Below are positions 1 to 64,000 of a DNA stretch of 64,000 nucleotides, one piece after another. Under the pieces are notes generated by a model. The model saw nothing but the letters and a program-made list of their open reading frames with translations. It made no database searches and was not told where the DNA came from. Position 1 is the first letter of the stretch; every line of letters starts with the position of its first letter. The stretch is from NCBI GenBank assembly GCA_963205105.1, contig CAUJJW010000085.1, forward strand, positions 1 to 64,000, in the 5' to 3' direction. The position numbers and the translations under genes were made by a program. This DNA comes from Verrucomicrobiota bacterium. GTDB taxonomy: Bacteria > Verrucomicrobiota > Verrucomicrobiia > Limisphaerales > CAIMTB01.

Positions 1-60
1 CCTCCGCCCTCCGTCCTCCGTCCTCCGCCCTCCGCCTCCGCCCTCCGCCCTCCGCCCTCC
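1..60. repeat. Heptamer tandem repeat (CCTCCGY)n
   Basis: The window opens with about eight head-to-tail copies of a 7-base unit CCTCCGC or CCTCCGT, one copy shortened to six bases. It ends just before the stop of the first gene, and its left extent is cut off by the window edge. Such pyrimidine-rich simple repeats slip easily during replication. No function is assigned. Confidence 0.85.
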
Positions 61-67
61 ACACTGC

Positions 68-898
68 CTACCGCGTCCACCGACGCAGGTGTTCCAGGCT
101 GCTTGCCGCCTGATCCGGAGTCCCGCATTCCACTGAAAACACGATGTCGCGCGGACACTGGTCTTCGACGATCCGGACGATGCGTTCCCAATCGAGCAGA
201 CCCTCACCACAGGCGCAGCCCACGGGCGTTCCGGTGACCCGCCCGCGTTCCTCAGCCGAATGGCTCTCGGAAATATCCTTGGCGTGCAGGTGCACCAACC
301 GGGACGCCACCCGGTCGAGCCAAGTGTACACATCGTGCCCGCACAGGTACGCATTGCCGGTGTCGAAGTTGATCCCGATCGAGGGGGACTTCACCAGGTT
401 GTAGATGCGATCCAACCCGTCGGGATGCCGGGAATACTGGGCGTGCGGCTCCAAACCGATCCTGACCCCGCGGCGTTCGGCGAGGAACGCAGCCTCCTGC
501 AACGTGTACTTGATGAGGACATGGTCCTCGGCTTCCGTCGTCCACTTCGCCTTGATGCCTTCGTCCGTGTTCACCACCGGCACACCGATCTCGGCCGCCA
601 CCCGAATGGCCATCTTCAAGTACTCGCCATGGACGTCCGGCCGTCCCAGGGGTCCGTGCGCCTGCAACCCGGAGATCGCCAGGCCTGACCGCTCGCAGGC
701 GTCCTTGATCCGCCACGGATCGTCCCACATCGAAACGGTGTGGTAGTAACCGGCCTCACTCATCAGCTCCCTGCCGAAGTGCACCATCGGCTCGAAGTAC
801 TGGTAGCCCATCGACGCCGCCTTCTCGACGGCCCATTCAAACGGCTTGTCCGAACTGCGTGAGAATTCGGCATTCAGCCCAACCTGGATCTTGCCCAT
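68..898 (-). CDS. Sugar phosphate isomerase/epimerase-like TIM-barrel protein
   Basis: A 276-residue protein of the xylose-isomerase-like/AP-endonuclease-2 superfamily. Visible barrel landmarks are GLEPHAQ, NFDTGNAY, LHAKDI and VECGT, which supply the usual Glu/Asp/His metal-binding residues of this fold. Members isomerise or epimerise sugars, hydroxypyruvate or inositol derivatives; the substrate cannot be read from sequence. I chose the ATG at 898 because an AAAAGGAG Shine-Dalgarno lies 8 to 15 bases upstream (906-913) and conserved sequence starts at MGKIQVGLN; a longer reading from 958 adds unconserved residues. No signal peptide, so cytoplasmic. It is separated by about 240 bases from thrC and is probably transcribed independently. 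Confidence 0.85.
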   Translation of the reverse strand: MGKIQVGLNAEFSRSSDKPFEWAVEKAASMGYQYFEPMVHFGRELMSEAGYYHTVSMWDDPWRIKDACERSGLAISGLQAHGPLGRPDVHGEYLKMAIRVAAEIGVPVVNTDEGIKAKWTTEAEDHVLIKYTLQEAAFLAERRGVRIGLEPHAQYSRHPDGLDRIYNLVKSPSIGINFDTGNAYLCGHDVYTWLDRVASRLVHLHAKDISESHSAEERGRVTGTPVGCACGEGLLDWERIVRIVEDQCPRDIVFSVECGTPDQAASSLEHLRRWTR

Positions 899-1139
899 CG
901 CCTCGCTCCTTTTGTGGGGTTTGGCGAACACTTCATCCACGACGGGCGCGGCGCGCAACGGCTTTGACGCCGACCGCTTGTTCCTTCACCTGCAGGAATG
1001 GCCGGGGGTCTCGGCGCGAGCGACGAACCTTGGCGGAGGTCTCCGACACCCAACCGGGACGCAGGCAGGAAACCAAACTCCCAACTTCTTCGCGGACGGC
1101 GGCTTCAGCGGGCGCCATGACGGTGCCCCATCGCGCGGG

Positions 1140-2222
1140 TCAACGGATCCCGATCACCTGGCTCACGGCTTCGAGGGTGGCAGGGACCACGGTGGGCTTG
1201 AATTCCGACTGTTCCATGGCCGTGTCCGGATCCTTCAGCCCATGGCCGGTCATGGTGGCGGTGATGACGCTGCCCGCAGGGATCGCCTTTTCACGAACGC
1301 ACCGGATCAAGCCTGCCAACGGCGCAGCACAGGCTGGTTCGACGAAGATGCCCTCGGTTCGGGCCACAAGGCGGTAGGCGGCGAGGATCTCGTCGTCGGT
1401 CACCTTGTCGATGCGCCCGCCCGAATCCTTCATGGCGCTCAGGGCACCCTGCCAGCTGGCAGGATTCCCAATGCGGATCGCGGTTGCGACGGTGTGCGGG
1501 TCCTCCACGGGTTTCCCGTCCACGATCGGTGCCGCGCCGGCGGCCTGCCACCCGAACATCCGGGGACGCCCGTTCACGATTCCGGCGGCGTTGTATTCCC
1601 GGAAACCCTTCCAGTACGCGGTGATGTTGCCGGCGTTCCCGACCGGCAGGAAATGGAAGTCGGGCGCGCGTCCCAGCTGGTCACAAATCTCAAACGCCGC
1701 GGTCTTTTGCCCTTCAATCCGTACCGGGTTCACGCTGTTGACCACCTCAACCTGTCCCGTTTCGCCGAGTTCCCGAACGATCCGGAGGGCCACGTCAAAG
1801 TTGCCCTGGATCGCGATGGTGGTGGCGCCGTACATCAGGGCCTGGGCCAGTTTTCCGAGGGCAATCTTGCCGTTGGGGAGGAGCACCACGCACCGGATGC
1901 CGGCGCGAGCCGCATACGCCGCGGCGCTCGCGGAGGTGTTTCCCGTGCTGGCGCAAATCACCACCTTCGCCCCGCGTTCCACCGCCTTCGACACCGCCAA
2001 AGTCATGCCGCGGTCCTTGAAGGAGGCGGTGGGATTCAGACCCTCGTACTTCAAGTGCAGCTCAAAATCGCCGCCGATCGCCTTCACGAAGTTCGGCACG
2101 GGAATCAGGGGCGTGTTGCCCTCGTGCAGGGTCACGACCGGGGTCGCTTCCGTCACCGGCAAGCGGCCACGGTACCGGTGAATCAGCCCGCGCCACGCGG
2201 AGGCCGGGAGTTGGGGAGTCAT
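1140..2222 (-). CDS. thrC: Threonine synthase
   Basis: PLP-dependent lyase converting O-phosphohomoserine to threonine, the last step of threonine synthesis. The 360-residue length fits the short bacterial class. The PLP lysine sits in NPTASFKDRG, and the phosphate-binding stretch is ICASTGNTSASAAAYAARAG-like, followed by a typical NSVNPVRIEGQKT segment. It begins 25 bases after the homoserine dehydrogenase stop on the same strand, so the two form a hom-thrC operon. The start at 2222 (MTPQLP) is preferred over an upstream ATG at 2267 that would overlap hom; a weak AAGGA lies about 13 bases upstream. No leader peptide or attenuator was seen upstream of the pair. Confidence 0.95.
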   Translation of the reverse strand: MTPQLPASAWRGLIHRYRGRLPVTEATPVVTLHEGNTPLIPVPNFVKAIGGDFELHLKYEGLNPTASFKDRGMTLAVSKAVERGAKVVICASTGNTSASAAAYAARAGIRCVVLLPNGKIALGKLAQALMYGATTIAIQGNFDVALRIVRELGETGQVEVVNSVNPVRIEGQKTAAFEICDQLGRAPDFHFLPVGNAGNITAYWKGFREYNAAGIVNGRPRMFGWQAAGAAPIVDGKPVEDPHTVATAIRIGNPASWQGALSAMKDSGGRIDKVTDDEILAAYRLVARTEGIFVEPACAAPLAGLIRCVREKAIPAGSVITATMTGHGLKDPDTAMEQSEFKPTVVPATLEAVSQVIGIR

Positions 2223-2247
2223 GCAGTTCAAGGGTTCCTTCCGAGGT

Positions 2248-3591
2248 TCATTCGAAGTTTTCCACACGGAACAACGCCGGTTCCGCCTTCACCACCGGCA
2301 GCCGCCGGATCGCCGTCATCGCGCGATCCACCGACTTCCGCGGCGCGTCATGCAACATCAGGATCAGCGGCACGCTCTCCCCTTCGTGCCCCTCCGGCTG
2401 GATCACCGACGAAATTCCAATTTTGTTCCGGGCGAGTTGTGTCGCAATGCGGGCCAGGACGCCCGGCCGATCCGTCACATTCAGTCGCAGGTAATGCCCG
2501 GAAATCATCTCCCCCGAAGGCATCACGGCGCCATGACGCTCGTGCGGAACGAATGGCGGTATCCGCTCCTCGCCGCCGCAGTTCAGGTCCAGCGCCGCAT
2601 CGGCCAGATCGCTCAGGACGGCGCTCGCCGTCGCGTCGCGCCCCGCGCCCCGACCGTAGTACAGCGTGTCTCCGACGATATCGCCGCGGACGTACACCGC
2701 ATTGAAGACTCCGGCCACGCTGGCCATCACGTGGGAGTTGGGCACCAGCGTCGGGCAAACGGAAATACTGACATGGGCGCCGGTCTTGCCGCTGCCCTTG
2801 GACCGGCCCTTCGCCGCCCCGCCCTCGACCGTCTTGATGGCCGCCAGCAGCTTGATCGTGTAACCCATCTGCCCCGCGAACTCCATGTCCAGCGGGGTCA
2901 CGTTGCGGATGCCCTCCACCGCCACATCCTCCACATCCACCCAAAACCCATGCGCCAACGACGCCAGAATGCCGGCCTTGTGCAAGGCGTCGTAACCGTC
3001 CACATCCAAACCCGGATCGGCTTCGGCATACCCCAGACGCTGGGCATCCGCCAAAACAGCCCCAAACTCCGCCCGCTCCGCCTTCATCCGGGTCAGGATG
3101 TAATTGCAGGTGCCGTTGAGAATGCCGTACATGCGGGCAATCCGGTTCCCCACCAATGCCTCCCGCAACACCTTGATGATGGGAATCCCTCCGGCCACCG
3201 AGGCTTCGTAGTACAGCCCTGCCCCATGCCGCACCGCCGCCTCGAACAGTTCCTCGCCATGCGCCGACAACAACGCCTTGTTGGCCGTCACCACCCGCTT
3301 GCCTGCCCGAAGCGCCCCCAGAATCATCTCCCGCGCCAGGGTCGTGCCTCCGACCAATTCCACCACGACCTGCACCTCGGGATCCGTCACCGCAGCCTTC
3401 CAATCGGTTGAAATCAACCGCTCCGGCACCTCGAAATCCCGGGTCTTGCGCACATCGCGCACGACCACCCGCCGGACCTGGAGGTCCACGCCCAGGCGGG
3501 ATGCCATCAACGGGCCATTCCGGCGAAGCCCGTTCACGACTCCGCCACCCACAGTTCCCGCCCCGAGTAGAGCCACGTTCACCTGCCGCAT
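2248..3591 (-). CDS. hom: Homoserine dehydrogenase with C-terminal ACT domain
   Basis: NAD(P)-dependent reduction of aspartate semialdehyde to homoserine, the branch to threonine and methionine. The 447-residue protein has an N-terminal Rossmann motif LLGAGTVGGGV, the family segment NGTCNYILTRM, the substrate-site region around EADPGLDVDGYDALHK, and a C-terminal ACT domain beginning near HYLRLNVTDRPGVLARIA. ACT domains in this family usually mediate threonine feedback inhibition. The start MRQVNVALLG at 3591 places the nucleotide-binding motif at the expected distance; an upstream extension to 3618 is possible. It is the first gene of a two-gene unit with thrC. Confidence 0.95.
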   Translation of the reverse strand: MRQVNVALLGAGTVGGGVVNGLRRNGPLMASRLGVDLQVRRVVVRDVRKTRDFEVPERLISTDWKAAVTDPEVQVVVELVGGTTLAREMILGALRAGKRVVTANKALLSAHGEELFEAAVRHGAGLYYEASVAGGIPIIKVLREALVGNRIARMYGILNGTCNYILTRMKAERAEFGAVLADAQRLGYAEADPGLDVDGYDALHKAGILASLAHGFWVDVEDVAVEGIRNVTPLDMEFAGQMGYTIKLLAAIKTVEGGAAKGRSKGSGKTGAHVSISVCPTLVPNSHVMASVAGVFNAVYVRGDIVGDTLYYGRGAGRDATASAVLSDLADAALDLNCGGEERIPPFVPHERHGAVMPSGEMISGHYLRLNVTDRPGVLARIATQLARNKIGISSVIQPEGHEGESVPLILMLHDAPRKSVDRAMTAIRRLPVVKAEPALFRVENFE

Positions 3592-3658
3592 AAAGGACGC
3601 GCAGCTTGCCGCGCCCACCCCAGCCCCGACAAACGCAAAACGTACCTCGCGAAAACCC

Positions 3659-4627
3659 CTACTCCGCCCCCCGCGGCGTGTACTTCGACACCGCCGCCAA
3701 CCGCTCCCACAGCCCGCGCTCCTCCTCCGTGACCGTCGTCGGCACGTCCACCCGCAGATTCACATACAAATCCCCCTGCGTCCCATCCGCCCCCGGCAAC
3801 CCCCGGGTGCGCACCCGCAACGACTGCCCGTTCCGCGACCCTGCCGGCACCCGCACATGCACCCGACCATCCAACGTCGGCACACTCACCGTCGCACCCA
3901 ACACCGCCTCCCATGGCGCCAACGCCACTTCCGTCACCAAATCCTGCCCGCGCACCTGAAAATCCGGATGCCGCGCCAGTCGCACCCGAAGGTAAAGGTC
4001 GCCCGGCGCTCCTCGGAATCCTTCCTCCCCCTTGCCTGCCACCCGGATCAACTGGCCTTCCCGAACCCCCGGCGGAATCCGCACCTGCAAGGACGTCCGT
4101 TCCGCCTGCCCCTCCCGCGGATGCGCCCGCTCCATCGTCACCGTCCGCACCGATCCGTGAAGCACTTCGTCCAGGGCCACCACAATCTCACCCTCCACAT
4201 CGGCCCCACGGCTCGCCGGTGCCTCATCCTCGCCAAACCCCCGCCGACCACCACGCCCGCCAAAGAGCGATTCAAAGAAATCGCTGAACCCGGCCCCTTC
4301 GAAGTGGAATTCCTGGGCGTTGCCCTCCGCCGACCGCCGCGCCGACCGCCGTCCGCCAAAGCCCGGCGGCGGGCGAAACTCGGACCCCGACCGAAAGTCC
4401 GGCCCCAGTTCGTCGTACTTGCGCCGATTCTCCGGGGTGCCCAGCACTTCATACGCCTCGTTGATCTCCTTGAACCGTTCTTCCGAACTCTTCTTGTCCT
4501 TGGCGACGTCGGGATGATGTTCGCGCGCCAGCCGCCGAAACGCCTTCTTGATGTCCTCCTCGGTGGCGGAACGCGGTACTCCCAGCGTTTCGTAATAGTC
4601 TTTGTATCGCACAGGCACCCGCGTCAT
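3659..4627 (-). CDS. J-domain co-chaperone, CbpA/DnaJ-like without zinc fingers
   Basis: Co-chaperone that stimulates an Hsp70 (DnaK) ATPase. The 322-residue protein has an N-terminal J domain with KDYYETLGVPR and the diagnostic HPD in REHHPDVAKD, then a Gly/Phe-rich linker (FGGRRSARRS to FSDFFESLFGGRGGR) and two C-terminal substrate-binding domains (GSVRTVTMERA, RIPPGVREGQLIRVAGKGE). The CxxCxGxG zinc-finger repeats of classical DnaJ are absent, which makes this the CbpA (type II) class. The start MTRVPVRYKDYY at 4627 is chosen by domain alignment; no clear Shine-Dalgarno. It lies between hom and a nucleoside hydrolase with no obvious functional link. Confidence 0.9.
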   Translation of the reverse strand: MTRVPVRYKDYYETLGVPRSATEEDIKKAFRRLAREHHPDVAKDKKSSEERFKEINEAYEVLGTPENRRKYDELGPDFRSGSEFRPPPGFGGRRSARRSAEGNAQEFHFEGAGFSDFFESLFGGRGGRRGFGEDEAPASRGADVEGEIVVALDEVLHGSVRTVTMERAHPREGQAERTSLQVRIPPGVREGQLIRVAGKGEEGFRGAPGDLYLRVRLARHPDFQVRGQDLVTEVALAPWEAVLGATVSVPTLDGRVHVRVPAGSRNGQSLRVRTRGLPGADGTQGDLYVNLRVDVPTTVTEEERGLWERLAAVSKYTPRGAE

Positions 4628-4682
4628 TGAACACACAGGTCCGTCTCTTGCGCAACCCGGCACACCCCCAGGACCTGGTCTT

Positions 4683-5723
4683 TCAATGACCCGACGCCGG
4701 CGCGTTCGGCCCGGTCAGTCGCTCCGCCATCCATTCGTGGAACGACTCCAACCGCTTCCACGAGGTCGCCACCTGCATCGGTTTCGCACCCGGTTCGATC
4801 CGCGTGAATCCCTCGTCCGTGACCCCGATCGGCAACCGCTCCATCCCGCACAACTCCGTGCCGGTCGCCAGATAGATCGCCACACAATCAAACAGCGTCG
4901 ACGACAGACGCTCCACCGACGGCGGGGCGAGGTCGCTGCGTTTGGCCGCCCACACCCGGTAGTTCGCCAGAATGGTCTTCGCCACGGGATCGTTGGATTC
5001 CCGGACTTTCGAGAAGGTCGAGCCGCTGAGTTGCACCAGCCCGCAGGTGTCCAGAGGCGTGATGGTCACCTCCCACGGAGCGCTCAACGCCGCCCGACAC
5101 GCCGCCGGCGCGCACTTCACATTCCATTCCGCCGCCACGTTCGTGCTCCCGCCATACCCGATCCGAACACTCCCGTGCATGCCGATGAACCGCGCCCGCT
5201 CCGCGATGCGGGGCTCCCGCTTCAGAGCCTCCGCCACATTCGAAAGCGGTCCGATGGCGATCAGTGTCACCGGCTTGGGTGAACTCAGAATCAAATCGAT
5301 CATCGCCTGCACCCCGTCGGCGTGCACCCGACCCGGATAGGTCTTCAAATCGTAGTCGCCTAGCCAGGCACCCTGCGATTCCTCCCCGCCCACACCAGCC
5401 ACCTCGATCCCCACCCCAATCGGCACATCGCTTCGGCCCATCGCCACCAGAAGCTTGGCCAGCAACCGGGTCCGGTACGTGGGTCGGCCGTAATCGCTCA
5501 CCGCCAGCTTCAAATCCAGCTCGGGACACTTGAGCAGCAGTCCCAACGCCCAGGTGTCGTCGATGTCATCCCCGATGTCGGTGTCCAGGATGACCGGAAT
5601 CCGTTGCACACCAACCGAAGCGGCGGGCGCAGCGAAACCGGTTGGCGAGAGGACGCCGACCACTCCCGAGAGCGCCGCGGCGAGAACCGTGCGCACCACC
5701 CACCGTCTCAATGACGTTTTCAT
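4683..5723 (-). CDS. Exported inosine-uridine preferring nucleoside hydrolase family protein
   Basis: Nucleoside hydrolases cleave the N-glycosidic bond of ribonucleosides using a calcium ion held by an N-terminal aspartate cluster. Here that cluster is ILDTDIGDDIDDTWAL. The 346-residue protein has a clear signal peptide, MKTSLRRWVVRTVLAAALSG followed by a hydrophobic core and an AAPAA cleavage region, so it should act in the periplasm or outside the cell. That is unlike most characterised cytoplasmic members but common among paralogues in this phylum. The start at 5723 is set by the signal peptide. Substrate preference cannot be told from sequence. Confidence 0.87.
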   Translation of the reverse strand: MKTSLRRWVVRTVLAAALSGVVGVLSPTGFAAPAASVGVQRIPVILDTDIGDDIDDTWALGLLLKCPELDLKLAVSDYGRPTYRTRLLAKLLVAMGRSDVPIGVGIEVAGVGGEESQGAWLGDYDLKTYPGRVHADGVQAMIDLILSSPKPVTLIAIGPLSNVAEALKREPRIAERARFIGMHGSVRIGYGGSTNVAAEWNVKCAPAACRAALSAPWEVTITPLDTCGLVQLSGSTFSKVRESNDPVAKTILANYRVWAAKRSDLAPPSVERLSSTLFDCVAIYLATGTELCGMERLPIGVTDEGFTRIEPGAKPMQVATSWKRLESFHEWMAERLTGPNAPASGH

Positions 5724-6226
5724 AGGAATTCCCGCGAAGAATGATCCGACCCAACAGCGCTCGCCACTCCCAATCCGCCGACCATCGACTCCCACAACAC
5801 GCGCTCGTGCGTTGGTCGGGAAGGGAACACGCCAACAGGGAGGGGACGAAATCTTACTGACCCGAGTGGCTAGCCGATTGAGTTAGGCTTCGAGACGACA
5901 ATCTCCTTGGGCTGGAGAGGTCGACCCTTCACGGTGGTATTCACAGGGAGGTGAGGAATTGGCGGGTCAGCGCAGCGATCGTGCGTGGAGGCACTCGCCA
6001 TGCGAACGGCCCCAGACGATGTCCCCAGCGGAACGTTGTCTCCATTCCTCGTCGGGCTCTGGCCCGAGTCACCGCAGCATCGCGGACCCCATCCCACTCC
6101 AAAGTCAAAACACCCAATCACGACGGGCGCACGCATTCCGCCATGTGCCCTGCCCTGGCTGCGAATCCAGCGGAACCAATACCCGCCAAGCCCAAACCCC
6201 TCTTCGGTCCCATCGTCTCTCGCATC
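5724..6226. other. Divergent intergenic region
   Basis: About 500 bases separate the minus-strand nucleoside hydrolase from the plus-strand NHL protein. I see no convincing gene; open frames here have no recognisable domain and no ribosome-binding site. On the minus strand around 5875-5945 a short stretch reads VNTTVKGRPLQPKEIVVSK, which looks protein-like and might be the tail of a lost gene. Promoters for both flanking genes are expected here but I could not pick convincing -35/-10 pairs. Confidence 0.5.
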
Positions 6227-8227
6227 ATGAAAACCTGCCTGCACCTGGCATCCTTCCTGGGACTCCTGCTCTCCGGAGTCATCGCCCACGCCGTACCCAC
6301 CATTGACAGCATCACCGGGGTGACCAATGGCACCTACACCGTCGGCAATATCCTGAACTTCACCGTCAATTTTTCGGAGCCCATCACGGTCACCGGAACG
6401 GATAGCGCGCTCAGCCTCACACTTGGCTCGACCGCGCAATCAGCCGCTTACGTCTCCAAGACTTCCACCAACATCACCTACACCTACACGGTGCAAGCCG
6501 GCGACAGCGCCCCGATCGGCGTCGTCGTCGGTGTCATCTCGCTTGGCGCCAGCACCATCACCGATTCCATCGGCAACCCCGCCAACCTCAGCCGGGCCGG
6601 TTCCACGGATTTCTACCGTTCCACCCCGATCTCAACCGGGCTTGCCTTCCCGACCGGTTTGCGAGTGGACACGGCGACCAGCAACCTCGTGGTGGCCGAC
6701 GTCAACAACAACACCATCAAGATCTTCTCCAGCAACGGCACCCTGCTCTCGTCGTTCAACACAGGGCTGAATAAGCCGTATGGTTTCACGGTGGATGCTT
6801 CCGGAAACTACCTGGTCGCCAATACTTTCGCCAACCGGCTCGACAAGTTTGCAACCAACGGCACCTTCCTCAACACCATCACGCCCTCAGGCACCGGCGC
6901 GAGCGGGTTCAACAGACCCTTCGGCGTCACCGTCGATAGTTCCGGGAACATCCTGGTCTCCGACTTCAACAACCATCGCGTCGCGAAACTCCAGCCCGAC
7001 GGCACGTTCATTCAAAACGTCGGCTCAGGTCTGAGCCGTCCCACCGGCACGATTCTGGATGAGTTCGGCAACGTCTATGTGACCGACTCGAGCAACAATC
7101 GCATTCAAGTCTTCCAAAGCGACGGCACCTTCATCCGCACCATTGGTGCGGGGTTCATCAGTTCTCCTTACGGCCTCACCTGGGATGCGGCCGGCAACAT
7201 CGTCGTGGCGTGCAACGGCACCGCCAGCGTCTCGGTATACACCCGCTCCGGACTCTTCCAACGCTCCTTCGCCATGACCGGACCCTTTCCCAATGCCGTC
7301 GGAGGCGTCGCGGTGGCCGCCTCTGGCGATATCTATGTGGCCAGCAGCGAAGACCGGGAGATTCAACTCTGGGGCCGCCTCTTTCCTATCACAGCGTTCA
7401 TCGATGCCACCCCCCCCTCCGACATCAGCCTCAGCTCGGCCTCCGTGGGGGAGAATCAGTCCATCGGCACCACTGTCGGCACCCTCAGCGGCACGGATGC
7501 CGATCCGGGAAACACCGGAACGTTCACGCTCGTCAGCGGCGTCGGCGACACCGACAACGCCAAGTTCAGCATCGTGGGATCGACTCTGAAGACCTCGGTC
7601 GTGTTGGACTATGAGGCGGCAAGCAGCCTTTCCGTCCGAATTCGCGTCACCGACGCAGGCGGCCTGTTCTTCGAAGAGGCCTTCACCATCACCGTGTCTG
7701 ACGTGAACGAGCCGCCAGTCTTCGCCGGCTACAGTTTCTCGGTGGCAAAGAACACCGCGGCAACGGTTCACCTGGCCAAGATCCTTGCCCGGACCACCGA
7801 TCCGGAAGGTAACAGCCGGTCGGTCACCGCGGCCGACACCACCAGTCTTCAAGGCGGCACCATCGTCGTCCAATCCTCCTCCATCCTTTACACCCCCGCC
7901 TCCGACTTTACGGGCGTCGATAGCTTCCAGATCACCTTCAGCGATGGCACCACCCCCGTGGCGGGTCAGGTCGATATCAACGTCTCGACCGGCGCTGCCG
8001 GCAACGGGTCCGCGTTGGTTTCCATCTCAGTCGAAGGCAGCGACGTGCTCCTGCGATTCGCCGGAATTCCCGGCACGAACTACCTCCTCCAACGGTCCGA
8101 AAGTCTGACCGAGCCGGTGACCTGGAACACGCTGTCGACCATCGCAGCGGATGCCAACGGTTTCGTCCTCTACACGGACAACAGTCCACCCAGCCCCTCC
8201 TATTGGCGGACCCTCGCGGCGCCCTGA
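6227..8227 (+). CDS. Secreted NHL-repeat beta-propeller / cadherin-like protein
   Basis: A 666-residue exported protein. Residues 1 to about 22 are a signal peptide (MKTCLHLASFLGLLLSG, cleavage near AHA). Next comes an Ig-like domain with alternating polar strands to about residue 125. Then about six NHL-type blades follow, each with a phrase such as GFTVDASGNYLVAN, GVTVDSSGNILVSD or TILDEFGNVYVTD, forming a propeller to about residue 385. After it come a cadherin-like domain (SVGENQSIGTTVGTL, ending VSDVNEPP), a second Ig-like domain, and a C-terminal module (YLLQRSESL, WNTLSTIAAD, YWRTLAAP) that I associate with large secreted Verrucomicrobia proteins. The start at 6227 is set by the signal peptide; upstream extension is unlikely. 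Probable extracellular binding or adhesion protein; ligand unknown. Confidence 0.85.
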   Translation: MKTCLHLASFLGLLLSGVIAHAVPTIDSITGVTNGTYTVGNILNFTVNFSEPITVTGTDSALSLTLGSTAQSAAYVSKTSTNITYTYTVQAGDSAPIGVVVGVISLGASTITDSIGNPANLSRAGSTDFYRSTPISTGLAFPTGLRVDTATSNLVVADVNNNTIKIFSSNGTLLSSFNTGLNKPYGFTVDASGNYLVANTFANRLDKFATNGTFLNTITPSGTGASGFNRPFGVTVDSSGNILVSDFNNHRVAKLQPDGTFIQNVGSGLSRPTGTILDEFGNVYVTDSSNNRIQVFQSDGTFIRTIGAGFISSPYGLTWDAAGNIVVACNGTASVSVYTRSGLFQRSFAMTGPFPNAVGGVAVAASGDIYVASSEDREIQLWGRLFPITAFIDATPPSDISLSSASVGENQSIGTTVGTLSGTDADPGNTGTFTLVSGVGDTDNAKFSIVGSTLKTSVVLDYEAASSLSVRIRVTDAGGLFFEEAFTITVSDVNEPPVFAGYSFSVAKNTAATVHLAKILARTTDPEGNSRSVTAADTTSLQGGTIVVQSSSILYTPASDFTGVDSFQITFSDGTTPVAGQVDINVSTGAAGNGSALVSISVEGSDVLLRFAGIPGTNYLLQRSESLTEPVTWNTLSTIAADANGFVLYTDNSPPSPSYWRTLAAP

Positions 8228-8927
8228 ACCCTTTACCCTCCTGATCATCAAATTACATCCCGTCCTCTCCGTCACTTTCCTTCACGCGTTGCTCGCGGGC
8301 CCCGCCCATGCCGCCATCCTTTCCGGAAGCGAAACGCTCTCCAGCGGGAACATCGTCTATGACACACCGTTCGCGGGGATCTCGCGGACCCTGAATATCT
8401 CGGCAACTGTCGGCAACATCACCGACCTCAGCGTGACCCTGAACCTCGGCAGCGCGGCGGGAGACACTGCTTGGAACAGTGACCTGTATGTGCAGTTGAC
8501 CAGTCCGCAGGGTACCGTTGCGGTGTTGGTCAACCGCCCCGGCATCACCGCCTCCGACTCAGTGGGCTACGGGGACTCAGGCATCGACGTGACCTTTCAT
8601 GATTCGGCAGTTCAGGATGTTCACCTCTACCAGGAGATTTCCTACACGCTGAACTCAGGCGGTCAGCTGACCGGCACCTGGCAATCGGACGGCCGAACCG
8701 ATCCCACCAGCTTGTCGCGCAGCAGCCCGATGAGTCAGTTCATCGGTGAAAACCCCAACGGCGCCTGGGTGCTGCTCGTCGCCGACCTCGGCAATGGCAA
8801 CGTGGCCCAGGTCAATTCCTGGGGAATATCGGGTGTGACGGCGGCCGTCCCGGAGCCAGCGACCTTGGCCGCCTGGACCGGCCTGGCGCTGGTTGCGTTC
8901 GGTTGGGTTCGGCATCGGCACCGATAA
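8151..8927 (+). CDS. PEP-CTERM exported protein with proprotein-convertase P-domain-like fold
   Basis: The C terminus is a PEP-CTERM tail: VPEPATLAAWTGL, a hydrophobic segment, then WVRHRHR. This is the substrate signal for exosortase. The body resembles the P-domain/subtilisin-associated beta-sandwich (TDLSVTLNLG, SDLYVQLTSPQGT, NPNGAWVLLVADLGNGN, VNSWGISG). A signal-peptide-like hydrophobic stretch (LSVTFLHALLAGPAHA) begins near 8259. The only in-frame ATG, at 8151, lies inside the preceding NHL gene and would add an unlikely N terminus. A CTG at 8241, just after the previous stop, would give a normal signal peptide, but no Shine-Dalgarno is visible. The true start is therefore unresolved. 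Likely an envelope-anchored or secreted adhesin/matrix protein. Confidence 0.75.
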   Translation: MPTVSSSTRTTVHPAPPIGGPSRRPEPFTLLIIKLHPVLSVTFLHALLAGPAHAAILSGSETLSSGNIVYDTPFAGISRTLNISATVGNITDLSVTLNLGSAAGDTAWNSDLYVQLTSPQGTVAVLVNRPGITASDSVGYGDSGIDVTFHDSAVQDVHLYQEISYTLNSGGQLTGTWQSDGRTDPTSLSRSSPMSQFIGENPNGAWVLLVADLGNGNVAQVNSWGISGVTAAVPEPATLAAWTGLALVAFGWVRHRHR

Positions 8928-8929
8928 AG

Positions 8930-9058
8930 GCGCTTCGGACCGCGGAGCTGGGCATCCAGCTCTCGGATGCCCAGGCGCTGGCCCTTCCCTCCGCTCGGGG
9001 GACTTTTCCCCTCTTTCCTGATATGGAGAACTTGCTGTCCCACCTTCGCCAGCAAGGA
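8930..9058 (+). pseudogene. Decayed fragment of a HAD-family hydrolase gene
   Basis: Between the PEP-CTERM stop and the intact HAD gene, and in frame with the latter, about 43 codons read like the middle of that same protein. AELGIQLSDAQALALPSA and FPLFPDMENLLSHLRQQG align with AELGVPLSERETTALPRS and LPIFPDVEDMLAHLRRLG of the intact gene (at about 9329-9463), with about 20 of 40 residues identical. The catalytic Asp motif and the C-terminal half are missing. This looks like the remains of an old partial duplication, not an N-terminal domain of the next protein. Confidence 0.7.
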
Positions 9059-9121
9059 AGCACCCACCTCGTCACATCCCAGTGGCCCGAGTGCTGGTGC
9101 CGGGTCGATGCTTCGCACGTC

Positions 9122-9802
9122 ATGGAAACCCGTTCCAACCCACGCTATCGATGGGTGACGTTCGACTGTTTCGGCACCCTCATCGATTGGCACACCGGTT
9201 TTTCCAGAATTCTTTCCCCCATCTTGGGCGGGCAGGTGACCCAGGTGCTTTCCGGTTACCACCGGTTCGAGCGGGCCCTGGAAGCTTCCCGACCGCATCG
9301 TCTGTACAAGGATGTGCTCGCCCAAGGTCTGCAAAAGGCCGCCGCCGAACTTGGGGTCCCGCTTTCCGAGAGAGAAACCACCGCGCTACCCCGATCCTGG
9401 GCCACATTGCCGATCTTTCCCGATGTGGAAGACATGCTGGCCCATCTGCGCCGACTCGGGTTTCGACTCGGGGTCTTGACCAATTGCGACGAGGACCTCT
9501 TCGAACAGACACATCGCTCTTTCCTTCAGCGGTTCGATCTCGTGGTCACCGCCGAACGCGTGCAGGACTACAAACCTGCCCACAGCCATTTCCGGTTCTT
9601 CTCCCGCACCACCGGAGTGAAACCCGGCGATTGGGTTCACGTGGCGTGCAGTTATTTCCATGACATCGCCCCCGCCCGCGAACTCGGCATCCATCGCGTG
9701 TGGCTCGACCGAGATCAGACCGGCGAGGATCCCCTGGCCGCCTCGGCACGAGTGACGGCGGCTTCCGAAGTCCCTGCCGCAATCACCCAGCTCTACCCAT
9801 GA
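9122..9802 (+). CDS. HAD-superfamily hydrolase (haloacid dehalogenase-like)
   Basis: A 226-residue phosphatase/dehalogenase-type HAD protein. Motif I is TFDCFGTLIDW near residue 14 with the nucleophilic Asp. A helical cap follows, then motif II LGVLTNCDEDL, the lysine region QDYKPAHSHFRFF and a motif IV-like segment VACSYFHDIAPARELG. Layout and length resemble the haloacid dehalogenase type II/YjjG-like group; the physiological substrate is unknown. The ATG at 9122 is chosen because motif I must lie near the N terminus; extending to 8903 only adds the decayed duplicate listed separately. Its stop codon at 9800-9802 abuts sequence shared with the tRNA-Gly element, so its C terminus may have been trimmed by that insertion. 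Confidence 0.85.
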   Translation: METRSNPRYRWVTFDCFGTLIDWHTGFSRILSPILGGQVTQVLSGYHRFERALEASRPHRLYKDVLAQGLQKAAAELGVPLSERETTALPRSWATLPIFPDVEDMLAHLRRLGFRLGVLTNCDEDLFEQTHRSFLQRFDLVVTAERVQDYKPAHSHFRFFSRTTGVKPGDWVHVACSYFHDIAPARELGIHRVWLDRDQTGEDPLAASARVTAASEVPAAITQLYP

Positions 9803-10001
9803 GACCTTCCTCGACGTTGAACAGTGGTACCGATGGATCACCCCGATGCCGGCCCATTTCCCAATCGCCATCCAGGAGAGCCAGCAACTCGAAGTGCCCC
9901 TGTCGCTTCGGGCTGAGGGTTGGCGACACGGAAAACCCCGGAATAAGTGGGGACTCCAGGAAATCTGGGGCCTTCCCCATGAACTCTGCGAAGAAAAGAA
10001 A
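9803..10001 (+). mobile_element. Relic of an older related element
   Basis: Two pieces of this stretch match separate parts of the neighbouring element. 9803-9885 matches the Rep 3' region at 11479-11561, and its translation TFLDVEQWYRWITPMPAHF mirrors TFLDVEQWYRCITPMPTHF. About 9900-10001 matches 14948-15049, the 3' end of the integrase, with a constant offset of 5048 bases over most of its length. The order (Rep tail, then integrase tail, then tRNA 3' fragment) is that of an element with its middle deleted. It therefore looks like the internally deleted remnant of an earlier insertion at the same tRNA. Confidence 0.75.
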
Positions 10002-10031
10002 TTGGAGCGAGCGAAGGGATTCGAACCCTCG
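10002..10031. repeat. Left attachment site (attL), fragment of tRNA-Gly 3' end
   Basis: This 30-base copy of the T-arm and acceptor 3' strand of tRNA-Gly (including the CCA complement TGG) is identical to 15050-15079. The remaining tRNA sequence is missing to its right, so this is not a functional tRNA gene. Confidence 0.88.
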
Positions 10032-10085
10032 CCCCAACCTTCCCAACCCGTTGAACTGCAAGCGTCGACCTCATCCCCGCACGGG

Positions 10086-10247
10086 ATGTGTACACACGGG
10101 TACGCACACAGAACCTCCGCCGATCCAGATTTCGAAGCCGTTGCCGCAGCGTGGCCGACCCTCCGGCCGGAGCTGAAGGCGGCGATTCGGGCGATCGTGG
10201 ATTCCTCCGCGTCGGCGGGGCGCTCCCCAGGAAAGGGGACCGCGTGA
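10086..10247 (+). pseudogene. Integrase C-terminal tail relic
   Basis: This frame reads CTHGYAHRTSADPDFEAVAA followed by AWPTLRPELKAAIRAIVD and a stop at 10247. CTHGYA is also the start of the C-terminal tail of the intact integrase (codons at 14892 onward), and the following phrase resembles the tails I know from tyrosine recombinases of planctomycete and verrucomicrobial elements. No catalytic domain precedes it. It is probably the end of a second integrase left by an earlier recombination. The 21 bases at 10088-10108 are identical to 14891-14911. Confidence 0.5.
10088..10108. repeat. 21-base internal direct repeat, left copy (partner 14891-14911)
   Basis: Starts with the palindrome GTGTACAC and is identical to 14891-14911 inside the other end of the element. 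It could be shared coding sequence of integrase tails or an arm-type integrase binding site; the sequence alone does not decide. Confidence 0.7.
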
Positions 10248-10338
10248 ACGCACCCGGCGCCGGAATCGGGATCTCAGGCGCAAACCCTGAAACCCTCCGG
10301 GCAGTTCCTAGCGGAGCAATGGAGCGTAGCGAGCACGG

Positions 10339-10377
10339 GTCAAGGTGGAGAGGCCGCGAACGCGGCCGGACCTTGAC
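10339..10377. promoter_or_regulatory. Nested hairpin, candidate rolling-circle origin
   Basis: An outer 8-base inverted repeat GTCAAGGT (10339-10346) / ACCTTGAC (10370-10377) encloses a second perfect one, GGCCGCG (10352-10358) / CGCGGCC (10361-10367), with a two-base AA loop. It lies about 160 bases upstream of the Rep gene. Double-strand origins of rolling-circle replicons are often such structures next to rep, so an origin is a reasonable guess. A transcriptional hairpin or structured RNA is an alternative. The region 10248-10537 holds no other convincing gene. Confidence 0.45.
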
Positions 10378-10537
10378 GCGCGCGCAGCGCAGCGAAGGCT
10401 GCGTAGCTGGGGACTGCGTGGAGGCCGGGAACGTCGCCTCGCTCAACCTCGGCGGGATCGGGGCGCAGCCGCGCAGCGGCGCGACCCGGTCCCCGGCCTT
10501 GTCTAAGGGACATATTCCGTCGCACTCCACGGAGCCG

Positions 10538-11686
10538 GTGGCTTCGGTGATTCTTTACCGCAACGCGAGCTTCCCCCAGGTCCGGCTTCGAACCAGCATC
10601 CAACAGGCGAAGCCCCCCAAACGGGGAGAGGTTCAGCGGTTCTCCGACAAGTCGCGGCGCCGGATGATGGAGGCCCAAGCCAAACTGCGACGGGACGAGC
10701 TCCCGTGGTTCGTCACTCTGACCTATCCAAACGACTTCCCGGAATATCGAGAGAAGTACAAACGGGATCTGGAGTGCTTCGGCCGTCGCCTGCGTCGACG
10801 GTGGCCCTTGGCCTGCATCCTTTGGAAGCTGGAGTTCAAGATGCGGAAGTCGGGCGCGAACAAGGGCAAGGTGGCGCCCCACTTTCATCTGTTCGTGTAC
10901 CGGGTGCCGTGGGAGTTCCCGTTCCGGAAGGAGGATCAAACATGGACGCGTGTTGCCCTCGACACTCGAAAAGAGTTTTAGGACACGGAGGGCATCTGGA
11001 TGGAGTTCGTCGAAGGGAAGGAGCCGAACGAGATGCAATCCGGTTCGTGCCTGGTTCGCATTACCCGGGCCAAACCAGGAACCGGAGATGGCGCCCCCGT
11101 AGTCAACCTCGACCGGTTCCAGCATTGGGTATCCCGAACCTGGTACGACATCGTTGGTTCCGGCGATCTGCGCCACTTCCGGGCGGGAACGAATGTGCAG
11201 CCGATTCAAAACTTCCGGCAAGCGAGTGCCTACGCGGCAAAGCGGTACATCGCCAAAGCGGACCTTCCCGAAGAGATCCGAGACGCCCCGGGCCGATTCT
11301 GGGGAATAATGGAACGCGACAACGCTCCACTGGGACAACGCGAAGTCCTGCGCATTAGCCTCGGCGACGCATGCCAACTTCGACGCCTCCTCCGCCGCTA
11401 CCGTCGGTCGACCGCGAAACCTGAGAAGCGGCGTTTCCTCCGCTCCGCCCAGTTCCGCGACCCGGAGTTCTCCGTGACGACCTTCCTCGACGTTGAACAG
11501 TGGTACCGATGCATCACCCCGATGCCGACCCATTTCCTACGCGCCATCCAGGATATCCAGCAAGTGCTCCCGTCCAATCCTCCCAGTTCCGTTAAGCCCG
11601 AGCTATTCGAGGCAACCAAGGGAGGCAGTTCCCGGGCACCATGCAGCAAGCGGACGAGCAAGAGACCATCGGGGCGAGGGTCGTAA
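10538..11686 (+). pseudogene. Rolling-circle (HUH) replication initiator interrupted by in-frame TAG
   Basis: The reading frame encodes a Rep of the kind found in Microviridae and small rolling-circle elements. Motif I is PWFVTLTYPNDFP (residues 56-68), the metal-binding His pair is HFH (115-117) and the nicking-tyrosine region is AYAAKRYIAK (Tyr 232, Lys 235, Tyr 237). A TAG at 10979-10981 (codon 148) separates the His motif from the tyrosine motif; the frame then continues unchanged for 234 codons to a TAA. An ATG at 11000 could restart translation but would lack the metal site. The start is uncertain: GTG 10538 has GGAG close upstream, and GTG 10547 is an alternative. The last ~25 codons are antisense to a toxin relic, so the natural C terminus was probably lost. 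Full-length product only if TAG is suppressed. Confidence 0.75.
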
Positions 11687-11770
11687 AACACGATGTAGTT
11701 CCGAAACCCAGGAACGTCACGCCGGCGAAGTTTGGGAGCGCTCGGGAATCCGGCGGGCAACCGTGCTTCA
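11608..11770 (-). pseudogene. ParE/RelE-type toxin C-terminal remnant
   Basis: The minus strand encodes PGFRNYIVFYDPRPDGLLLV followed by RLLHGARELPPLV, a close fit to the C-terminal half of ParE-family ribonuclease/gyrase toxins. The N-terminal half (the usual helical hairpin) and any antitoxin gene are missing, and the reading frame runs on past the normal end into sequence antisense to Rep. It is therefore a non-functional fragment that has been joined tail-to-tail with rep. It implies a toxin-antitoxin pair once resided on the element. Confidence 0.6.
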
Positions 11771-11886
11771 TTTAGATTCCGGGATAGCAAAGGCAGCGAT
11801 GACCGAGGTTCCAACTTAGACTTAAGCGCTAAAACATGCCGTCCAATCGACAAACCTCGAGACTCCAGAATAGAACCGATATTTGG

Positions 11887-13005
11887 TTAGTGTCGCGTAA
11901 TTGGGGGCGCGAGTTCGTTTGGCGGCGACCGAACCAATTGTATTGTCGACTTCATATCAGCCAAATACTTCGCCGGAATCAGCACGCACGTTTCCTCAGA
12001 TTCTGAGGACACAACGCCAATTACTTCTTTCCTCAAGTCGAATACAGGCGCACCAACAAAATTCGATGCGTGTACAATGTCTGTAAATACTCTAAGATTA
12101 TTTAGGGTGCTTTTCATGTTCAATCCCACTCGGGTCACACGTCCATACTTGGACATCCTCGTTGCGCCTTCACCCGGACGGGTTTCGACGGCGCAAAGCA
12201 CAATCTCCCGACCGATTTTTGGCACAGCGAGTTGGAGATTCGGGACTGCAAATTGCTCAGTGACGCGCTCGATTATCTTCCCTGTCTTGGCGTCTCGGGC
12301 GTCAAAAGACAAGTGTAGCGTTCGAGCATATGGACTCACTGCAGATACGATTATGGCGATTTCGGAGTCAGGGTCCCAACAGAACAACTTTCCAACGCCA
12401 AATGCGCCACCGCTTGCAATAGTCACATGTTTACCATCAGGGAGTGAAGGAATCGGTGCACCGACCTTGAGCGCATTGTTGGTCAACGAAGCGTTTATGA
12501 CGCTAAAAACCAGGGCGTTTGTATCAGCCCAGAAGCCAGACACACCTCCGGAGTCGCCTCCTGCGTCTACGCTGGCAACCGAATGCTGGCCATACTCAGC
12601 AACCTCCTCTAAAGTGAATGTCCTTTCGGGAAGCCAGATATACCGCACAATGAATACAATAACCCAGAACGCCGAATAACCCGCCAATGCATCCGTAAGC
12701 AAAGATTTCCGAATTAGGCGCCCAACTTCAACCCACGCCTTCCTCGACCAAGTCCGTAGAATCAAAATTAGAAACGGCGCAACTAATGCCGCAATCTGTA
12801 GAGAGCCTCCGAAATCATCATACGTAACCGCAAGCGCTCTTCCAAACCTTTCCGAATCGTGGACATAGAGGTAACCGCAACAAAGTACAGCCAGAAGCCC
12901 AAATGCGAAGACGAGCCTAAGTAAGCAGCGAGGCCGGAAGAGGAGGCGAATGCAAGCTCGGATTCGCCGAACGTTAAGCTTGGTAGGCTGGGCAGAGGCC
13001 GCCAT
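11887..13005 (-). CDS. Three-TM protein with degenerate trypsin-like domain (element cargo)
   Basis: A 372-residue protein. A basic N terminus is followed by membrane segments LVFAFGLLAVLCCGYLYV, LQIAALVAPFLILIL and SAFWVIVFIVRYIWL. The C-terminal 220 residues look like an HtrA/trypsin fold: SGFWADTNALVFSVINAS where proteases have GSGF...TNAHV, DPDSEIAIIVS in place of D-x-DLAVL, and SNFVGAPVFDLRKEVIGVVS in place of GNSGGP. All three catalytic positions appear substituted, so a binding or sensing role is more likely than proteolysis. Base composition is visibly less GC-rich than flanking host genes. An alternative GTG start lies at 13056. It is transcribed divergently from the regulator-like gene and is the only obvious cargo. 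Defence or superinfection exclusion is a guess. Confidence 0.7.
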   Translation of the reverse strand: MAASAQPTKLNVRRIRACIRLLFRPRCLLRLVFAFGLLAVLCCGYLYVHDSERFGRALAVTYDDFGGSLQIAALVAPFLILILRTWSRKAWVEVGRLIRKSLLTDALAGYSAFWVIVFIVRYIWLPERTFTLEEVAEYGQHSVASVDAGGDSGGVSGFWADTNALVFSVINASLTNNALKVGAPIPSLPDGKHVTIASGGAFGVGKLFCWDPDSEIAIIVSAVSPYARTLHLSFDARDAKTGKIIERVTEQFAVPNLQLAVPKIGREIVLCAVETRPGEGATRMSKYGRVTRVGLNMKSTLNNLRVFTDIVHASNFVGAPVFDLRKEVIGVVSSESEETCVLIPAKYLADMKSTIQLVRSPPNELAPPITRH

Positions 13006-13094
13006 TTCTATGGAGCATGGTCGCTGCGAGAATCCTCGGGAAGGCAATAGGGCCACTTTTCGATCCCATCGCGCCGAAGAAAGCTTGTAGTTGA

Positions 13095-13127
13095 CATGGC
13101 GTAAACTCTCATTGGGTTTACGCCATG
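13095..13127. promoter_or_regulatory. Perfect 12-base inverted repeat covering a start codon
   Basis: CATGGCGTAAAC (13095-13106) and GTTTACGCCATG (13116-13127) are exact inverse complements separated by 9 bases. The right arm contains the ATG (13125) of the next gene, and the left arm overlaps a TTGACA at 13091-13096 that could be a -35 box. No Shine-Dalgarno precedes the ATG. As DNA it would be a dimer operator between two divergent genes; as RNA it would hide the start codon. Confidence 0.75.
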
Positions 13128-13595
13128 GAAACCGACCATGGTTTGCTGATCATCCCCCCCGAATTGCTGCCGGTGATTGGTGAGCCGGACGAAGGCACGC
13201 GGCTGTACCGGAAGGAAGGCGACGAAGACGAAAAGGGGTTTTGGTTCGACGCGTTGACAGAGGTTTTTGGGTCGTTGGTGTCGCCGGGAGGGGTGGCACT
13301 CTACGCGCCAGTGAGCCGCGCCGCCGTACATAAGCGCCTGAAGGAAGGGCGCATGACGGCGTTTTGTTACCACGTCAAACGGACGCGGAAAGGCTTCTTC
13401 GGCTAGGTTCAAGAGGTTCGGGAGACCCCTTACGTCTACATCCCGAGTGAAGAGGCCAAGATCTGGGGCGCCGAACTCCGGGAGCGTGCGTTGCGACTGG
13501 GTGGAATCAGCCGGGAGGAGTTGGAAGGTTCCAAGCCGGATTGGCATGGGGACTTCTGGGAGTGGCGAAAGCGGAAAACCAGCAAACGCACGTGA
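13125..13595 (+). pseudogene. Small regulator-like protein interrupted by in-frame TAG
   Basis: The frame encodes 156 residues if the TAG at 13404-13406 (codon 94) is read through. The upstream part has a possible helix-turn-helix (SRAAVHKRLKEGRMTAFCYHV-like, residues 66-86). The downstream part (VQEVRETPYVYIPSEEAKIW and LRERALRLGGISREELEG) looks equally protein-like and runs to a TGA at 13593-13595 that overlaps the Shine-Dalgarno of the excisionase gene. The continuity argues the TAG is either a recent nonsense mutation or a suppressed codon. The family is not recognised. The ATG sits in a palindrome, and position beside an excisionase suggests a regulator of the element; function is inferred from context only. 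Confidence 0.6.
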
Positions 13596-13602
13596 GGAGC
13601 CC

Positions 13603-13800
13603 ATGCACCGCGACTCGACTCCTTCTTATTCAGCCCAGGGACTTCTCCGCAAGCGAGAGGTGGCCCGATTGTTGGCCGTCTCAGAACGGGCTGTAGAACG
13701 GTTGGTCGCGTCGGGGCGTTTAGCGCGGGTGAGAATTCTGGGAGCCGTTCGATTTCGATGGGCAGACGTGGAAGCCATTATCACAAAGGGAGTTGTATGA
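13603..13800 (+). CDS. Excisionase-like small helix-turn-helix protein
   Basis: A 65-residue MerR/excisionase-type DNA-binding protein: LLRKREVARLLAVSERAVER is the helix-turn-helix, then LVASGRLARVRILGAVRFRW is the wing, and ADVEAIITKG ends the domain. Such proteins bind the element ends and steer the integrase toward excision, or act as repressors. GAGGAG lies three bases before the ATG. Its TGA overlaps the integrase start as ATGA, so the two are translationally coupled, which strongly supports a recombination directionality role. Confidence 0.82.
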   Translation: MHRDSTPSYSAQGLLRKREVARLLAVSERAVERLVASGRLARVRILGAVRFRWADVEAIITKGVV

Positions 13801-15116
13801 TCCTACAAGTTGAGAAGCGACGGTTTCGGCGAAAGGGGAAGCTCCGGGAGACACGGTCGTATTACCTGCGCTATCGGTTGGACGAGATGCCGACGGACCG
13901 CTGGCGGTCGTTGCACTGCACCGACAAGCAAGCAGCCGACAAACTCGCCCGGGACTTCCTGGAACAACTCCAGCGGGAGAGGGCGGGCATTCTCGAACCC
14001 AAGCTGGTGCGCGATTCCGCGAAGACTCCGCTAAAGCAACATTTTGAGTGCTACCTGGCGGATATGGCGGGCCGTGGCCGAGACGGTCGGGACGGACGGG
14101 GAGCGTTTCTGCTGTCCAGCCGAGTAGAAAAGCTGCTCGCGGAGTGTGGGTGGAAGGTCTCGGCGGATATCACCGCCGACAGCTTCGTTGCCTGGCGGGC
14201 CAGGAACGACCTCGCCCCCAAGACTGCCAACCATTACCTCCAAGCGGTTCGAGGTTGGCTGAGCTGGATGGTCGAGGTGGGCCGCATCAAGGCGAACCCC
14301 CTCCGAAGCGTTCGCAAGGCGGAAGAACGGGGCGGCAAGGTCCGGGTGCGTCGCGCGTTCTCCGATGACGAACTTCGCAGGCTCGTCGAAGGGTCGGGGC
14401 CGCGAGGAATCATCTACTTCACAGCAGCTCGGACTGGCCTCCGATCCGATGAACTCCGGCAATTGACCTGGGGCGACGTCACTTTGGACGGCGCAGCCCC
14501 GCGATTCCTCGTCCGCGAACACGTCGCCAAAAGTCGACGGGAAGAGTCGGTTCCACTGGTGTCCGAAGTCGTCGACGCGCTGCGGGCGTATCAGCCCCCG
14601 CACCCATCCCCGGCCGATCCCGTCTTCCCGAGCGGCATTCCTCGGGCGTCACGCGTCAAGGTCGATTGCGAGCGCAACGGCATCGCCTACCGGGACGCCA
14701 GCGGGCGCTACGCCGATTTCCATTCGCTCCGGTACACCTTCGCCACCTTTCTGGCGCGAAACGGGGTCAGTCCGCGACTGACGATGAAGCTGATGCGGCA
14801 CCGGGACCCGGCCACGACGGCGAAGGTCTACACCGACGACACCCTTCTCATGGCGGAACAAGTGGTGAAGGGTCTGCCGGCGCTGGGGGGGTGTACACAC
14901 GGGTACGCACAGATTTCAGTCGGAACGGGGCAAAACCTGTCGGTTCCTGTCGCTCCGATGCCGAGGGCTGGGGACACGGAAAACCCCGGAATAATTGGGG
15001 AATCCATGAAATCTGGGGCCTTCCCCATGAACTCTGCGAAGAAAAGAAATTGGAGCGAGCGAAGGGATTCGAACCCTCGACATTCACCTTGGCAAGGTGA
15101 CGCTCTACCAGGCTGA
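13797..15116 (+). CDS. int: Tyrosine recombinase (integrase)
   Basis: Site-specific recombinase of the phage-integrase family, about 439 residues. An N-terminal DNA-binding region begins RRFRRKGKLRETRSYYLRYR, a core-binding SAM-like domain follows (TANHYLQAVRGWLSWMVEVG), then the catalytic domain with AARTGLRSDELRQLTW (Arg), VAKSRREESVPL (Lys), FHSLRYTFATFLA (HxxR) and MRHRDPATTAKVYTD (His and nucleophile Tyr). All expected catalytic residues are present, so it looks active. The reading frame runs into the attachment site and the antisense of tRNA-Gly, ending at a TGA inside that gene, as is common for tRNA-targeting elements. The ATG at 13797 overlaps the excisionase stop (ATGA). Confidence 0.92.
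   Translation: MILQVEKRRFRRKGKLRETRSYYLRYRLDEMPTDRWRSLHCTDKQAADKLARDFLEQLQRERAGILEPKLVRDSAKTPLKQHFECYLADMAGRGRDGRDGRGAFLLSSRVEKLLAECGWKVSADITADSFVAWRARNDLAPKTANHYLQAVRGWLSWMVEVGRIKANPLRSVRKAEERGGKVRVRRAFSDDELRRLVEGSGPRGIIYFTAARTGLRSDELRQLTWGDVTLDGAAPRFLVREHVAKSRREESVPLVSEVVDALRAYQPPHPSPADPVFPSGIPRASRVKVDCERNGIAYRDASGRYADFHSLRYTFATFLARNGVSPRLTMKLMRHRDPATTAKVYTDDTLLMAEQVVKGLPALGGCTHGYAQISVGTGQNLSVPVAPMPRAGDTENPGIIGESMKSGAFPMNSAKKRNWSERRDSNPRHSPWQGDALPG
14891..14911. repeat. 21-base internal direct repeat, right copy (partner 10088-10108)
   Basis: Identical to the copy near the left end. It lies inside the last codons of the integrase, where it encodes CTHGYA. Confidence 0.7.
15050..15079. repeat. 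Right attachment site (attR) inside tRNA-Gly
   Basis: Identical to 10002-10031. It comprises the 3' end of the complete tRNA-Gly gene, so integration restores a functional tRNA on this side. Sequence similarity with the left side continues outward to about 14948, which is explained by the older relic on the left. Confidence 0.88.
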
Positions 15117-15127
15117 GCTACGCTCGC
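15051..15127 (-). tRNA. tRNA-Gly(GCC)
   Basis: A 77-base gene with a 7-bp acceptor stem (GCGAGCG / CGCTCGC), D-stem GCTC/GAGC, anticodon stem TCACC/GGTGA around loop TTGCCAA (anticodon GCC), T-arm GAGGG-TTCGAAT-CCCTT and an encoded CCA (TGG at 15051-15053 on the plus strand). All arms pair, with one G-T pair in the T-stem. It reads GGC/GGT glycine codons. Its 3' end is the target of the adjacent integrative element. Confidence 0.96.
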
Positions 15128-15149
15128 TCCCGTGCCGTGAGGCGGGAAG

Positions 15150-15189
15150 AAAATGGGACATCGCTGTGACGAATGCAAGGCCCCATTTT
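15150..15189 (-). terminator. Possible terminator hairpin after the TPR gene
   Basis: AAAATGGG (15150-15157) and CCCATTTT (15182-15189) can pair across a 24-base loop just after the minus-strand TPR stop codon. The stem is A/T-rich and the loop long, so this is a weak candidate. Confidence 0.3.
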
Positions 15190-15194
15190 TTTCT

Positions 15195-15509
15195 TCATCG
15201 TCCCAGGTCTTCCAACAACTGCTCCAATTCCATCTGCGGACCGTCGTGGTGCTGGTCGATGGCTAACTGCATCGCCTTCTCAAAGGCCGCCCGGGCCGCC
15301 GCCACATCGCCTAGCGATTGATGGCATTTCCCGATCAGGATCTGCACCACCATCCAGTCCGGCTTTTTCGCCAGGGCCTGGTCCAAATGGCCCAGCGCGT
15401 CGGCGAAACGGCCCGCATCGAACAACGCCTTGCCCAGGCTGAAGCGGGCAAGATCATGATGCGGCTGAGTGGCCAGCAGCTTTTCCCAACGTTGAATGGC
15501 CTCGGACAT
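15195..15509 (-). CDS. Small TPR protein
   Basis: A 104-residue soluble protein made almost entirely of about two and a half tetratricopeptide repeats (ARFSLGKALFDAGRFADALG, VQILIGKCHQSLGDVAAARA, AFEKAMQLAI). TPRs mediate protein-protein contact; no enzymatic domain is present. The start MSEAIQRW at 15509 is preferred; the longer frame upstream is the complement of the neighbouring dehydrogenase. It lies 20 bases after that SDR gene on the same strand, so the two are probably cotranscribed. Confidence 0.75.
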   Translation of the reverse strand: MSEAIQRWEKLLATQPHHDLARFSLGKALFDAGRFADALGHLDQALAKKPDWMVVQILIGKCHQSLGDVAAARAAFEKAMQLAIDQHHDGPQMELEQLLEDLGR

Positions 15510-15529
15510 GGCGGGTGGTCGATGTCGCT

Positions 15530-16261
15530 TCAGGCGGGTCGAACCAGAAGTTCTTCCACGACCGCGCGCGGCGGCAGGTTGAGCACGAACAGCACGCAGG
15601 ACGCGACATCCTCCGCCTGCAGCATGCGCGCGCGCGCTTCGGGTCCGGGAGGCGCCGGGCGCTTGTCCAACAACGGGGTGTCGATGTCGCCAGGAAGCAG
15701 TGCACAGGCCCGGATGCCGCGCGGACGTTCCTCGGCGTTGATGGCCTGGGTCAGGCCGAGCAATCCGAACTTGCTCGCCGAATAGGCGGGCCCTGCCTTC
15801 GGGCTGGCCTGGCGCGCGGCGTCGGAAATCACATTCACGATCGTGCCGCTGCCCCGGGTCCGCATCGACGGCAGAAACGCCTGCACACACCAGTAGGCGC
15901 CGTCCAGGTTCGTTCCCACGAGATGCCGGTAATTCGCGGGGGAAAGAACCTCGAGACTGCGTTCCGGGGTGTTGGTTCCGGCGGCGTTGATCAGGGCATC
16001 GACCTGACCGAACGCACGCAGGATTTCCTGGCCCACCCGCGCCACCTGGGCTTCGTCGCTGATGTCGCACGGGCACGTCAGGTGGGGTGCCCCGGTCGGG
16101 AACGGCGACAGAAGCGCTGCCGTCGAGGCCAAGGCTTCCGGCCGGCGCCCGATCAGGGCCACCCGCCATCCCTCACGAGAGAGAGCGATGGCGGTGGCAC
16201 GGCCGACACCGGAACCGGCTCCGGTGATTACCGCGTTTCGAGTGGGTGCAGGCGAACTCAT
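15530..16261 (-). CDS. Short-chain dehydrogenase/reductase
   Basis: NAD(P)-dependent oxidoreductase of the classical SDR family, 243 residues. It shows the cofactor motif TGAGSGVG, an NxD-type acidic position (CDISD), the structural NAAG motif and the catalytic YSASK. A Ser upstream (NVISDAA) completes the triad. Arg following the glycine motif (GRRPE) suggests NADPH preference. The substrate cannot be predicted. It sits between an EF-hand membrane protein and the small TPR gene on the same strand, with 27 bases from the former. Confidence 0.9.
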   Translation of the reverse strand: MSSPAPTRNAVITGAGSGVGRATAIALSREGWRVALIGRRPEALASTAALLSPFPTGAPHLTCPCDISDEAQVARVGQEILRAFGQVDALINAAGTNTPERSLEVLSPANYRHLVGTNLDGAYWCVQAFLPSMRTRGSGTIVNVISDAARQASPKAGPAYSASKFGLLGLTQAINAEERPRGIRACALLPGDIDTPLLDKRPAPPGPEARARMLQAEDVASCVLFVLNLPPRAVVEELLVRPA

Positions 16262-16288
16262 GGGCGATGGAAGGAGGAGCGCGTGGCG

Positions 16289-18568
16289 CTATTTCGCAGG
16301 TGCCGGAGCCGCGGCTGGCGGAGCCGGCGGAGTAGCCGGCGGCGCGTTGGTCTCTTTGGGAATGCCGATGAATTCGGTGAGGGAAACCTTCGGCGCTTTG
16401 TCGGGATCTGTTCCCATGGCTCCTTTGGACCACTTCCAGATGAAGCCGTAGGAATTCAGAAGGCTGTACACGAACCCGATCGCGATGGCGAAGGCCACCA
16501 GCTTCGGCCAGACCACCGGCGGCTCCGCGAACTTGTCGTCCACGGCCGGCAATGTCCCAGCCGGCAGCTTGGCCATGGAGGTCAGGGAACGTCCCAGCGA
16601 CACCGGAACGCGGACGCGGCCGTTCACGGCCCAGCCACCGGCGTCCAGGATGGGACCCAGGTTGCGTTGGCGGAGCTTGAGCCACGCAATGAGCATGGAA
16701 GGTCCCGAAACCACGAAGAGCAAACCAATGAGGGCGAGGACCAACTGCCAGAACGGCAGACCGATCAGGCCGGTCAACTTAGCGCCCACCGTGGCGATGG
16801 CGGTGCCGATGGCGCCGAAGGCCACGCCCAAGGCGGCGACCGTGCCGACGTCGATCTTCTTGGCTTCAGCGGGCTTGGCCTTGTCGACGTTGGCGGTGGC
16901 GGTGGCGGCGCTCGCCAGTTTGGCATCGGCGGCGGCCTCGGCGGCGGCGGCGCGCTTGGCCACCTGTTCCTCCACGGCGCGGATCAACTTCTTGTAAGGC
17001 GCCCAAAACGCCTGGCGGATGCTGATCGGGTTCTCGATGACCTTGGTGATGGTGGCATCCCAGTCGCGCCCCTTGCGGTCGTAGAAGAGACCGTTGCGTC
17101 CGACCATCAGGTTGTCGCTGTCGCCGTCGGTGAAGGCCACCGCGATGGTCATCTTCTCACCGGTGGGCCGCGAACAATCGCAGTAGGCGAGGTAGGTTTT
17201 GGCCAGACCGGCCAAGGCGGCGTGTTTGCCGGGGTCATCGACCCGGACGCAGAGTTCGCAAGCCCGCCCGTCGAGGTAGAGCGTGCCGACCTGGAAGCTG
17301 GCGGTGTACTCCGGATCGTAGAAGTCCGAGAAACTGACGAAGTTGTTCAGCAGACGATGGAGGTCCCGATAGTACCGGATGAGCCGTTCCACACTGTCGA
17401 TGGCATTGGATTCGGCCTCCAGAGCCTTGTCCTGGGCGATCAGCTTGTTGATTTCCGTCTGGGCCGGGGTGGCGAGAATGGCGCGAATCCGCGCCAAACC
17501 GAGGGTCTCGACGGTTCCCGTCGGTTTAGCCGAACTCCAAGCCTCGAAGGGCAGGAGGCGCCCTTTCAGGTCCAGCCATTCGGCTTCGGTGAGGACCGTT
17601 TTGTCCTTGCCCAGAATCGGACCGATCGCGGCGGCATTGAGTGCGGCGACTTCGGCGGCCCAGGCGGGGTTAATGCCTTCTTTCAAGGGCAGCGGGCGCC
17701 CTGCCTCGACACGCGACAACGGGAATCCGGCAACCTCCTGCGCCGTGATCTTCATGTCATGCGAGGCGACGGCCAGGTACTCCTCCTCCTTGCGGTTGAG
17801 GGCACCCAGGGCTCGCGGGTCAAAGGCCGCCAATCGGCACCGGCCAAAGTAATCGTCCACCTTGACCCGGATCGCCTTCAGCGCGTTCACTGCGTCGCCG
17901 GTGGCGGCGCCCAACGGGAGAATGGTCGCGGCGTCGGTCTCGGACTTCTTCGACCACTCCTCGAAAGCCTTCAGTTCGGTGAAAAACGCATCGGCTTTGG
18001 CCTGGGTGATTCCCGGCTTTCCGCTGCGGTCGGTCTCACTGCCCATCGTTCCCAGGATGTCCTCAATGACCTTCTGCAGGGCGGGATCGGTCGCCGCATC
18101 GGCCGGAAGGATGCCGTCGCCATTAAACTTCGTCTGAACGAAAATCTTGGCGGTGTCACCAACGTCGGCGAGCGAGATGCCGGAAGCGTCGGCTCGGCCG
18201 AGGTTTTTCAGGATCTGCCGGGCGGAAGCGAGGATTGCCTTACCGGAGGGTGATTGGTCGTTGATCTGATCCAGCGGAAGGGTGTCGCTGCCGCTCTTCA
18301 AGGCCGCCATGTCCTTGAGGTGATCCTCGGCCCATTGGACGGCCGCGATGACTTCCGGGGCACGAACCCGGCCATCCTTGTCGTGATCGATCAGTCCAAG
18401 GGTGCGCTCGTCGAATTCAATGCCTTTGACGGGACAAGAAAGAGCGACCCAAAGCTTCTGGTCGAGATTCTCCAGTTCGCGGAAATCGGCGGCGGAGTCA
18501 AAGCGGACCTGGTCAAGACCACCGGCGCGAAAAAAACGCCACCGGTGGGAGGATGTTGTTTGGCTCAT
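16289..18568 (-). CDS. Large EF-hand membrane protein, function unknown
   Basis: A 759-residue protein. An EF-hand calcium loop is visible at residues 61-72 (DHDKDGRVRAPE, with Asp at 1, 3, 5 and Glu at 12). The middle part is a soluble region without a domain I recognise; a later segment has YLDGRACELCVRV and a CDCS motif. An Ala-rich coiled-coil-like stretch precedes three membrane segments near the C terminus (TVAALGVAFGAIGTAIATVG, LVLALIGLLFVVSGPSMLI, LVAFAIAIGFVYSLL), and the protein ends in an Ala/Pro-rich tail. I believe similar proteins occur in Planctomycetes and Verrucomicrobia, but no function is established to my knowledge. The ATG at 18568 lacks a clear Shine-Dalgarno. Confidence 0.75.
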   Translation of the reverse strand: MSQTTSSHRWRFFRAGGLDQVRFDSAADFRELENLDQKLWVALSCPVKGIEFDERTLGLIDHDKDGRVRAPEVIAAVQWAEDHLKDMAALKSGSDTLPLDQINDQSPSGKAILASARQILKNLGRADASGISLADVGDTAKIFVQTKFNGDGILPADAATDPALQKVIEDILGTMGSETDRSGKPGITQAKADAFFTELKAFEEWSKKSETDAATILPLGAATGDAVNALKAIRVKVDDYFGRCRLAAFDPRALGALNRKEEEYLAVASHDMKITAQEVAGFPLSRVEAGRPLPLKEGINPAWAAEVAALNAAAIGPILGKDKTVLTEAEWLDLKGRLLPFEAWSSAKPTGTVETLGLARIRAILATPAQTEINKLIAQDKALEAESNAIDSVERLIRYYRDLHRLLNNFVSFSDFYDPEYTASFQVGTLYLDGRACELCVRVDDPGKHAALAGLAKTYLAYCDCSRPTGEKMTIAVAFTDGDSDNLMVGRNGLFYDRKGRDWDATITKVIENPISIRQAFWAPYKKLIRAVEEQVAKRAAAAEAAADAKLASAATATANVDKAKPAEAKKIDVGTVAALGVAFGAIGTAIATVGAKLTGLIGLPFWQLVLALIGLLFVVSGPSMLIAWLKLRQRNLGPILDAGGWAVNGRVRVPVSLGRSLTSMAKLPAGTLPAVDDKFAEPPVVWPKLVAFAIAIGFVYSLLNSYGFIWKWSKGAMGTDPDKAPKVSLTEFIGIPKETNAPPATPPAPPAAAPAPAK

Positions 18569-18740
18569 GTGCTATTCGGGAGGGTTGGGTGCCATCGCCC
18601 ACCGAACGACTGGTCTTACGAACTCGACGACTTGGGGGCGACGGCGCGGAAAAGCTAAGGTGTTCCCCTACGTTGGCAATGAGATACAAGCCGCCAGGGA
18701 TCCCGTTTGCGGCCGGGATGGCTTGTGCCAGTCTGCGCCC

Positions 18741-19850
18741 ATGACGCCGTTGCCGCTGCGGGAATTCCATCAAAGCCTTGGGAGCTCGTTCCTGGATCTG
18801 AACGGGTTCGAGGCGGTGAAGGACTATGGCGATGCCTCAGCGGAACACCGGGCGTTGACCGGGGCCTGCGGCTGGCTGGACCTCTCGTTTCGAAACCGAC
18901 TGGTCCTGCTGGGGGCCGACCGCCAGAAACTGCTCAACGGCCAGGTCACCAACAACATCAAGGACCTCCAACCCGGCACGGGCTGTTATGCCGCCATGGT
19001 GAACGCCAAAGCCAAAATGGTGGCAGACCTGCATGTGCATGCCCTTGCGGACGAACTTCTTCTGGATCTGGAACCCGGAACCGGCGCGCCCATCACTGAG
19101 CGGTTGAACAAGTTCATCGTGGCGGATGACGTGCAGATCGTGGATGCCGCTCCTCATTATGGTTTGCTGAGCCTGCAGGGACCGCGAGCCCTGCGCGCCA
19201 TCGAAGCTCTAGGCCTCTTCCCCACCGTCCCGTCCGAGGCCTACCGATCGGTGAAGGTCGACGACCCGACCCTGGGCACCCTGTACCTGATGAACCTGCC
19301 CCGGCTTGGCTCGAAGGGGTTCGATGTCTATGTGCCGACCGCATCCCTGGGCGCGGTGGCCGACAAGATGTTGGCAGCGGCTCGGGATCAGGGAGGCCGC
19401 GCTGCAGGCTGGTCCGCCCTGGAAGTGGCACGGATCGAAGCGGGCATCCCTCGGTATGGACAGGACATGGATGACACGATTCTTCCACCCGAGGCAGGAT
19501 TGGCGGATCGGGCGATCAGCTACACCAAGGGCTGTTACAGCGGCCAGGAGGTCATCGCGCGCATCCGAACCTACGGTCAGGTCTCGAAGGCCCTGCGGGG
19601 CTTGGTGCTTTCGGGCGTGACAGGAGATCTGCCAACGGCCCGAACCAAGCTCTTCAAGGACGGCAAGGATGTGGGATTCCTGACCAGCATCGCCCGTTCG
19701 CCGCTTCGGGGAGAAGTGATTGCGCTGGGCTACGTTCGGCGGGAATGCAACGCCCCCGGGGTCAAGCTGCAGGTGGGTTCGGCGGAGTCCATCCAGGGTG
19801 CGGTCGTGGTTCCCTTGCCGTTCGTGGGCGGGGAAATGGCCACCGCTTAG
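18741..19850 (+). CDS. ygfZ: YgfZ/GcvT-like folate-binding protein
   Basis: Tetrahydrofolate-dependent protein needed for maintenance of some iron-sulfur enzymes. The 369-residue sequence has the family signature KGCYSGQEVIARIR (K-G-C-Y-x-G-Q-E) and the N-terminal GcvT-like fold (LVLLGADRQKLLNGQVTNNI). The start MTPLPLREFHQ at 18741 is chosen because upstream codons are antisense to the EF-hand gene and are not conserved. It is divergent from the EF-hand gene, and precedes yajC by 129 bases. Ends with TAG, showing that the host uses amber as a stop. Confidence 0.88.
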   Translation: MTPLPLREFHQSLGSSFLDLNGFEAVKDYGDASAEHRALTGACGWLDLSFRNRLVLLGADRQKLLNGQVTNNIKDLQPGTGCYAAMVNAKAKMVADLHVHALADELLLDLEPGTGAPITERLNKFIVADDVQIVDAAPHYGLLSLQGPRALRAIEALGLFPTVPSEAYRSVKVDDPTLGTLYLMNLPRLGSKGFDVYVPTASLGAVADKMLAAARDQGGRAAGWSALEVARIEAGIPRYGQDMDDTILPPEAGLADRAISYTKGCYSGQEVIARIRTYGQVSKALRGLVLSGVTGDLPTARTKLFKDGKDVGFLTSIARSPLRGEVIALGYVRRECNAPGVKLQVGSAESIQGAVVVPLPFVGGEMATA

Positions 19851-19979
19851 GCCTTGTGGCACAAGCAAGTGCAGAGGGTGCTTGCCCCGGATCGCGGGCG
19901 GCCGAGTCGTTTGTGCCTCACGTTGGGCTTGCCACAAGTTCGGCCATCCCGCAGTTTCGCCGCTCTATTCTTGGTCATC

Positions 19980-20315
19980 ATGACGCAAGTCCTTGTTTCG
20001 TCAGTCATTTTGGGCTTCGCCCCACCGGCCGCGCCAGGCACTCAAAGTACGGCGCCGGCCTGGGTGCAGCTCGTGCCATTCGTCCTCCTCCTGGTGGTGA
20101 TGTACCTCATGGTCATCATGCCCCAGCAAAAGAAGGCGAAACAACACGCCGCCCTGCTCAAGGCGCTCAAGCCCGGTGACAAAGTCGTCACCACCTCCGG
20201 CATTGTGGGGGTGGTCGTCGGCATTCGAGACCACTTCGTCACCATCCGTTCCGAGGATACCAAGCTCGAACTGCTCAAGAGCGCCATCCAGGAAGTGACC
20301 GAGCGCAAGCCCTGA
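19980..20315 (+). CDS. yajC: Preprotein translocase accessory subunit YajC
   Basis: Single-span inner-membrane protein of the SecDF-YajC complex, 111 residues. The membrane segment WVQLVPFVLLLVVMYLMVIM is followed by PQQKKAKQHAALLKALKPGD and VVTTSGIVGVVVGI, the standard YajC pattern. The ATG at 19980 gives a short N terminus of normal length. It is followed after 23 bases by the secDF fusion, the usual gene order. Confidence 0.95.
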   Translation: MTQVLVSSVILGFAPPAAPGTQSTAPAWVQLVPFVLLLVVMYLMVIMPQQKKAKQHAALLKALKPGDKVVTTSGIVGVVVGIRDHFVTIRSEDTKLELLKSAIQEVTERKP

Positions 20316-20338
20316 TCCCGATCCCACCGTCCCGCCGC

Positions 20339-22882
20339 ATGAAGAATCCGTTTCCCTGGCTGATCGCCGTTGTCGTGGTCATCCTTTGGTCCGCGTACGA
20401 ATTGTATCCCCCGACCGGTCGACCCCTCCTCGCCCAGGTGGAACGGGACGCCGAAAACACCCAGGACCCCATTTTCCGGGAAATCCTGACCAAGGCGCGG
20501 GAAGCGGAGGCGAAAGGAGCCAACCCTTTCAACAGCTTCCTCTCCGCGGCCGGCACCAACAGTCTGGAACGCTTCTTCCCGCGCGTTGAGATCCCCGCCG
20601 GCAAGGAGACGAACCGCACCATTCTCAACCACGTCCAGCGCGCCGCCCTCGGCCAGCTCAAGCTCGGTCTCGATCTCCAGGGCGGTATGTCCTTCCTGGT
20701 CCAGATGAAGACCAACGAATTCAAGGACAGCGACGCTCTCGAACGCGCCCTCGATCAGGCCGTGGAAATCCTCCGTCGCCGCGTCGACAAGTACGGCGTC
20801 GCCGAACCCACGATTCAGAAGTCCGGCACCGACCGCATCGAAATCCAGATGCCCGGCCTCACGGACGCCGAGAAGACTGAGGTCAAACAACAGATTGAAC
20901 GCGCCGCCTTCCTCGAATTCCGGATGGTTCACCCCGAGAACGCGCGCCTTCTGGAAGAGGGCCTGATTCCCGCCGGCTACGAGATCCTGACCGAAGTTCA
21001 GAAGAACCGCGACGGTTCCACCTCTTCCACGCCACTTCTGGTGAAGAAGAAGCCCGAGGACGGGCTGACCGGCAAATACATCACCCGCGCGGATGCCATC
21101 CCCGACCCGATGACCGGGGAACCCAAGATCGAGTTCGAGTTCAACGGCGATGGCGCACGCATCTTCTCCGACATCACCCGGCGCTGGAGCCCGCGTGAAG
21201 GCGGTCCCGGAGGCACCCAATACTTCCGAATGGGCATCGTGCTGGACGGTGTTCTGTACTCCGCCCCGCGCATCCTGGGCGAAATCCCCGGCGGACGCGG
21301 CGTCATCACCGGCAATTTCGATATTCAGGAGGCCTTCGAATTGGCGAATGTGCTCATGAATCCGTTGGAGGCGTCGGTGTCCATCATCGAGGAAAACTCC
21401 GTCGCTGCCACCCTGGGTGCCGATTCCATCGCCAGCGGCGTTCGGGCCACCCTGATCGGCACCGCCTTGGTTGTGGTGTTCATGTTGGTCTACTACATGG
21501 TCGGCGGCGTCGTCGCCAACGTGGCCTTGCTCCTGAACATTTTCATCCTGCTGGGGGTGATGTGCTCGATTGATTCCACCCTCACCCTGCCCGGCATCGC
21601 CGGCATCGTGCTGACCGCCGGCATGGCGGTCGACGCCAACGTCCTCATCTTCGAACGTATTCGTGAGGAACTCGCCGCCGGCAAGTCCCTGCGCGGGGCG
21701 CTGAACGCAGGTTACGGCAAGGTTTTCTGGACGATCTTCGACTCCAACCTCACCACGCTGATCTCCGCGGTTATCATGATCTGGCTCGGGACTGGTCCGG
21801 TGAAAGGCTTCGGCGTCACCCTGGCGATCGGTCTTTGCGTCAGCATGTTCACCGCCCTGGTGGTCACCCGGCTCATCTTCGACTACCTCATCGGCCGCGG
21901 CATCCTGACGGAATTCAAGATGATGTCGCTGATCAAACCCACGCAGATCGACTTCATGAAGCTGGCCAAGCCGGCGTTCGCCCTGTCCTGGATCCTGATC
22001 CTCATCGGAATGGGCTACGGGATCTACCGCGGCAAGGACGTGCTCGGAGTGGATTTCGCCGGCGGTGACTCCATCACCTTCAGCTACCAGCAAAAGGTGT
22101 CCGTCGCCGAAGTCCGCGATGTGCTCGCCAAACAGGGCATCACGGACGCCCAGATCGTTCCCAAGTCCAGTCCCGGCGGCGGTTTGCCCACGATCCAGGT
22201 CATTGTGCCGTTCAGCGAGGACGGCAAACTCGGCGCACAGGTGCAGAAGCTGATCCCGGATTCCTTCCCGAACGCCGGATTGTCGGTGAAGCAAATCGAC
22301 CGTAAGGGTCCGGCCGTGGGTGACGAGATTCAGCTCTCGGCCTTGAAGTCGCTGCTATTGGCGCTCTTCGGCGTTCTGGTCTACGTCGCCTTCCGCTATG
22401 AGTTTTCGTTCTCCATCGGAGCGGTGATCGCGATCATCCACGACGTCTTGATGACCATGGGCTGGTTCTTCCTGACCGACCGTCAGCTCAGCGCACCCAT
22501 GGTGGCCGCGATCCTCACCATCGTCGGTTTTTCGATCAACGACACCATCGTCATCTTTGACCGTATTCGCGAAGACCTGAAATTGGGCATCAAGGGCAGC
22601 TTCCGCGATGTCATGAACCTGGCGATCAACCAGACCCTCAGCCGTACGATCATCACCTCCGGTACGGTTTTCCTGGCTACCCTCTCGCTCTATGTGTTCG
22701 GCGGCAGCGTCATCAATGACTTCGCCTTTACCTTCCTGGTCGGCCTCCTGACCGGCACATATTCAACGATCTACATCGCCAGCGCCGTGGTGCTCTGGTG
22801 GCACAAGGGCCATCGTCCGGTCATCGGTCCCGTCCAGTCCGGCGCCCCCCAGATCCCACCGCCCGCGCCGGCGAGCGCCTAG
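20339..22882 (+). CDS. secDF: SecDF fusion, proton-driven Sec accessory protein
   Basis: An 847-residue fusion of SecD and SecF, which pull translocating proteins across the inner membrane using the proton gradient. The SecD half has TM1 (WLIAVVVVILWSAYELY), the D1 motif LGLDLQGG, the P1 periplasmic domain (DKYGVAEPTIQKSG, GTDRIEIQMPG) and a TM bundle with GMAVDANVLIFERIREEL. The SecF half begins near residue 540 (IDFMKLAKPAFALSW), has GVDFAGGDSITF and ends with VGFSINDTIVIFDRIRED and the last membrane helices. The fused form occurs in several phyla. Operonic with yajC; stop TAG. Confidence 0.96.
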   Translation: MKNPFPWLIAVVVVILWSAYELYPPTGRPLLAQVERDAENTQDPIFREILTKAREAEAKGANPFNSFLSAAGTNSLERFFPRVEIPAGKETNRTILNHVQRAALGQLKLGLDLQGGMSFLVQMKTNEFKDSDALERALDQAVEILRRRVDKYGVAEPTIQKSGTDRIEIQMPGLTDAEKTEVKQQIERAAFLEFRMVHPENARLLEEGLIPAGYEILTEVQKNRDGSTSSTPLLVKKKPEDGLTGKYITRADAIPDPMTGEPKIEFEFNGDGARIFSDITRRWSPREGGPGGTQYFRMGIVLDGVLYSAPRILGEIPGGRGVITGNFDIQEAFELANVLMNPLEASVSIIEENSVAATLGADSIASGVRATLIGTALVVVFMLVYYMVGGVVANVALLLNIFILLGVMCSIDSTLTLPGIAGIVLTAGMAVDANVLIFERIREELAAGKSLRGALNAGYGKVFWTIFDSNLTTLISAVIMIWLGTGPVKGFGVTLAIGLCVSMFTALVVTRLIFDYLIGRGILTEFKMMSLIKPTQIDFMKLAKPAFALSWILILIGMGYGIYRGKDVLGVDFAGGDSITFSYQQKVSVAEVRDVLAKQGITDAQIVPKSSPGGGLPTIQVIVPFSEDGKLGAQVQKLIPDSFPNAGLSVKQIDRKGPAVGDEIQLSALKSLLLALFGVLVYVAFRYEFSFSIGAVIAIIHDVLMTMGWFFLTDRQLSAPMVAAILTIVGFSINDTIVIFDRIREDLKLGIKGSFRDVMNLAINQTLSRTIITSGTVFLATLSLYVFGGSVINDFAFTFLVGLLTGTYSTIYIASAVVLWWHKGHRPVIGPVQSGAPQIPPPAPASA

Positions 22883-22893
22883 TTTTTGTTCTC

Positions 22894-23841
22894 ATGCACG
22901 GCCAGATCACCGCGTGGCATTGGGCCGCATTCCTGATTGCGGTGGTGGTCTTGCTGGCCTTGGACCTCGGCGTATTTCACCGGAAAGCGCGCGAGGTTCG
23001 GCTGAGGGAAGCGATTGGTTGGACCACATTCTGGGTCCTGCTCGCCCTCAGTTTTGGGCTTTGGATCTACCGGACCAAAACGAGGGAGGATGGACTCCAG
23101 TTCCTCACCGGCTATTTGATCGAATTGTCGTTGTCCATGGACAACGTGTTCGTCATCGCCCTGATCTTCTCCTACTTCGGCGTCCCTCTGCGCTTCCAGC
23201 ACCGGGTGCTGTTCTGGGGCATCATGGGGGCGATCATCATGCGCGGCGTCATGATCGGAGCCGGGGCCGCTCTCATCAAACAGTTCCACTGGCTGCTCTA
23301 CGTGCTCGGCGCGTTCCTTGTCATTACCGGTGTCCGCATGCTGTTCGGGGGTGAAAACAAGGTGGACCCCGATCGGAATCCCGTGCTCCGACTCGCCCGT
23401 AGGTTCTTCCCCATCAGCAAACAGTTCGACGGCCAAAAGTTCATCACCTCGGTGAACGGTCGGCAGATGCTCACCCCCATGGCCCTGGTGTTGATCATGG
23501 TGGAAACCACCGACCTCGTGTTTGCCTTGGATTCCATTCCCGCCATCTTCGCCATCACCCAGGATTCCTTCATCGTCTTCACCTCGAACGTCTTCGCCAT
23601 CCTCGGGCTCCGGTCCCTGTACTTTGCCCTGGCCGGCGCCATCGCCTATTTCCGCTACCTCAAGATCGGCCTCTCGCTGGTGCTCGTCTTTATCGGCGTC
23701 AAGATGCTCCTCGGCATCTGGCAACTCAAAATCGATATCGGCTGGGCATTGGGAACCGTCGGGTCAATCCTCGCCCTCAGCGTGATCGCCTCCTTGATCG
23801 CCAGCTGGAGGGACAAGGACTCCCAGGCGCCATCCGCCTGA
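22894..23841 (+). CDS. TerC/Alx-family membrane protein
   Basis: A 315-residue integral membrane protein of the TerC family, linked in other bacteria to manganese export and metallation of exported proteins. The conserved acidic metal-site motifs are ELSLSMDNVFVIALIFSYF and VETTDLVFALDSIPAIFAIT. About nine hydrophobic helices are visible, with a central cytoplasmic loop (NKVDPDRNPVLRLARRFFP). The ATG at 22894 is used, 11 bases after the secDF stop; an extension to 22798 would overlap secDF. Placement behind SecDF fits the idea that TerC loads metals on proteins exported through Sec, although that link is inference. Confidence 0.9.
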   Translation: MHGQITAWHWAAFLIAVVVLLALDLGVFHRKAREVRLREAIGWTTFWVLLALSFGLWIYRTKTREDGLQFLTGYLIELSLSMDNVFVIALIFSYFGVPLRFQHRVLFWGIMGAIIMRGVMIGAGAALIKQFHWLLYVLGAFLVITGVRMLFGGENKVDPDRNPVLRLARRFFPISKQFDGQKFITSVNGRQMLTPMALVLIMVETTDLVFALDSIPAIFAITQDSFIVFTSNVFAILGLRSLYFALAGAIAYFRYLKIGLSLVLVFIGVKMLLGIWQLKIDIGWALGTVGSILALSVIASLIASWRDKDSQAPSA

Positions 23842-23853
23842 GACCCGACCAAC

Positions 23854-25575
23854 ATGAAGTACCGATGGCTCCTCGCCCCGCACCGCCCGGATGAGGCTCT
23901 CCGCCTATCGCGCGAAGGCGGTATCTCCCCCCTCCTCGCCCAATGCCTCATCAATCGGGACTTCACCACCCCTGAGGCCATTGCCGGTTTTCTGAATCCC
24001 CGCCTCAAGGACCTGGCTGACCCATTCCTGCTCCCCAACATGGGGACCGCGGTGGACCGCCTGTTCCGGGCCCGATCCCAAGGGGAGGCCCTGGTCATTT
24101 ACGGCGACTACGACGTCGACGGCGTCACATCCACCGCCCTCCTGATCGAATTCCTGGAACGCCTCGGTTGGCAGGTCTCGCATTTCCTTCCCCATCGCAT
24201 GGACGAGGGCTACGGCCTGAGCCCTGAGGGGGTCGAGAACTGCCTGAACCAGCATCCTGTCTCACTGATTCTGGCAGTCGATTGCGGCTCCACCGCCGTC
24301 GAACCTATCGCCAAGCTACGCAACCGGGGCGTGGATGTCATCGTTCTGGACCATCACCAGATCGCCTCCCCCCCGCCGGACGCCACTGCCCTGGTCAACC
24401 CGCGGGTCGGTGGCGAAGGCACGTGTGGCATGGAGCTGTGCTCCGCCGGCCTGGCCTTCAAGCTCGCCCACGCCATTCTCAAGCGCGGACGCGAGCTCGG
24501 CATCCAGGCCGCCATCGATTTTGACCTGAAACTCCTCCTGGACCTCGTCGCTTTGGGCACCATCGCCGACCTGGTTCCTCTCCGCCGCGAGAACCGCATC
24601 CTGGTCCGGGCCGGTTTGGATCGACTGAACCAGACCCAGCGCCCAGGCCTCCAGGCGCTCTGCGAGATCGCCCAAATCACTTCCACCATCGGCGGCTACG
24701 AAGTGGGCTTTCTCCTGGCCCCCCGTCTCAATGCCGCCGGTCGGCTTGAGGATGCCTGTGAGGCGCTCGACCTTCTCCTCGCCGACGATTATCCGCGCGC
24801 CGCTGGCATCGCACGCAGCCTCGATGCCCGGAATCGGCAACGGCAGCAGATCGAAAAAGCCATCGCCGACGAGGTCATCAGCGCTCTGGACGCACGGTTT
24901 AATCCGCAGACCGACTTCGTCATCGTGGAAGGCCAAATGCCCTGGCACATCGGGGTGGTGGGCATCGTCGCTTCACGGGTTCTCCAGCGGTTTTACCGCC
25001 CGACCATCATCGTCGGGGGTGACGGCGAGGCGTGCCGCGGTTCGGGACGCAGCATCGAAGGCTTCGACCTCGCCAATGCCCTGAGGCATTGCGACGGCCT
25101 GCTGTTGCGGCACGGGGGCCACGCCATGGCGGCCGGCTTGAGCGTCAATCCGGGCAACCTGGACGCGCTCCGGGCCCGGCTCAACGAGCTTGCCCGAACC
25201 ACGCTGCGGCCCGAACAACTCCACCCGCCGCTTCGCCTCGACTGCCACGCCGGTCTCGCCGAACTCACCGAGGAGCAGATCGTCGAACTCGACCTCCTCC
25301 GCCCCACCGGGCAGGGCAATCCCCCCGTTCAAATCATCGTCCCCAACCTGGCGCATGATCGCCCCCCGCAGAAAGTCGGACGCGACCGCCAGCACGCCAA
25401 ATTCTGGGTCACCGACGGACGGGTAACCCGCGAAGCGATCTGGTATGCCTACGGCGATCGCCCCGTTCCGACAGGCCGCTTCGATCTGGCATGCGTTCCG
25501 CACGTCCATGAGTTCAACGGCCGGCGCAGCGTCCAAATGAAGGTGCTCGACTGGCGGCCCGCTCAGGCATTGTGA
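23854..25575 (+). CDS. recJ: Single-stranded-DNA-specific exonuclease RecJ
   Basis: 5'-3' ssDNA exonuclease used in RecF-pathway recombination, mismatch and base-excision repair. The 573-residue protein contains DHH-family motifs: VIYGDYDVDGVTSTALLIEF (motif I), AVDCGST, VIVLDHHQI (the DHH) and, in the DHHA1 domain, CRGSGRSIEGFDLANAL and HGGHAMAAGLSV. A C-terminal OB region completes it (DRQHAKFWVTDGRVTREAIW). It starts 12 bases after the TerC gene. Confidence 0.95.
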   Translation: MKYRWLLAPHRPDEALRLSREGGISPLLAQCLINRDFTTPEAIAGFLNPRLKDLADPFLLPNMGTAVDRLFRARSQGEALVIYGDYDVDGVTSTALLIEFLERLGWQVSHFLPHRMDEGYGLSPEGVENCLNQHPVSLILAVDCGSTAVEPIAKLRNRGVDVIVLDHHQIASPPPDATALVNPRVGGEGTCGMELCSAGLAFKLAHAILKRGRELGIQAAIDFDLKLLLDLVALGTIADLVPLRRENRILVRAGLDRLNQTQRPGLQALCEIAQITSTIGGYEVGFLLAPRLNAAGRLEDACEALDLLLADDYPRAAGIARSLDARNRQRQQIEKAIADEVISALDARFNPQTDFVIVEGQMPWHIGVVGIVASRVLQRFYRPTIIVGGDGEACRGSGRSIEGFDLANALRHCDGLLLRHGGHAMAAGLSVNPGNLDALRARLNELARTTLRPEQLHPPLRLDCHAGLAELTEEQIVELDLLRPTGQGNPPVQIIVPNLAHDRPPQKVGRDRQHAKFWVTDGRVTREAIWYAYGDRPVPTGRFDLACVPHVHEFNGRRSVQMKVLDWRPAQAL

Positions 25576-25630
25576 ACAACCTGTGGCGGCCTGCCTTGCT
25601 CCGTCTCCTGCCGACGGGGAGACTGACGGC

Positions 25631-28600
25631 ATGTCCCACGCGGACTTCGTTCACCTTCACCTGCATACTGAGTATTCGCTCCTGGACGGCGCCTGCCGGC
25701 TGGACCGCCTGATGGAACGGGCGGCGGAACTGAAGTTCCCCGCCCTGGCGATCACGGACCATGGCGTCCTCTACGGAGCGATTGATTTCTACAAGGCCGC
25801 GAAGAAGGCCGGCATCAAGCCCATCATCGGCTGTGAAGTCTACGTCGCGCCGGGAAGCCGCCTGGACAAGGAGAAGAAGAATTCCGGCAGCGGGCGCGAT
25901 GTCTACCATCACCTGCTACTCCTGGCCCGGGATCTCGCCGGGTACCGCAACCTGATCCAATTGGTCACGGCGGCGCACCTGGACGGCTTCTACTACAAGC
26001 CGCGCATCGACAAGGAACTGCTCGCCCAGCATTCCGAGGGTCTGATCGGCCTCTCCGGCTGCCTCGCCAGCGAGATTCCTTCGCTCATCCTCGCCGGCCA
26101 ACTCGACCAGGCCAGGGATCGGATTGACTGGTTCAAACAGACCCTGGGGCCCGAAAACTTCCACCTCGAACTGCAAAACCACGGCATCCCGGAACAGCAG
26201 ACCGTCAACCGACACCTCATTCCCTGGGCCCGCGAGTTCAACCTCAAGCTCGTCGCCACCAACGATGTCCATTACGTCCGCCGCGAACACTGGCAGGCCC
26301 ATGACCTCCTGATCTGCATCGGCACCCAGGCGCACCGCGACGACACCAAGCGGATGCGGTATCAGCCGGAACAATTCTTCCTTCGCTCGGCCGAGGAAAT
26401 GAAGGCCCTGTTCCACGAAGTCCCCGAAGCCGTGACCAACACCCGGCTCGTGGCCGAGCAGTGCAATCTCCAGATCGAATTCGGCCGACTCCATTATCCG
26501 GTCTTCACGCCCCCGGAATCCTTCACCCGCGAGGGTTACCTGCGCGTCCTGCTCGCCGAAGGTCTGCACCGCCGATACGGCCTCCACGTGCGCGTTCAGG
26601 GCGACGAGTTCATTGTCGACAAAATCGATGACCCGTCGTTGCTGCCATTGCCTCCCGGCCCCGAGAACGCCACGGCCACCCCGCCCGGCGGGAGTGACGC
26701 TTCCCCAGATTCCCCAGCCGCCGCAGGCAGCCGCGTGGATGCCGCCCTCAAGGCGATCTTCGACCGGCTCCGGCTGGAGTTTGGCGTCATCGAGAAAACC
26801 GGCTTCGTCAGTTACTTCCTGATCGTGGCGGATTTCGTGCGGCATGGACGCAGCATGGGCATCAGTTGCGTGGCGCGCGGTTCCGCCGCCGGCTCCCTCG
26901 TCACGTACCTGCTCGAGATCGCCAACGTCGACCCCATCCGCTACGGCCTGCTGTTCGAACGGTTCCTGAACCCCGAGCGCGTCAACCCTCCCGACATCGA
27001 CATCGATTTCGCCGACGATCGACGCGCCGACGTCATCCAGTACGTCCGCGAAAAATACGGCGACCAATGCGTCGCCCAGATCATCACCTTTGGCACCATG
27101 GGCTCCAAGTCGGTGATCCGCGACGTCGGACGCGCCATGGGCTTGAGCTACAGCGATTGCGATCGCCTCGCCAAAATGATCCCGCCGGGATTGGGCGTGA
27201 CCCTCGAGGACGCGCTCTCCAAGTCGCCCGACTTCAAGAACGCCTTCGAAAACGAATCACCCACCCGGGAACTCGTCGAGAACGCCCTGGTCCTGGAGGA
27301 CCTGACTCGCAACGCCTCCGTTCACGCCGCCGGCGTCGTGATTGGAGACCAACCGCTCGTCCACCTGCTCCCCCTGAAGCGGGACGACAAGGAAGGGTCC
27401 ATCGTCACCCAGTACGCCATGGGACCGGTGGGTGAGCTTGGCCTCCTGAAGATGGACTTCCTGGGGCTCAAAACCCTCACCGTCATTCGCAACACCTGCG
27501 ACATGGTGCGCAAAACCCGGGGAATCGACGTGGACGTCGAACGCATCCCCCTCAACGACGCGCGCACCTACGAACTGCTCAATCGCGCCCAGACCCTCGG
27601 CGTGTTCCAGCTGGAATCCGGCGGCATGCGGGAGTTGTGCCGCAAGTTCCAGATCGCCTCCGTCGAACACATCACCGCTCTCGTCGCACTGTATCGTCCA
27701 GGTCCCATGGACCTGATTCCTGACTTCATCGAACGCCGGCACGGCCGCGCTTCCGTGGAATACGTCCACCCGCTGCTCGAAGGCATCAGCCAGGAAACAT
27801 ACGGCGTTCTGATTTACCAGGAGCAGGTCATGCAGGCTGCCCAGATCCTCTCCGGCTACACTCTGGGCGGCGCCGATCTGCTCCGCCGCGCCATGGGCAA
27901 AAAGAACCTGGAGGAAATGGCCAAGCAACGCGCCAACTTCGTCCAGGGCGCCGCCCGGTTGAACGAAATCCCCGCGGCCCAGGCCAACCAGATCTTCGAT
28001 ATTCTGGAGAAGTTCGCCGGCTACGGGTTCAACAAATCCCACGCCGCCGCCTACGCCCTCGTCGCCTACCAGACCGCCTACCTCAAGGCCAATTACCCCG
28101 TCGAATTCTTCTGCGCCATGATGACCAACGACATGGCCGATACCGAGAAACTCGCGGAATACATCGCCGAAGCCCGGACTCTCGACATCCCCATCCTCCC
28201 GCCCGACCTCAACCGCTCCGACGTGTTCTTCGCCCCGGAACAAACCATCCCTTCGAACCCGAATGACCCACCGACCAGCGCCATCCGTTTTGGCCTGGCC
28301 GCCATCAAGGGCGTCGGAGAGATCGCGGTTCAGTCCATCTTGGAGGCTCGTCGGACCACCGGCCTCTTCGAATCCCTGCCGGACCTTTGCGAGCGCGTCG
28401 ACACACGGGTCGTCAACCGCAAGGTCCTGGAGGCCTTCATCCGATGCGGCGCCTCCGATACCCTGGGCGGCACACGTGCCTGGCTCTTCAGCCAGATCGA
28501 CAAGTCCCTCAGCCGTGGTCAGGAAGCAGCCCAGGACCGGAGCCGTGGCCAATCCTCCCTCTTCGAAATCCTGGAGGCCCACCAGCCAACCAAGGCCGAA

Positions 28601-29326
28601 CCGCCACCCGACGTGCCCGATTGGCCACTCGTCGAACGCCTCACCGCCGAGAAGGAGTTGCTCGGATTCTACGTCACCGGACACCCGCTCGACCCTTACC
28701 GCTGCATTCTGGAGACCTATTCGCTCACCGACACCAGCCGACTGGCCACGGTGACCGGCCGAACCATCACCCGCCTCGGCGGCATTCTCTCCGCGGTGCA
28801 GCAGGGTTTTTCCAAAAAATCGGGAAAACCCTACGCCATCCTCACCCTCGAAGATCTGCATGGCTCCGCCCAACTGCTTTGCATGAACGAGGCCTACGAC
28901 AAACACCGCGACCTCTTCGTCTCCGGCAAACCGGTCTTCGTCGTCGGCGAGGTGGGAGCCAGCGAGGATCGCCCCAAGATCTTTCCCCTCGAGATCGTGC
29001 CTTTGGAGGAGGTTCCCGCGCGATGGACCCTCCAGGTCCATCTGCGCTTCCGAACCGCCACTCACGATGTCGCGAAATTGGCCGCCGCCCGCGAGATCGT
29101 CAGCACCCATCCCGGATCCTGCCCACTCTTCCTCTGCTTCCAGCGCCCCGACGGCCGGGTCGCCTTTATGGAGGCCAATGATCGCTACCGGGTCAGGCCT
29201 TCCCTGGATCTCCACCGGGACATCGAAGCTCTGCTCGGGCAGGGCTCGTATTACGCCAAGGCCAATGCCGAACTCCCCGAACGCCCCAAGCGCCGTTGGG
29301 AATCCGCCGATAACGGCGGGAATTGA
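25631..29326 (+). CDS. dnaE: DNA polymerase III alpha subunit
   Basis: Replicative polymerase catalytic subunit, DnaE type, 1231 residues. The N-terminal PHP domain (HLHLHTEYSLLDGACR, ITDHGVLYG) is followed by the palm with the catalytic PDIDIDFADDRRADV motif, the finger region (GPMDLIPDFIERRHG), helix-hairpin-helix elements, and a C-terminal OB fold (ITRLGGILSAVQQGFSKKSG). A low-complexity Ala/Pro insert near residues 345-370 (TATPPGGSDASPDSPAAAGS) precedes IFDRLRLEFGVIEKTGF. The ATG at 25631 follows a GGGGAG at suitable distance. It lies 55 bases after recJ. Confidence 0.97.
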   Translation: MSHADFVHLHLHTEYSLLDGACRLDRLMERAAELKFPALAITDHGVLYGAIDFYKAAKKAGIKPIIGCEVYVAPGSRLDKEKKNSGSGRDVYHHLLLLARDLAGYRNLIQLVTAAHLDGFYYKPRIDKELLAQHSEGLIGLSGCLASEIPSLILAGQLDQARDRIDWFKQTLGPENFHLELQNHGIPEQQTVNRHLIPWAREFNLKLVATNDVHYVRREHWQAHDLLICIGTQAHRDDTKRMRYQPEQFFLRSAEEMKALFHEVPEAVTNTRLVAEQCNLQIEFGRLHYPVFTPPESFTREGYLRVLLAEGLHRRYGLHVRVQGDEFIVDKIDDPSLLPLPPGPENATATPPGGSDASPDSPAAAGSRVDAALKAIFDRLRLEFGVIEKTGFVSYFLIVADFVRHGRSMGISCVARGSAAGSLVTYLLEIANVDPIRYGLLFERFLNPERVNPPDIDIDFADDRRADVIQYVREKYGDQCVAQIITFGTMGSKSVIRDVGRAMGLSYSDCDRLAKMIPPGLGVTLEDALSKSPDFKNAFENESPTRELVENALVLEDLTRNASVHAAGVVIGDQPLVHLLPLKRDDKEGSIVTQYAMGPVGELGLLKMDFLGLKTLTVIRNTCDMVRKTRGIDVDVERIPLNDARTYELLNRAQTLGVFQLESGGMRELCRKFQIASVEHITALVALYRPGPMDLIPDFIERRHGRASVEYVHPLLEGISQETYGVLIYQEQVMQAAQILSGYTLGGADLLRRAMGKKNLEEMAKQRANFVQGAARLNEIPAAQANQIFDILEKFAGYGFNKSHAAAYALVAYQTAYLKANYPVEFFCAMMTNDMADTEKLAEYIAEARTLDIPILPPDLNRSDVFFAPEQTIPSNPNDPPTSAIRFGLAAIKGVGEIAVQSILEARRTTGLFESLPDLCERVDTRVVNRKVLEAFIRCGASDTLGGTRAWLFSQIDKSLSRGQEAAQDRSRGQSSLFEILEAHQPTKAEPPPDVPDWPLVERLTAEKELLGFYVTGHPLDPYRCILETYSLTDTSRLATVTGRTITRLGGILSAVQQGFSKKSGKPYAILTLEDLHGSAQLLCMNEAYDKHRDLFVSGKPVFVVGEVGASEDRPKIFPLEIVPLEEVPARWTLQVHLRFRTATHDVAKLAAAREIVSTHPGSCPLFLCFQRPDGRVAFMEANDRYRVRPSLDLHRDIEALLGQGSYYAKANAELPERPKRRWESADNGGN

Positions 29327-29419
29327 GGAGGCTCGCACCGCGAACGACCAGCGACGCCTTCCAACCAAACGCGATCGTCGCGCTTGCGGAATATCCGTCC
29401 CCGGGACAACGCTGGCGTC

Positions 29420-29794
29420 ATGGATGTCGTCAATGTCTCGGAGCCCCCGCCGTTCATCACCAAAGACGGGTCCGAGATCCGCGAAATCCTGGCTCACCGC
29501 AATTCAGCGATCGGCAATCAAAGCCTTGCTGAAGCCACGGTCCCGGTCGGTGGATCAACCCAGGAGCACTACCACGCCCGAACCGAGGAGATTTACTACA
29601 TCACCCACGGGTCGGGCCATATCCGGGTCGGCTCCGAAGAACGCGTCGTCGGACCAGGGGACGCCATCGCCATCCCCCCTGGCGTGCCCCACAAACTATG
29701 GAACACCGGCCATGATCCGCTCCGACTCCTGTGCTGCTGCGCCCCTGCCTATGAGCATGCGGACACCTTCATGACGGAGTCTGGCCGCCCCTGA
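29420..29794 (+). CDS. Cupin-domain protein
   Basis: A 124-residue single cupin. Motif 1 is EHYHARTEEIYYITHGSG (metal-binding His, His, Glu) and motif 2 is GPGDAIAIPPGVPHKLWN (His). Small cupins of this kind act as sugar isomerases, dioxygenases or binding proteins; no specific reaction can be assigned. A Cys-rich strand (LLCCCAPAY) near the C terminus is unusual. The ATG at 29420 is preferred over 29384. It follows dnaE by 93 bases and converges on the exopolysaccharide operon, whose last gene ends two bases beyond it. Confidence 0.85.
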   Translation: MDVVNVSEPPPFITKDGSEIREILAHRNSAIGNQSLAEATVPVGGSTQEHYHARTEEIYYITHGSGHIRVGSEERVVGPGDAIAIPPGVPHKLWNTGHDPLRLLCCCAPAYEHADTFMTESGRP

Positions 29795-29795
29795 C

Positions 29796-31955
29796 TCAGC
29801 TGGGGCTGGCCGGTGTCTTCGGCGCGGGCGCCGAAGCGGAACCCTTCTTGGTCGTGGGCTCGGTCTTGTAGTGGGAGTAGTACTGGTTCTGGTAGTAGTA
29901 GTACGAGTAGTAGTACGAGTCCCGACCCTCGAAATCGATGTCGTTGAGCAGCACACCAACAATCTGAATCCCGGCGTCCTGAATCCGTTGGACGGACCGG
30001 CGGGCGTGTTCACGGCGGATCTTCTTGAACTTCATCACAAAGACCACGCCGTCGGCGCGTGATCCCATCACCAGCGGATCGCTGACGGCGCTGATCGGAG
30101 GGCAGTCCAGAACCACTCGATCGTAGCGCTGGCGAAGCTCGGCCAGAAGTTTCTCCACCCGCTGCGTCTCCAGCAGCTCCGAAGGATTGTTCGGAATGGG
30201 TCCGCACGCGATCACGTCCAGGTTGGGGACCTCCGACTTGTGGGTAATGTCCTCGATGCGATCGGTATCGCCCTTCAGGTAGGCAGCGAGGCCGACCGGG
30301 GCATGAATCTTGAATGCTTTGTGAACGGAAGGACGCCGGAGGTCCGCGTCAACCAACACCGTGCGAAGCCCCGCCTGGGCGGTGACAACGGCAAAATTCG
30401 AAGCGCAGAGGGACTTGCCTTCGGAAGGGATGCTGCTGGTGACGCCGAACACGCGCATCTTGTCCGCCCGAGAGGCGAGCGTGATGCTGGCGCGCACCGT
30501 TCGAAAACTCTCCGCAGCCGAGGACCTGGGATGCAGGTGGGAGTGGAGGTCGCGTTCGTGGAGCTGTCCGGCCTTGATGTTGGGAACGTACCCAAGGAAC
30601 GGCAGACCCAGAATCGTTTCGATGTCGTCCTGACTCTTGATGGAGTCGTCGAGATAGCTCACGAAGAAGGCCAACCCGAGGCCCACAGCGAGCCCGCCCA
30701 TCACTCCGAGAACGAGAATCAACGCCGCCTTGGGCTTCACATGCACTAGGGGCAACGGGGCCGGATCGACGACCCGCATGTTGTTGACCGAATTCTTCGC
30801 TGAAACGTCCGTCTCCTGGCTGCGGGCGAGCAGGTTATTGTACAGGAGCTTGGTCTGCTCCGCCTTGCGGGACAGCTCATCGAATTTGATCCGGAGGCGG
30901 TTGTGCTCGAGCAGCGCGGTTTGCTTGGCGGAGAGGTTGTTCTCCAACTGCTTTTCCGTCACCGCAGCGAGTCGTGCATCGTTGAGAATGGCCTCGTAAC
31001 CCTTGCGGCATTCCTCTTCCAGGCTCCGTCGCATGGAGGCGAGGTCTTCGCGGGCCTGAATGACGTCCGGCCACTTGTCCTTGTAGCGAGTCAGCAACCC
31101 CTGCAGGAGCGCCTCTTTTTCGGCAATCCGAACCTTCAGCTCACGGATCTCAAGCTTCTGACCAATCTCCGGAATCGTGTCCAAACTGGTCCCCTGCCCC
31201 ACCAGGCGCTTCATTTCCTCCGAGATCTGCTGTTTGGCTGTCGAGGCCGCACGCGCCCGATCGTACTCCGACTGTGCATGTTGGAGGGACTGATACACAA
31301 CGTTCTGGCTCGCCTCCAGCGACACCATGTTGTGCTCCTCCTTGTAGCGCTGCAGTTCCTCATCCGCAGACCGAACCTCGGTTTCCTTTTCCACCAGCTC
31401 CGTGTCCAGAAACTTGACGGCATCCAATGCCCGCCCGCGGCGGAGGGTCATGTTGTCGTCGACAAAAGTGTAGGCCAGCACGTTGGCAATGTTCGTGGCC
31501 AGCTTGGGATCCGGGCTCTCGGCCCGCACTTCCACCAACCGGGTCAGCCGCACCGGAACGATCTGAATTTGATCCCGCAATGCCTCCACGGGATCCGCGG
31601 CCTTTTGATATTCCGGACGCTCCACCAACCCGAGATCCGACAGCACCCGACGCAGGAGGGAAGGGCTCTGGAGGTTCCGGTATTGGGTCTGGAGGTAGTC
31701 CTGCTCACGTCCGGTGGAGAGCACCAGTTCCTTGGACGAGAACATCCCGTCCATTTCCCGGTTGATCTCGATGATCGCCACCGCCCGGAAAATGCGCTGC
31801 GCCTTCAGCAGGTAGAGCGCGGACGCTAGCATGCAGAGGAAGAAACCAATGACGACCAGCCATCGTCGCTCGAGGATGACCTGCCAGTAATGGCGCAGAT
31901 GGACCTTCGTCTCCGCACTCAAAAGTCCGCCACGCGAGTTTTCCGAGGCTTCCAT
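29796..31955 (-). CDS. Exopolysaccharide chain-length regulator / BY-type tyrosine autokinase (Wzc-like)
   Basis: A 719-residue inner-membrane protein that controls polymerisation and export of a polysaccharide. N-terminal Wzz domain with TM1 (WLVVIGFFLCMLASALYLL), a long periplasmic coiled coil, the GNVR-type region and TM2 (ALILVLGVMGGLAVGLGLAF). The cytoplasmic kinase has Walker A TSSIPSEGKSLCASNF near residue 505, Walker A' VLVDADLRRP and Walker B VVLDCPPISAVSDPLV. The C-terminal tail around 683-704 holds about a dozen tyrosines (YYYSYYYYQNQYYSHY), the autophosphorylation cluster, spelled by tandem TAC/TAT codons. It is the last gene of the outer-membrane barrel/Wza-like/Wzc-like run on the minus strand. 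Confidence 0.93.
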   Translation of the reverse strand: MEASENSRGGLLSAETKVHLRHYWQVILERRWLVVIGFFLCMLASALYLLKAQRIFRAVAIIEINREMDGMFSSKELVLSTGREQDYLQTQYRNLQSPSLLRRVLSDLGLVERPEYQKAADPVEALRDQIQIVPVRLTRLVEVRAESPDPKLATNIANVLAYTFVDDNMTLRRGRALDAVKFLDTELVEKETEVRSADEELQRYKEEHNMVSLEASQNVVYQSLQHAQSEYDRARAASTAKQQISEEMKRLVGQGTSLDTIPEIGQKLEIRELKVRIAEKEALLQGLLTRYKDKWPDVIQAREDLASMRRSLEEECRKGYEAILNDARLAAVTEKQLENNLSAKQTALLEHNRLRIKFDELSRKAEQTKLLYNNLLARSQETDVSAKNSVNNMRVVDPAPLPLVHVKPKAALILVLGVMGGLAVGLGLAFFVSYLDDSIKSQDDIETILGLPFLGYVPNIKAGQLHERDLHSHLHPRSSAAESFRTVRASITLASRADKMRVFGVTSSIPSEGKSLCASNFAVVTAQAGLRTVLVDADLRRPSVHKAFKIHAPVGLAAYLKGDTDRIEDITHKSEVPNLDVIACGPIPNNPSELLETQRVEKLLAELRQRYDRVVLDCPPISAVSDPLVMGSRADGVVFVMKFKKIRREHARRSVQRIQDAGIQIVGVLLNDIDFEGRDSYYYSYYYYQNQYYSHYKTEPTTKKGSASAPAPKTPASPS

Positions 31956-32059
31956 ACGATAATTCGAGCGTTTGCCGACTGTTCAATGTCTTTCCCAACG
32001 GCATTCCCGGCCAATCCAGGATGCCACGGGTGCTTCCTCTCCGCCTTCCCGACCTCCGT

Positions 32060-32671
32060 TCAGATTCGCGATTCCGGAACGAAAATCATGTCTCCGTTCT
32101 CGACGTACACCGGCTTCTCCGAGCTCTTCAATTCATCAAGGTTGTAGAGGGTGGGGTCCTTCTTGCCCTCCCGGATGATTTGGATTCCGCTCTGTCGAGC
32201 CAGACGTGTCAGACCCCCAGCCGAGGAAATCGCCTCGATGGCCGTCATTTTGCGTTCCGGCGGAATCTCGACGAGGCCGGGCTTGTTCACCTGCCCAAAC
32301 ACGGAAACAATCTTCTTTCGAAAATCGCGCACCTGCACCAACACCTGCGCGTTGACCAGATAGTCCGTCTCCAAAAGCCGTTTCACTTCCTCCTGAATCT
32401 CCACCGTCGTCCGCTCGGCCGCCCGTACCGCACCGATGAATGGGTACGAAATCTCGCCACTCGCCGCCACGCGAAACTCCTTGGCACCCAGCTTGGGCTC
32501 GTTGGCGACCTCGATAATGAGGATGTCGGTGGGTTGAACTTTGTAGGATTCGCTCACCTGCCCCCTCGCGGCCATGCCTCCCAGGCCAAAGCAAAAGCCC
32601 AGCAGCGCAGCGATCAGCCGCCCGGAATCAATAGCCCGCCGTGAGGCGGAGAGAAAAACGTTGGAGATCAT
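32060..32671 (-). CDS. Polysaccharide export protein (Wza-like, Poly_export + SLBB)
   Basis: Exported protein of 203 residues that would form or line the outer-membrane exit channel for exopolysaccharide. A signal peptide (AALLGFCFGLGGMAARGQ) is followed by the Poly_export domain (YKVQPTDILIIEVANEP, GEISYPFIGAV) and one SLBB domain (SVFGQVNKPGLVEI, AIEAISSAGGLTRLA). It is shorter than E. coli Wza and lacks the C-terminal amphipathic helix, so the separate outer-membrane barrel gene upstream could serve as the pore; that pairing is inference. The ATG at 32671 overlaps the end of the upstream gene by 44 bases. Confidence 0.88.
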   Translation of the reverse strand: MISNVFLSASRRAIDSGRLIAALLGFCFGLGGMAARGQVSESYKVQPTDILIIEVANEPKLGAKEFRVAASGEISYPFIGAVRAAERTTVEIQEEVKRLLETDYLVNAQVLVQVRDFRKKIVSVFGQVNKPGLVEIPPERKMTAIEAISSAGGLTRLARQSGIQIIREGKKDPTLYNLDELKSSEKPVYVENGDMIFVPESRI

Positions 32672-33926
32672 AATCAGGTATCCCGATGATGTTATCCGAG
32701 TAGTGCCGAAACTCGTAAACCGCCGACGCCACCAACCACGGTTGCCAGCGCCAACTGGCCCGCAACCCGGCTCCCAGAAAATCGTCTTCACGAGCCACGA
32801 CCGCCTGCGGCGGTCCGGGATCGAAGAAGTCCCCCTGGTAGTCGTTGAATTGGTAGTAGATATCCGCCGCAGCAGTCCACTTGCCTTGCGTCCCAAATTC
32901 CTGAACCACCGACGCCGTGGGACGGTGGGCCGTGAACGGAATGGCACGCGCTTCCCGCGAGATCTGAATGAAGTGGCGATAGCCCGCAGACACCGTGGTT
33001 TTCGCCCGCGCCAGCCACTTCAACTGGAAGTCCGCCACCCAACCGTCGGGAATTTCCGAATCGTCGGAGTAATTCCGCATCTCATAGCCCCCCGAAATGG
33101 TGCCAGTCAGCTTCGGTGTGAACTCCCCCTCAGCCCCGAAGGCAAACGAGAAGGTGTCCACATCCGGGGCCTTCGGGGCCCGGGAATTGTTCGCCCCCAG
33201 GAAGCTCTGGCCGAAGGTGAACTCTGGAAAGATGACGATCTTCTGGGAGGGCAGATAGCCCAACCGGGCTCCCACGTTGTAGCCGGCATAGTCGTAGATG
33301 TGGGCGGTCCCCAAATCTCCCTCATCGTAGTCGACCATCTCAAACCCAAGCTTCCCGCCCAGAATCATCTTCGGCGAGATCTCGTAGTCCGCCCTCCAGT
33401 TGTCCGTCAGCGAAACCAGCCCGACACGCTTCTGAATGTAACTGAAGCCTCCACCCAGGAGATTGCGGGTGATCGCGGCATTGTCGGTCCCCTGGATCGT
33501 CCAACGCGCCAACCGAATGCGACTCTGGTGGGTCAGCAGATGGCCCAGATTGTTCAGGTCATCCCGATTCGCGTAAAAAGACGCATCCAGAGTGTAACGG
33601 AGCGAGACATAATTGTCCGTCTTTTGGCCGTAAACCGCCGCAAAGCCCGGGCGCAACGTGAGAATGAAATCATCGACCTCATCCGTCTCACTGTAGAAGA
33701 CGTTGCTGTCGTAGGTCTCGCCTACCTCCAATTGCGGGCGGAGCGAGACCGCGCCAACTGAATACACGAGGTACTTCTCGGCATCCCATTCCGCGTGACA
33801 GACGTTCCCAAGGAGGGCAACCGCCCCGGGAATCATCCAGATCTTCGGAAACGAATGACGTTGATTCACGTGATGCTGAAGAAGTTCCGACGTTGCTACC
33901 TCCCCTGAAACCGTCTTGTCGGTCAT
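32628..33926 (-). CDS. Outer-membrane beta-barrel protein of the exopolysaccharide locus
   Basis: A 432-residue protein with a hydrophobic N-terminal segment (IPGAVALLGNVCHA) and then alternating aromatic and polar strands typical of a BBP2-type barrel: LRPQLEVGETYDSNVFY, LRYTLDASFYANR, FPEFTFGQSFLG, AVYEFRHYSDNIIG, ending in an aromatic residue (LTAGY), as outer-membrane proteins do. Such barrels accompany polysaccharide synthesis operons in exosortase-bearing bacteria. The start is uncertain: ATG 33926 or an upstream ATG at 33980, which would overlap a strong hairpin. It is the first gene of the three-gene export unit. Confidence 0.8.
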   Translation of the reverse strand: MTDKTVSGEVATSELLQHHVNQRHSFPKIWMIPGAVALLGNVCHAEWDAEKYLVYSVGAVSLRPQLEVGETYDSNVFYSETDEVDDFILTLRPGFAAVYGQKTDNYVSLRYTLDASFYANRDDLNNLGHLLTHQSRIRLARWTIQGTDNAAITRNLLGGGFSYIQKRVGLVSLTDNWRADYEISPKMILGGKLGFEMVDYDEGDLGTAHIYDYAGYNVGARLGYLPSQKIVIFPEFTFGQSFLGANNSRAPKAPDVDTFSFAFGAEGEFTPKLTGTISGGYEMRNYSDDSEIPDGWVADFQLKWLARAKTTVSAGYRHFIQISREARAIPFTAHRPTASVVQEFGTQGKWTAAADIYYQFNDYQGDFFDPGPPQAVVAREDDFLGAGLRASWRWQPWLVASAVYEFRHYSDNIIGIPDYDLQRFSLRLTAGY

Positions 33927-33967
33927 TCCAAAAGAAATGTGGCCAAACCGATCCACAGAGAAAACAA

Positions 33968-33996
33968 AAAACGCGGGCAATATGCCCGCGTTTTTC
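33968..33996. terminator. Strong bidirectional hairpin terminator
   Basis: Perfect 13-base arms AAAAACGCGGGCA (33968-33980) and TGCCCGCGTTTTT (33984-33996) with a three-base loop. A run of T follows the stem on both strands. It lies just past the stop of the PEP-CTERM gene and before the outer-membrane barrel gene, both on the minus strand, so it ends the PEP-CTERM transcript and insulates or attenuates the polysaccharide operon. Confidence 0.9.
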
Positions 33997-34034
33997 CTTA
34001 AAAGAATGACTTATGGACGATCACTCAACAGTGA

Positions 34035-34706
34035 TCAGCCCCGAGCCACGCGGCGCCGGGCAAGGAGAGCGAGCGCTCCAACGCCGAGAACCGTCATCGT
34101 ACCAGGCTCAGGAACGGCGATCAGGGTTGCTCCAAAGCTGGAACCAGCTCCCGGAGGAAGTCCGGAGACTTGCTGGAGTTCCCAACCTTCGGTGGTGAAG
34201 TGCCAGAAATCGTTGAAGCTCGATCCAACCGTCGGCGGATCATAGAGCTTGAGACTGAATGTCTCGCCGTCCGCCAGGCCGTCGACCTTGACGGTCCACG
34301 TGAAGCTGCTCGGCAGCTGGATATTGAGGCCCACCAGATCCACGATCGACACCGGATAATTTCCGTTGATCAGATCGAATTGAGTGCTCTCAAACAGCAG
34401 CGCACCCGGTGCAGCCGAACTGGTTCCTTCCAGCGGGATGCCGTCATTCCGATAGAACCGGACACGGCCCTTCTCATTGCCCGAGAGATTCTCAGCGAAA
34501 TACTCAAAGGTGAAGGAATGAGCCGTCCAACCCGGACCGATCGTGATTTCGTCACCCACTTCCCTCTGGGTCGAAAAGAAAGCGTTCAGGGGGGTGGTCG
34601 AGTTATCATAGACCACCACTTGTGCCGAGGCAGAGGCCGCCACCAAGCTCGCGAGAGCAGCACCTTTAACCCACGAGGCGTGCATGTTCATGTTCATTAA
34701 ATTCAC
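34035..34706 (-). CDS. PEP-CTERM sorting-domain exported protein
   Basis: A 223-residue exported protein with an N-terminal signal peptide (WVKGAALASLVAASASAQ) and a C-terminal PEP-CTERM tail (VPEPGTMTVLGVGALALLARR plus basic residues). The body is a predicted beta-rich domain without recognised family (FNDFWHFTTEGWELQQVSG). Exosortase would cleave the tail and attach or release the protein at the cell surface. In other bacteria these proteins are co-regulated with exopolysaccharide loci, as the position next to the Wza/Wzc genes suggests. The start is ambiguous among several clustered Met codons (34706 onward). The exosortase gene itself is not in this window. Confidence 0.88.
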   Translation of the reverse strand: MNLMNMNMHASWVKGAALASLVAASASAQVVVYDNSTTPLNAFFSTQREVGDEITIGPGWTAHSFTFEYFAENLSGNEKGRVRFYRNDGIPLEGTSSAAPGALLFESTQFDLINGNYPVSIVDLVGLNIQLPSSFTWTVKVDGLADGETFSLKLYDPPTVGSSFNDFWHFTTEGWELQQVSGLPPGAGSSFGATLIAVPEPGTMTVLGVGALALLARRRVARG

Positions 34707-34869
34707 AATCCGTTTTGGGTTCTCAGAAAAACGTCTGACTGTTTTCTCCCAACTGCTGAGCCTTTGGTAACCGGCACACCAACTTCAGTCAAAGGTTTTT
34801 TTCCCATAACTCCCTTTCTCCGTTTTAGAAAGCACTAAAAAATCCACGTACAGCACCACGCCACCCCGG

Positions 34870-36447
34870 TCAGCCAGCAGTCCTCGCTCTCCAACGTCGC
34901 ACTCTCGCCCCCACCTCCCCCATCACCGCCCGACACGGCTTCACACCTTTCCACCACAAAAAGCCCAGATAAAAGGCCGCTCCCACCGTCGCCGGCCCAA
35001 AAACCGCCACCAACCGCTCCAACAGCCCTTCCACCCCCTGCCATTGCTGCCAAATCTCGCTAAGCGCCCACACCAACCCAGCCGTCACCAAAGCCGCCCC
35101 CCCGATCCAGGGCGCGTCCCGGAACACCGGTCCAAAGTCCAACTTGGGAAATTTCTTCCGCAGGGCATATCCCAGGAGCAACACATTCAACGTGGAGGTC
35201 AGCGTGTTGGCCAATGCCAACCCCGATTCCCTCATCGCCAGCACGAAGAGCATGGACAACACCAGGTTCACCCCGAGGCAGAACAGACTGATTTGCATCG
35301 GAACCTTCGTGTCACCAACTGCATAGAAAGCACGAGCCAGGATCGACGTCCCGGAAAACGCCACCAGTCCCGGTGCCAGATACATCAGGGCCTGCGAGAC
35401 ACTCTGAGTCGCCCCGGCGTGGAAAAACCCTCCCTCAAACAGCAGCCGCACCATCGGTTCCGCCAACCCCAACAGCAGCGCGCCCGCCAAAAGGTTGATC
35501 AACGCCAGGTGGGAGAGCCCCTCCATCAGCGTGTTCCGATAGTCGTCGTAACGCTTCTCGGCGGCAAAACCCGACAGGGTTGGCAGAAGATAGGTCGCCA
35601 ACGACGCCCCAAACAATCCCTGGGGAAGCTCCATCAACCTCACCGCGTACTGGAAGGACGCCACAATCGATTCCCCCAGAAAAAACGCGAAGCCTTGCGT
35701 CACCATCACGTTGATCTGAAAGGCGGCCACACCAATCGTTGTCGGAATCATCCTCCGCACCACCTCGCCAACGGTCGGGTCGTTCCATGGATTCACCCAA
35801 CGGTACCGCCAACCGTCAGCCATCAAGGAAGGCAATTGGAAGGCTGCCTGGGCCAGGCCGGCCCCAAGCACGCCCAACGCCAATCCGTACACCTGCTCGG
35901 GCAGATCATTTCCCATCCGTGGAGCCAGAAACAGAACGCTCCCGATCATCACGACGTTCAGCGCCGTCGAACCCAGGGCCGGCACGAAGAACGTTCCCCG
36001 TGCGTTCAGCATCCCCATGCACACCGCCGCAACACACACCATCAGCAGGTAAGGGAACATCAACCGCAGCAGGTTCAGCATCAGCCGGGTCTTCGTCTCG
36101 AAGTCCCCCACCATCAACGCCACCGACACCGTCGCCATTGCCACCGCCACCACCAGCGAGGCCACCACGATCAGCCCGGAAAGCACCGCATTCGCCGACC
36201 GCCACATCGCGGCTTCCCCCTCCGTCTTCTCCTTCGCCTTGAACTGGGGGATGAAGGCGGCCGTCAACGCCCCTTCCCCGAGAAGACGGCGAAATAGATT
36301 GGGAATCTGAAAAGCCAGCAGAAAGGCGCTCGCCACCCAGCCGTTCCCCATGAACCGCGCGTAGACCATCTCGCGCACCAACCCCAGGAGCCGGCTGATC
36401 AAGGTTGCCACCGCGATCGCACCGGTCGCCTTCAGCATCTGACGCAT
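34870..36447 (-). CDS. murJ: Lipid II flippase MurJ
   Basis: Flips lipid II across the inner membrane for peptidoglycan synthesis. About 525 residues with some 14 hydrophobic helices. Family landmarks are the N-terminal ATLISRLLGLVREMVYARFM and FLLAFQIPNLFRRLLGEGAL, and the later SILARAFYAVGDTKVPMQIS. The start is taken at the ATG for MRQMLKATG (36447), with 36483 or 36438 possible. It is the third gene after a glycosyltransferase and a VTT membrane protein, all on the minus strand and closely spaced. Confidence 0.94.
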   Translation of the reverse strand: MRQMLKATGAIAVATLISRLLGLVREMVYARFMGNGWVASAFLLAFQIPNLFRRLLGEGALTAAFIPQFKAKEKTEGEAAMWRSANAVLSGLIVVASLVVAVAMATVSVALMVGDFETKTRLMLNLLRLMFPYLLMVCVAAVCMGMLNARGTFFVPALGSTALNVVMIGSVLFLAPRMGNDLPEQVYGLALGVLGAGLAQAAFQLPSLMADGWRYRWVNPWNDPTVGEVVRRMIPTTIGVAAFQINVMVTQGFAFFLGESIVASFQYAVRLMELPQGLFGASLATYLLPTLSGFAAEKRYDDYRNTLMEGLSHLALINLLAGALLLGLAEPMVRLLFEGGFFHAGATQSVSQALMYLAPGLVAFSGTSILARAFYAVGDTKVPMQISLFCLGVNLVLSMLFVLAMRESGLALANTLTSTLNVLLLGYALRKKFPKLDFGPVFRDAPWIGGAALVTAGLVWALSEIWQQWQGVEGLLERLVAVFGPATVGAAFYLGFLWWKGVKPCRAVMGEVGARVRRWRARTAG

Positions 36448-36501
36448 GTCCGCTTCAGTTAGCCTTCCGGCGCCTGCCAACACCAGCCCACGTCCACGGC
36501 C

Positions 36502-37260
36502 TCAATTCGAGTTCCCCGCTCCTTCCACCTCCGGATTTCGCATGTCCCGGTGCTTCCGAAGCAGCCGACGAATCAGAATCAGGCTGGCCACGATCAGCAA
36601 CAGCGCGCCGGCGCCCAACCACGCCAAATGCTTGGTGTTCCGTTCAAACAACCCTGCTCCAAACAGCAGCAAGGGTACTGCTTCCGGAACCAATCCTACC
36701 AACGAACCCCAAAAAAAGGACCGTTTTCGCACCGGGGACAGACTCAGCGCCGCCGTCCCGATCAGGCTCGGAAGGGGAATCAGGCGCGTGAGAATCACTC
36801 CACCAACCCCGGGATCGTGTCGGAGAAACGCCAGTCGAGGCGGCAGCTCGAAGGGTGTCTCCCGGTCGGCCAGGCGCCCCCGGATAAACAGAAACGAAGC
36901 GAAATAGGCGGCCATGGTCGCCACCGTGCTGGTGACAAAACCGCCCCAAAACCCAAAGGCGGCGCCGGCCAGGGGGCAAAACAGCAGCCGCGGCACCCCA
37001 AGGAGCATGAGCACTCCGCTCCCCAGGATGAAGGCCGGAATCCCCACCCAGCCGACATTGCCGAGCGCCTGCGCCATGCGTCCCGCCGGGGAGGTCCATG
37101 CCCGCACGCCAGGATGACGGGCCAGCAACGCCCCAACCAGGGCGAGCAACATCAGCGCCACAGCCTTCAGAATCAGCCAACGCGTCCCGCTCCACCCCGG
37201 GGCCGAAACCCCGGGCGAGGGAGTTCGTCGGTTGTCCTGCGCCTGTGGGCCATCACACAA
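36502..37260 (-). CDS. VTT/DedA-like (SNARE-associated) membrane protein
   Basis: A 252-residue membrane protein of the TVP38/DedA superfamily, whose members move phospholipids or polyprenyl carriers across the membrane. Conserved features are PAFILGSGVLMLLGVPRLLF, the GAAFGFWGGFVTSTVATMAA re-entrant segment and LTRLIPLPSLIGTAALSLSP. No ATG precedes the first membrane helix. I place the start at TTG 37260, which overlaps the glycosyltransferase stop by eight bases and has GGAGG nine bases upstream. A basic Arg-rich tail ends the protein. Position between a glycosyltransferase and MurJ suggests recycling of a lipid carrier, by inference. Confidence 0.8.
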   Translation of the reverse strand: MCDGPQAQDNRRTPSPGVSAPGWSGTRWLILKAVALMLLALVGALLARHPGVRAWTSPAGRMAQALGNVGWVGIPAFILGSGVLMLLGVPRLLFCPLAGAAFGFWGGFVTSTVATMAAYFASFLFIRGRLADRETPFELPPRLAFLRHDPGVGGVILTRLIPLPSLIGTAALSLSPVRKRSFFWGSLVGLVPEAVPLLLFGAGLFERNTKHLAWLGAGALLLIVASLILIRRLLRKHRDMRNPEVEGAGNSN

Positions 37261-37996
37261 CGGGTGGTTCCTCCGGCCAGGACCGATTCCCCGCCACCAC
37301 TCGGGATCGGTACCAGCGCATCGCAAAACAATCACGAATCCCGCGCCAAGCCCGATTTCCAATTCCGTATTTGGAAACCCCGGCCACCCGTGCCCGGTGG
37401 TTGACCTCCATTTCCAATACCCGGTAGCCCTGGTAGCGGAGCAGGGTGACCAAAAATCGATGCAGCCCGTTGAACACAGGCAATTCACGCAGCGCATCCC
37501 GACGCATCACCCGCAGAAAGCACCCGGCGTCCTGCACCTTCACGCCCGTGATCCAATCCCGATAAGTATTCGCCACCCGGGAGGAGAGGCGCCGAATGGA
37601 CGAATCCTCGCGTCGACGGCGAACCCCCACCACCGCCGCCACGTCCCCTTTCAATGCATCGATCATCCGAGGGAGGTCCGCCGGATCATTCTGCCGATCC
37701 GAGTCCAAGGTCAGGATCACCCCGCCCCGGGCATGAGCCAAACCCGTCGCAAAAGCCGCGCTTTGACCGCAATTGTGACGGTGGCGAATGACCCGCAGTT
37801 CCGGATGCTCCCCTTGCAACCGCCGCAGCACCGCCAATGAGTCATCCCGGCTGCCGTCGTCCACTGCCAGCACTTCCCACGGTCTTCCCAAACCGCGCAT
37901 CGCGTCGCGAATCTCCCCGATCAGCGGACCCACGTTCTCCTGCTCATTGTAAATGGGTAGAATGACCGAGAAATCGGGTGTTGCTGAGATCGCCAT
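37253..37996 (-). CDS. Family 2 glycosyltransferase (DPM1/ArnC-like)
   Basis: A 247-residue GT2 enzyme, probably acting on a polyprenyl phosphate. The N-terminal nucleotide-binding region is FSVILPIYNEQENVGPLI, the metal/nucleotide motifs are VLAVDDGSRDDSLAVL and ILTLDSDRQNDPADLP, then KVQDAGCFLRVMRRDA and a conserved HRARVAGVSKYG segment. It lacks the two C-terminal membrane helices of some relatives and so should be peripheral. It heads a run with the VTT protein and murJ, its stop overlapping the next start. Confidence 0.9.
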   Translation of the reverse strand: MAISATPDFSVILPIYNEQENVGPLIGEIRDAMRGLGRPWEVLAVDDGSRDDSLAVLRRLQGEHPELRVIRHRHNCGQSAAFATGLAHARGGVILTLDSDRQNDPADLPRMIDALKGDVAAVVGVRRRREDSSIRRLSSRVANTYRDWITGVKVQDAGCFLRVMRRDALRELPVFNGLHRFLVTLLRYQGYRVLEMEVNHRARVAGVSKYGIGNRAWRGIRDCFAMRWYRSRVVAGNRSWPEEPPVV

Positions 37997-38215
37997 CCAG
38001 TGTCGGCGAAAAACGCCGGTTCAAGGGCATACCATTCTTACCCCACGTCCCGCAACCGGATCATTCCACGTGCCGTCGATGCCCCGAAGGCGGCATACCC
38101 CCCCTTTCAAGCCGTGGTACGGTGCCCATCGCTGTCGGCTGCATCTCCCCATGGGGACTCGACCGATCCCCATCCGGATGGAACGCCTGACACAGGACTC
38201 AACTTATCGCCTTCC

Positions 38216-39544
38216 ATGCGTCCTCTTCTCGAAATCCTTGGAACCCTGGCCCTGGGGGTGTGGATCACCGAACCTCCACAGGCCGTCCCAGACGTCACCC
38301 ATCCGACGTTGCCCTCGATGGCCGACCTGCGTCCGCTGGCGTCGCCCAAGCCGGCCACGGCTCCCTCCATCCAGATGGTCCGCGACCCAGCCGGCTTGCG
38401 GCTCGTCTTCAGCGGGGTGCTTTGCACTGCGACCGCTCCCCAAGGCCCCTGGATCAAAGTTCCCGCCGCCACCAGTCCTCACCTGCTGGATCCATCCCCA
38501 ACCAGCCACCGCTTCTACCGTGCCTTTCAACCCGCTTCCGCCGGCATTTTCGAGGATTCCTCCATTCTGGAATGGACGTTGACCGGACCGTTTCAGGATC
38601 ACTTCGACCTCGCCTTTGCCGGCATGCCGGACGGCATTTTCCCACCCCGCCGAGAAAAGCCGTACTTTCCGGGGGCGGTCCATTTTTCCGGCCTCGACCT
38701 CGCCACCAGCCTGCGGGTGCGCGGCAACTCAAGCCTTCAGGAATGCCCGTTCCCAAAACTGAAACTCAAGGTCGCCAAGGACGACCGCGAAGGCACTCCC
38801 TTCGCGGACGCCCGCGAAATCGATATTGGCAGCCATTGCGCCGAGGGCGGGAGCGGCACCGTGGGGCGGTTGCGTGACGAACGGGCCGTCTACCGCGAAG
38901 CTCTGGCGTACGAAGTGATGCACGTGGTGGGGTTGGTGGCTCCGCGCGTGCGCCGGGCGCTCATCGAATACCGCGACACCAGCCTCGCAGATCCGACCAC
39001 CGAGGACACCGTCGGCTGGACCCTCCGACGTCAGGCCCTGCTGATGGAGGATGCCGAGGTGGTGGGCGAACGCCTGGGCGGGCGGGCGCTCGACGACTCG
39101 GAGATCGCCGACCTCAAGGACGCGCGATTCGACCCTGCGCTCGTCTCCAGCCTCCGCTTGCTCCACGCGCTCCTCGGCAACTGGGATTACGCCCTGTCCG
39201 AGACGGGAAAAGGCTTGTGGAACATCGAGGTGCTGGCGATGGCCGATGGTTCGTTCATTCCCATGGCCGGAGATTTTGATTTGGCGTCTTGGGTCACCGA
39301 TCGGGTGCGCCTGAATGCCCCGCACGATTATCGGCCGGAGCTTCCGGATTTGGAGCGCGAGATGCATTTCCAGGTGGACGCCGTCCGCCAACAGACGGAG
39401 ACGGTCGCCTTCGACGCCGCGAGCAGCAGGTTTCGGGACAAGCGAGCGGCCTTGGAGCAACACATCAGCTTGGCGGTGGTGGATGAATCCGGTCGACGCA
39501 ACATCCAGAACCATCTGGCCGCCTTCTTCGCAGCCCTGCCCTGA
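38216..39544 (+). CDS. Exported protein with CotH-like features
   Basis: A 442-residue protein with an N-terminal hydrophobic segment (LLEILGTLALGVWI). Residues 50-110 resemble the module seen at the end of many secreted verrucomicrobial proteins (GLRLVFSGVLCTATAPQGPW). The main part has phrases reminiscent of CotH-family spore-coat kinases: SLRVRGNSSLQECPFPKLKL, RDERAVYREALAYEVMHVVG and LIEYRDTS, then LHALLGNWDYA and PMAGDFDLASWV in the position of catalytic residues. Kinase activity is possible but unproven; the assignment is tentative. The start at 38216 (MRPLLEI) is chosen by the hydrophobic N terminus; the preceding stretch is divergent intergenic DNA. Confidence 0.6.
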   Translation: MRPLLEILGTLALGVWITEPPQAVPDVTHPTLPSMADLRPLASPKPATAPSIQMVRDPAGLRLVFSGVLCTATAPQGPWIKVPAATSPHLLDPSPTSHRFYRAFQPASAGIFEDSSILEWTLTGPFQDHFDLAFAGMPDGIFPPRREKPYFPGAVHFSGLDLATSLRVRGNSSLQECPFPKLKLKVAKDDREGTPFADAREIDIGSHCAEGGSGTVGRLRDERAVYREALAYEVMHVVGLVAPRVRRALIEYRDTSLADPTTEDTVGWTLRRQALLMEDAEVVGERLGGRALDDSEIADLKDARFDPALVSSLRLLHALLGNWDYALSETGKGLWNIEVLAMADGSFIPMAGDFDLASWVTDRVRLNAPHDYRPELPDLEREMHFQVDAVRQQTETVAFDAASSRFRDKRAALEQHISLAVVDESGRRNIQNHLAAFFAALP

Positions 39545-39553
39545 AGGGGAAGC

Positions 39554-41542
39554 TCAGGGACGGACGTAGCGCACGTTTTTCTTGGCGTTGGCCGCCGCAC
39601 CGTCGACCTGAAAGGGGACCTGGACCAGGTTGGTCCCCTGACGCAGCAGCACTCGCCCGCGATTTCCGGTGACACTCACTTCCTGCACTTCGGGCGCGAC
39701 GCCGTTGGTGCTCAAGGAGCGGAATCCGGAACCCGCGCCCGGAACGACCGCTTTGCCCTGCATCGACTGAACCACGTTGCCAATCGACGTCTCGATGGTT
39801 CGTCGTTCGACTTCCGTCAGCGTCCGGCGGTTCGCCCCGCCGGCCACCACGCTCGCTTCGGGAGCCACTCGGACCGTGACGCTTCCAGAGGACGTGCTGG
39901 CAAGCGGAACAGGACCCCTGGCGATTTTCTCGTCGATCGCCTTGAACCGGGCCCGATACGAGTCCCGCACCCCCGCGGGTAGGTTTGGATCCAATGCGGG
40001 ATCCACGGCACGCGCCTTCAAAGGCGCCATGACACGCGCCGCGGCGTCCGTCTGGTTGAACTGGAGATACTTCTCGGCCTGATCGAAGCGCACCCGAATG
40101 GCTTGATCCGCCTGCCCCGTCTTCTCGTAGCCCGACGCCAGGAGGTCCACCAACCGCGTGGGAACCACCACCGGCCCGGCCACGCCCCCGCCTGCCGCGG
40201 CCTTGGCATTGAGGTGATCGGCGGTCTCCATGGCCCGCTGGAGCTGGAACAGGGCGGAGTCCACCCGCCTGGGTGACTTCCAGCGATCCAACTGGCTGTA
40301 AATCACCCCCAGCGCCATGTGGTAGCGGTAGATCTTCTCGGTCTGGGAAGTCGAATAGGCCTCGCCTTTGCCCTGAAAAATCCCCACCTCATGCTGCTGC
40401 ATCAGGGCGTCGAGCTTCCGCATATCGCGCCGGTCGGAATAATGGTTCGCCAGCAGCCATAAGGCCTCGGGATCCGGTGCCCCGGATTTCGCCCCCACGG
40501 CCAGCAACCAATACGCCTCCTGCCGCTCCACGTTGCCCTCCACCCCAGCCCGTTCCCCCAACGCGCGAATCAAACCGAGTAACGACTCGAAAGGCCACCG
40601 GCCTCGCCTCGGCTCTTCACCAGGTCGGATCAGGCGGCTCCACCAGCGAATGCGCCCGGCGTCGAGCGCCCCGGGCTCGTACAGGTGCAGCAGCCCCTTC
40701 ACACCTTCACCCACCTCCGGATCTTCCACCAACCCACGGAGCATCCGTGCCGCGGCAGACGCCGCAAACTCCTGCAAGGTCTCATTCCTCCGGCTGAGGC
40801 AATACGCCACCAAACCCATCATTTCCTCCCGTTGAACCCTCGACCACACCGGATGCCGCATCACCCCCAACGCCGAATCCAACACCTGCGCCACCTGCCC
40901 CGCCTCCGCCAATTCCCCAAGATACCAGGCCAGCAGGTCAGGTCCCTGCTGAACACAGGCATCCACCAGCTTGCGGTGCACCGACCGATTCTGCGGCTGC
41001 TCGCCCGCCACCATCGCGTACAGCCGACAGGCGTCCCGCCATCGACCCGCTTGAAGCAGCAGATCGGCGTAGTTCTCCGCGTAAAAACCCCTCCGTGAAT
41101 CGTTCAATTCCACCGCCCTGGAGAGCGCCAATAACGCCTCGTTGGTGCGGCCCAACGCCACCTGCACCCGCGCCAGATTGTTCAGAATTCCCGCCGACTC
41201 CTGCCCCTTGGCCAAAGCCTCGCGATAGTGCTCAAGCGCCGACCCCAGCAACGCCAACCGTTGAGCATCCTCCACCCCAGCACCAGCCTGCTGCTGATCC
41301 GTCAGCCCCAGGTAGAAATGCGCTTCGGCCAGTCCGGCAGGATCTTCTCCTTTGTCCAGGGAGGACAGCAGCCCCAGAAAACTCTGGCGCGCCTCGCCAA
41401 AACGGCCGTCCTTCAACGCCGCCAGCCCGTTGGCCGCGGGATGGGGCATCGCGCCTTCAGCGCCTTGCGCCCCCGCCACCGCACTCTCCCAACCCAGGGC
41501 CAACAGGACCGCTGCCGCCACTTCTCGCATCCGGGTCTTCAT
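39554..41542 (-). CDS. Exported TPR-repeat protein of a TIR operon
   Basis: A 662-residue protein with a signal peptide (MREVAAAVLLALGWESAVAG) and TPR-like helices through the first third (NGLAALKDGRFGEARQSFLG, GILNNLARVQVALGRTNEAL, NYADLLLQAGRWRDACRLYA). The middle is helical. The C-terminal 110 residues form a beta-rich domain with VSVTGNRGRVLLRQGTN. It is the last gene of three joined by ATGA overlaps (with the upstream gene at 41539-41542), so production is coupled to the TIR protein and the middle gene. It probably acts in the periplasm as a scaffold; family not recognised beyond TPR. Confidence 0.75.
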   Translation of the reverse strand: MKTRMREVAAAVLLALGWESAVAGAQGAEGAMPHPAANGLAALKDGRFGEARQSFLGLLSSLDKGEDPAGLAEAHFYLGLTDQQQAGAGVEDAQRLALLGSALEHYREALAKGQESAGILNNLARVQVALGRTNEALLALSRAVELNDSRRGFYAENYADLLLQAGRWRDACRLYAMVAGEQPQNRSVHRKLVDACVQQGPDLLAWYLGELAEAGQVAQVLDSALGVMRHPVWSRVQREEMMGLVAYCLSRRNETLQEFAASAAARMLRGLVEDPEVGEGVKGLLHLYEPGALDAGRIRWWSRLIRPGEEPRRGRWPFESLLGLIRALGERAGVEGNVERQEAYWLLAVGAKSGAPDPEALWLLANHYSDRRDMRKLDALMQQHEVGIFQGKGEAYSTSQTEKIYRYHMALGVIYSQLDRWKSPRRVDSALFQLQRAMETADHLNAKAAAGGGVAGPVVVPTRLVDLLASGYEKTGQADQAIRVRFDQAEKYLQFNQTDAAARVMAPLKARAVDPALDPNLPAGVRDSYRARFKAIDEKIARGPVPLASTSSGSVTVRVAPEASVVAGGANRRTLTEVERRTIETSIGNVVQSMQGKAVVPGAGSGFRSLSTNGVAPEVQEVSVTGNRGRVLLRQGTNLVQVPFQVDGAAANAKKNVRYVRP

Positions 41543-42456
41543 CGGCCACCTCCAGCGCCCGATCCCTCGAAAGGCTGCGTGACCAAACCCTCCAGGGTCG
41601 TCGGGGAATAGCTGTAGTCCTTCACGTACTGGCTCATGAAGACCTTGATCGACTCCGGGATCGCACTGCGCACGCTCTCGGGCATCGATATGTGCCAGGC
41701 GGTTTGCCGTGGCAGCGGCGGATGATCAAAGAGAGTCACCGCACAGGCCACCTTGTCGCTGACGGCCACCGAGGGACTGAGATCCATCCGCACATCCAGC
41801 GTGGTTCCGTCGGGTCGACGAATGGAATAGGTGGCTCGGAGTTGAGATCCGTCTCCCGGCAACAAATCCCCCCAGCGGGCCGGGAGGATGACCCGTTCCA
41901 GATTCGCGTTCGGCTCCAGGGCCCGGGCCACCGGGATCTTCACCAGGAACTGCGTCTGCAGTTTCCGGAGATTCTCGGTATTCGAAAACACAACGCGCGC
42001 CATCTCCAGCAGGTCCTCCCGCAGGCGGGAGGAGTCCTGGGTGGGTTGCTCCAGATCGTTGGCGCGATACAGGGACTCCACCATCAACGGCCGCCCCATG
42101 GGCTCCGGCCCCACCCGCTCGAACTGCACCGAAACCGCCGGAATGAACGTCGATGAACTGCCGGCCACCATGCTGCCCCTGAGAACCCATGGCGGATCGT
42201 CCGCCGCAGGTTCATTCGTCAACGCCCGCCACTCGACGTAGCTCAATTCCTCGGCGCACAGCTGGGCCATGCGCTGGGCCACCGCCGCTTCCAACACCGC
42301 CCGTCTCGAACCGAGATTCTCGCGGAACGTCGGGGCCGTGATCGTGAAGCGGGTGCCCACCACCGGATGACCGGCGTCCGCCGACCACAACCGGCACGTC
42401 AACACCAGGAACACCCCCACACCCCACCCACTCCTTCTCCAAGGTTGTCTCTTCAT
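41539..42456 (-). CDS. Exported FlgO/CsgG-like protein of a TIR operon
   Basis: A 305-residue exported protein (signal peptide to about residue 28, SADAGHP). The early region resembles the FlgO/CsgG/TolB-N fold: FTITAPTFRENLGSRRAVLE, AVAQRMAQLCAEELSYVEWR, then PPWVLRGSMV. The second half (LVKIPVARALEPNANLERV, RATYSIRRPDGTTLDVRMDL) is unrecognised. It overlaps both neighbours by four bases, upstream TIR gene and downstream TPR gene, the signature of one transcript. The fold assignment is tentative. Confidence 0.65.
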   Translation of the reverse strand: MKRQPWRRSGWGVGVFLVLTCRLWSADAGHPVVGTRFTITAPTFRENLGSRRAVLEAAVAQRMAQLCAEELSYVEWRALTNEPAADDPPWVLRGSMVAGSSSTFIPAVSVQFERVGPEPMGRPLMVESLYRANDLEQPTQDSSRLREDLLEMARVVFSNTENLRKLQTQFLVKIPVARALEPNANLERVILPARWGDLLPGDGSQLRATYSIRRPDGTTLDVRMDLSPSVAVSDKVACAVTLFDHPPLPRQTAWHISMPESVRSAIPESIKVFMSQYVKDYSYSPTTLEGLVTQPFEGSGAGGGR

Positions 42457-43988
42457 GGATTGCCCCCACTTCCAGGTTTCCGATCCACCAGAACGGTCCG
42501 GATTCCGTTCGTCGCATCCAGAACCGTCGCACTCAGTGCCTCCTTCACCGCACTGCCATCCTTGTTCAGTTCAAAGCGCAAACCGTCCAAGGCAACTGGC
42601 GGTGTCCATCCCGTGAACCGCCGCGGGTCCAACCACATCGCGGCCACCTGCCGTGCGGGCTGGTCGGGCAGGGACAACCGGCTGCGTGCCCACTCGTTCA
42701 ACCAGGACTGGCGATCATCCAACCGCTCGCGCCTCAGACCCATCGCCACATCCTCGTCCGTGGCCCCCAAATAGAGCGCCTGTCGCCGCAGATCCGGAAC
42801 ACGCACGCCAGGACCATCGGTCACCAGGTCCAAGTGGTAGACTTGGTTCACTTCCCCCAAGGGCTTGCCCAACAAGTCCACCAGCCGGGTGCCCGGCAGC
42901 ACCCGCACCACATTCACCGGCTTGAGCGCGAACTGTTCCGGCACTCGCAGCCTCAGAGCGGACGCCGGCCCCAGCTTCACCGGGAACGCCCCCCGGTCCC
43001 CCGCCGGGTCCAACCGCAGTTCGCCGTTCTGCCCCCACCGGAACCAGAAGCGCCGCGACGCCACCCGGCGCTCCGCCGTCAAAGATCCCGATCGCCAAAG
43101 CACTTCCCCCTTTTTCGACCAGAGTTCCACCGAGTACGGGTTTTCCTCGCTGGGAGCGCTGGCCGCCTCCACATGGATGGACGACGTCCCCGCGAACAGC
43201 ACCGCCGAACCGACCAGCAATCCCGTCAAACCCAGGGTCGAGAACGGACTCCCAAACAGCCTTCGGGGCAGGTTCTTCATCTCCTCTTCCGCCCCCCAGC
43301 GGATGTAGAGAACCACCAGCCAGAGCAACGCCGGCAACCCCACCGAACCTCCCACCGCGACGGTTCCCAGGCTGCTGGGGGCATGCCGCAGGTACCAAGC
43401 CGCCCACAACACCAGCACCCCGAGCAGGAGAAACCAATTCACCAGGTACCGACGCCGATTCGTCCTCGCCTTCGCACGCTGGACGTCGGCTCCGCGTTCC
43501 TTGCGCAACACCGCGACCAAATCGCCCACGGCTTCATGCGTCGACTGATGACGTAGATCCACCCAGGTGAGTTGCTCCAGAAATCCACCCGGCGCCTCGC
43601 CTCCGGGCAAAAGGACCGGCACCACGGGAAATCGGGGATTCTTGTCCTGCCGACGCAGCGCGACATCCACTTCGCGCTGCTGCACTTCCCCGATCCCGTG
43701 CGGTCCCAGCATCACCACCACCGACCCGCACGATGCGAGCACCCGTTCCAGTTCCGGGCGCCACCGGAGGCCGGGCTCCAAATCCCAGCGATCCAGGAAC
43801 GGTCTCAGCCCGCGCTCCAGCAAACCTTCCGCCACCCCCAACACGATCTCGTGGTCCTTGGAATTGTAGCTGATGAAGACATCCACCCGGCTGCCCCCGC
43901 CCTCTCCCGTCCCCACCCCGGAACCCCCGGAGCCGGCAATACCGGAAGCCGGGGGTTCATCAGGGACCTTGGATCGCGGCGAGGTCAT
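42453..43988 (-). CDS. TIR-domain three-TM protein
   Basis: A 511-residue protein. After a Gly-rich leader, residues 35-150 form a TIR domain (VDVFISYNSKDHEIVLGVAE, FLDRWDLEPGLRWRPELERV, VVVMLGPHGIG, QREVDVALRRQ). Glu106 is the likely catalytic glutamate of NAD-hydrolysing TIRs, although the Trp that often precedes it is Val. Three membrane segments follow (about 182-200, 208-230, 251-267), then a periplasmic-side beta-rich region of 240 residues with no known fold. Bacterial TIR domains often make NAD-derived signals or deplete NAD in phage defence; others bind proteins. It heads a three-gene ATGA-coupled operon. Role unknown; sensing across the envelope is an inference from topology. Confidence 0.85.
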   Translation of the reverse strand: MTSPRSKVPDEPPASGIAGSGGSGVGTGEGGGSRVDVFISYNSKDHEIVLGVAEGLLERGLRPFLDRWDLEPGLRWRPELERVLASCGSVVVMLGPHGIGEVQQREVDVALRRQDKNPRFPVVPVLLPGGEAPGGFLEQLTWVDLRHQSTHEAVGDLVAVLRKERGADVQRAKARTNRRRYLVNWFLLLGVLVLWAAWYLRHAPSSLGTVAVGGSVGLPALLWLVVLYIRWGAEEEMKNLPRRLFGSPFSTLGLTGLLVGSAVLFAGTSSIHVEAASAPSEENPYSVELWSKKGEVLWRSGSLTAERRVASRRFWFRWGQNGELRLDPAGDRGAFPVKLGPASALRLRVPEQFALKPVNVVRVLPGTRLVDLLGKPLGEVNQVYHLDLVTDGPGVRVPDLRRQALYLGATDEDVAMGLRRERLDDRQSWLNEWARSRLSLPDQPARQVAAMWLDPRRFTGWTPPVALDGLRFELNKDGSAVKEALSATVLDATNGIRTVLVDRKPGSGGNP

Positions 43989-44131
43989 GGGCTTCTGGAA
44001 TGCCTTAGCGAATCCGATATACGCTCCTTCGCCAGGACCAGCCAGCGTTTCCTCAGAACCGGCAGGCCGATGGCCATCCCATCCTCACCTGCCCAGGCGA
44101 TGCGCCCGCCCAGCCTCCCGCCCCCGCAAAA
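43989..44131. other. Intergenic region before the TIR gene
   Basis: About 140 bases upstream of the TIR operon, very GC-rich, with a G/C pyrimidine-rich stretch but no clear promoter or repeat. Together with the following possible RNase R tail remnant, some 670 bases separate the TIR start from the RNase R stop. Confidence 0.4.
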
Positions 44132-44659
44132 CTAGCGGGAACGCCGGTCACCCGAGGAACTCCCCCGCTCCCCAAGCCGCTCCGGGCGTGAACCCGAAGC
44201 AGGACGAGGACGCCAAGTCCCACCCTTCGAGGTCGGAATCACCGGGCCCCGCCCAGCAGCAGGAATCGTCGCCGCACGGGGCGTCGTCGCCAACCGCGGC
44301 CCACCCGAACCCGTCGCCGGCCTCGCGGGATTCGAGGGTCGCCCCGGGCGGTTCACCGGACGATTGCCCGGCCGTTCGGGAGCCCGATTCCCCGGCCGAT
44401 CCGGAGTCCTGGAAGCGGGTCGTTCCGGAGCCCGATCCACCGCGCGCTCCGCCCGCCGGCTCTCAGGCCGTTGCGCCGTCGTCTCCACCCGCCGATCCGC
44501 CGGCCGGGTCCGCGACGTTCCGGCCCGACCTCCGGCAGCCCGCCCTCTGGACGGCCATCGTCCCGGGGCCGCCCCACCCGTCGACTCGGTGGAGGGGCGT
44601 CGAGACCGCGCCGGTGCCGGCGCCGGCCCCGGCCCAGGCACAGGGGGCGGACGCGCGGA
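44132..44659 (-). pseudogene. Possible severed basic C-terminal tail of RNase R
   Basis: Directly after the RNase R TAA (44660-44662) the same frame stays open for 175 codons and encodes an Arg/Pro-rich low-complexity sequence with repeats such as DRAPERPASRTPDRPGNR and APERPGNRPVNRPGRPS, ending at 44132. RNase R proteins often carry long basic tails, so this may be a tail cut off by a nonsense change. However, very GC-rich DNA keeps several frames open by chance here, so the coding status is not certain. Confidence 0.4.
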
Positions 44660-46873
44660 TTACACCCGACGAGGCGACGGACGCCCCGGCGCAAAGCGTT
44701 GCCCCCGGGGCCCGCCTGTCGACGAACTCCGACCTTCTCCCCGTCGTCCAGGCGCCGGCGTTCCCGCCGCCTTGCCACGGACTGTCACCAGCCGGAAGTC
44801 GACCTGTTTCTTGAAGGGATCGACTTTCGCGATCTGGACCGTGGGCCGGTCGCCCAAACCGATCACACGCCGCGTGCGACGCCCCACCAACTGGCTGCGC
44901 GTCGCATCGAACACGTAGAAGTCGTCCTCGAGCGTCGACAGCGGGACCAGTCCGCTCATGGCCAGGCCGGGCACATCGACGAAGAACCCGAAGTTCCGCA
45001 CGTCGGTGACCAGGGCGGGATAGGACTCGGGTTTTCCGGACTCGATCTGCCCGCGCAGGAAGGCGAACATCTTCACGTCCTTGCTGTCGCGCTCGGCGTC
45101 GGCGGAATTGCGTTCGGTGATGGACAGGTGATCCGCGACCTCCTTCAGGGAGCGCGCATTTCCGGGGAGTTTCTCGAACAGGGAGCGGTGCACCACCAGA
45201 TCGGCGTACCGGCGGATGGGCGAGGTGAAGTGCGTGTACTTGGCCTTGGCCAGTCCGTAGTGCCCCAGGGGCTCCACCGCATAACGGGCACGCATCAGGG
45301 ATTTTAGAAACCCGATCTTCAGGGCCGGGCCGATCGGCAGGTCGCCCAGGCGAAGAAGAAGACGCTGAACCTCGATCCGATGGCTCAGGTTGCCGCAGGG
45401 CACGTTGTGACTGAGCACGTCCTCGCGGTACTCCCGAAGACGGCGCTCATCCGGCGGTTCGTGAATGCGGTAGACCGCGGGCCGCTTCAACGCCATGAGC
45501 TTTGTGGCGACAGCCTCATTGGCCAGCAGCATGCACTCCTCGATCAGCTGGTGGGAGACGTCGTTCACCACCTTCTCGATCCGCGCCACCCGCCCCTTTT
45601 CATCCAGGCGGATCTTCATTTCGGGAAAATCCAGGGCCAGCGACCCAGCCTTGAATCGTTCCTTGCGGATGGTTTGAGCGACCGCGTGCGCCTGGTGCAG
45701 CATCTCCTCAATGGGTCCTTCCGGTGGGCGCTGAAGAATTGCAAACGCCTCCTGGTACGAGAACCGCCGCTGCGAATGAATCACCGCCGGGTAAAACTTC
45801 GCGTCCAGAACCTTGCCGGCGTCCGACAAACGGAACTCGACGCACTTGGTCAGGCGATCCACGTGGGGCTTCAGCGAGCAGAGCTCGTTGCTCAACGCCT
45901 CGGGCAGCATCGGAATCACGCGATCCACCAGATAGGTGGAGTTGCCCCGCTTCCGCGCCTCAATGTCCAGAGCCGTCCCCGGCCGCACATAGTGCGACAC
46001 ATCGGCGATGTGCACCCAGAGCCGCCACTGCCCACGCTCCGCGCGCTCCAGACAGATCGCGTCATCGAAATCCTTCGCGTCATCGGGATCGATGGTGATC
46101 ACCCGGTGCCCCCGGCAATCCACCCGACCCTCCAGGTCGCGTTCGGTCACCACATTCCCAATCCGGCGCGCTTCCTCAAGCGCCTCGGCCGGAAACCTCA
46201 ACGGCAGGCTGTACTGCCGAAGCACCGAGAGCATGTCCACACCCTCCGCGTCCGGCGGCCCAAGAACCTCAATGATCTCGCCCTCAGGATTGGTGTGGCG
46301 CGAAAGCCAGTCGCGGAGTTCCACCACCACCTTGTCGCCCGGCTCCACCCGACGTCCCACGTCCCGAGGCTCAGGCACATAAATGTCATGCGGAATCCGC
46401 GGATCATCGGGGATCACAAACAGGAAATGGCGGCTCTGCTGAAGCGTCCCCACGATCTGCGTGCGCCGACGTTCCAACACCCGGACCACCGACCCCGTGT
46501 TCGGCAATGCCCCCTCCGTCCGAAGCCCCTTGGCCCGCACATCCCGCCGAACCAGCACCCGGTCTTCATGAAGTGCCGTGCCGGTGGCGCTTTCAGGGAT
46601 TTCAATCTCCTTCAGCCCTTCGTCATCAGGATCCAGAAACCCCTTGCCCTGCCGGTTCATGCGGATGCGGCCCGAAATCAGGTCCGCCTCGCCCGGCAGG
46701 ATATAACGATGCCCCTTGATCCGGGCGACACGCCCGGCTTGTTCCAAATCGTTGAGGACGTGCTGGAGTTCCGGTTGCTGGGCCGGCTTGAGCCTCAGCT
46801 GACGGGCCAGTTCCGTTGCGTCCGCCGGGAAATAGCTTTTCGCTCCCAGCACATTGAGAAGTTGGTCTTTCAC
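44660..46873 (-). CDS. rnr: Ribonuclease R
   Basis: Processive 3'-5' exoribonuclease of the RNase II/R family, used in decay of structured RNA. 737 residues with an N-terminal winged-helix region (VKDQLLNVLGAKSYFPADA), cold-shock domains, the RNB catalytic core (ITIDPDDAKDFDDAICLE with the metal-binding aspartates; LCSLKPHVDRL; YTHFTSPIRRYADLVVHR) and a C-terminal S1 domain (VTDVRNFGFFVDVPGLAMSG). The first codon is taken as GTG 46873, since conserved sequence begins there and upstream codons look like intergenic DNA; no clear Shine-Dalgarno. The protein ends shortly after S1 in a short basic tail; see the in-frame continuation. Confidence 0.93.
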   Translation of the reverse strand: MKDQLLNVLGAKSYFPADATELARQLRLKPAQQPELQHVLNDLEQAGRVARIKGHRYILPGEADLISGRIRMNRQGKGFLDPDDEGLKEIEIPESATGTALHEDRVLVRRDVRAKGLRTEGALPNTGSVVRVLERRRTQIVGTLQQSRHFLFVIPDDPRIPHDIYVPEPRDVGRRVEPGDKVVVELRDWLSRHTNPEGEIIEVLGPPDAEGVDMLSVLRQYSLPLRFPAEALEEARRIGNVVTERDLEGRVDCRGHRVITIDPDDAKDFDDAICLERAERGQWRLWVHIADVSHYVRPGTALDIEARKRGNSTYLVDRVIPMLPEALSNELCSLKPHVDRLTKCVEFRLSDAGKVLDAKFYPAVIHSQRRFSYQEAFAILQRPPEGPIEEMLHQAHAVAQTIRKERFKAGSLALDFPEMKIRLDEKGRVARIEKVVNDVSHQLIEECMLLANEAVATKLMALKRPAVYRIHEPPDERRLREYREDVLSHNVPCGNLSHRIEVQRLLLRLGDLPIGPALKIGFLKSLMRARYAVEPLGHYGLAKAKYTHFTSPIRRYADLVVHRSLFEKLPGNARSLKEVADHLSITERNSADAERDSKDVKMFAFLRGQIESGKPESYPALVTDVRNFGFFVDVPGLAMSGLVPLSTLEDDFYVFDATRSQLVGRRTRRVIGLGDRPTVQIAKVDPFKKQVDFRLVTVRGKAAGTPAPGRRGEGRSSSTGGPRGQRFAPGRPSPRRV

Positions 46874-47306
46874 AGAATCGAATTCGCATCGAACGGCCGC
46901 CCATCGCGAAGAAGTTGTCCCAGGAATCCCACCCAACACCGTCAAGCGAGCGGCCCCGATTGATGACCCCATCATCCGACCAACGGCCACCCAGCGCAAG
47001 GCTCGGGCTTGATCGAGCCCAAGACCCTCTCCCCGCATCCCAGCCACCCGCGCTCGCCTGCATGCCCCCCTTCCTCCCCTCGTCGCCCGGGTTCCACCCT
47101 CCCGCCGCCTTCCGGCGCGGGATCCCTTCCGGGCCCTGAGCCCGCACCCCGGCCCCACTCAATTGGCGCGGCCTTTATCCATAACTCAACTCGCCCATAC
47201 TTTCGTCGGGACCCGCAATCCCTTGTGGCCTGTGAATAACTTGCCCCAATGGGCTGCGGGTTTGACTTTGACACCCCCGGCTCATTCCGGTTCCGTGTCG
47301 AGCGTC
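46874..47306. other. Divergent region between rnr and smc
   Basis: About 430 bases between the start codons of RNase R (minus) and SMC (plus). No convincing gene; open frames are Pro/Arg-rich and lack conservation signals. A TTGACT and nearby TTGACA-like word precede smc, but I found no matched -10 box. Confidence 0.5.
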
Positions 47307-50300
47307 ATGTATCTCAAGAATCTGACCGTCTTGGGGTTCAAATCCTTCGCCGATAAAACCTCGCTGAACTTCCAGCGGGGTATCACGGCGATCGTCGGCC
47401 CCAATGGCTGTGGAAAATCCAACGTGGCCGACGCCATCCGCTGGGTCCTGGGCGAGCAATCCGCCAAGGCTCTCCGGGGTGGCGAGATGGCCGACGTGAT
47501 TTTCAACGGCACGGATGGGCGCCGACAACTTGGACTCGCAGAGGTCTCCCTCACCATCGGGGACGTCGACGTCGAACACCTCCGTGCGGTGGGGGTCGAT
47601 ATCGATTACAACGAGGTCACGATCACCCGGCGGGTGTTTCGGGACGGCGGAAGCGAGTATTTCCTGAACAAGACGGCCTGCCGGCTGAAGGACATCCAGC
47701 AGCTGTTCGCCGGGACGGGCATGGGCAAGACGAGTTACTCGATCATGGCCCAGGGCAACATCACCCAGATCCTCAGCAGCAAGCCCGAGGACCGTCGGCT
47801 CGTGTTCGAGGAAGCCGCCGGGATCACCCGCTTCAAGACCCAGAAAAAGGAAGCGCTCCGGAAACTGGAACAGACCGAGCAAAACCTCCTGCGCGTCGCC
47901 GACCTCATCCGCGAGGTCAAACGCCAGATCGGTTCGCTGCAACGCCAGGCCGGCAAAGCCAGGCGCTTCAAGCAGATCATGGCGGACCTGCAGCACCTGG
48001 AAACCCAGCTGTCCCGCCACCAGTACGACGTCCTCACCCACGAGATCGGCGAACGCGAAACCGCTTCCGACCAGCTGCGAACCAGCCTCGAGGAATCCTC
48101 CGCCGCCGTCCTCCGCGCCGAGGACGAAATCCTCCAGCTCCGATCCCAGCTCACCGAACTCGAACACGAGATCAGCGGCGCTCAACAGCGGGGAACCGAA
48201 CTCAAGGCCAACGCCGACCGCGAAGACAGCCGCATCCAATTCCATGAGGAACGCCTCCGGGAGCTGGATCAGCAAAACGCACGCGCCGTCACCGAAATCG
48301 CCCAGGCCGAGGAACGCACCCTCGCCGCCGAACAGGAACTGGCCTCGGTCACCGACCGCCTCAGCCAGACCCAGGCGCGCGTCGCCGAATTGCGGGGTGA
48401 ACTCGAACAGCGCCGGGCCGTCCTCACCAGCGTCGAACAGGAACTCGTTCAAAAACAACAGGCCTTGCGCCAGGCCCAATCCGAAGCCTTCGGGGCCGCC
48501 CAAAACCTCACCCGCGTCCGGAACGAGATCACCGCCCTGGATCTCCAGAAACAGGCCCAAACCACCCGGCTCGAAAAGCTGTCCGCCGAAAAAATCCAGC
48601 TTGAGGAGGAACGCGCCCACCTCGAGCAACGCATCGTCGAGTTTCAGGCCGACGTCGAAGCCGAAAAGGCCGGCGTTCTCGCCAAGCGCGGGACCGTTGA
48701 GGAACGCCAGGCGCGCCTCCGCGAACTCCAACAACAGCTCCAGCAGGCCGGGCAGGAACTCGACGGGCTCACCCGCCGACAAACCGAGGTCCGATCCCGC
48801 CTTCACGTGCTCGAACAGCTCGAGTCGAGTCATGAAGGCTTCAGCAGCGGCGCTCTCGCCGCCCTCCAAGCCAACCGCGGATCCCTCGGCTCCCTCGCCG
48901 ACCGCATCCGCGTCCCGGATTCACGGCATATCACCGCCGTTGAAACCGCCCTCGGTCACCACCTCCAACTCGTCCTGACCGAGCAACCGGACTCCGCCCA
49001 CGACATTCTGGCCGACCTCACCGCCGGCCGGAAAGGCCGCGCCAGCATCGCCCCGCTGTCCCTGGTCCCCGGATCGACCCCCACCTCCGAAGGTTCCTCC
49101 CCCGTCCAGCTCCCGCCGGGAGCCCTCCGCATCACCGACGCCATCCAAGCCGATGACCTGGTCCGTGCCCTGATCGAACGACTGCTCGGAACCACCTTGA
49201 TCGTGGCCGATGTGGCATCCGCCACCCAGGGCTGGATCGCCTCCGGCGGTGCGTTCGACTTCGTCACCGAAGCTGGAGAGATCCTGACCCGCGAAGGGGT
49301 CTACACCGGCGGCGCCGGCCAGGGTAACAGCAAGGCCTCCTCGATTCTCGCCCGCAAGAACCAGATCGCCGAACTCCAGGGACAGTTCACCCAACTTCAG
49401 GAAGAGGTCGGCGAAGCCAGCCGCTACAAGGGCGCCCTCCAGGCCGAACAGACCGAACTCCAGGCCAGTCTCCAGGAGGCGCAAACCGAACTGCGCGCCC
49501 AGGAGGTCGCCGTCGCCACCCACCAGGGCGAGTTCAACGCCCTCCAGAATTCGCGTCGAGTACTCCACCAGCGCGTCGACGCCGTGGTCTTCGAAATCGA
49601 AAGCCTCGTCGCCCAGGATCGCGATGCCGCCCTCAAGCGCGAAGCCCTTGCCGCGCGCCACGCCGAAACCGAATCCGCCGAGGCCAAAGCCCAGGAACGC
49701 GTCACCGCCCTGACCGCCGAGATCGAAAGCCTCCGTCTCCAGCGGGACGATGCCAACACCGCCCTCACGGAGATCAAGGTCGAGTTCGCCAGCGAGGAAC
49801 AGGCGGTCGCCGGCCTGGCACGCCAAAAGCCGCCTCTCGAACAGCGCCTGCGCGAACTGGGCAGCCTCGTGGACCAACGTCGCAGCGAATGCGAATCCTT
49901 CCTGCAGCGCCGCGCCCAAAGCGAATCGGACATCGTCAACGCCCGTGCGGCGATTGACCGCCTCCGCCACGAACGCGAAACGCTCGGCCAACAGATCGCC
50001 GACCTCCAGCAACGCCGTGACGCCCAGGAGTCCGACATCCTGGAACGGGAAGCCGCCCTTCGCGATCTGCGCACACGCCTCAACGACCTCCAGGCCCGCC
50101 GCGGCCAGATCGATGTCGAACTCGCCCAGCGGCGCATGTCCCTGCAAAACCTCCAGGAACGCGTCCTCCAGAAGTACCAGCTCCGGATCGAGGACGTGCA
50201 AAGCGAGTGCATCACCCTCACCCTCGCCGACGACGGCCCGCCCCGGGTCCATGTCCTGTCCCCCGAGGAGATGGCCGCCAGCGGGGTCGGAACCAACTGG

Positions 50301-51074
50301 GAGGCCATCGCCGAACAGGTCACCGCCCTGCAGAAGCGCGTCGACGAAATCGGCCCCGTCAACCTGGTCGCCATTGAGGAATACGAGGAGGCCGAACAGC
50401 GCTTCAACTTCCTGACCGCGCAGCACGACGACTTGGTCAAGGCCAAGGACCAGCTGCTGGAGGTGATCAACCGGATCAACTCCGAGACCCGCAACATGTT
50501 CGCGGAGACCTTTGAGAAGATCCGCGCCAACTTCCGCACCCTGTTTGTCGAGATCTTCGGCGGCGGGCAGGCTGATCTTCAGCTCGGCGACACCACCGAT
50601 GTGCTCGAGAGCGGCATCGAGATCATGGCACGGCCGCCCGGCAAGCAGCTCCGAGCCATCTCGCTGCTCTCCGGTGGTGAACAGACCATGACTGCCGTGG
50701 CGCTGCTCTTTGCCATCTACCAGGTCAAACCGTCGCCGTTCGCCGTGCTCGACGAATTGGACGCTCCGCTCGACGAATCGAACATCAACCGGTTCATCCG
50801 GATCCTCCAGCGGTTCGTCGCGAACTCCCAGTTCATCATCATCACCCACAACAAGCGCACCATCGGAACCGCCGATGTGCTCTACGGGGTGACCATGCAG
50901 GAACAGGGCGTCAGCCGCATCGTCAGCGTGCGCTTCCACAAAGCCGACGAGAAAGCCGACCCCTCCGCCTCCAGTTCGCCGCTCGTGCCCCCTGCCCTTG
51001 GAGGGGACGTCGCCCGGACTGAGGATGCCGAGCGCCCCCGCTCCGAAACCATTGAAGTCGTGATGGCCAAGTAG
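47307..51074 (+). CDS. smc: Chromosome segregation protein SMC
   Basis: Structural maintenance of chromosomes ATPase, 1255 residues. Walker A is VGPNGCGKSN (residues 30-39); the hinge lies around residues 510-650 (GSLADRIRVPDSRHITAVET); two long coiled-coil arms flank it, rich in Gln/Glu/Ala; the C-terminal head has the signature LLSGGEQTMTAVALLFAIY and Walker B PFAVLDELDAPLDESN. The start MYLKNLTVLGFKSFADK at 47307 is the canonical SMC N terminus; the longer frame from 47163 is intergenic. Ends with TAG. Divergent from rnr. Confidence 0.96.
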   Translation: MYLKNLTVLGFKSFADKTSLNFQRGITAIVGPNGCGKSNVADAIRWVLGEQSAKALRGGEMADVIFNGTDGRRQLGLAEVSLTIGDVDVEHLRAVGVDIDYNEVTITRRVFRDGGSEYFLNKTACRLKDIQQLFAGTGMGKTSYSIMAQGNITQILSSKPEDRRLVFEEAAGITRFKTQKKEALRKLEQTEQNLLRVADLIREVKRQIGSLQRQAGKARRFKQIMADLQHLETQLSRHQYDVLTHEIGERETASDQLRTSLEESSAAVLRAEDEILQLRSQLTELEHEISGAQQRGTELKANADREDSRIQFHEERLRELDQQNARAVTEIAQAEERTLAAEQELASVTDRLSQTQARVAELRGELEQRRAVLTSVEQELVQKQQALRQAQSEAFGAAQNLTRVRNEITALDLQKQAQTTRLEKLSAEKIQLEEERAHLEQRIVEFQADVEAEKAGVLAKRGTVEERQARLRELQQQLQQAGQELDGLTRRQTEVRSRLHVLEQLESSHEGFSSGALAALQANRGSLGSLADRIRVPDSRHITAVETALGHHLQLVLTEQPDSAHDILADLTAGRKGRASIAPLSLVPGSTPTSEGSSPVQLPPGALRITDAIQADDLVRALIERLLGTTLIVADVASATQGWIASGGAFDFVTEAGEILTREGVYTGGAGQGNSKASSILARKNQIAELQGQFTQLQEEVGEASRYKGALQAEQTELQASLQEAQTELRAQEVAVATHQGEFNALQNSRRVLHQRVDAVVFEIESLVAQDRDAALKREALAARHAETESAEAKAQERVTALTAEIESLRLQRDDANTALTEIKVEFASEEQAVAGLARQKPPLEQRLRELGSLVDQRRSECESFLQRRAQSESDIVNARAAIDRLRHERETLGQQIADLQQRRDAQESDILEREAALRDLRTRLNDLQARRGQIDVELAQRRMSLQNLQERVLQKYQLRIEDVQSECITLTLADDGPPRVHVLSPEEMAASGVGTNWEAIAEQVTALQKRVDEIGPVNLVAIEEYEEAEQRFNFLTAQHDDLVKAKDQLLEVINRINSETRNMFAETFEKIRANFRTLFVEIFGGGQADLQLGDTTDVLESGIEIMARPPGKQLRAISLLSGGEQTMTAVALLFAIYQVKPSPFAVLDELDAPLDESNINRFIRILQRFVANSQFIIITHNKRTIGTADVLYGVTMQEQGVSRIVSVRFHKADEKADPSASSSPLVPPALGGDVARTEDAERPRSETIEVVMAK

Positions 51075-51082
51075 CCGCGCAA

Positions 51083-51835
51083 TCAGCGTGGCGTCTCCAC
51101 CGTCGCCGTTGCCTCCAGTGCCGTCCCGTGTTCACGGGCGAAAAGATCGTCCGCAATCTCGATCAGCCGTTGGTGGACCGCCTTGTCCTGAATTCCCAGC
51201 CGGGTCACCAGATCGCGACGCATGTACTCCGCATACTCCTGCGACCGCCGCTGCCACACCTCCGCACGCCAGTGCAGCGACGGCGGCGGGGTTGATGGAC
51301 GTTCCCCGGGATCTATCGCCGCATACTCGCGGTCCAGTTCCGCCGCGCGCTCCGCGTCCATCTGTGCCATCCGCTGGAACGTCGCCAGACGCTGCGCATG
51401 TCCAAACACCCCCCGGAGCGTGGTCTCCAAAACGGGCTCGGGCACGCCGGCGCCAGTCATCAAGTCCGCCACCGCCTGAATCGTCGGATCCGCCAGCCGG
51501 AGAAGCTCCCGGCCACTCTCCGGCAGTCGGACCAAAGCCGGTGCGGTAAATGCCCGAAGCCGCTGCTCGGCCTCCTCCTTCGTCTCGGTCGGCCGACCGA
51601 CGTCAGGCCCTGCGGGCGACTCTCCACCCGCCGCTGACATCCATCGAATGCCGTCGGGTCCCACTTCGGACACCAACCCCGGAGCGGGCTCACCCATCAC
51701 GGAAGGAACCCTCACCCCCGCGGCATCGGTCGACGCCTCGTCCTGCCTTCCCGAAGTCCCCCGAACCACCAGCCACACACCCAACCCGACGCCCGCCACT
51801 CCATACACCATCGCAATCACCGTGTTCCGTTTCAC
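51083..51835 (-). CDS. Membrane-anchored protein of unknown function
   Basis: A 250-residue protein with one N-terminal membrane segment or uncleaved signal (TVIAMVYGVAGVGLGVWLVV), then a Pro/Gly-rich linker and a helical region (TIQAVADLMTGAGVPEPVLE, HAQRLATFQRMAQMDAERAA). No family recognised. The GTG at 51835 has an excellent AGGAGG nine bases upstream. It follows two other exported-protein genes on the same strand after a 103-base gap containing a long hairpin. It may be expressed separately from them. Confidence 0.7.
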   Translation of the reverse strand: MKRNTVIAMVYGVAGVGLGVWLVVRGTSGRQDEASTDAAGVRVPSVMGEPAPGLVSEVGPDGIRWMSAAGGESPAGPDVGRPTETKEEAEQRLRAFTAPALVRLPESGRELLRLADPTIQAVADLMTGAGVPEPVLETTLRGVFGHAQRLATFQRMAQMDAERAAELDREYAAIDPGERPSTPPPSLHWRAEVWQRRSQEYAEYMRRDLVTRLGIQDKAVHQRLIEIADDLFAREHGTALEATATVETPR

Positions 51836-51865
51836 CTTCCATCCCCTCCTTTCATGACAAGAGAA

Positions 51866-51911
51866 GGGGAGCGCCCAGCGGCAGCGTCGCCACCCGAACC
51901 GGGCGCTCCCC
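51866..51911 (-). promoter_or_regulatory. 11-base inverted repeat between two membrane-protein genes
   Basis: GGGGAGCGCCC (51866-51876) and GGGCGCTCCCC (51901-51911) pair perfectly across a 24-base loop, in the gap between the stop of one gene (51939) and the start of the next (51835). There is no T run after the stem on the minus strand, so an intrinsic terminator is less likely than a processing or stability hairpin. Confidence 0.5.
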
Positions 51912-51938
51912 ACAACCACGTTCTTCCTGAGCCCGATT

Positions 51939-52673
51939 CTAATCCGACAGAAGTGTCTCGCCGGCCGCAAAGGCCCGGTGCGGAACACCCATGAACACCG
52001 TCGGCTGAATCGGCAGAGCGAACAGCTCCTCCAGCATCGGTGACACGTCCACCGCGAAGTCCTGCTGGAAACGTCGCTGGAAATCGGTCAGTTCCAGTTC
52101 ACGCACCAGACTCTTCGCCTCCTTCTCCGCAGGAGCCGCCGCGTCCAACAGTCGCTGTTCGTAGTCACGGGTCGCCCAGAGGATGTTGTAAAGATCCACG
52201 GTCGCCGCCAGCGGCAGTCCCTTGCGATCCGCGAACGCCACGATTTGCGTGAATTCCGGAGTTTCCCGGGCCGGAGAACGCATCAAGGTCTTGAGTCGAT
52301 CGCTCTGCATCACCTTCCTGGTGTAGGCCTCGTCCTGACCCAGCCGTTCCGCGTCCAGCGTGCCGTTCGTGTGAAGCCGGGCCTGCCAAGGTACTCCGCC
52401 CAATGCCACCCCACGATTCTCCGATCGCATGAAGGGCCTGGACCGCGGTCGTGCCGAAGCCTCCCGGCTTTCCACATCGCCGGCCCCAGCCGTGAAACCC
52501 ACGGCTTCCCGCCCGTCCTCATGCGCCGGGGTGGATGGCGCGGGCGAACGCAGACTCCAGACCCCCAACACCATCACGGCGATCACGAGCCCTCCCACCA
52601 GCCACCGCCACTTGCGCGAACCCCGTGGGTCGCGGGCGGTGCGGGCGGAGTTGGATGCATCATCGAGGTGCAT
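51939..52673 (-). CDS. Single-pass membrane protein of unknown function
   Basis: A 244-residue protein. A basic cytoplasmic N terminus (ARTARDPRGSRKWRW) precedes one membrane helix (LVGGLVIAVMVLGVWSL). The rest is predicted periplasmic and mostly helical (QDEAYTRKVMQSDRLKTLMR, DFQRRFQQDFAVDVSPMLEE). No family recognised. It overlaps the upstream gene by 14 bases, so they are translationally coupled. The general plan (one membrane helix, then helical domain) is like that of the downstream gene, though I see no clear homology. Confidence 0.7.
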   Translation of the reverse strand: MHLDDASNSARTARDPRGSRKWRWLVGGLVIAVMVLGVWSLRSPAPSTPAHEDGREAVGFTAGAGDVESREASARPRSRPFMRSENRGVALGGVPWQARLHTNGTLDAERLGQDEAYTRKVMQSDRLKTLMRSPARETPEFTQIVAFADRKGLPLAATVDLYNILWATRDYEQRLLDAAAPAEKEAKSLVRELELTDFQRRFQQDFAVDVSPMLEELFALPIQPTVFMGVPHRAFAAGETLLSD

Positions 52674-53358
52674 AGATCGCCATGAGGTATTGAATGTCCA
52701 CGTTCTTGGCCGTGGCCTTCAGGCCCGCATCACTGTTTCGGGCCATGGTCAGAGTCCCATTCTCCTCGTAGGAGAACGGCACGGCCATGGAGTTGCAGTT
52801 CGCCGGCAGCGTGAGCAGGCCGAACGTGTACTTCGCCGGGTGATACAGCACCTCATGCCCTCGCTCCGCTTGGACAACCCGATCCTTAACCAGATAGCCG
52901 GCCTCGGCGCGGATGGAGAGGTTGTTGGCGAGCGCCGGGTCCGTGGAACTCGTGCAGTCGTACTGACGGTTGTGCATCACGTAATAGAACGGAAGCCGGT
53001 CTTCACGGACCCCGTTGGTGTACGTCTCATAGCTCTGGTTGTAGGTCAGTGGATCCAGCCACATGAAACGGTACCGAAAGGGAAGCTTGTCCCCGCGATA
53101 CTTTCCCCAGGTCATATCCCAATAGGTGAATCCCGTCGTCGTCAGCTCATACTCCTCATGCAGCGCCCCCAGGTTGATCACCTGGCGCGCCCCTTCGTCC
53201 GCCGCCGCTTCACCTCCCTTGAGAAACAGGCGCTTCAGGATCCCATACGCCCCGGACGTCACTCCTCCTGTACCGGCGCCTTCCGCCGAAAACGCCATCA
53301 TCCCGAGTCCGAGTCCCATACCCAACAGTGTCAGTTTGATTCTGTTTTTTTGATTCAT
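52660..53358 (-). CDS. Exported protein of unknown function
   Basis: A 232-residue protein with a clear signal peptide (LTLLGMGLGLGMMAFSAEG). The mature region is Tyr/Trp-rich (GFTYWDMTWGKYRGDKLPFR, DPLTYNQSYETYTNGVRE), with one possible Cys pair far apart (YDCTSS, ANCNSM), suggesting a periplasmic beta protein. No family recognised. GGAGGT lies six to eight bases before the ATG. It is the first gene of a run of three membrane or exported proteins. Confidence 0.72.
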   Translation of the reverse strand: MNQKNRIKLTLLGMGLGLGMMAFSAEGAGTGGVTSGAYGILKRLFLKGGEAAADEGARQVINLGALHEEYELTTTGFTYWDMTWGKYRGDKLPFRYRFMWLDPLTYNQSYETYTNGVREDRLPFYYVMHNRQYDCTSSTDPALANNLSIRAEAGYLVKDRVVQAERGHEVLYHPAKYTFGLLTLPANCNSMAVPFSYEENGTLTMARNSDAGLKATAKNVDIQYLMAIYAPR

Positions 53359-53553
53359 GGTTTACCTCCGAGCGGAAAACGGAACCAACAGCCAAAATCT
53401 TACGGAAAAAATAGAACAGCCCGACTTTTCGTTCGACACCCTGCGCCTCCCCCACCCCCCCGGCCCAACCCCGCCTCTCAGCCCGGGTAGCCCGTCCCGC
53501 CGTGTTTTCTCTTGTGCGGCACCGCCTCAACACCCCATTCAGCCCGGCAACAC

Positions 53554-53853
53554 ATGGCCTTACCCCCGTTCTTGGAAGCCGTCCCGGAAGGCACCCGACT
53601 GCGTCTCAAGGTTCAACCTCGCGCTTCGCGCAATGAAGTCGGTGAACCCGCGGGCGATCAACTCAAGGTCCGCGTCACCGCCCCACCCGTCGATCACGCC
53701 GCCAACGAAGCCGTTCTCGAACTCCTGGCCCAACACCTCGGCGTCCGCCGCGGCGCCGTCCAACTGGTCCGTGGCCAAACCTCCCGACAAAAGCTCGTGC
53801 TGGTCGCGGGACTGACCCCCGACGACGTCCTCGCCCGCCTGACTTCGGCATGA
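53554..53853 (+). CDS. YggU/DUF167-family protein
   Basis: A 99-residue small conserved protein of the DUF167 family, function unknown. Landmarks are LRLKVQPRASRNEV, LKVRVTAPPVDHAANEAVLE and LLAQHLGVRRGAVQLVRGQT. The ATG at 53554 (MALPPFLEAV) gives the usual length. Its stop overlaps the start of the following transporter gene as ATGA, so the two are coupled. Confidence 0.88.
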   Translation: MALPPFLEAVPEGTRLRLKVQPRASRNEVGEPAGDQLKVRVTAPPVDHAANEAVLELLAQHLGVRRGAVQLVRGQTSRQKLVLVAGLTPDDVLARLTSA

Positions 53854-54788
53854 GCGCTCGCACCGCGGAATCCAAGGGACTGGCCGCGCTCCTCCTGGGG
53901 GCGGTCTGCATCGGCTTTGCCCCGCTCTGGGTGCGCTGGAGTGAGATCGGAGCCGTCGCCACCGCCTTCCATCGCGTGCTGCTCGCCCTCCCCGCCCTCG
54001 GGCTCTGGGCCCTGCGCGAACGACCCGCGCCTTCGGTCCCCTGGTCTGCCGCCGACCGACGCTGGACTCTCGCCGCCGGCGCCTGCTTCGCTCTTGATCT
54101 CGCAGCCTGGCATCTCTCCATCCGCTTCACGTCCATCGCCAATGCCACGCTGCTGGCCAATTTCGCCCCGATCTTCGTCAGCTTGGGTGCCTGGTTCTTT
54201 CTTCGCGAATCGGTGTCTCTCCGGTTCACACTGGGAATGGTCCTCGCCTTGGCCGGGGCATGGATGCTGACCAACGCCAGCCTCGCCTCCGACGCCAACC
54301 ACGTGAAGGGGGACCTGCTCGGGCTGATCACGGCCGCGTTCTATGGCGGCTATCAGCTCGGCGTCGCACGACTGCGCCGACGTCACACACCAGGCCGTGT
54401 CTTGTTCTTCAGCTCACTCACCTGCGTTCCCCTGCTGGGCATCATGGCCTGGTCACTCCAGGAACGTCTCCTGCCTGGCTCGGCTCAAGGCTGGTTGGTG
54501 CTCCTGGGTCTGGCCTTCACAGCGCAAATCCTGGGTCAGGGTCTCATCACCTACGGGTTTGCCCACCTGCCGGCAGGCTACTCCTCCCTCACGCTCCTGC
54601 TTCAACCCCTGGTCGCCGCCGCCAGCGCATGGATGCTCCTGAGTGAACGCCTTTCCGCCAGCCAAGCCGTGGGTGGATGCATTCTGCTCACCGGAATCTT
54701 CCTCGCCCGGCAGACGCCCACCTCACCCTCGACCGTGCCCGCAACCACGACCGGCAATTCAGCTGGAGCCACGCCCCCGCGTCGGTAG
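53850..54788 (+). CDS. DMT-superfamily transporter (EamA domains)
   Basis: A 312-residue inner-membrane protein with ten hydrophobic helices and two EamA repeats (each about 140 residues; second begins near DLLGLITAAFYGGYQLGVAR). Members of this group export or import amino acids, nucleosides or other metabolites; the substrate is unknown. It ends in a short Thr/Pro-rich tail. Overlaps the upstream YggU gene by four bases and precedes an Rrf2 regulator by nine. Confidence 0.88.
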   Translation: MSARTAESKGLAALLLGAVCIGFAPLWVRWSEIGAVATAFHRVLLALPALGLWALRERPAPSVPWSAADRRWTLAAGACFALDLAAWHLSIRFTSIANATLLANFAPIFVSLGAWFFLRESVSLRFTLGMVLALAGAWMLTNASLASDANHVKGDLLGLITAAFYGGYQLGVARLRRRHTPGRVLFFSSLTCVPLLGIMAWSLQERLLPGSAQGWLVLLGLAFTAQILGQGLITYGFAHLPAGYSSLTLLLQPLVAAASAWMLLSERLSASQAVGGCILLTGIFLARQTPTSPSTVPATTTGNSAGATPPRR

Positions 54789-54797
54789 CCTCGTCGC

Positions 54798-55217
54798 GTG
54801 AAACTCTCGGTCAAAAGCGACTATGCGACCCGGGCCGTCCTCGCCCTGGCCCGGCGTGCGCCTAGCGGGGTCCCGATCCCGGTCGAGACCCTGGCCGATG
54901 ACCAGCACATCCCACCCAGTTACCTGGTCCAAATCCTTCTGGAGTTGAAAGCCCAGCAGATTGTCCGCAGCCACCGCGGCAAGGACGGAGGCTACCAGCT
55001 TGCCCGACCACCCGCCGAAATCACCCTGGGCGACATCGTCCGCTGCGTTCACGGCCACGCCTTCGACACCCCGGCCATCGCCGACCCGCATTGTCCCCCG
55101 GAGCTGCGTGGCGCCTGGCAACGCATTCAGCGGGCGGTGAATGACCAACTGGATGCCATCAACTTCCAGCAACTCGCCGAGTCGGGACTCGAAAAGGACC
55201 GGATGTATTACATCTGA
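54798..55217 (+). CDS. Rrf2-family transcriptional regulator
   Basis: A 139-residue winged-helix regulator. The N-terminal pattern KLSVKSDYATRAVLALAR, PPSYLVQILLELKAQQIVRS and GKDGGYQLARPPAEITLGDI are typical of Rrf2/IscR proteins. IscR-like members bind an iron-sulfur cluster through three cysteines; here only two Cys are visible (VRCVHG, HCPPEL), so cluster binding is doubtful. Start GTG at 54798. It may regulate the adjacent transporter, by position only. Confidence 0.88.
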   Translation: MKLSVKSDYATRAVLALARRAPSGVPIPVETLADDQHIPPSYLVQILLELKAQQIVRSHRGKDGGYQLARPPAEITLGDIVRCVHGHAFDTPAIADPHCPPELRGAWQRIQRAVNDQLDAINFQQLAESGLEKDRMYYI

Positions 55218-55247
55218 ACGACCTCCCCGGCTCCATGTCCACGTCGG

Positions 55248-56420
55248 CTACCAGTGGATGGCGCGATGTTTTTCGAGGGCAAATGCCTCCAGAATGTCCG
55301 CCACCGTCTGGCCGGCGCTCGGACCACGAAGCGACGCCAGCGTCTTCTTGATGGACCGCAGCATCGCCTGAAGGGAGCGCTTCTCGGCCGGCCCGTTGAA
55401 ATTCAATTCCCGGAAGAACGGGTCCACGTACTTCATCAGCGGCTGGAATCGCGGATGGGTCAGAACGGCGTCCAGCCTGGCCTCCAACTCCGCGACCTGC
55501 TCCTTGAGAACCTTGTTGTAGATCGCCAGTTTTTGGTCGGTCAGCCGACTTGCATCCGCCTGTTCCCGGGCGATCCAGGCCACTTCCAAGCGCAGCATCC
55601 CGTGGAGATCGTTGTTTTTGTAGGCCGTGGTCAGTTGCTTCATGGCCGCCTCCTTCTCCGCCCTCAGCACCGGATCCTGCTCCAGGTCAGGATGCAACAA
55701 CTTGGCCAACTGCCGGTACAGACCCCCCACGTCCCGCTTGCGCAGTTCCTCGGCGGCCTGCTCCCGCGCTTCGCGCTCCTTCTGCCGCTGCGTCTTGGGC
55801 CGCTCAGTCTTCGTTTCCCTGCTCAACCGCTCCTCCTCCACTCGCGCCTTGAGTTCCGCCATCCGAGCCGCCATCTCCGCGTCCGACATCCCCGGCTGAA
55901 ACCGTGACAGATCCGCATGCACCCCCATGGCCCCCAGCATCTCCCCCAGCTCTTCCCGCATCATCTCGAAATCTTCGGCCTGGGCTTCCTTCACCGACCT
56001 GCCCTCGACGACTTCATAAATCGCTCGCAGGTCCTCATCCGCCAATTCACCCAGCACCCCGATGATGCTCAACAGCTGATCCTGAAGAACCTCGCGCAGG
56101 ACAGCCTTGCCATTCCGCCGTCCCAGGGAGGGACCATTCAGGTAGGGATACAGCAACCGCACCAAAGTCTTGTGCTGGTTGGCCAATTCCACCTCCAGCG
56201 GACGAAGTTCCGTCGTGTAAGTGTCCAGGTACCCCGACAACCGCTCGGTCTCCGTGTCGATCTTGCGCCTCAGCTTTTCGATCCGCTTGACCAGGCGCTG
56301 GAACGCCAGCTGAGCCTTCGATAGCCGCTCCTTCGCCCCCGGCACCAACACCACCCCCAACCCCCCATGTTCGAATCCGGATACCAGGGCACAAGGGCTC
56401 GGATGCATGGAGTCGGGCAT
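55248..56420 (-). CDS. Long coiled-coil protein with internal J-domain-like segment
   Basis: A 390-residue soluble protein. The N-terminal third is coiled coil (KAQLAFQRLVKRIEKLRRKI). A charged middle (EEERLSRETKTERPKTQRQK) leads to a J-domain-like stretch at about residues 235-280: GGLYRQLAKLLHPDLEQDP with an HPD-type motif, then KEAAMKQLTTAYKNNDLHGM. The J domain is internal instead of N-terminal. A helical C terminus follows. Partner Hsp70 unknown. The true start may be downstream of 56420, since the first 25 residues look non-conserved. No link with neighbours evident. Confidence 0.7.
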   Translation of the reverse strand: MPDSMHPSPCALVSGFEHGGLGVVLVPGAKERLSKAQLAFQRLVKRIEKLRRKIDTETERLSGYLDTYTTELRPLEVELANQHKTLVRLLYPYLNGPSLGRRNGKAVLREVLQDQLLSIIGVLGELADEDLRAIYEVVEGRSVKEAQAEDFEMMREELGEMLGAMGVHADLSRFQPGMSDAEMAARMAELKARVEEERLSRETKTERPKTQRQKEREAREQAAEELRKRDVGGLYRQLAKLLHPDLEQDPVLRAEKEAAMKQLTTAYKNNDLHGMLRLEVAWIAREQADASRLTDQKLAIYNKVLKEQVAELEARLDAVLTHPRFQPLMKYVDPFFRELNFNGPAEKRSLQAMLRSIKKTLASLRGPSAGQTVADILEAFALEKHRAIHW

Positions 56421-56529
56421 GCCGAAGCGTCAAAAGTTCCCGCCCCGCCGTCCAGACCTTTCCTCGTTCCAACCCAAAACTCGCCAAACCCGCCCGCCTC
56501 CGTAACTCTCCCGCAGCCCTCCTACCCGC

Positions 56530-58020
56530 GTGAAACTCATTCGTATCCCGACCCTGAAATCCGTCGCCGAGTTCCGCACCCAGCTCAACGCCCTGGGCGC
56601 CTCCATGCCTTGCGACGATTCCATCCTCGCCGGCACCTCCTCCCCGCTGGCCCATCCCGTCCCCGATCTCGTCGTCCACGGAAAATGCCCCGGCAACCGC
56701 TGGTGCATCCAACCCATGGAAGGCTGGGACGCCAACACCGACGGCTCCCCATCCGACGATGTCTTCCGCCGCTGGCGGCGCTTCGGCGAAAGCGGCGCCA
56801 AACTGATCTTCGGAGGCGAAGCCATGGCCGTCCGCCCCGACGCCCGCGCCAACCCCAACCAACTCATTCTCTCCCCAGCCAACACCGACGCCATCAGCCG
56901 CCTCCGCGATGGCCTCGTCCAGGCCCACGCCGCCCGACACGCCACCACCTCCGATCTCGTCATCGGCTTCCAACTCACCCACAGCGGACGCTTCTGCAGG
57001 CCAACCGATAAACGCCGCTTCGAACCCCGCGTCGCCTTCCGCCATCCCCTGCTCGACGAACGCTTCGGAGTCACCCGCGACGACCAGGTCTTCACCGACA
57101 CCGAACTCGACGATCTCATCGGAGATTTCGTCCGGGCCGCCCGCGTCGCCTGGAATGCCGGTGCCGATTTCGTCGATATCAAACATTGCCACGGTTACCT
57201 GCTCCACGAATTCCTCGGCGCCCATACCCGCCCCGGACGCTACGGCGGCAGTTTTGAAAACCGCACACGCCTCCTCCGCAGCATCGTCGCAGGCATCCGC
57301 GCCGACGGGAATCCCATCGATTTCGGCGTGCGCCTGAGCGCTTTCGATTTCGTTCCGTTCCGCCCCGACCCGGCCGCCTCCCAGCCCGGGAAACCGGGTC
57401 CCGGCATTCCCGCCGACACCCAGTCCTGCCTGCCCTACCACTACGCCTTCGGCGTGAATCCCGACAACCCGGTCGAAGCCGACCTTCGCGAAGCATTTCT
57501 GTTTGCCGAATTGTGCGCCGACCTGGACGTGCGCCTCCTCGACCTGAGCGCCGGCTCCCCCTACTACAATCCCCACATCCAGCGCCCGGCCGCCTACCCT
57601 CCCAGCGACGGCTACCAGCCCCCCGAAGACCCGCTGGTCGGCGTCGCCCGCCAACTCGCTGCCACCCGCGCCATCCGGGAACATCTCGCCTCCACCCGGC
57701 CCCGCCGCCCGGCCATCATCGGCACCGGCTACTCGTACCTGCAGGAATACCTTCCCCACGTGGCCCAGGCGGTGGTCCGCGAGGGATGGACCGATTTCGT
57801 CGGGCTCGGTCGCATGGTGCTCAGTTATCCGGAGCTTCCCGCGGATGTCTTCGACAAAGGCGCCCTCACCCCCCGCCTGATCTGCCGCACCTTCAGCGAC
57901 TGCACCACGGCCCCCCGCAACGGTCTGCCCAGCGGATGTTATCCCCTCGACGACGCCTACAAGGCGCGGCCCGAGGCGAAACAACTCCGCGAAATCAAAC
58001 GCGGCGCCGCCTCGTCTTAA
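56530..58020 (+). CDS. Old yellow enzyme-like FMN oxidoreductase
   Basis: A 496-residue flavoprotein of the NADH:flavin oxidoreductase/OYE family. Motifs for the TIM barrel and FMN site are present: NRWCIQPMEGWDAN, GAKLIFGGEAMAVRPDARAN, FQLTHSGRF, FVDIKHCHGYLLHEFLGAHT, NRTRLLRSIVAGIR and FVGLGRMVLSYPELPADV. Members reduce activated alkenes or demethylate amines. Instead of an iron-sulfur cluster domain, a short C-terminal segment contains CRTFSDCTTAPRNG. GTG start at 56530. It overlaps the following permease by one base (TAATG), so it belongs to a three-gene operon with a permease and an aminotransferase. Confidence 0.88.
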   Translation: MKLIRIPTLKSVAEFRTQLNALGASMPCDDSILAGTSSPLAHPVPDLVVHGKCPGNRWCIQPMEGWDANTDGSPSDDVFRRWRRFGESGAKLIFGGEAMAVRPDARANPNQLILSPANTDAISRLRDGLVQAHAARHATTSDLVIGFQLTHSGRFCRPTDKRRFEPRVAFRHPLLDERFGVTRDDQVFTDTELDDLIGDFVRAARVAWNAGADFVDIKHCHGYLLHEFLGAHTRPGRYGGSFENRTRLLRSIVAGIRADGNPIDFGVRLSAFDFVPFRPDPAASQPGKPGPGIPADTQSCLPYHYAFGVNPDNPVEADLREAFLFAELCADLDVRLLDLSAGSPYYNPHIQRPAAYPPSDGYQPPEDPLVGVARQLAATRAIREHLASTRPRRPAIIGTGYSYLQEYLPHVAQAVVREGWTDFVGLGRMVLSYPELPADVFDKGALTPRLICRTFSDCTTAPRNGLPSGCYPLDDAYKARPEAKQLREIKRGAASS

Positions 58021-59369
58021 TGCCCCAAACCAACCCATCTCCCGGCACCCAACCCCAGCCCGGAACCCCGCTCGCCCGACGCATCGGGCTCTTCGATGCC
58101 ACCACCGCCGTGGTGGGCGGCATCGTCGGCGCTGGCATCTTCATGAATCCCTCGGTGGTCGCGAGGCTGATTTCATCACCGTCCCTCATCCTCGCCGCGT
58201 GGTTCCTGGGCGGTCTGGTCGCCCTCATCGGCGCCTGGATCTACGCCGAACTCGGCGCCGCCCGCCCGCTCATTGGCGGCCAGTACGCCTACTTCCGCGA
58301 TGCCTTCCACCCCTGCATCGCCTTCCTCTACGGCTGGGGGCTTCTCTGGGTGATCCAAAGCGGCGGCATGGCAGCCGTCGCCGTCACGTTCGCACGTTAC
58401 GCCATCATCCTCACCGGATGGATCGGCCACGAAATAACCCTCGCCGTCGGCGCCCTCGCCTTCCTCACCGTGGTGAATTGCTTCGGGGTCCGCGCCGGCG
58501 CCGCCACCCAAAGTCTCTTCACCGTCCTCAAGGCCATCGCCATCGCCACCCTCGTGGTCTGCGGCTATTTCGGAACTTCCCCCGACGTCGCCTTGCCCGG
58601 CTTGACCCAGCCCACACCGCCTCCCACCGGATGGGCCGAGTTCGGCGCCGCCATGGTCCCCGTCCTCTTCGCCTATGGGGGCTGGCAAACCGCCTGCTTC
58701 CTCGCCGGTGAAGTACGGGATCCCGAACGCACACTCCCGCGCGCCCTTATTCTGGGCATCGCCGCCGTCATCACCCTCTACCTCGCCGTCAACGTCGTCT
58801 GCCTCCGCACCCTGGGCCCCGCCGGACTCGCCGCCACCACCACCCCGGCCTCCGACGTCATGCAGCGCGCCCTCGGCAACAGCGGGGAACGTTTCCTCGC
58901 CGCCGGCATCGTCATCTCCACCTTCGGCTTCCTCAGCCAGGGAATGCTCACCACTCCCCGCGTCTATTTCGCCATGGCCCGCGACGGCCTGTTCTTCCCA
59001 GCCCTTGGCCGAGTGAACGCCACCACCCAGGCCCCCATTCCCGCCATCCTCCTCCAGGGAACCGTTGCCGCCCTCATCGCCTGTTCCGGACAGTACGAAG
59101 CGATTCTCAATTACGTCGTCTCCGTCGACTTCATCTTCTACGGCCTCGTCGGTGTCTGCGTCTTCGTGTTCCGTCGGCGCTCCGAAGCACCCGCCCCGTT
59201 CCGAATCCCCGGCCACCCCTGGACCACCCTGTTCTTTATCGGGATTTGCTGGGTCATCGTCGCCAATCTCACCTGGAAGGAACCCGGCGACAGCTTCAAA
59301 GGCCTCGGCATCCTGCTCGCTGGCATCCCCATCTATTTCGTCTGGAAACGATTCCGACCCACACCATGA
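58020..59369 (+). CDS. APC-family amino acid permease
   Basis: A 449-residue membrane transporter with about 12 helices. The conserved first helix TTAVVGGIVGAGIFMNPSVV and the GPLIGGQ-type site (AARPLIGGQYAYFRDAFHP) are characteristic of the APC/LAT group, importing or exchanging amino acids. The ATG is in TAATG with the OYE stop, and its own stop overlaps the aminotransferase start as ATGA. The operon context suggests uptake and breakdown of an amino acid or amine, but the substrate is unknown. Confidence 0.9.
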   Translation: MPQTNPSPGTQPQPGTPLARRIGLFDATTAVVGGIVGAGIFMNPSVVARLISSPSLILAAWFLGGLVALIGAWIYAELGAARPLIGGQYAYFRDAFHPCIAFLYGWGLLWVIQSGGMAAVAVTFARYAIILTGWIGHEITLAVGALAFLTVVNCFGVRAGAATQSLFTVLKAIAIATLVVCGYFGTSPDVALPGLTQPTPPPTGWAEFGAAMVPVLFAYGGWQTACFLAGEVRDPERTLPRALILGIAAVITLYLAVNVVCLRTLGPAGLAATTTPASDVMQRALGNSGERFLAAGIVISTFGFLSQGMLTTPRVYFAMARDGLFFPALGRVNATTQAPIPAILLQGTVAALIACSGQYEAILNYVVSVDFIFYGLVGVCVFVFRRRSEAPAPFRIPGHPWTTLFFIGICWVIVANLTWKEPGDSFKGLGILLAGIPIYFVWKRFRPTP

Positions 59370-60457
59370 GCACCCCCGAATCCGTGCAGCGCTCCGACTA
59401 CATGCACTGGGCCAAGACCCGTCAGGCCGCCCGCTTCAATCTCGCTGTCTCGGGCGTTCCCGGACTGTCCCTCCGCGATCTCCCCGGTGCCCTCGACGAT
59501 GTCGAACTCAACGGCGCCAGCACGTACGGTTGGCCCCCCCTCCAACAGGCTCTCGCCCAACATCTCCAGGTCGGACCCGACCGCATTGTTCACGCCGCCG
59601 GAACCTCCTTCGCCAACCACCTCGCCATGGCCGTCACCTTCCGGCCCGGCGACGATGTGCTGGTCGAACACCCCACCTACGAACTGCTCCTCAGCACCGC
59701 CGCCTACCTCGGCGCTTCCATCCGACGGCTCCGCCGCCGCCCTAAGGACCGGTTCCAACTCGATCCCGCCGCCGTGCGCGCTGCCCTCACCCCGCGCACC
59801 CGTCTCATTGTCCTCACCAACCTCCACAACCCCTCCAGCGTCCGTATCCCCGACAGCACCCTCCTGGAAGTGGCGCAGCTCGCCGCCGCACAAGGCGCCT
59901 ATGTGCTCGTCGATGAGGTCTACCTCGACGCCGCCGCCGAACCGCCGCCGGCGACCTCCCACCGTCTGCACGACCACATCCTCGTCACCAGCAGCCTCAC
60001 CAAGGTCTACGGACTGAGCGGCCTGCGCTGCGGCTGGGTCATCGCCAACCCCGTCCTCACCGAACGCATGTGGCGCTTGAACGATCTCTTCGGCGTCATC
60101 CCCGCCCACCCCGCCGAACGCATGAGCGTCACCGCGCTGCGCCAACTTCCCACCCTCCGGGCCGGTGCCCGCCGCATTCTCGACACCAACCGGGACGCCT
60201 GGAACGCCTTCCTCGCCAGCCGCGACGACCTGGATGGCTGGCCGCTCGAGTTCGGCAACGTGGCGTTTCCACGCCTGAAATCAGGGAATGTCGATTCCCT
60301 GTGCTCCCTGCTCCGGGAAAAGTACGAAACCACCGTCGTTCCAGGCCATTTCTTTGAAATGCCGGATCATTTCCGGGTAGGAATCTCCGCCCCCATCGAT
60401 CGCTTCACCGAAGGCCTGCAACGATTGGGTCACGCGCTGGACGAGTTGTCCCGCTGA
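59366..60457 (+). CDS. PLP-dependent aminotransferase class I/II
   Basis: A 363-residue fold-type I aminotransferase. PLP-site motifs: NLHNPSSVRIPDSTLLEVAQ (NPxx), YVLVDEVYLDAA (Asp for pyridine N) and SSLTKVYGLSGLRCGWVIAN with the Schiff-base lysine. The conserved Arg that binds the substrate carboxylate is in DHFRVGISAP. Substrate unknown. It is the last gene of the OYE/permease/aminotransferase operon, with ATGA coupling to the permease. Confidence 0.92.
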   Translation: MSTPESVQRSDYMHWAKTRQAARFNLAVSGVPGLSLRDLPGALDDVELNGASTYGWPPLQQALAQHLQVGPDRIVHAAGTSFANHLAMAVTFRPGDDVLVEHPTYELLLSTAAYLGASIRRLRRRPKDRFQLDPAAVRAALTPRTRLIVLTNLHNPSSVRIPDSTLLEVAQLAAAQGAYVLVDEVYLDAAAEPPPATSHRLHDHILVTSSLTKVYGLSGLRCGWVIANPVLTERMWRLNDLFGVIPAHPAERMSVTALRQLPTLRAGARRILDTNRDAWNAFLASRDDLDGWPLEFGNVAFPRLKSGNVDSLCSLLREKYETTVVPGHFFEMPDHFRVGISAPIDRFTEGLQRLGHALDELSR

Positions 60458-60512
60458 CGGACCTCAACCGCAAGGGGTTGCCGGGCGCCGGCCTCAACCG
60501 CCGCCCCCACGA

Positions 60513-61769
60513 TCAGCGCTCCGATTCGCCCTCGCGAACTCCGCGCCTCCACAGCTTCCACAACACCCCAAACCCGACCAGCAGCACCCCGCTCACCGCC
60601 CACGCCGCAACGCTGGTGCTCCCCGGCCGGAACCACTGCGCCACCCCGCCCACCAGCGGCCCCCCCAGCAGTCCGACCCCAATCGCCGCCTCGTGGATGC
60701 CGCCGTGGTCGCCCTTCGTGTCCCCCACATCCATCGAATAATACAGCGACGAATAATAAATCAGCCCGATGCAGATCCCGAACACGACCTGCGCCACCGT
60801 CACCACCAGGAACACTCCGGGACGGCTCAGGCCCGGAAGCGACGACGCCAGGAATATGAAGAGGAAGCCCACGATCATCCCCAGAAACGCCCCCGCCAAC
60901 CAACGGAACCGGTAATGCCACCCGCTCCAATGCCAGAGCCCCACGAAGGTCGCCGTCCGCACAAACAACCAGATCGAACAGAAAAACCCGGCCATCGAGG
61001 CATCCAGCGACAACCGCTCCGCCAGCGTCGGGATCAGCGGGATCGCGGTGTTGATCGCAACGTACGCGCAGGGATTCGCCAGCCAGGCCATGCGCAGAAA
61101 GGTCTTCGGACTCACCCGGCTCCGATGACGTTCCGATTCCGAAGCCAGCGTCCCATGGGCGGCCGGCGCAGCACCCGACGCCGGCACGCCTCCACCCCGT
61201 TCCAGCCACAGGACCAGGCAGAACTGACCGGCAATCATCAGCCCCGGGATCAGGAAAATCACGGTCCGCAGCCCGAGTTTCTCGATCATCGCGCCCCCCG
61301 CAAAGAAGGCCGCCGAACCCGCTCCTGACCAAACCAGGTTGTAGATCCCGATGTACTTTTGCAGTCGGGGACCCGGTTCCCCTTCGCTGACCAGCGCCTC
61401 CAGATTCGGCCAGGTGAAGCAGATCGCGATGGTCGTCAGCCCGAGGATCACCCCCTGCAACGGCATTTCCACCGAGCGCACCACGTCCGCCCGGTTCAGC
61501 CACCATCCCGCCAGCAGCGTCACCGCCATGCCCAGGAACCCCACCTTCAGGGCCCGGAGGTAGCCGAAGCGCTGACCGAACCGCCCGCCCTGGATCGAGG
61601 CCACCACGTAGACCCCCCCATAGCCCACCGCCCACAGCAGATTCTCCCGGCTGCCAAAACCGAACTCCGCCTTCAGAAACCAAAAGACGAAGTAGAAGTA
61701 GAGGGTCGTCGATACAGCATTCAGGCCTTCCAGAACGAAGGCCCCCACCTTGATACGCTTCGCGTACAT
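60513..61769 (-). CDS. Major facilitator superfamily transporter
   Basis: A 418-residue protein with about 12 membrane helices in two bundles separated by a cytoplasmic loop (ASESERHRSRVSPKTFLRMA). The first half has GYGGVYVVASIQGGRFGQRF, the MFS A-like motif region. Substrate unknown. It starts 11 bases after the Nudix gene stop on the same strand and may be in one transcript with it. C-terminal tail is charged (RRGVREGESER). Confidence 0.88.
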   Translation of the reverse strand: MYAKRIKVGAFVLEGLNAVSTTLYFYFVFWFLKAEFGFGSRENLLWAVGYGGVYVVASIQGGRFGQRFGYLRALKVGFLGMAVTLLAGWWLNRADVVRSVEMPLQGVILGLTTIAICFTWPNLEALVSEGEPGPRLQKYIGIYNLVWSGAGSAAFFAGGAMIEKLGLRTVIFLIPGLMIAGQFCLVLWLERGGGVPASGAAPAAHGTLASESERHRSRVSPKTFLRMAWLANPCAYVAINTAIPLIPTLAERLSLDASMAGFFCSIWLFVRTATFVGLWHWSGWHYRFRWLAGAFLGMIVGFLFIFLASSLPGLSRPGVFLVVTVAQVVFGICIGLIYYSSLYYSMDVGDTKGDHGGIHEAAIGVGLLGGPLVGGVAQWFRPGSTSVAAWAVSGVLLVGFGVLWKLWRRGVREGESER

Positions 61770-61779
61770 GCGTCAAAAA

Positions 61780-62265
61780 TCAGCTGCCCACCCAACCCAT
61801 CGCCACGTCGGACCCCAGTTCCTCCAACGCCTTGCAGCAATACCACTTCACTGCCCCCGACATTGCCGGCACCAACCCGTCCAACTCTTCACGGGTGCAC
61901 CAGCGGATGTCCCGATGTTCCTCCTCCGCCAACCCCAACGCCCCGCCCACCGGCCGCGCAAAATAAATCATGCCAATGTGCTCGTGCGTGTCCGAAATGC
62001 GGTGGATGTCCAGAAACCGCGGCGCGATCAACGCCCGCGTCCCCGGTTCGGTGGTCGGCGGCCGGTCCCCGACCAGTTCCACGTCCAAGCCGCTCTCCTC
62101 CTTCGCCTCCCGCAACGCCGCCACCTCGGGGTCTTCGTCCAACTCAATGTGGCCGCCCAGCGGCAGCCACTTGTCCAGCTTCCGATGGTGGATCACCAAC
62201 ACCCGGTCCCCAGCCACCACGAAGATGGCCACCGTGAAATCGATCTTCTCATGGATGTGCGCCAT
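61780..62265 (-). CDS. Nudix hydrolase
   Basis: A 161-residue hydrolase of nucleoside diphosphates linked to another moiety. The Nudix box is complete: G-HIELD-E-DPEVAAL-REAKEESGL. The start MAHIHEKIDF at 62265 is preferred over 62304 by conservation. The substrate is unknown. It follows tmk by about 55 bases, on the same strand, so participation in nucleotide-pool housekeeping is plausible. Confidence 0.9.
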   Translation of the reverse strand: MAHIHEKIDFTVAIFVVAGDRVLVIHHRKLDKWLPLGGHIELDEDPEVAALREAKEESGLDVELVGDRPPTTEPGTRALIAPRFLDIHRISDTHEHIGMIYFARPVGGALGLAEEEHRDIRWCTREELDGLVPAMSGAVKWYCCKALEELGSDVAMGWVGS

Positions 62266-62319
62266 CGAGCGGCGGACTCTGCGAGCACCCCCGCCCAGCG
62301 TCAAACGCGCCGTGGCTCC

Positions 62320-62988
62320 TCAATCCTCGTCCAATGACAAATCACTCAGCTTCGCCGCCACCTCCATCCAGACGCGCTCCGACACCACGTCCACCGACGG
62401 TGAAGCATCGATCACCACCACCCGACCCGGTTCCGCAGCCGCGATCGCCCGAAACCCGGCCGCCACCCGCTCAAAGAAGGTTGTGTCCTCCTGCTCAAAC
62501 CGATCCCCACCCAACACCCCGCCCGTCCCAGATTCCCGTGCCAGCCGCCTCAGGGCCGACACCTCCGTCGGCACCTCCAATAGCAACGTCAGATCCGGAA
62601 TCGTTCCGCCCACGGCAAAGTCCAGAATCTGCCGGACCCGCTCCGGGTCCAGGCAGCGTCCCCAGCCCTGATAGGCGACCGTTGAGTCCAGAAAACGATC
62701 GCACACCACCACTTCACCAGCCTCCAGGGCCGGCCGAATGACTTCGCGCACCAACTGCGCCCGGGCCGCGTTCATCAGCAGGAGTTCCGCTTCCGGCGTC
62801 ATCCCCTGCCCAGCTGGACTGTGCTTCAAGGTGTGCCGAATTTCCTCGCCCAACGGCGTCCCTCCCGGCTCCCGCAGTGCCCTTACCCGATACCTTTCCC
62901 GCTGTAAACGCTCCACCAGACGGGCCGACTGCGTCGACTTCCCGCAGCCTTCAGAACCCTCGAGGGAGACAAACAGGCCGCGGCTCAT
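62320..62988 (-). CDS. tmk: Thymidylate kinase
   Basis: Phosphorylates dTMP to dTDP. 222 residues with P-loop SLEGSEGCGKSTQSARL, the DRF motif (VVCDRFLDSTVAYQGWG) and the lid region with ARES. Its ATG overlaps the stop of the upstream DUF1573/cytochrome gene as ATGA (62985-62988). Confidence 0.95.
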   Translation of the reverse strand: MSRGLFVSLEGSEGCGKSTQSARLVERLQRERYRVRALREPGGTPLGEEIRHTLKHSPAGQGMTPEAELLLMNAARAQLVREVIRPALEAGEVVVCDRFLDSTVAYQGWGRCLDPERVRQILDFAVGGTIPDLTLLLEVPTEVSALRRLARESGTGGVLGGDRFEQEDTTFFERVAAGFRAIAAAEPGRVVVIDASPSVDVVSERVWMEVAAKLSDLSLDED

Positions 62989-63848
62989 CGCAGACTGGCT
63001 CCAGCGCCCGGCAGCGGCGGAAGTGCCACAGGCCGCACCGGCACCCGAGCGCCCTGGGCCATCGGTCGTTGACTGATCGCCCGGTTGAGATAGTCCGCCA
63101 GCGAATCAATTTGCTCGTCGGTCAACGGTCCTCCCTCCGATTGAGCAAAGGCCGGCATCAACGATCCGTGGCGACCAAAGGTGATCCAACGCACCCAATG
63201 CTCGCGATCAGTCGCTTTCCCGAGATTCTTCAGGTCGGGAACCATCGACGCCCGATTGTGGGAGTCATGGCAGATCCCGCAGGCCGCCACGTACAGAGCC
63301 GGGCCATGCTTGCCTTCGGAGGGTTTGGCATGACAGCTCGCGCAGTCTCCCCGGAAGACCGCCGACCGATCCGCCAGGGCGATCTGCATGTTCCTCAGCC
63401 GGTCATCCATCCCGCCCGAAATCGCCACATTCCCGGTTGCATCCTCGATCACCGCCCGGACGGTCAATGGCTTCACCCCGATGGAGGAATTCACAAACAC
63501 CGATTTGGTCACCGTCCCGCGCTTGCCACGCGCGTCCAACACCACGGAAAATTCGCCGCCAGCACCCGGCGCGATCGACCAGGGCAGATTCGGCACTTTG
63601 GCCACCGTGCAACCACACGAGGTGCGCACCGACTCGATCACCACCGGCCCCGGCGCGGCATTGGTGAACGCAAAGGTGAAGGTGAAGTTGGTCGCCCCGG
63701 CAGGCCCCCGCATTTCCTTGGTCGTCTCGTCGAACAGCAACGCCGTCGCCACCCCCGCCGCCCCCTGAGCGTGAGCCGTGCCGGACCACGCCCCCAGGGC
63801 CAACCAGAATGCTAAAAACTTCGCGGTCAGCGTCTCGCGGCACCACAT
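62985..63848 (-). CDS. Exported DUF1573 protein fused to a cytochrome c domain
   Basis: A 287-residue exported protein (signal peptide to about residue 27, GTAHAQ). Residues 35-140 form a DUF1573/Ig-like domain (FTFAFTNAAPGPVVIESVRT, SCGCTVAKVP with the family Cys pair). The C-terminal part is c-type cytochrome-like, with two CxxCH motifs, CASCH (169-173) and CGICH (190-194), and a typical ending GGPLTDEQIDSLADYLNRAI. Two haem attachment motifs so close together, or one haem plus one spare motif, are both possible. It acts in the periplasm; redox partner unknown. Start at 63848 is set by the signal peptide. Confidence 0.85.
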   Translation of the reverse strand: MWCRETLTAKFLAFWLALGAWSGTAHAQGAAGVATALLFDETTKEMRGPAGATNFTFTFAFTNAAPGPVVIESVRTSCGCTVAKVPNLPWSIAPGAGGEFSVVLDARGKRGTVTKSVFVNSSIGVKPLTVRAVIEDATGNVAISGGMDDRLRNMQIALADRSAVFRGDCASCHAKPSEGKHGPALYVAACGICHDSHNRASMVPDLKNLGKATDREHWVRWITFGRHGSLMPAFAQSEGGPLTDEQIDSLADYLNRAISQRPMAQGARVPVRPVALPPLPGAGASLR

Positions 63849-63975
63849 AAGCGACCTTCCTACCGCCAACCCGGTTCCTTCGCCAGCCGATTTCCGGCCG
63901 GATTCCAACCTTGCATCCCGCCGGACGCACGCTAGACATCTTCACGAATTCACGAAATCCACAGGATTTAAAGCC

Positions 63976-64000
63976 ATGACTACCTCTCTGAAACTCCTCG
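63976..64000 (+). CDS. Possible 5' end of a truncated gene
   Basis: An ATG followed by seven open codons (MTTSLKLL) runs off the right edge. The hydrophobic/basic beginning could be a signal peptide. There is too little sequence for a function, and no clear Shine-Dalgarno. Confidence 0.25.

Follow-up and report, generated by a model that had tools for sequence, protein, structure and literature searches.

A TIR-domain operon of Verrucomicrobiota with the layout of a candidate trans-envelope receptor

For most bacterial TIR systems that have been characterised, recognition of infection takes place within the cell. In animal Toll-like receptors, an ectodomain, a membrane part and a cytoplasmic TIR domain are united in one chain. 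PelB, a protein of the Pel system, bears TPRs. Among the bacterial TIR NADases, AbTir requires D167 and E208 for activity, and the tryptophan of its WxxxE motif is needed for 2'cADPR production; the W204A mutation abolishes NADase activity, whereas the corresponding W240 of TcpC is dispensable (PMC11374754). This tryptophan is less conserved in TIR domains that are non-catalytic or that make non-cyclic products (PMC11374754). Envelope-anchored phage sensing has a precedent in Zorya (PMC11890865). PelC works together with PelB in a complex that contains a PelC ring of twelve (PMC12141448), and FlgT sits at the H ring of Vibrio (PMC9093738).

The window analysed here is a stretch of 64,000 nucleotides from a Verrucomicrobiota genome. 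Three intact minus-strand ORFs, running from 43988 down to 39554, encode the proteins A, B and C (Table 1). A sequence-only reading had proposed a three-gene unit coupled by 4-base overlaps, and both the ORFs and the overlaps (42453-42456 and 41539-41542) are exactly as claimed. A scan of the region for promoters and terminators gave no signal above shuffles.

Table 1. Coordinates of the A-B-C genes and their parts in the window.
Feature	Position	Strand	Description	Basis
Gene A	42453..43988	-	511 aa: TIR_2, three TM helices, ectodomain	ORF, Pfam, hydropathy, homologues
TIR domain of A	43509..43889	-	residues 34-160 (about); Asp66 and Glu106 kept, Val102 at the WxxxE Trp position	
Ectodomain of A	42453..43181	-	residues 270-511: CnaB/transthyretin-like beta-sandwich (modelled), then alpha/beta part; fast-evolving	
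Gene B	41539..42456	-	305 aa, exported; FlgT/TolB-N/PelC/CsgG-like fold	ORF, model and Foldseek, orthologues
Gene C	39554..41542	-	662 aa, exported TPR protein	ORF, TPR matches, orthologues
A/B start-stop overlap ATGA	42453..42456	-	4-base overlap likewise in three other genomes	
B/C start-stop overlap ATGA, GAGG upstream	41539..41542	-	overlap and GAGG likewise in three other genomes	

Protein A is a member of the TIR_2 family (PF13676; residues 37-155, E = 7.6e-23, 81.7 bits against a curated cut-off of 28). Like AbTir/TcpC-type proteins, ThsB of Thoeris and the TIR-SAVED proteins of CBASS, it has the conserved Asp and Glu. Unlike these TIR NADase effectors, it is membrane-anchored with a periplasmic domain, has Val in place of the WxxxE Trp and is encoded with two exported partners. 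A-B-C also differs from Thoeris and CBASS in having no ThsA, SAVED or cyclase partner, and it belongs to neither system. Within the operon, PADLOC returned TIR-generic matches only (SAVED_TIR, E 8e-10; ThsB, E 3e-4) and one weak TPR match, while a match to ThcB4 was far below its cut-off. With Zorya, which consists of a ZorAB motor and cytoplasmic effectors, the locus shares the idea that an inner-membrane protein with a periplasmic domain senses envelope perturbation and drives a cytoplasmic effector (PMC11890865). In contrast to Zorya, Pfam and PADLOC revealed no MotAB-like motor and no peptidoglycan-binding or OmpA/Pal-type match in A, B or C; the effector is unrelated, and A-B-C is not a member of that system.

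Conservation within A is highest in the TIR domain and lowest in the ectodomain, with identities among the three TIR-bearing copies of 60-66% for the TIR domain, 41-44% for the linker and TM region and 30-38% for the ectodomain (B and C, 40-51%). Such a pattern would suit a constrained effector attached to an adapting sensor. Among the three homologues there is no change at Asp66, located in an FLDRWDL stretch, at Glu106 or in much of the TIR core. AbTIR is among the closest solved structures, and an alignment to it covers Asp66; Glu106 was placed by the motif and by an alignment of TIR_2 segments. The two positions match D167 and E208, both required for NADase activity in AbTir (PMC11374754). 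The WxxxE motif of catalytic TIR NADases is incomplete in A, its Trp being replaced by Val102 in all three TIR copies, which bears out the earlier claim that the likely catalytic Glu is kept and the neighbouring Trp lost. Both W and E occur in 28 of 62 aligned TIR_2 segments from these and related genomes, some of them poorly aligned, and other TIRs in the same alignment keep the Glu with Tyr or another residue at the Trp position. Because the W204A variant of AbTir loses NADase activity, catalysis by A is uncertain, even though TcpC manages without its Trp. If active, A is predicted to make a linear product, which fits the absence of a cADPR-receptor (ThsA-like) gene from the operon; if inactive, it would serve as a scaffold. 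Loss of the Trp and the lack of a ThsA-like gene in the operon would fit direct depletion of NAD+ better than signalling. In another genome (G087, L045:671-1492, minus strand), a TIR protein of reverse order was noticed: its three predicted TM helices precede the TIR domain, and the WxxxE motif is intact.

A simple hydropathy scan placed the TM segments of A at residues 182-200, 209-227 and 249-267. The stretch before the first helix is basic (9 K/R vs 2 D/E), as is the loop between the second and third, and these charges fit an N-in, C-out topology with a cytoplasmic TIR domain and an exported C-terminal domain. Hydropathy and charge pattern thus agree with the proposal of a TIR domain joined through three membrane helices to an extracytoplasmic domain. 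Structure prediction had been suggested as a check on this domain. The AlphaFold2 model (pLDDT 73, pTM 0.57) starts with a CnaB/transthyretin-like sandwich (Foldseek, CnaB2 8bdw, E 4e-3, TMt 0.60), and Foldseek found no clear structural match for the second half. As in animal Toll-like receptors, ectodomain, membrane part and cytoplasmic TIR are present in one chain. The order in A is reversed, however, with the TIR domain N-terminal, and there are three TM helices and no LRR, so that the likeness is an analogy and homology is claimed only for the TIR fold.

For B, no Pfam, NCBIfam or credible PDB-sequence match was obtained, and its sequence places it in no named family. An AlphaFold2 model built from four sequences (pLDDT 76, pTM 0.72) matched FlgT (3w1e, E 8e-8, prob 1.00), TolB (E 6e-5) and PelC (E 1e-3, the dodecamer structure 5t11 being among the matches) in Foldseek, and further HpaA and, weakly, CsgG. 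Since whole-chain TM-scores are low (about 0.2-0.4), the assignment is to a fold class and not to a family, and at that level the label 'FlgO/CsgG-like' given previously holds. We regard the fold classes of B and of the ectodomain of A, both derived from models, with moderate confidence. Several proteins of the fold class of B form rings or belong to ring systems (PelC, FlgT). Protein C carries TPRs according to Pfam, and the N-termini of both B and C, each with a basic-hydrophobic leader, by eye resemble signal peptides, in agreement with the description of C as an exported TPR protein. Family searches found no beta-barrel or pore domain in C. The locus resembles PelB/PelC and the FlgT/FlgO/FlgP rings of Vibrio in that B falls in the FlgT/PelC/TolB-N fold class and might have a TPR-bearing partner in C, as PelC does. 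It differs in that the operon contains no flagellar or Pel genes and no barrel was found in C, and those systems have no inner-membrane TIR protein.

The genes A, B and C occur in the same order in four genomes of one Verrucomicrobiota order. Two further copies are from the same genus (G003, L042; G004, L043; 40-46% identity), the C gene of G004 running off the contig end with its last part probably on C325. The fourth copy is from a different family (G448, contig JABTUJ010000009.1, MAG H5_VER1; L067). In every copy, A with B and B with C overlap by 4 bases (eight junctions in all), and a GAGG lies upstream of the C start; in two of the other three genomes, some start codons were assigned by homology as GTG or TTG. 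A-B-C was not found in the same-genus sister species G001 and G002 (96% and 92% complete). A profile of B searched against 320 genomes of the order recovered the same four genomes and two marginal partial matches only, and a profile of the non-TIR part of A, against 293 genomes, the same four and one marginal match. In class and phylum samples, the B profile found only the known copies, matches with E about 1e-3 being short and partial; with the C profile, the class search gave the true copies and TPR-only noise confined to residues ~24-216. A single-sequence scan of genome contigs with A gave no match. The distribution is rare and patchy, yet within the four genomes the three genes are inseparable. 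The sequence-only reading had staked its proposal on co-occurrence of the homologues elsewhere, and A, B and C are indeed together in 4/4 genomes, with the non-TIR part of A or B convincing in no other. Because order and overlaps are kept and the non-TIR part of A and B are found convincingly in these genomes only, A, B and C very probably work together. TIR_2 matches number 8, 10 and 12 in the window's genome (G000), G003 and G004, the TIR of the operon included, and none of the other TIR loci read in these genomes has B or C nearby; they show other domains and layouts. The operon-free sister species G001 and G002 have 3 and 1 TIR_2 matches.

The copy in L067 differs from the others in its A protein, which has 347 aa and contains the three TM helices and the ectodomain with no TIR domain. 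The three genes are still coupled there. No TIR_2 match was found on this contig, and the genome has seven elsewhere. The TIR domain is thus not a constant part of the module, and the A-B-C module can do something without it. As judged from the four copies, the constant core is the membrane/ectodomain part of A with B and C, and the TIR domain appears as a head that is gained or lost. Whether one lineage acquired it or the other lost it is a question of polarity for which four copies are too few.

In the window, A-B-C is located between RNase R/SMC and a convergent gene of an unclassified family, beyond which are GT2, VTT and then MurJ-like and polysaccharide-export-like genes (the last two by eye). 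The convergent gene (38216-39544, plus strand) encodes a protein that looks CotH-like by eye and for which neither Pfam, NCBIfam nor PADLOC gave a credible match. RNase R and A are separated by a gap of 670 bp with an R/P/G-rich ORF of 169 aa (44132-44641, minus strand), which might not be coding or might represent a shifted tail of RNase R. In G003 and G004, A-B-C adjoins an MFS transporter gene. For comparison with an empty site, the surroundings of the MFS gene in G000 and G002 were inspected and had different neighbours. The remaining genes that surround RNase R in the window were not found close to it in sister genomes. Two unclassified ORFs (816 and 416 aa) lie with short gaps directly downstream of C in G003 (L042:3625-7380, minus strand), and the 416-aa protein gave a bacterial HORMA match below threshold (E 0.011). 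In L067, C is followed after about 1 kb by a gene for a NACHT-domain (STAND NTPase) protein of 984 aa (L067:10946-13900, plus strand), for which PADLOC gave no specific system match.

The sequence-only reading had regarded the operon as a candidate defence system, and this part was not borne out. No defence-gene neighbours were found in the window or G003, and in L067 only the NACHT gene; a defence-gene or mobile-element location, as expected of known anti-phage systems, was seen in none of these three settings. Searches of plasmids (with C), phages (with B) and viral contigs of IMG/VR (with B) gave no match. Because neighbours are housekeeping or unrelated genes, PADLOC matches are TIR-generic and no plasmid, phage or viral copies were found, enrichment in defence islands is not supported, four loci being few for such a comparison. 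The context lends no support to an anti-phage function, plausible as this is. The remainder of that reading stood, i.e., topology, operon, co-occurrence, the fold of B and a TIR domain with Glu kept and Trp lost, although the TIR-less version had been overlooked. The gene set, the topology signature, the conservation and the retention of Asp66 and Glu106 with loss of the Trp can be read from the sequence.

We tentatively favour, at somewhat less than even confidence, a model in which A-B-C acts as a transmembrane TIR receptor whose gate is an assembly of B and C in the periplasm, so that an envelope event clusters A and the TIR heads consume NAD+. Protein A would be anchored in the inner membrane, the TIR domain facing the cytoplasm and the CnaB/transthyretin-like and alpha/beta domain the periplasm. 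On this ectodomain, B, of a FlgT/TolB/PelC-type fold that often builds rings, and C, as a periplasmic TPR scaffold, would assemble. Phage entry, damage to the cell wall or outer membrane, or loss of a structure bound by B and C could alter the assembly, upon which A would cluster and the TIR domains would be switched on. The active TIR would most likely hydrolyse NAD+ to non-cyclic products, and growth would stop. Complex formation, envelope sensing, NADase activity and the outcome are steps that we infer.

A serious rival, possible though rather doubtful, is that the membrane part of A, B and C form a periplasmic assembly serving the cell surface, i.e., a structural or export module, with the TIR domain as a regulatory or scaffolding reporter and not an immune effector. 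An envelope role of this kind would account for the coupling of A, B and C in the TIR-less version of L067 and for the absence of defence context, and the folds nearest to B (FlgT, TolB, PelC) are all parts of envelope machines; PelC and the PelB TPR scaffold form such an assembly for an exopolysaccharide. However, where a TIR domain is present, no other segment is as well conserved, the patchy presence, with A-B-C not found in G001 and G002, is unlike housekeeping export, and family searches revealed no beta-barrel or pore domain in C. A third possibility, which we consider unlikely, is a TIR domain without enzymatic activity whose sole role is to recruit another TIR protein of the cell through TIR-TIR contacts. 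The Trp is lost in 3/3 copies, as against 28/62 TIR_2 segments keeping W and E, and G000, G003 and G004 have many other TIR proteins as potential partners. Yet Asp66, Glu106 and much of the core are invariant, other TIRs that keep the Glu have Tyr or a different residue in place of the Trp, and in TcpC the Trp can be dispensed with (PMC11374754). The differing locations, next to RNase R in the window vs an MFS gene in G003 and G004, might suggest that unrelated genes lie together by chance, a reading that is ruled out for practical purposes: the arrangement recurs in three other genomes with 8/8 junctions as 4-base overlaps, and the unit is intact across two families.

Under the receptor model, A-B-C resembles, by analogy, a bacterial Toll-like receptor through which damage to the envelope could be relayed to a TIR domain. 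A more specific version, which we consider somewhat improbable, is a bacterial Toll-like receptor with a periplasmic ring/TPR sensor of B and C and an interchangeable cytoplasmic head, in which a TIR NADase unable to make cyclic ADP-ribose would kill or arrest the cell after an envelope breach. In the open-access literature we found no described system that combines TIR with CsgG and TPR proteins, or TIR with a periplasmic sensor. Each component is of a known kind; to judge from the open-access literature searched, what is new is the combination, together with the occurrence of the module in a TIR-bearing and a TIR-less form. The TIR-less copy could serve as a natural control with which sensor and effector functions are told apart. 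If the model is true, bacteria would also use TIR domains as envelope receptors, in a layout resembling that of Toll-like receptors.
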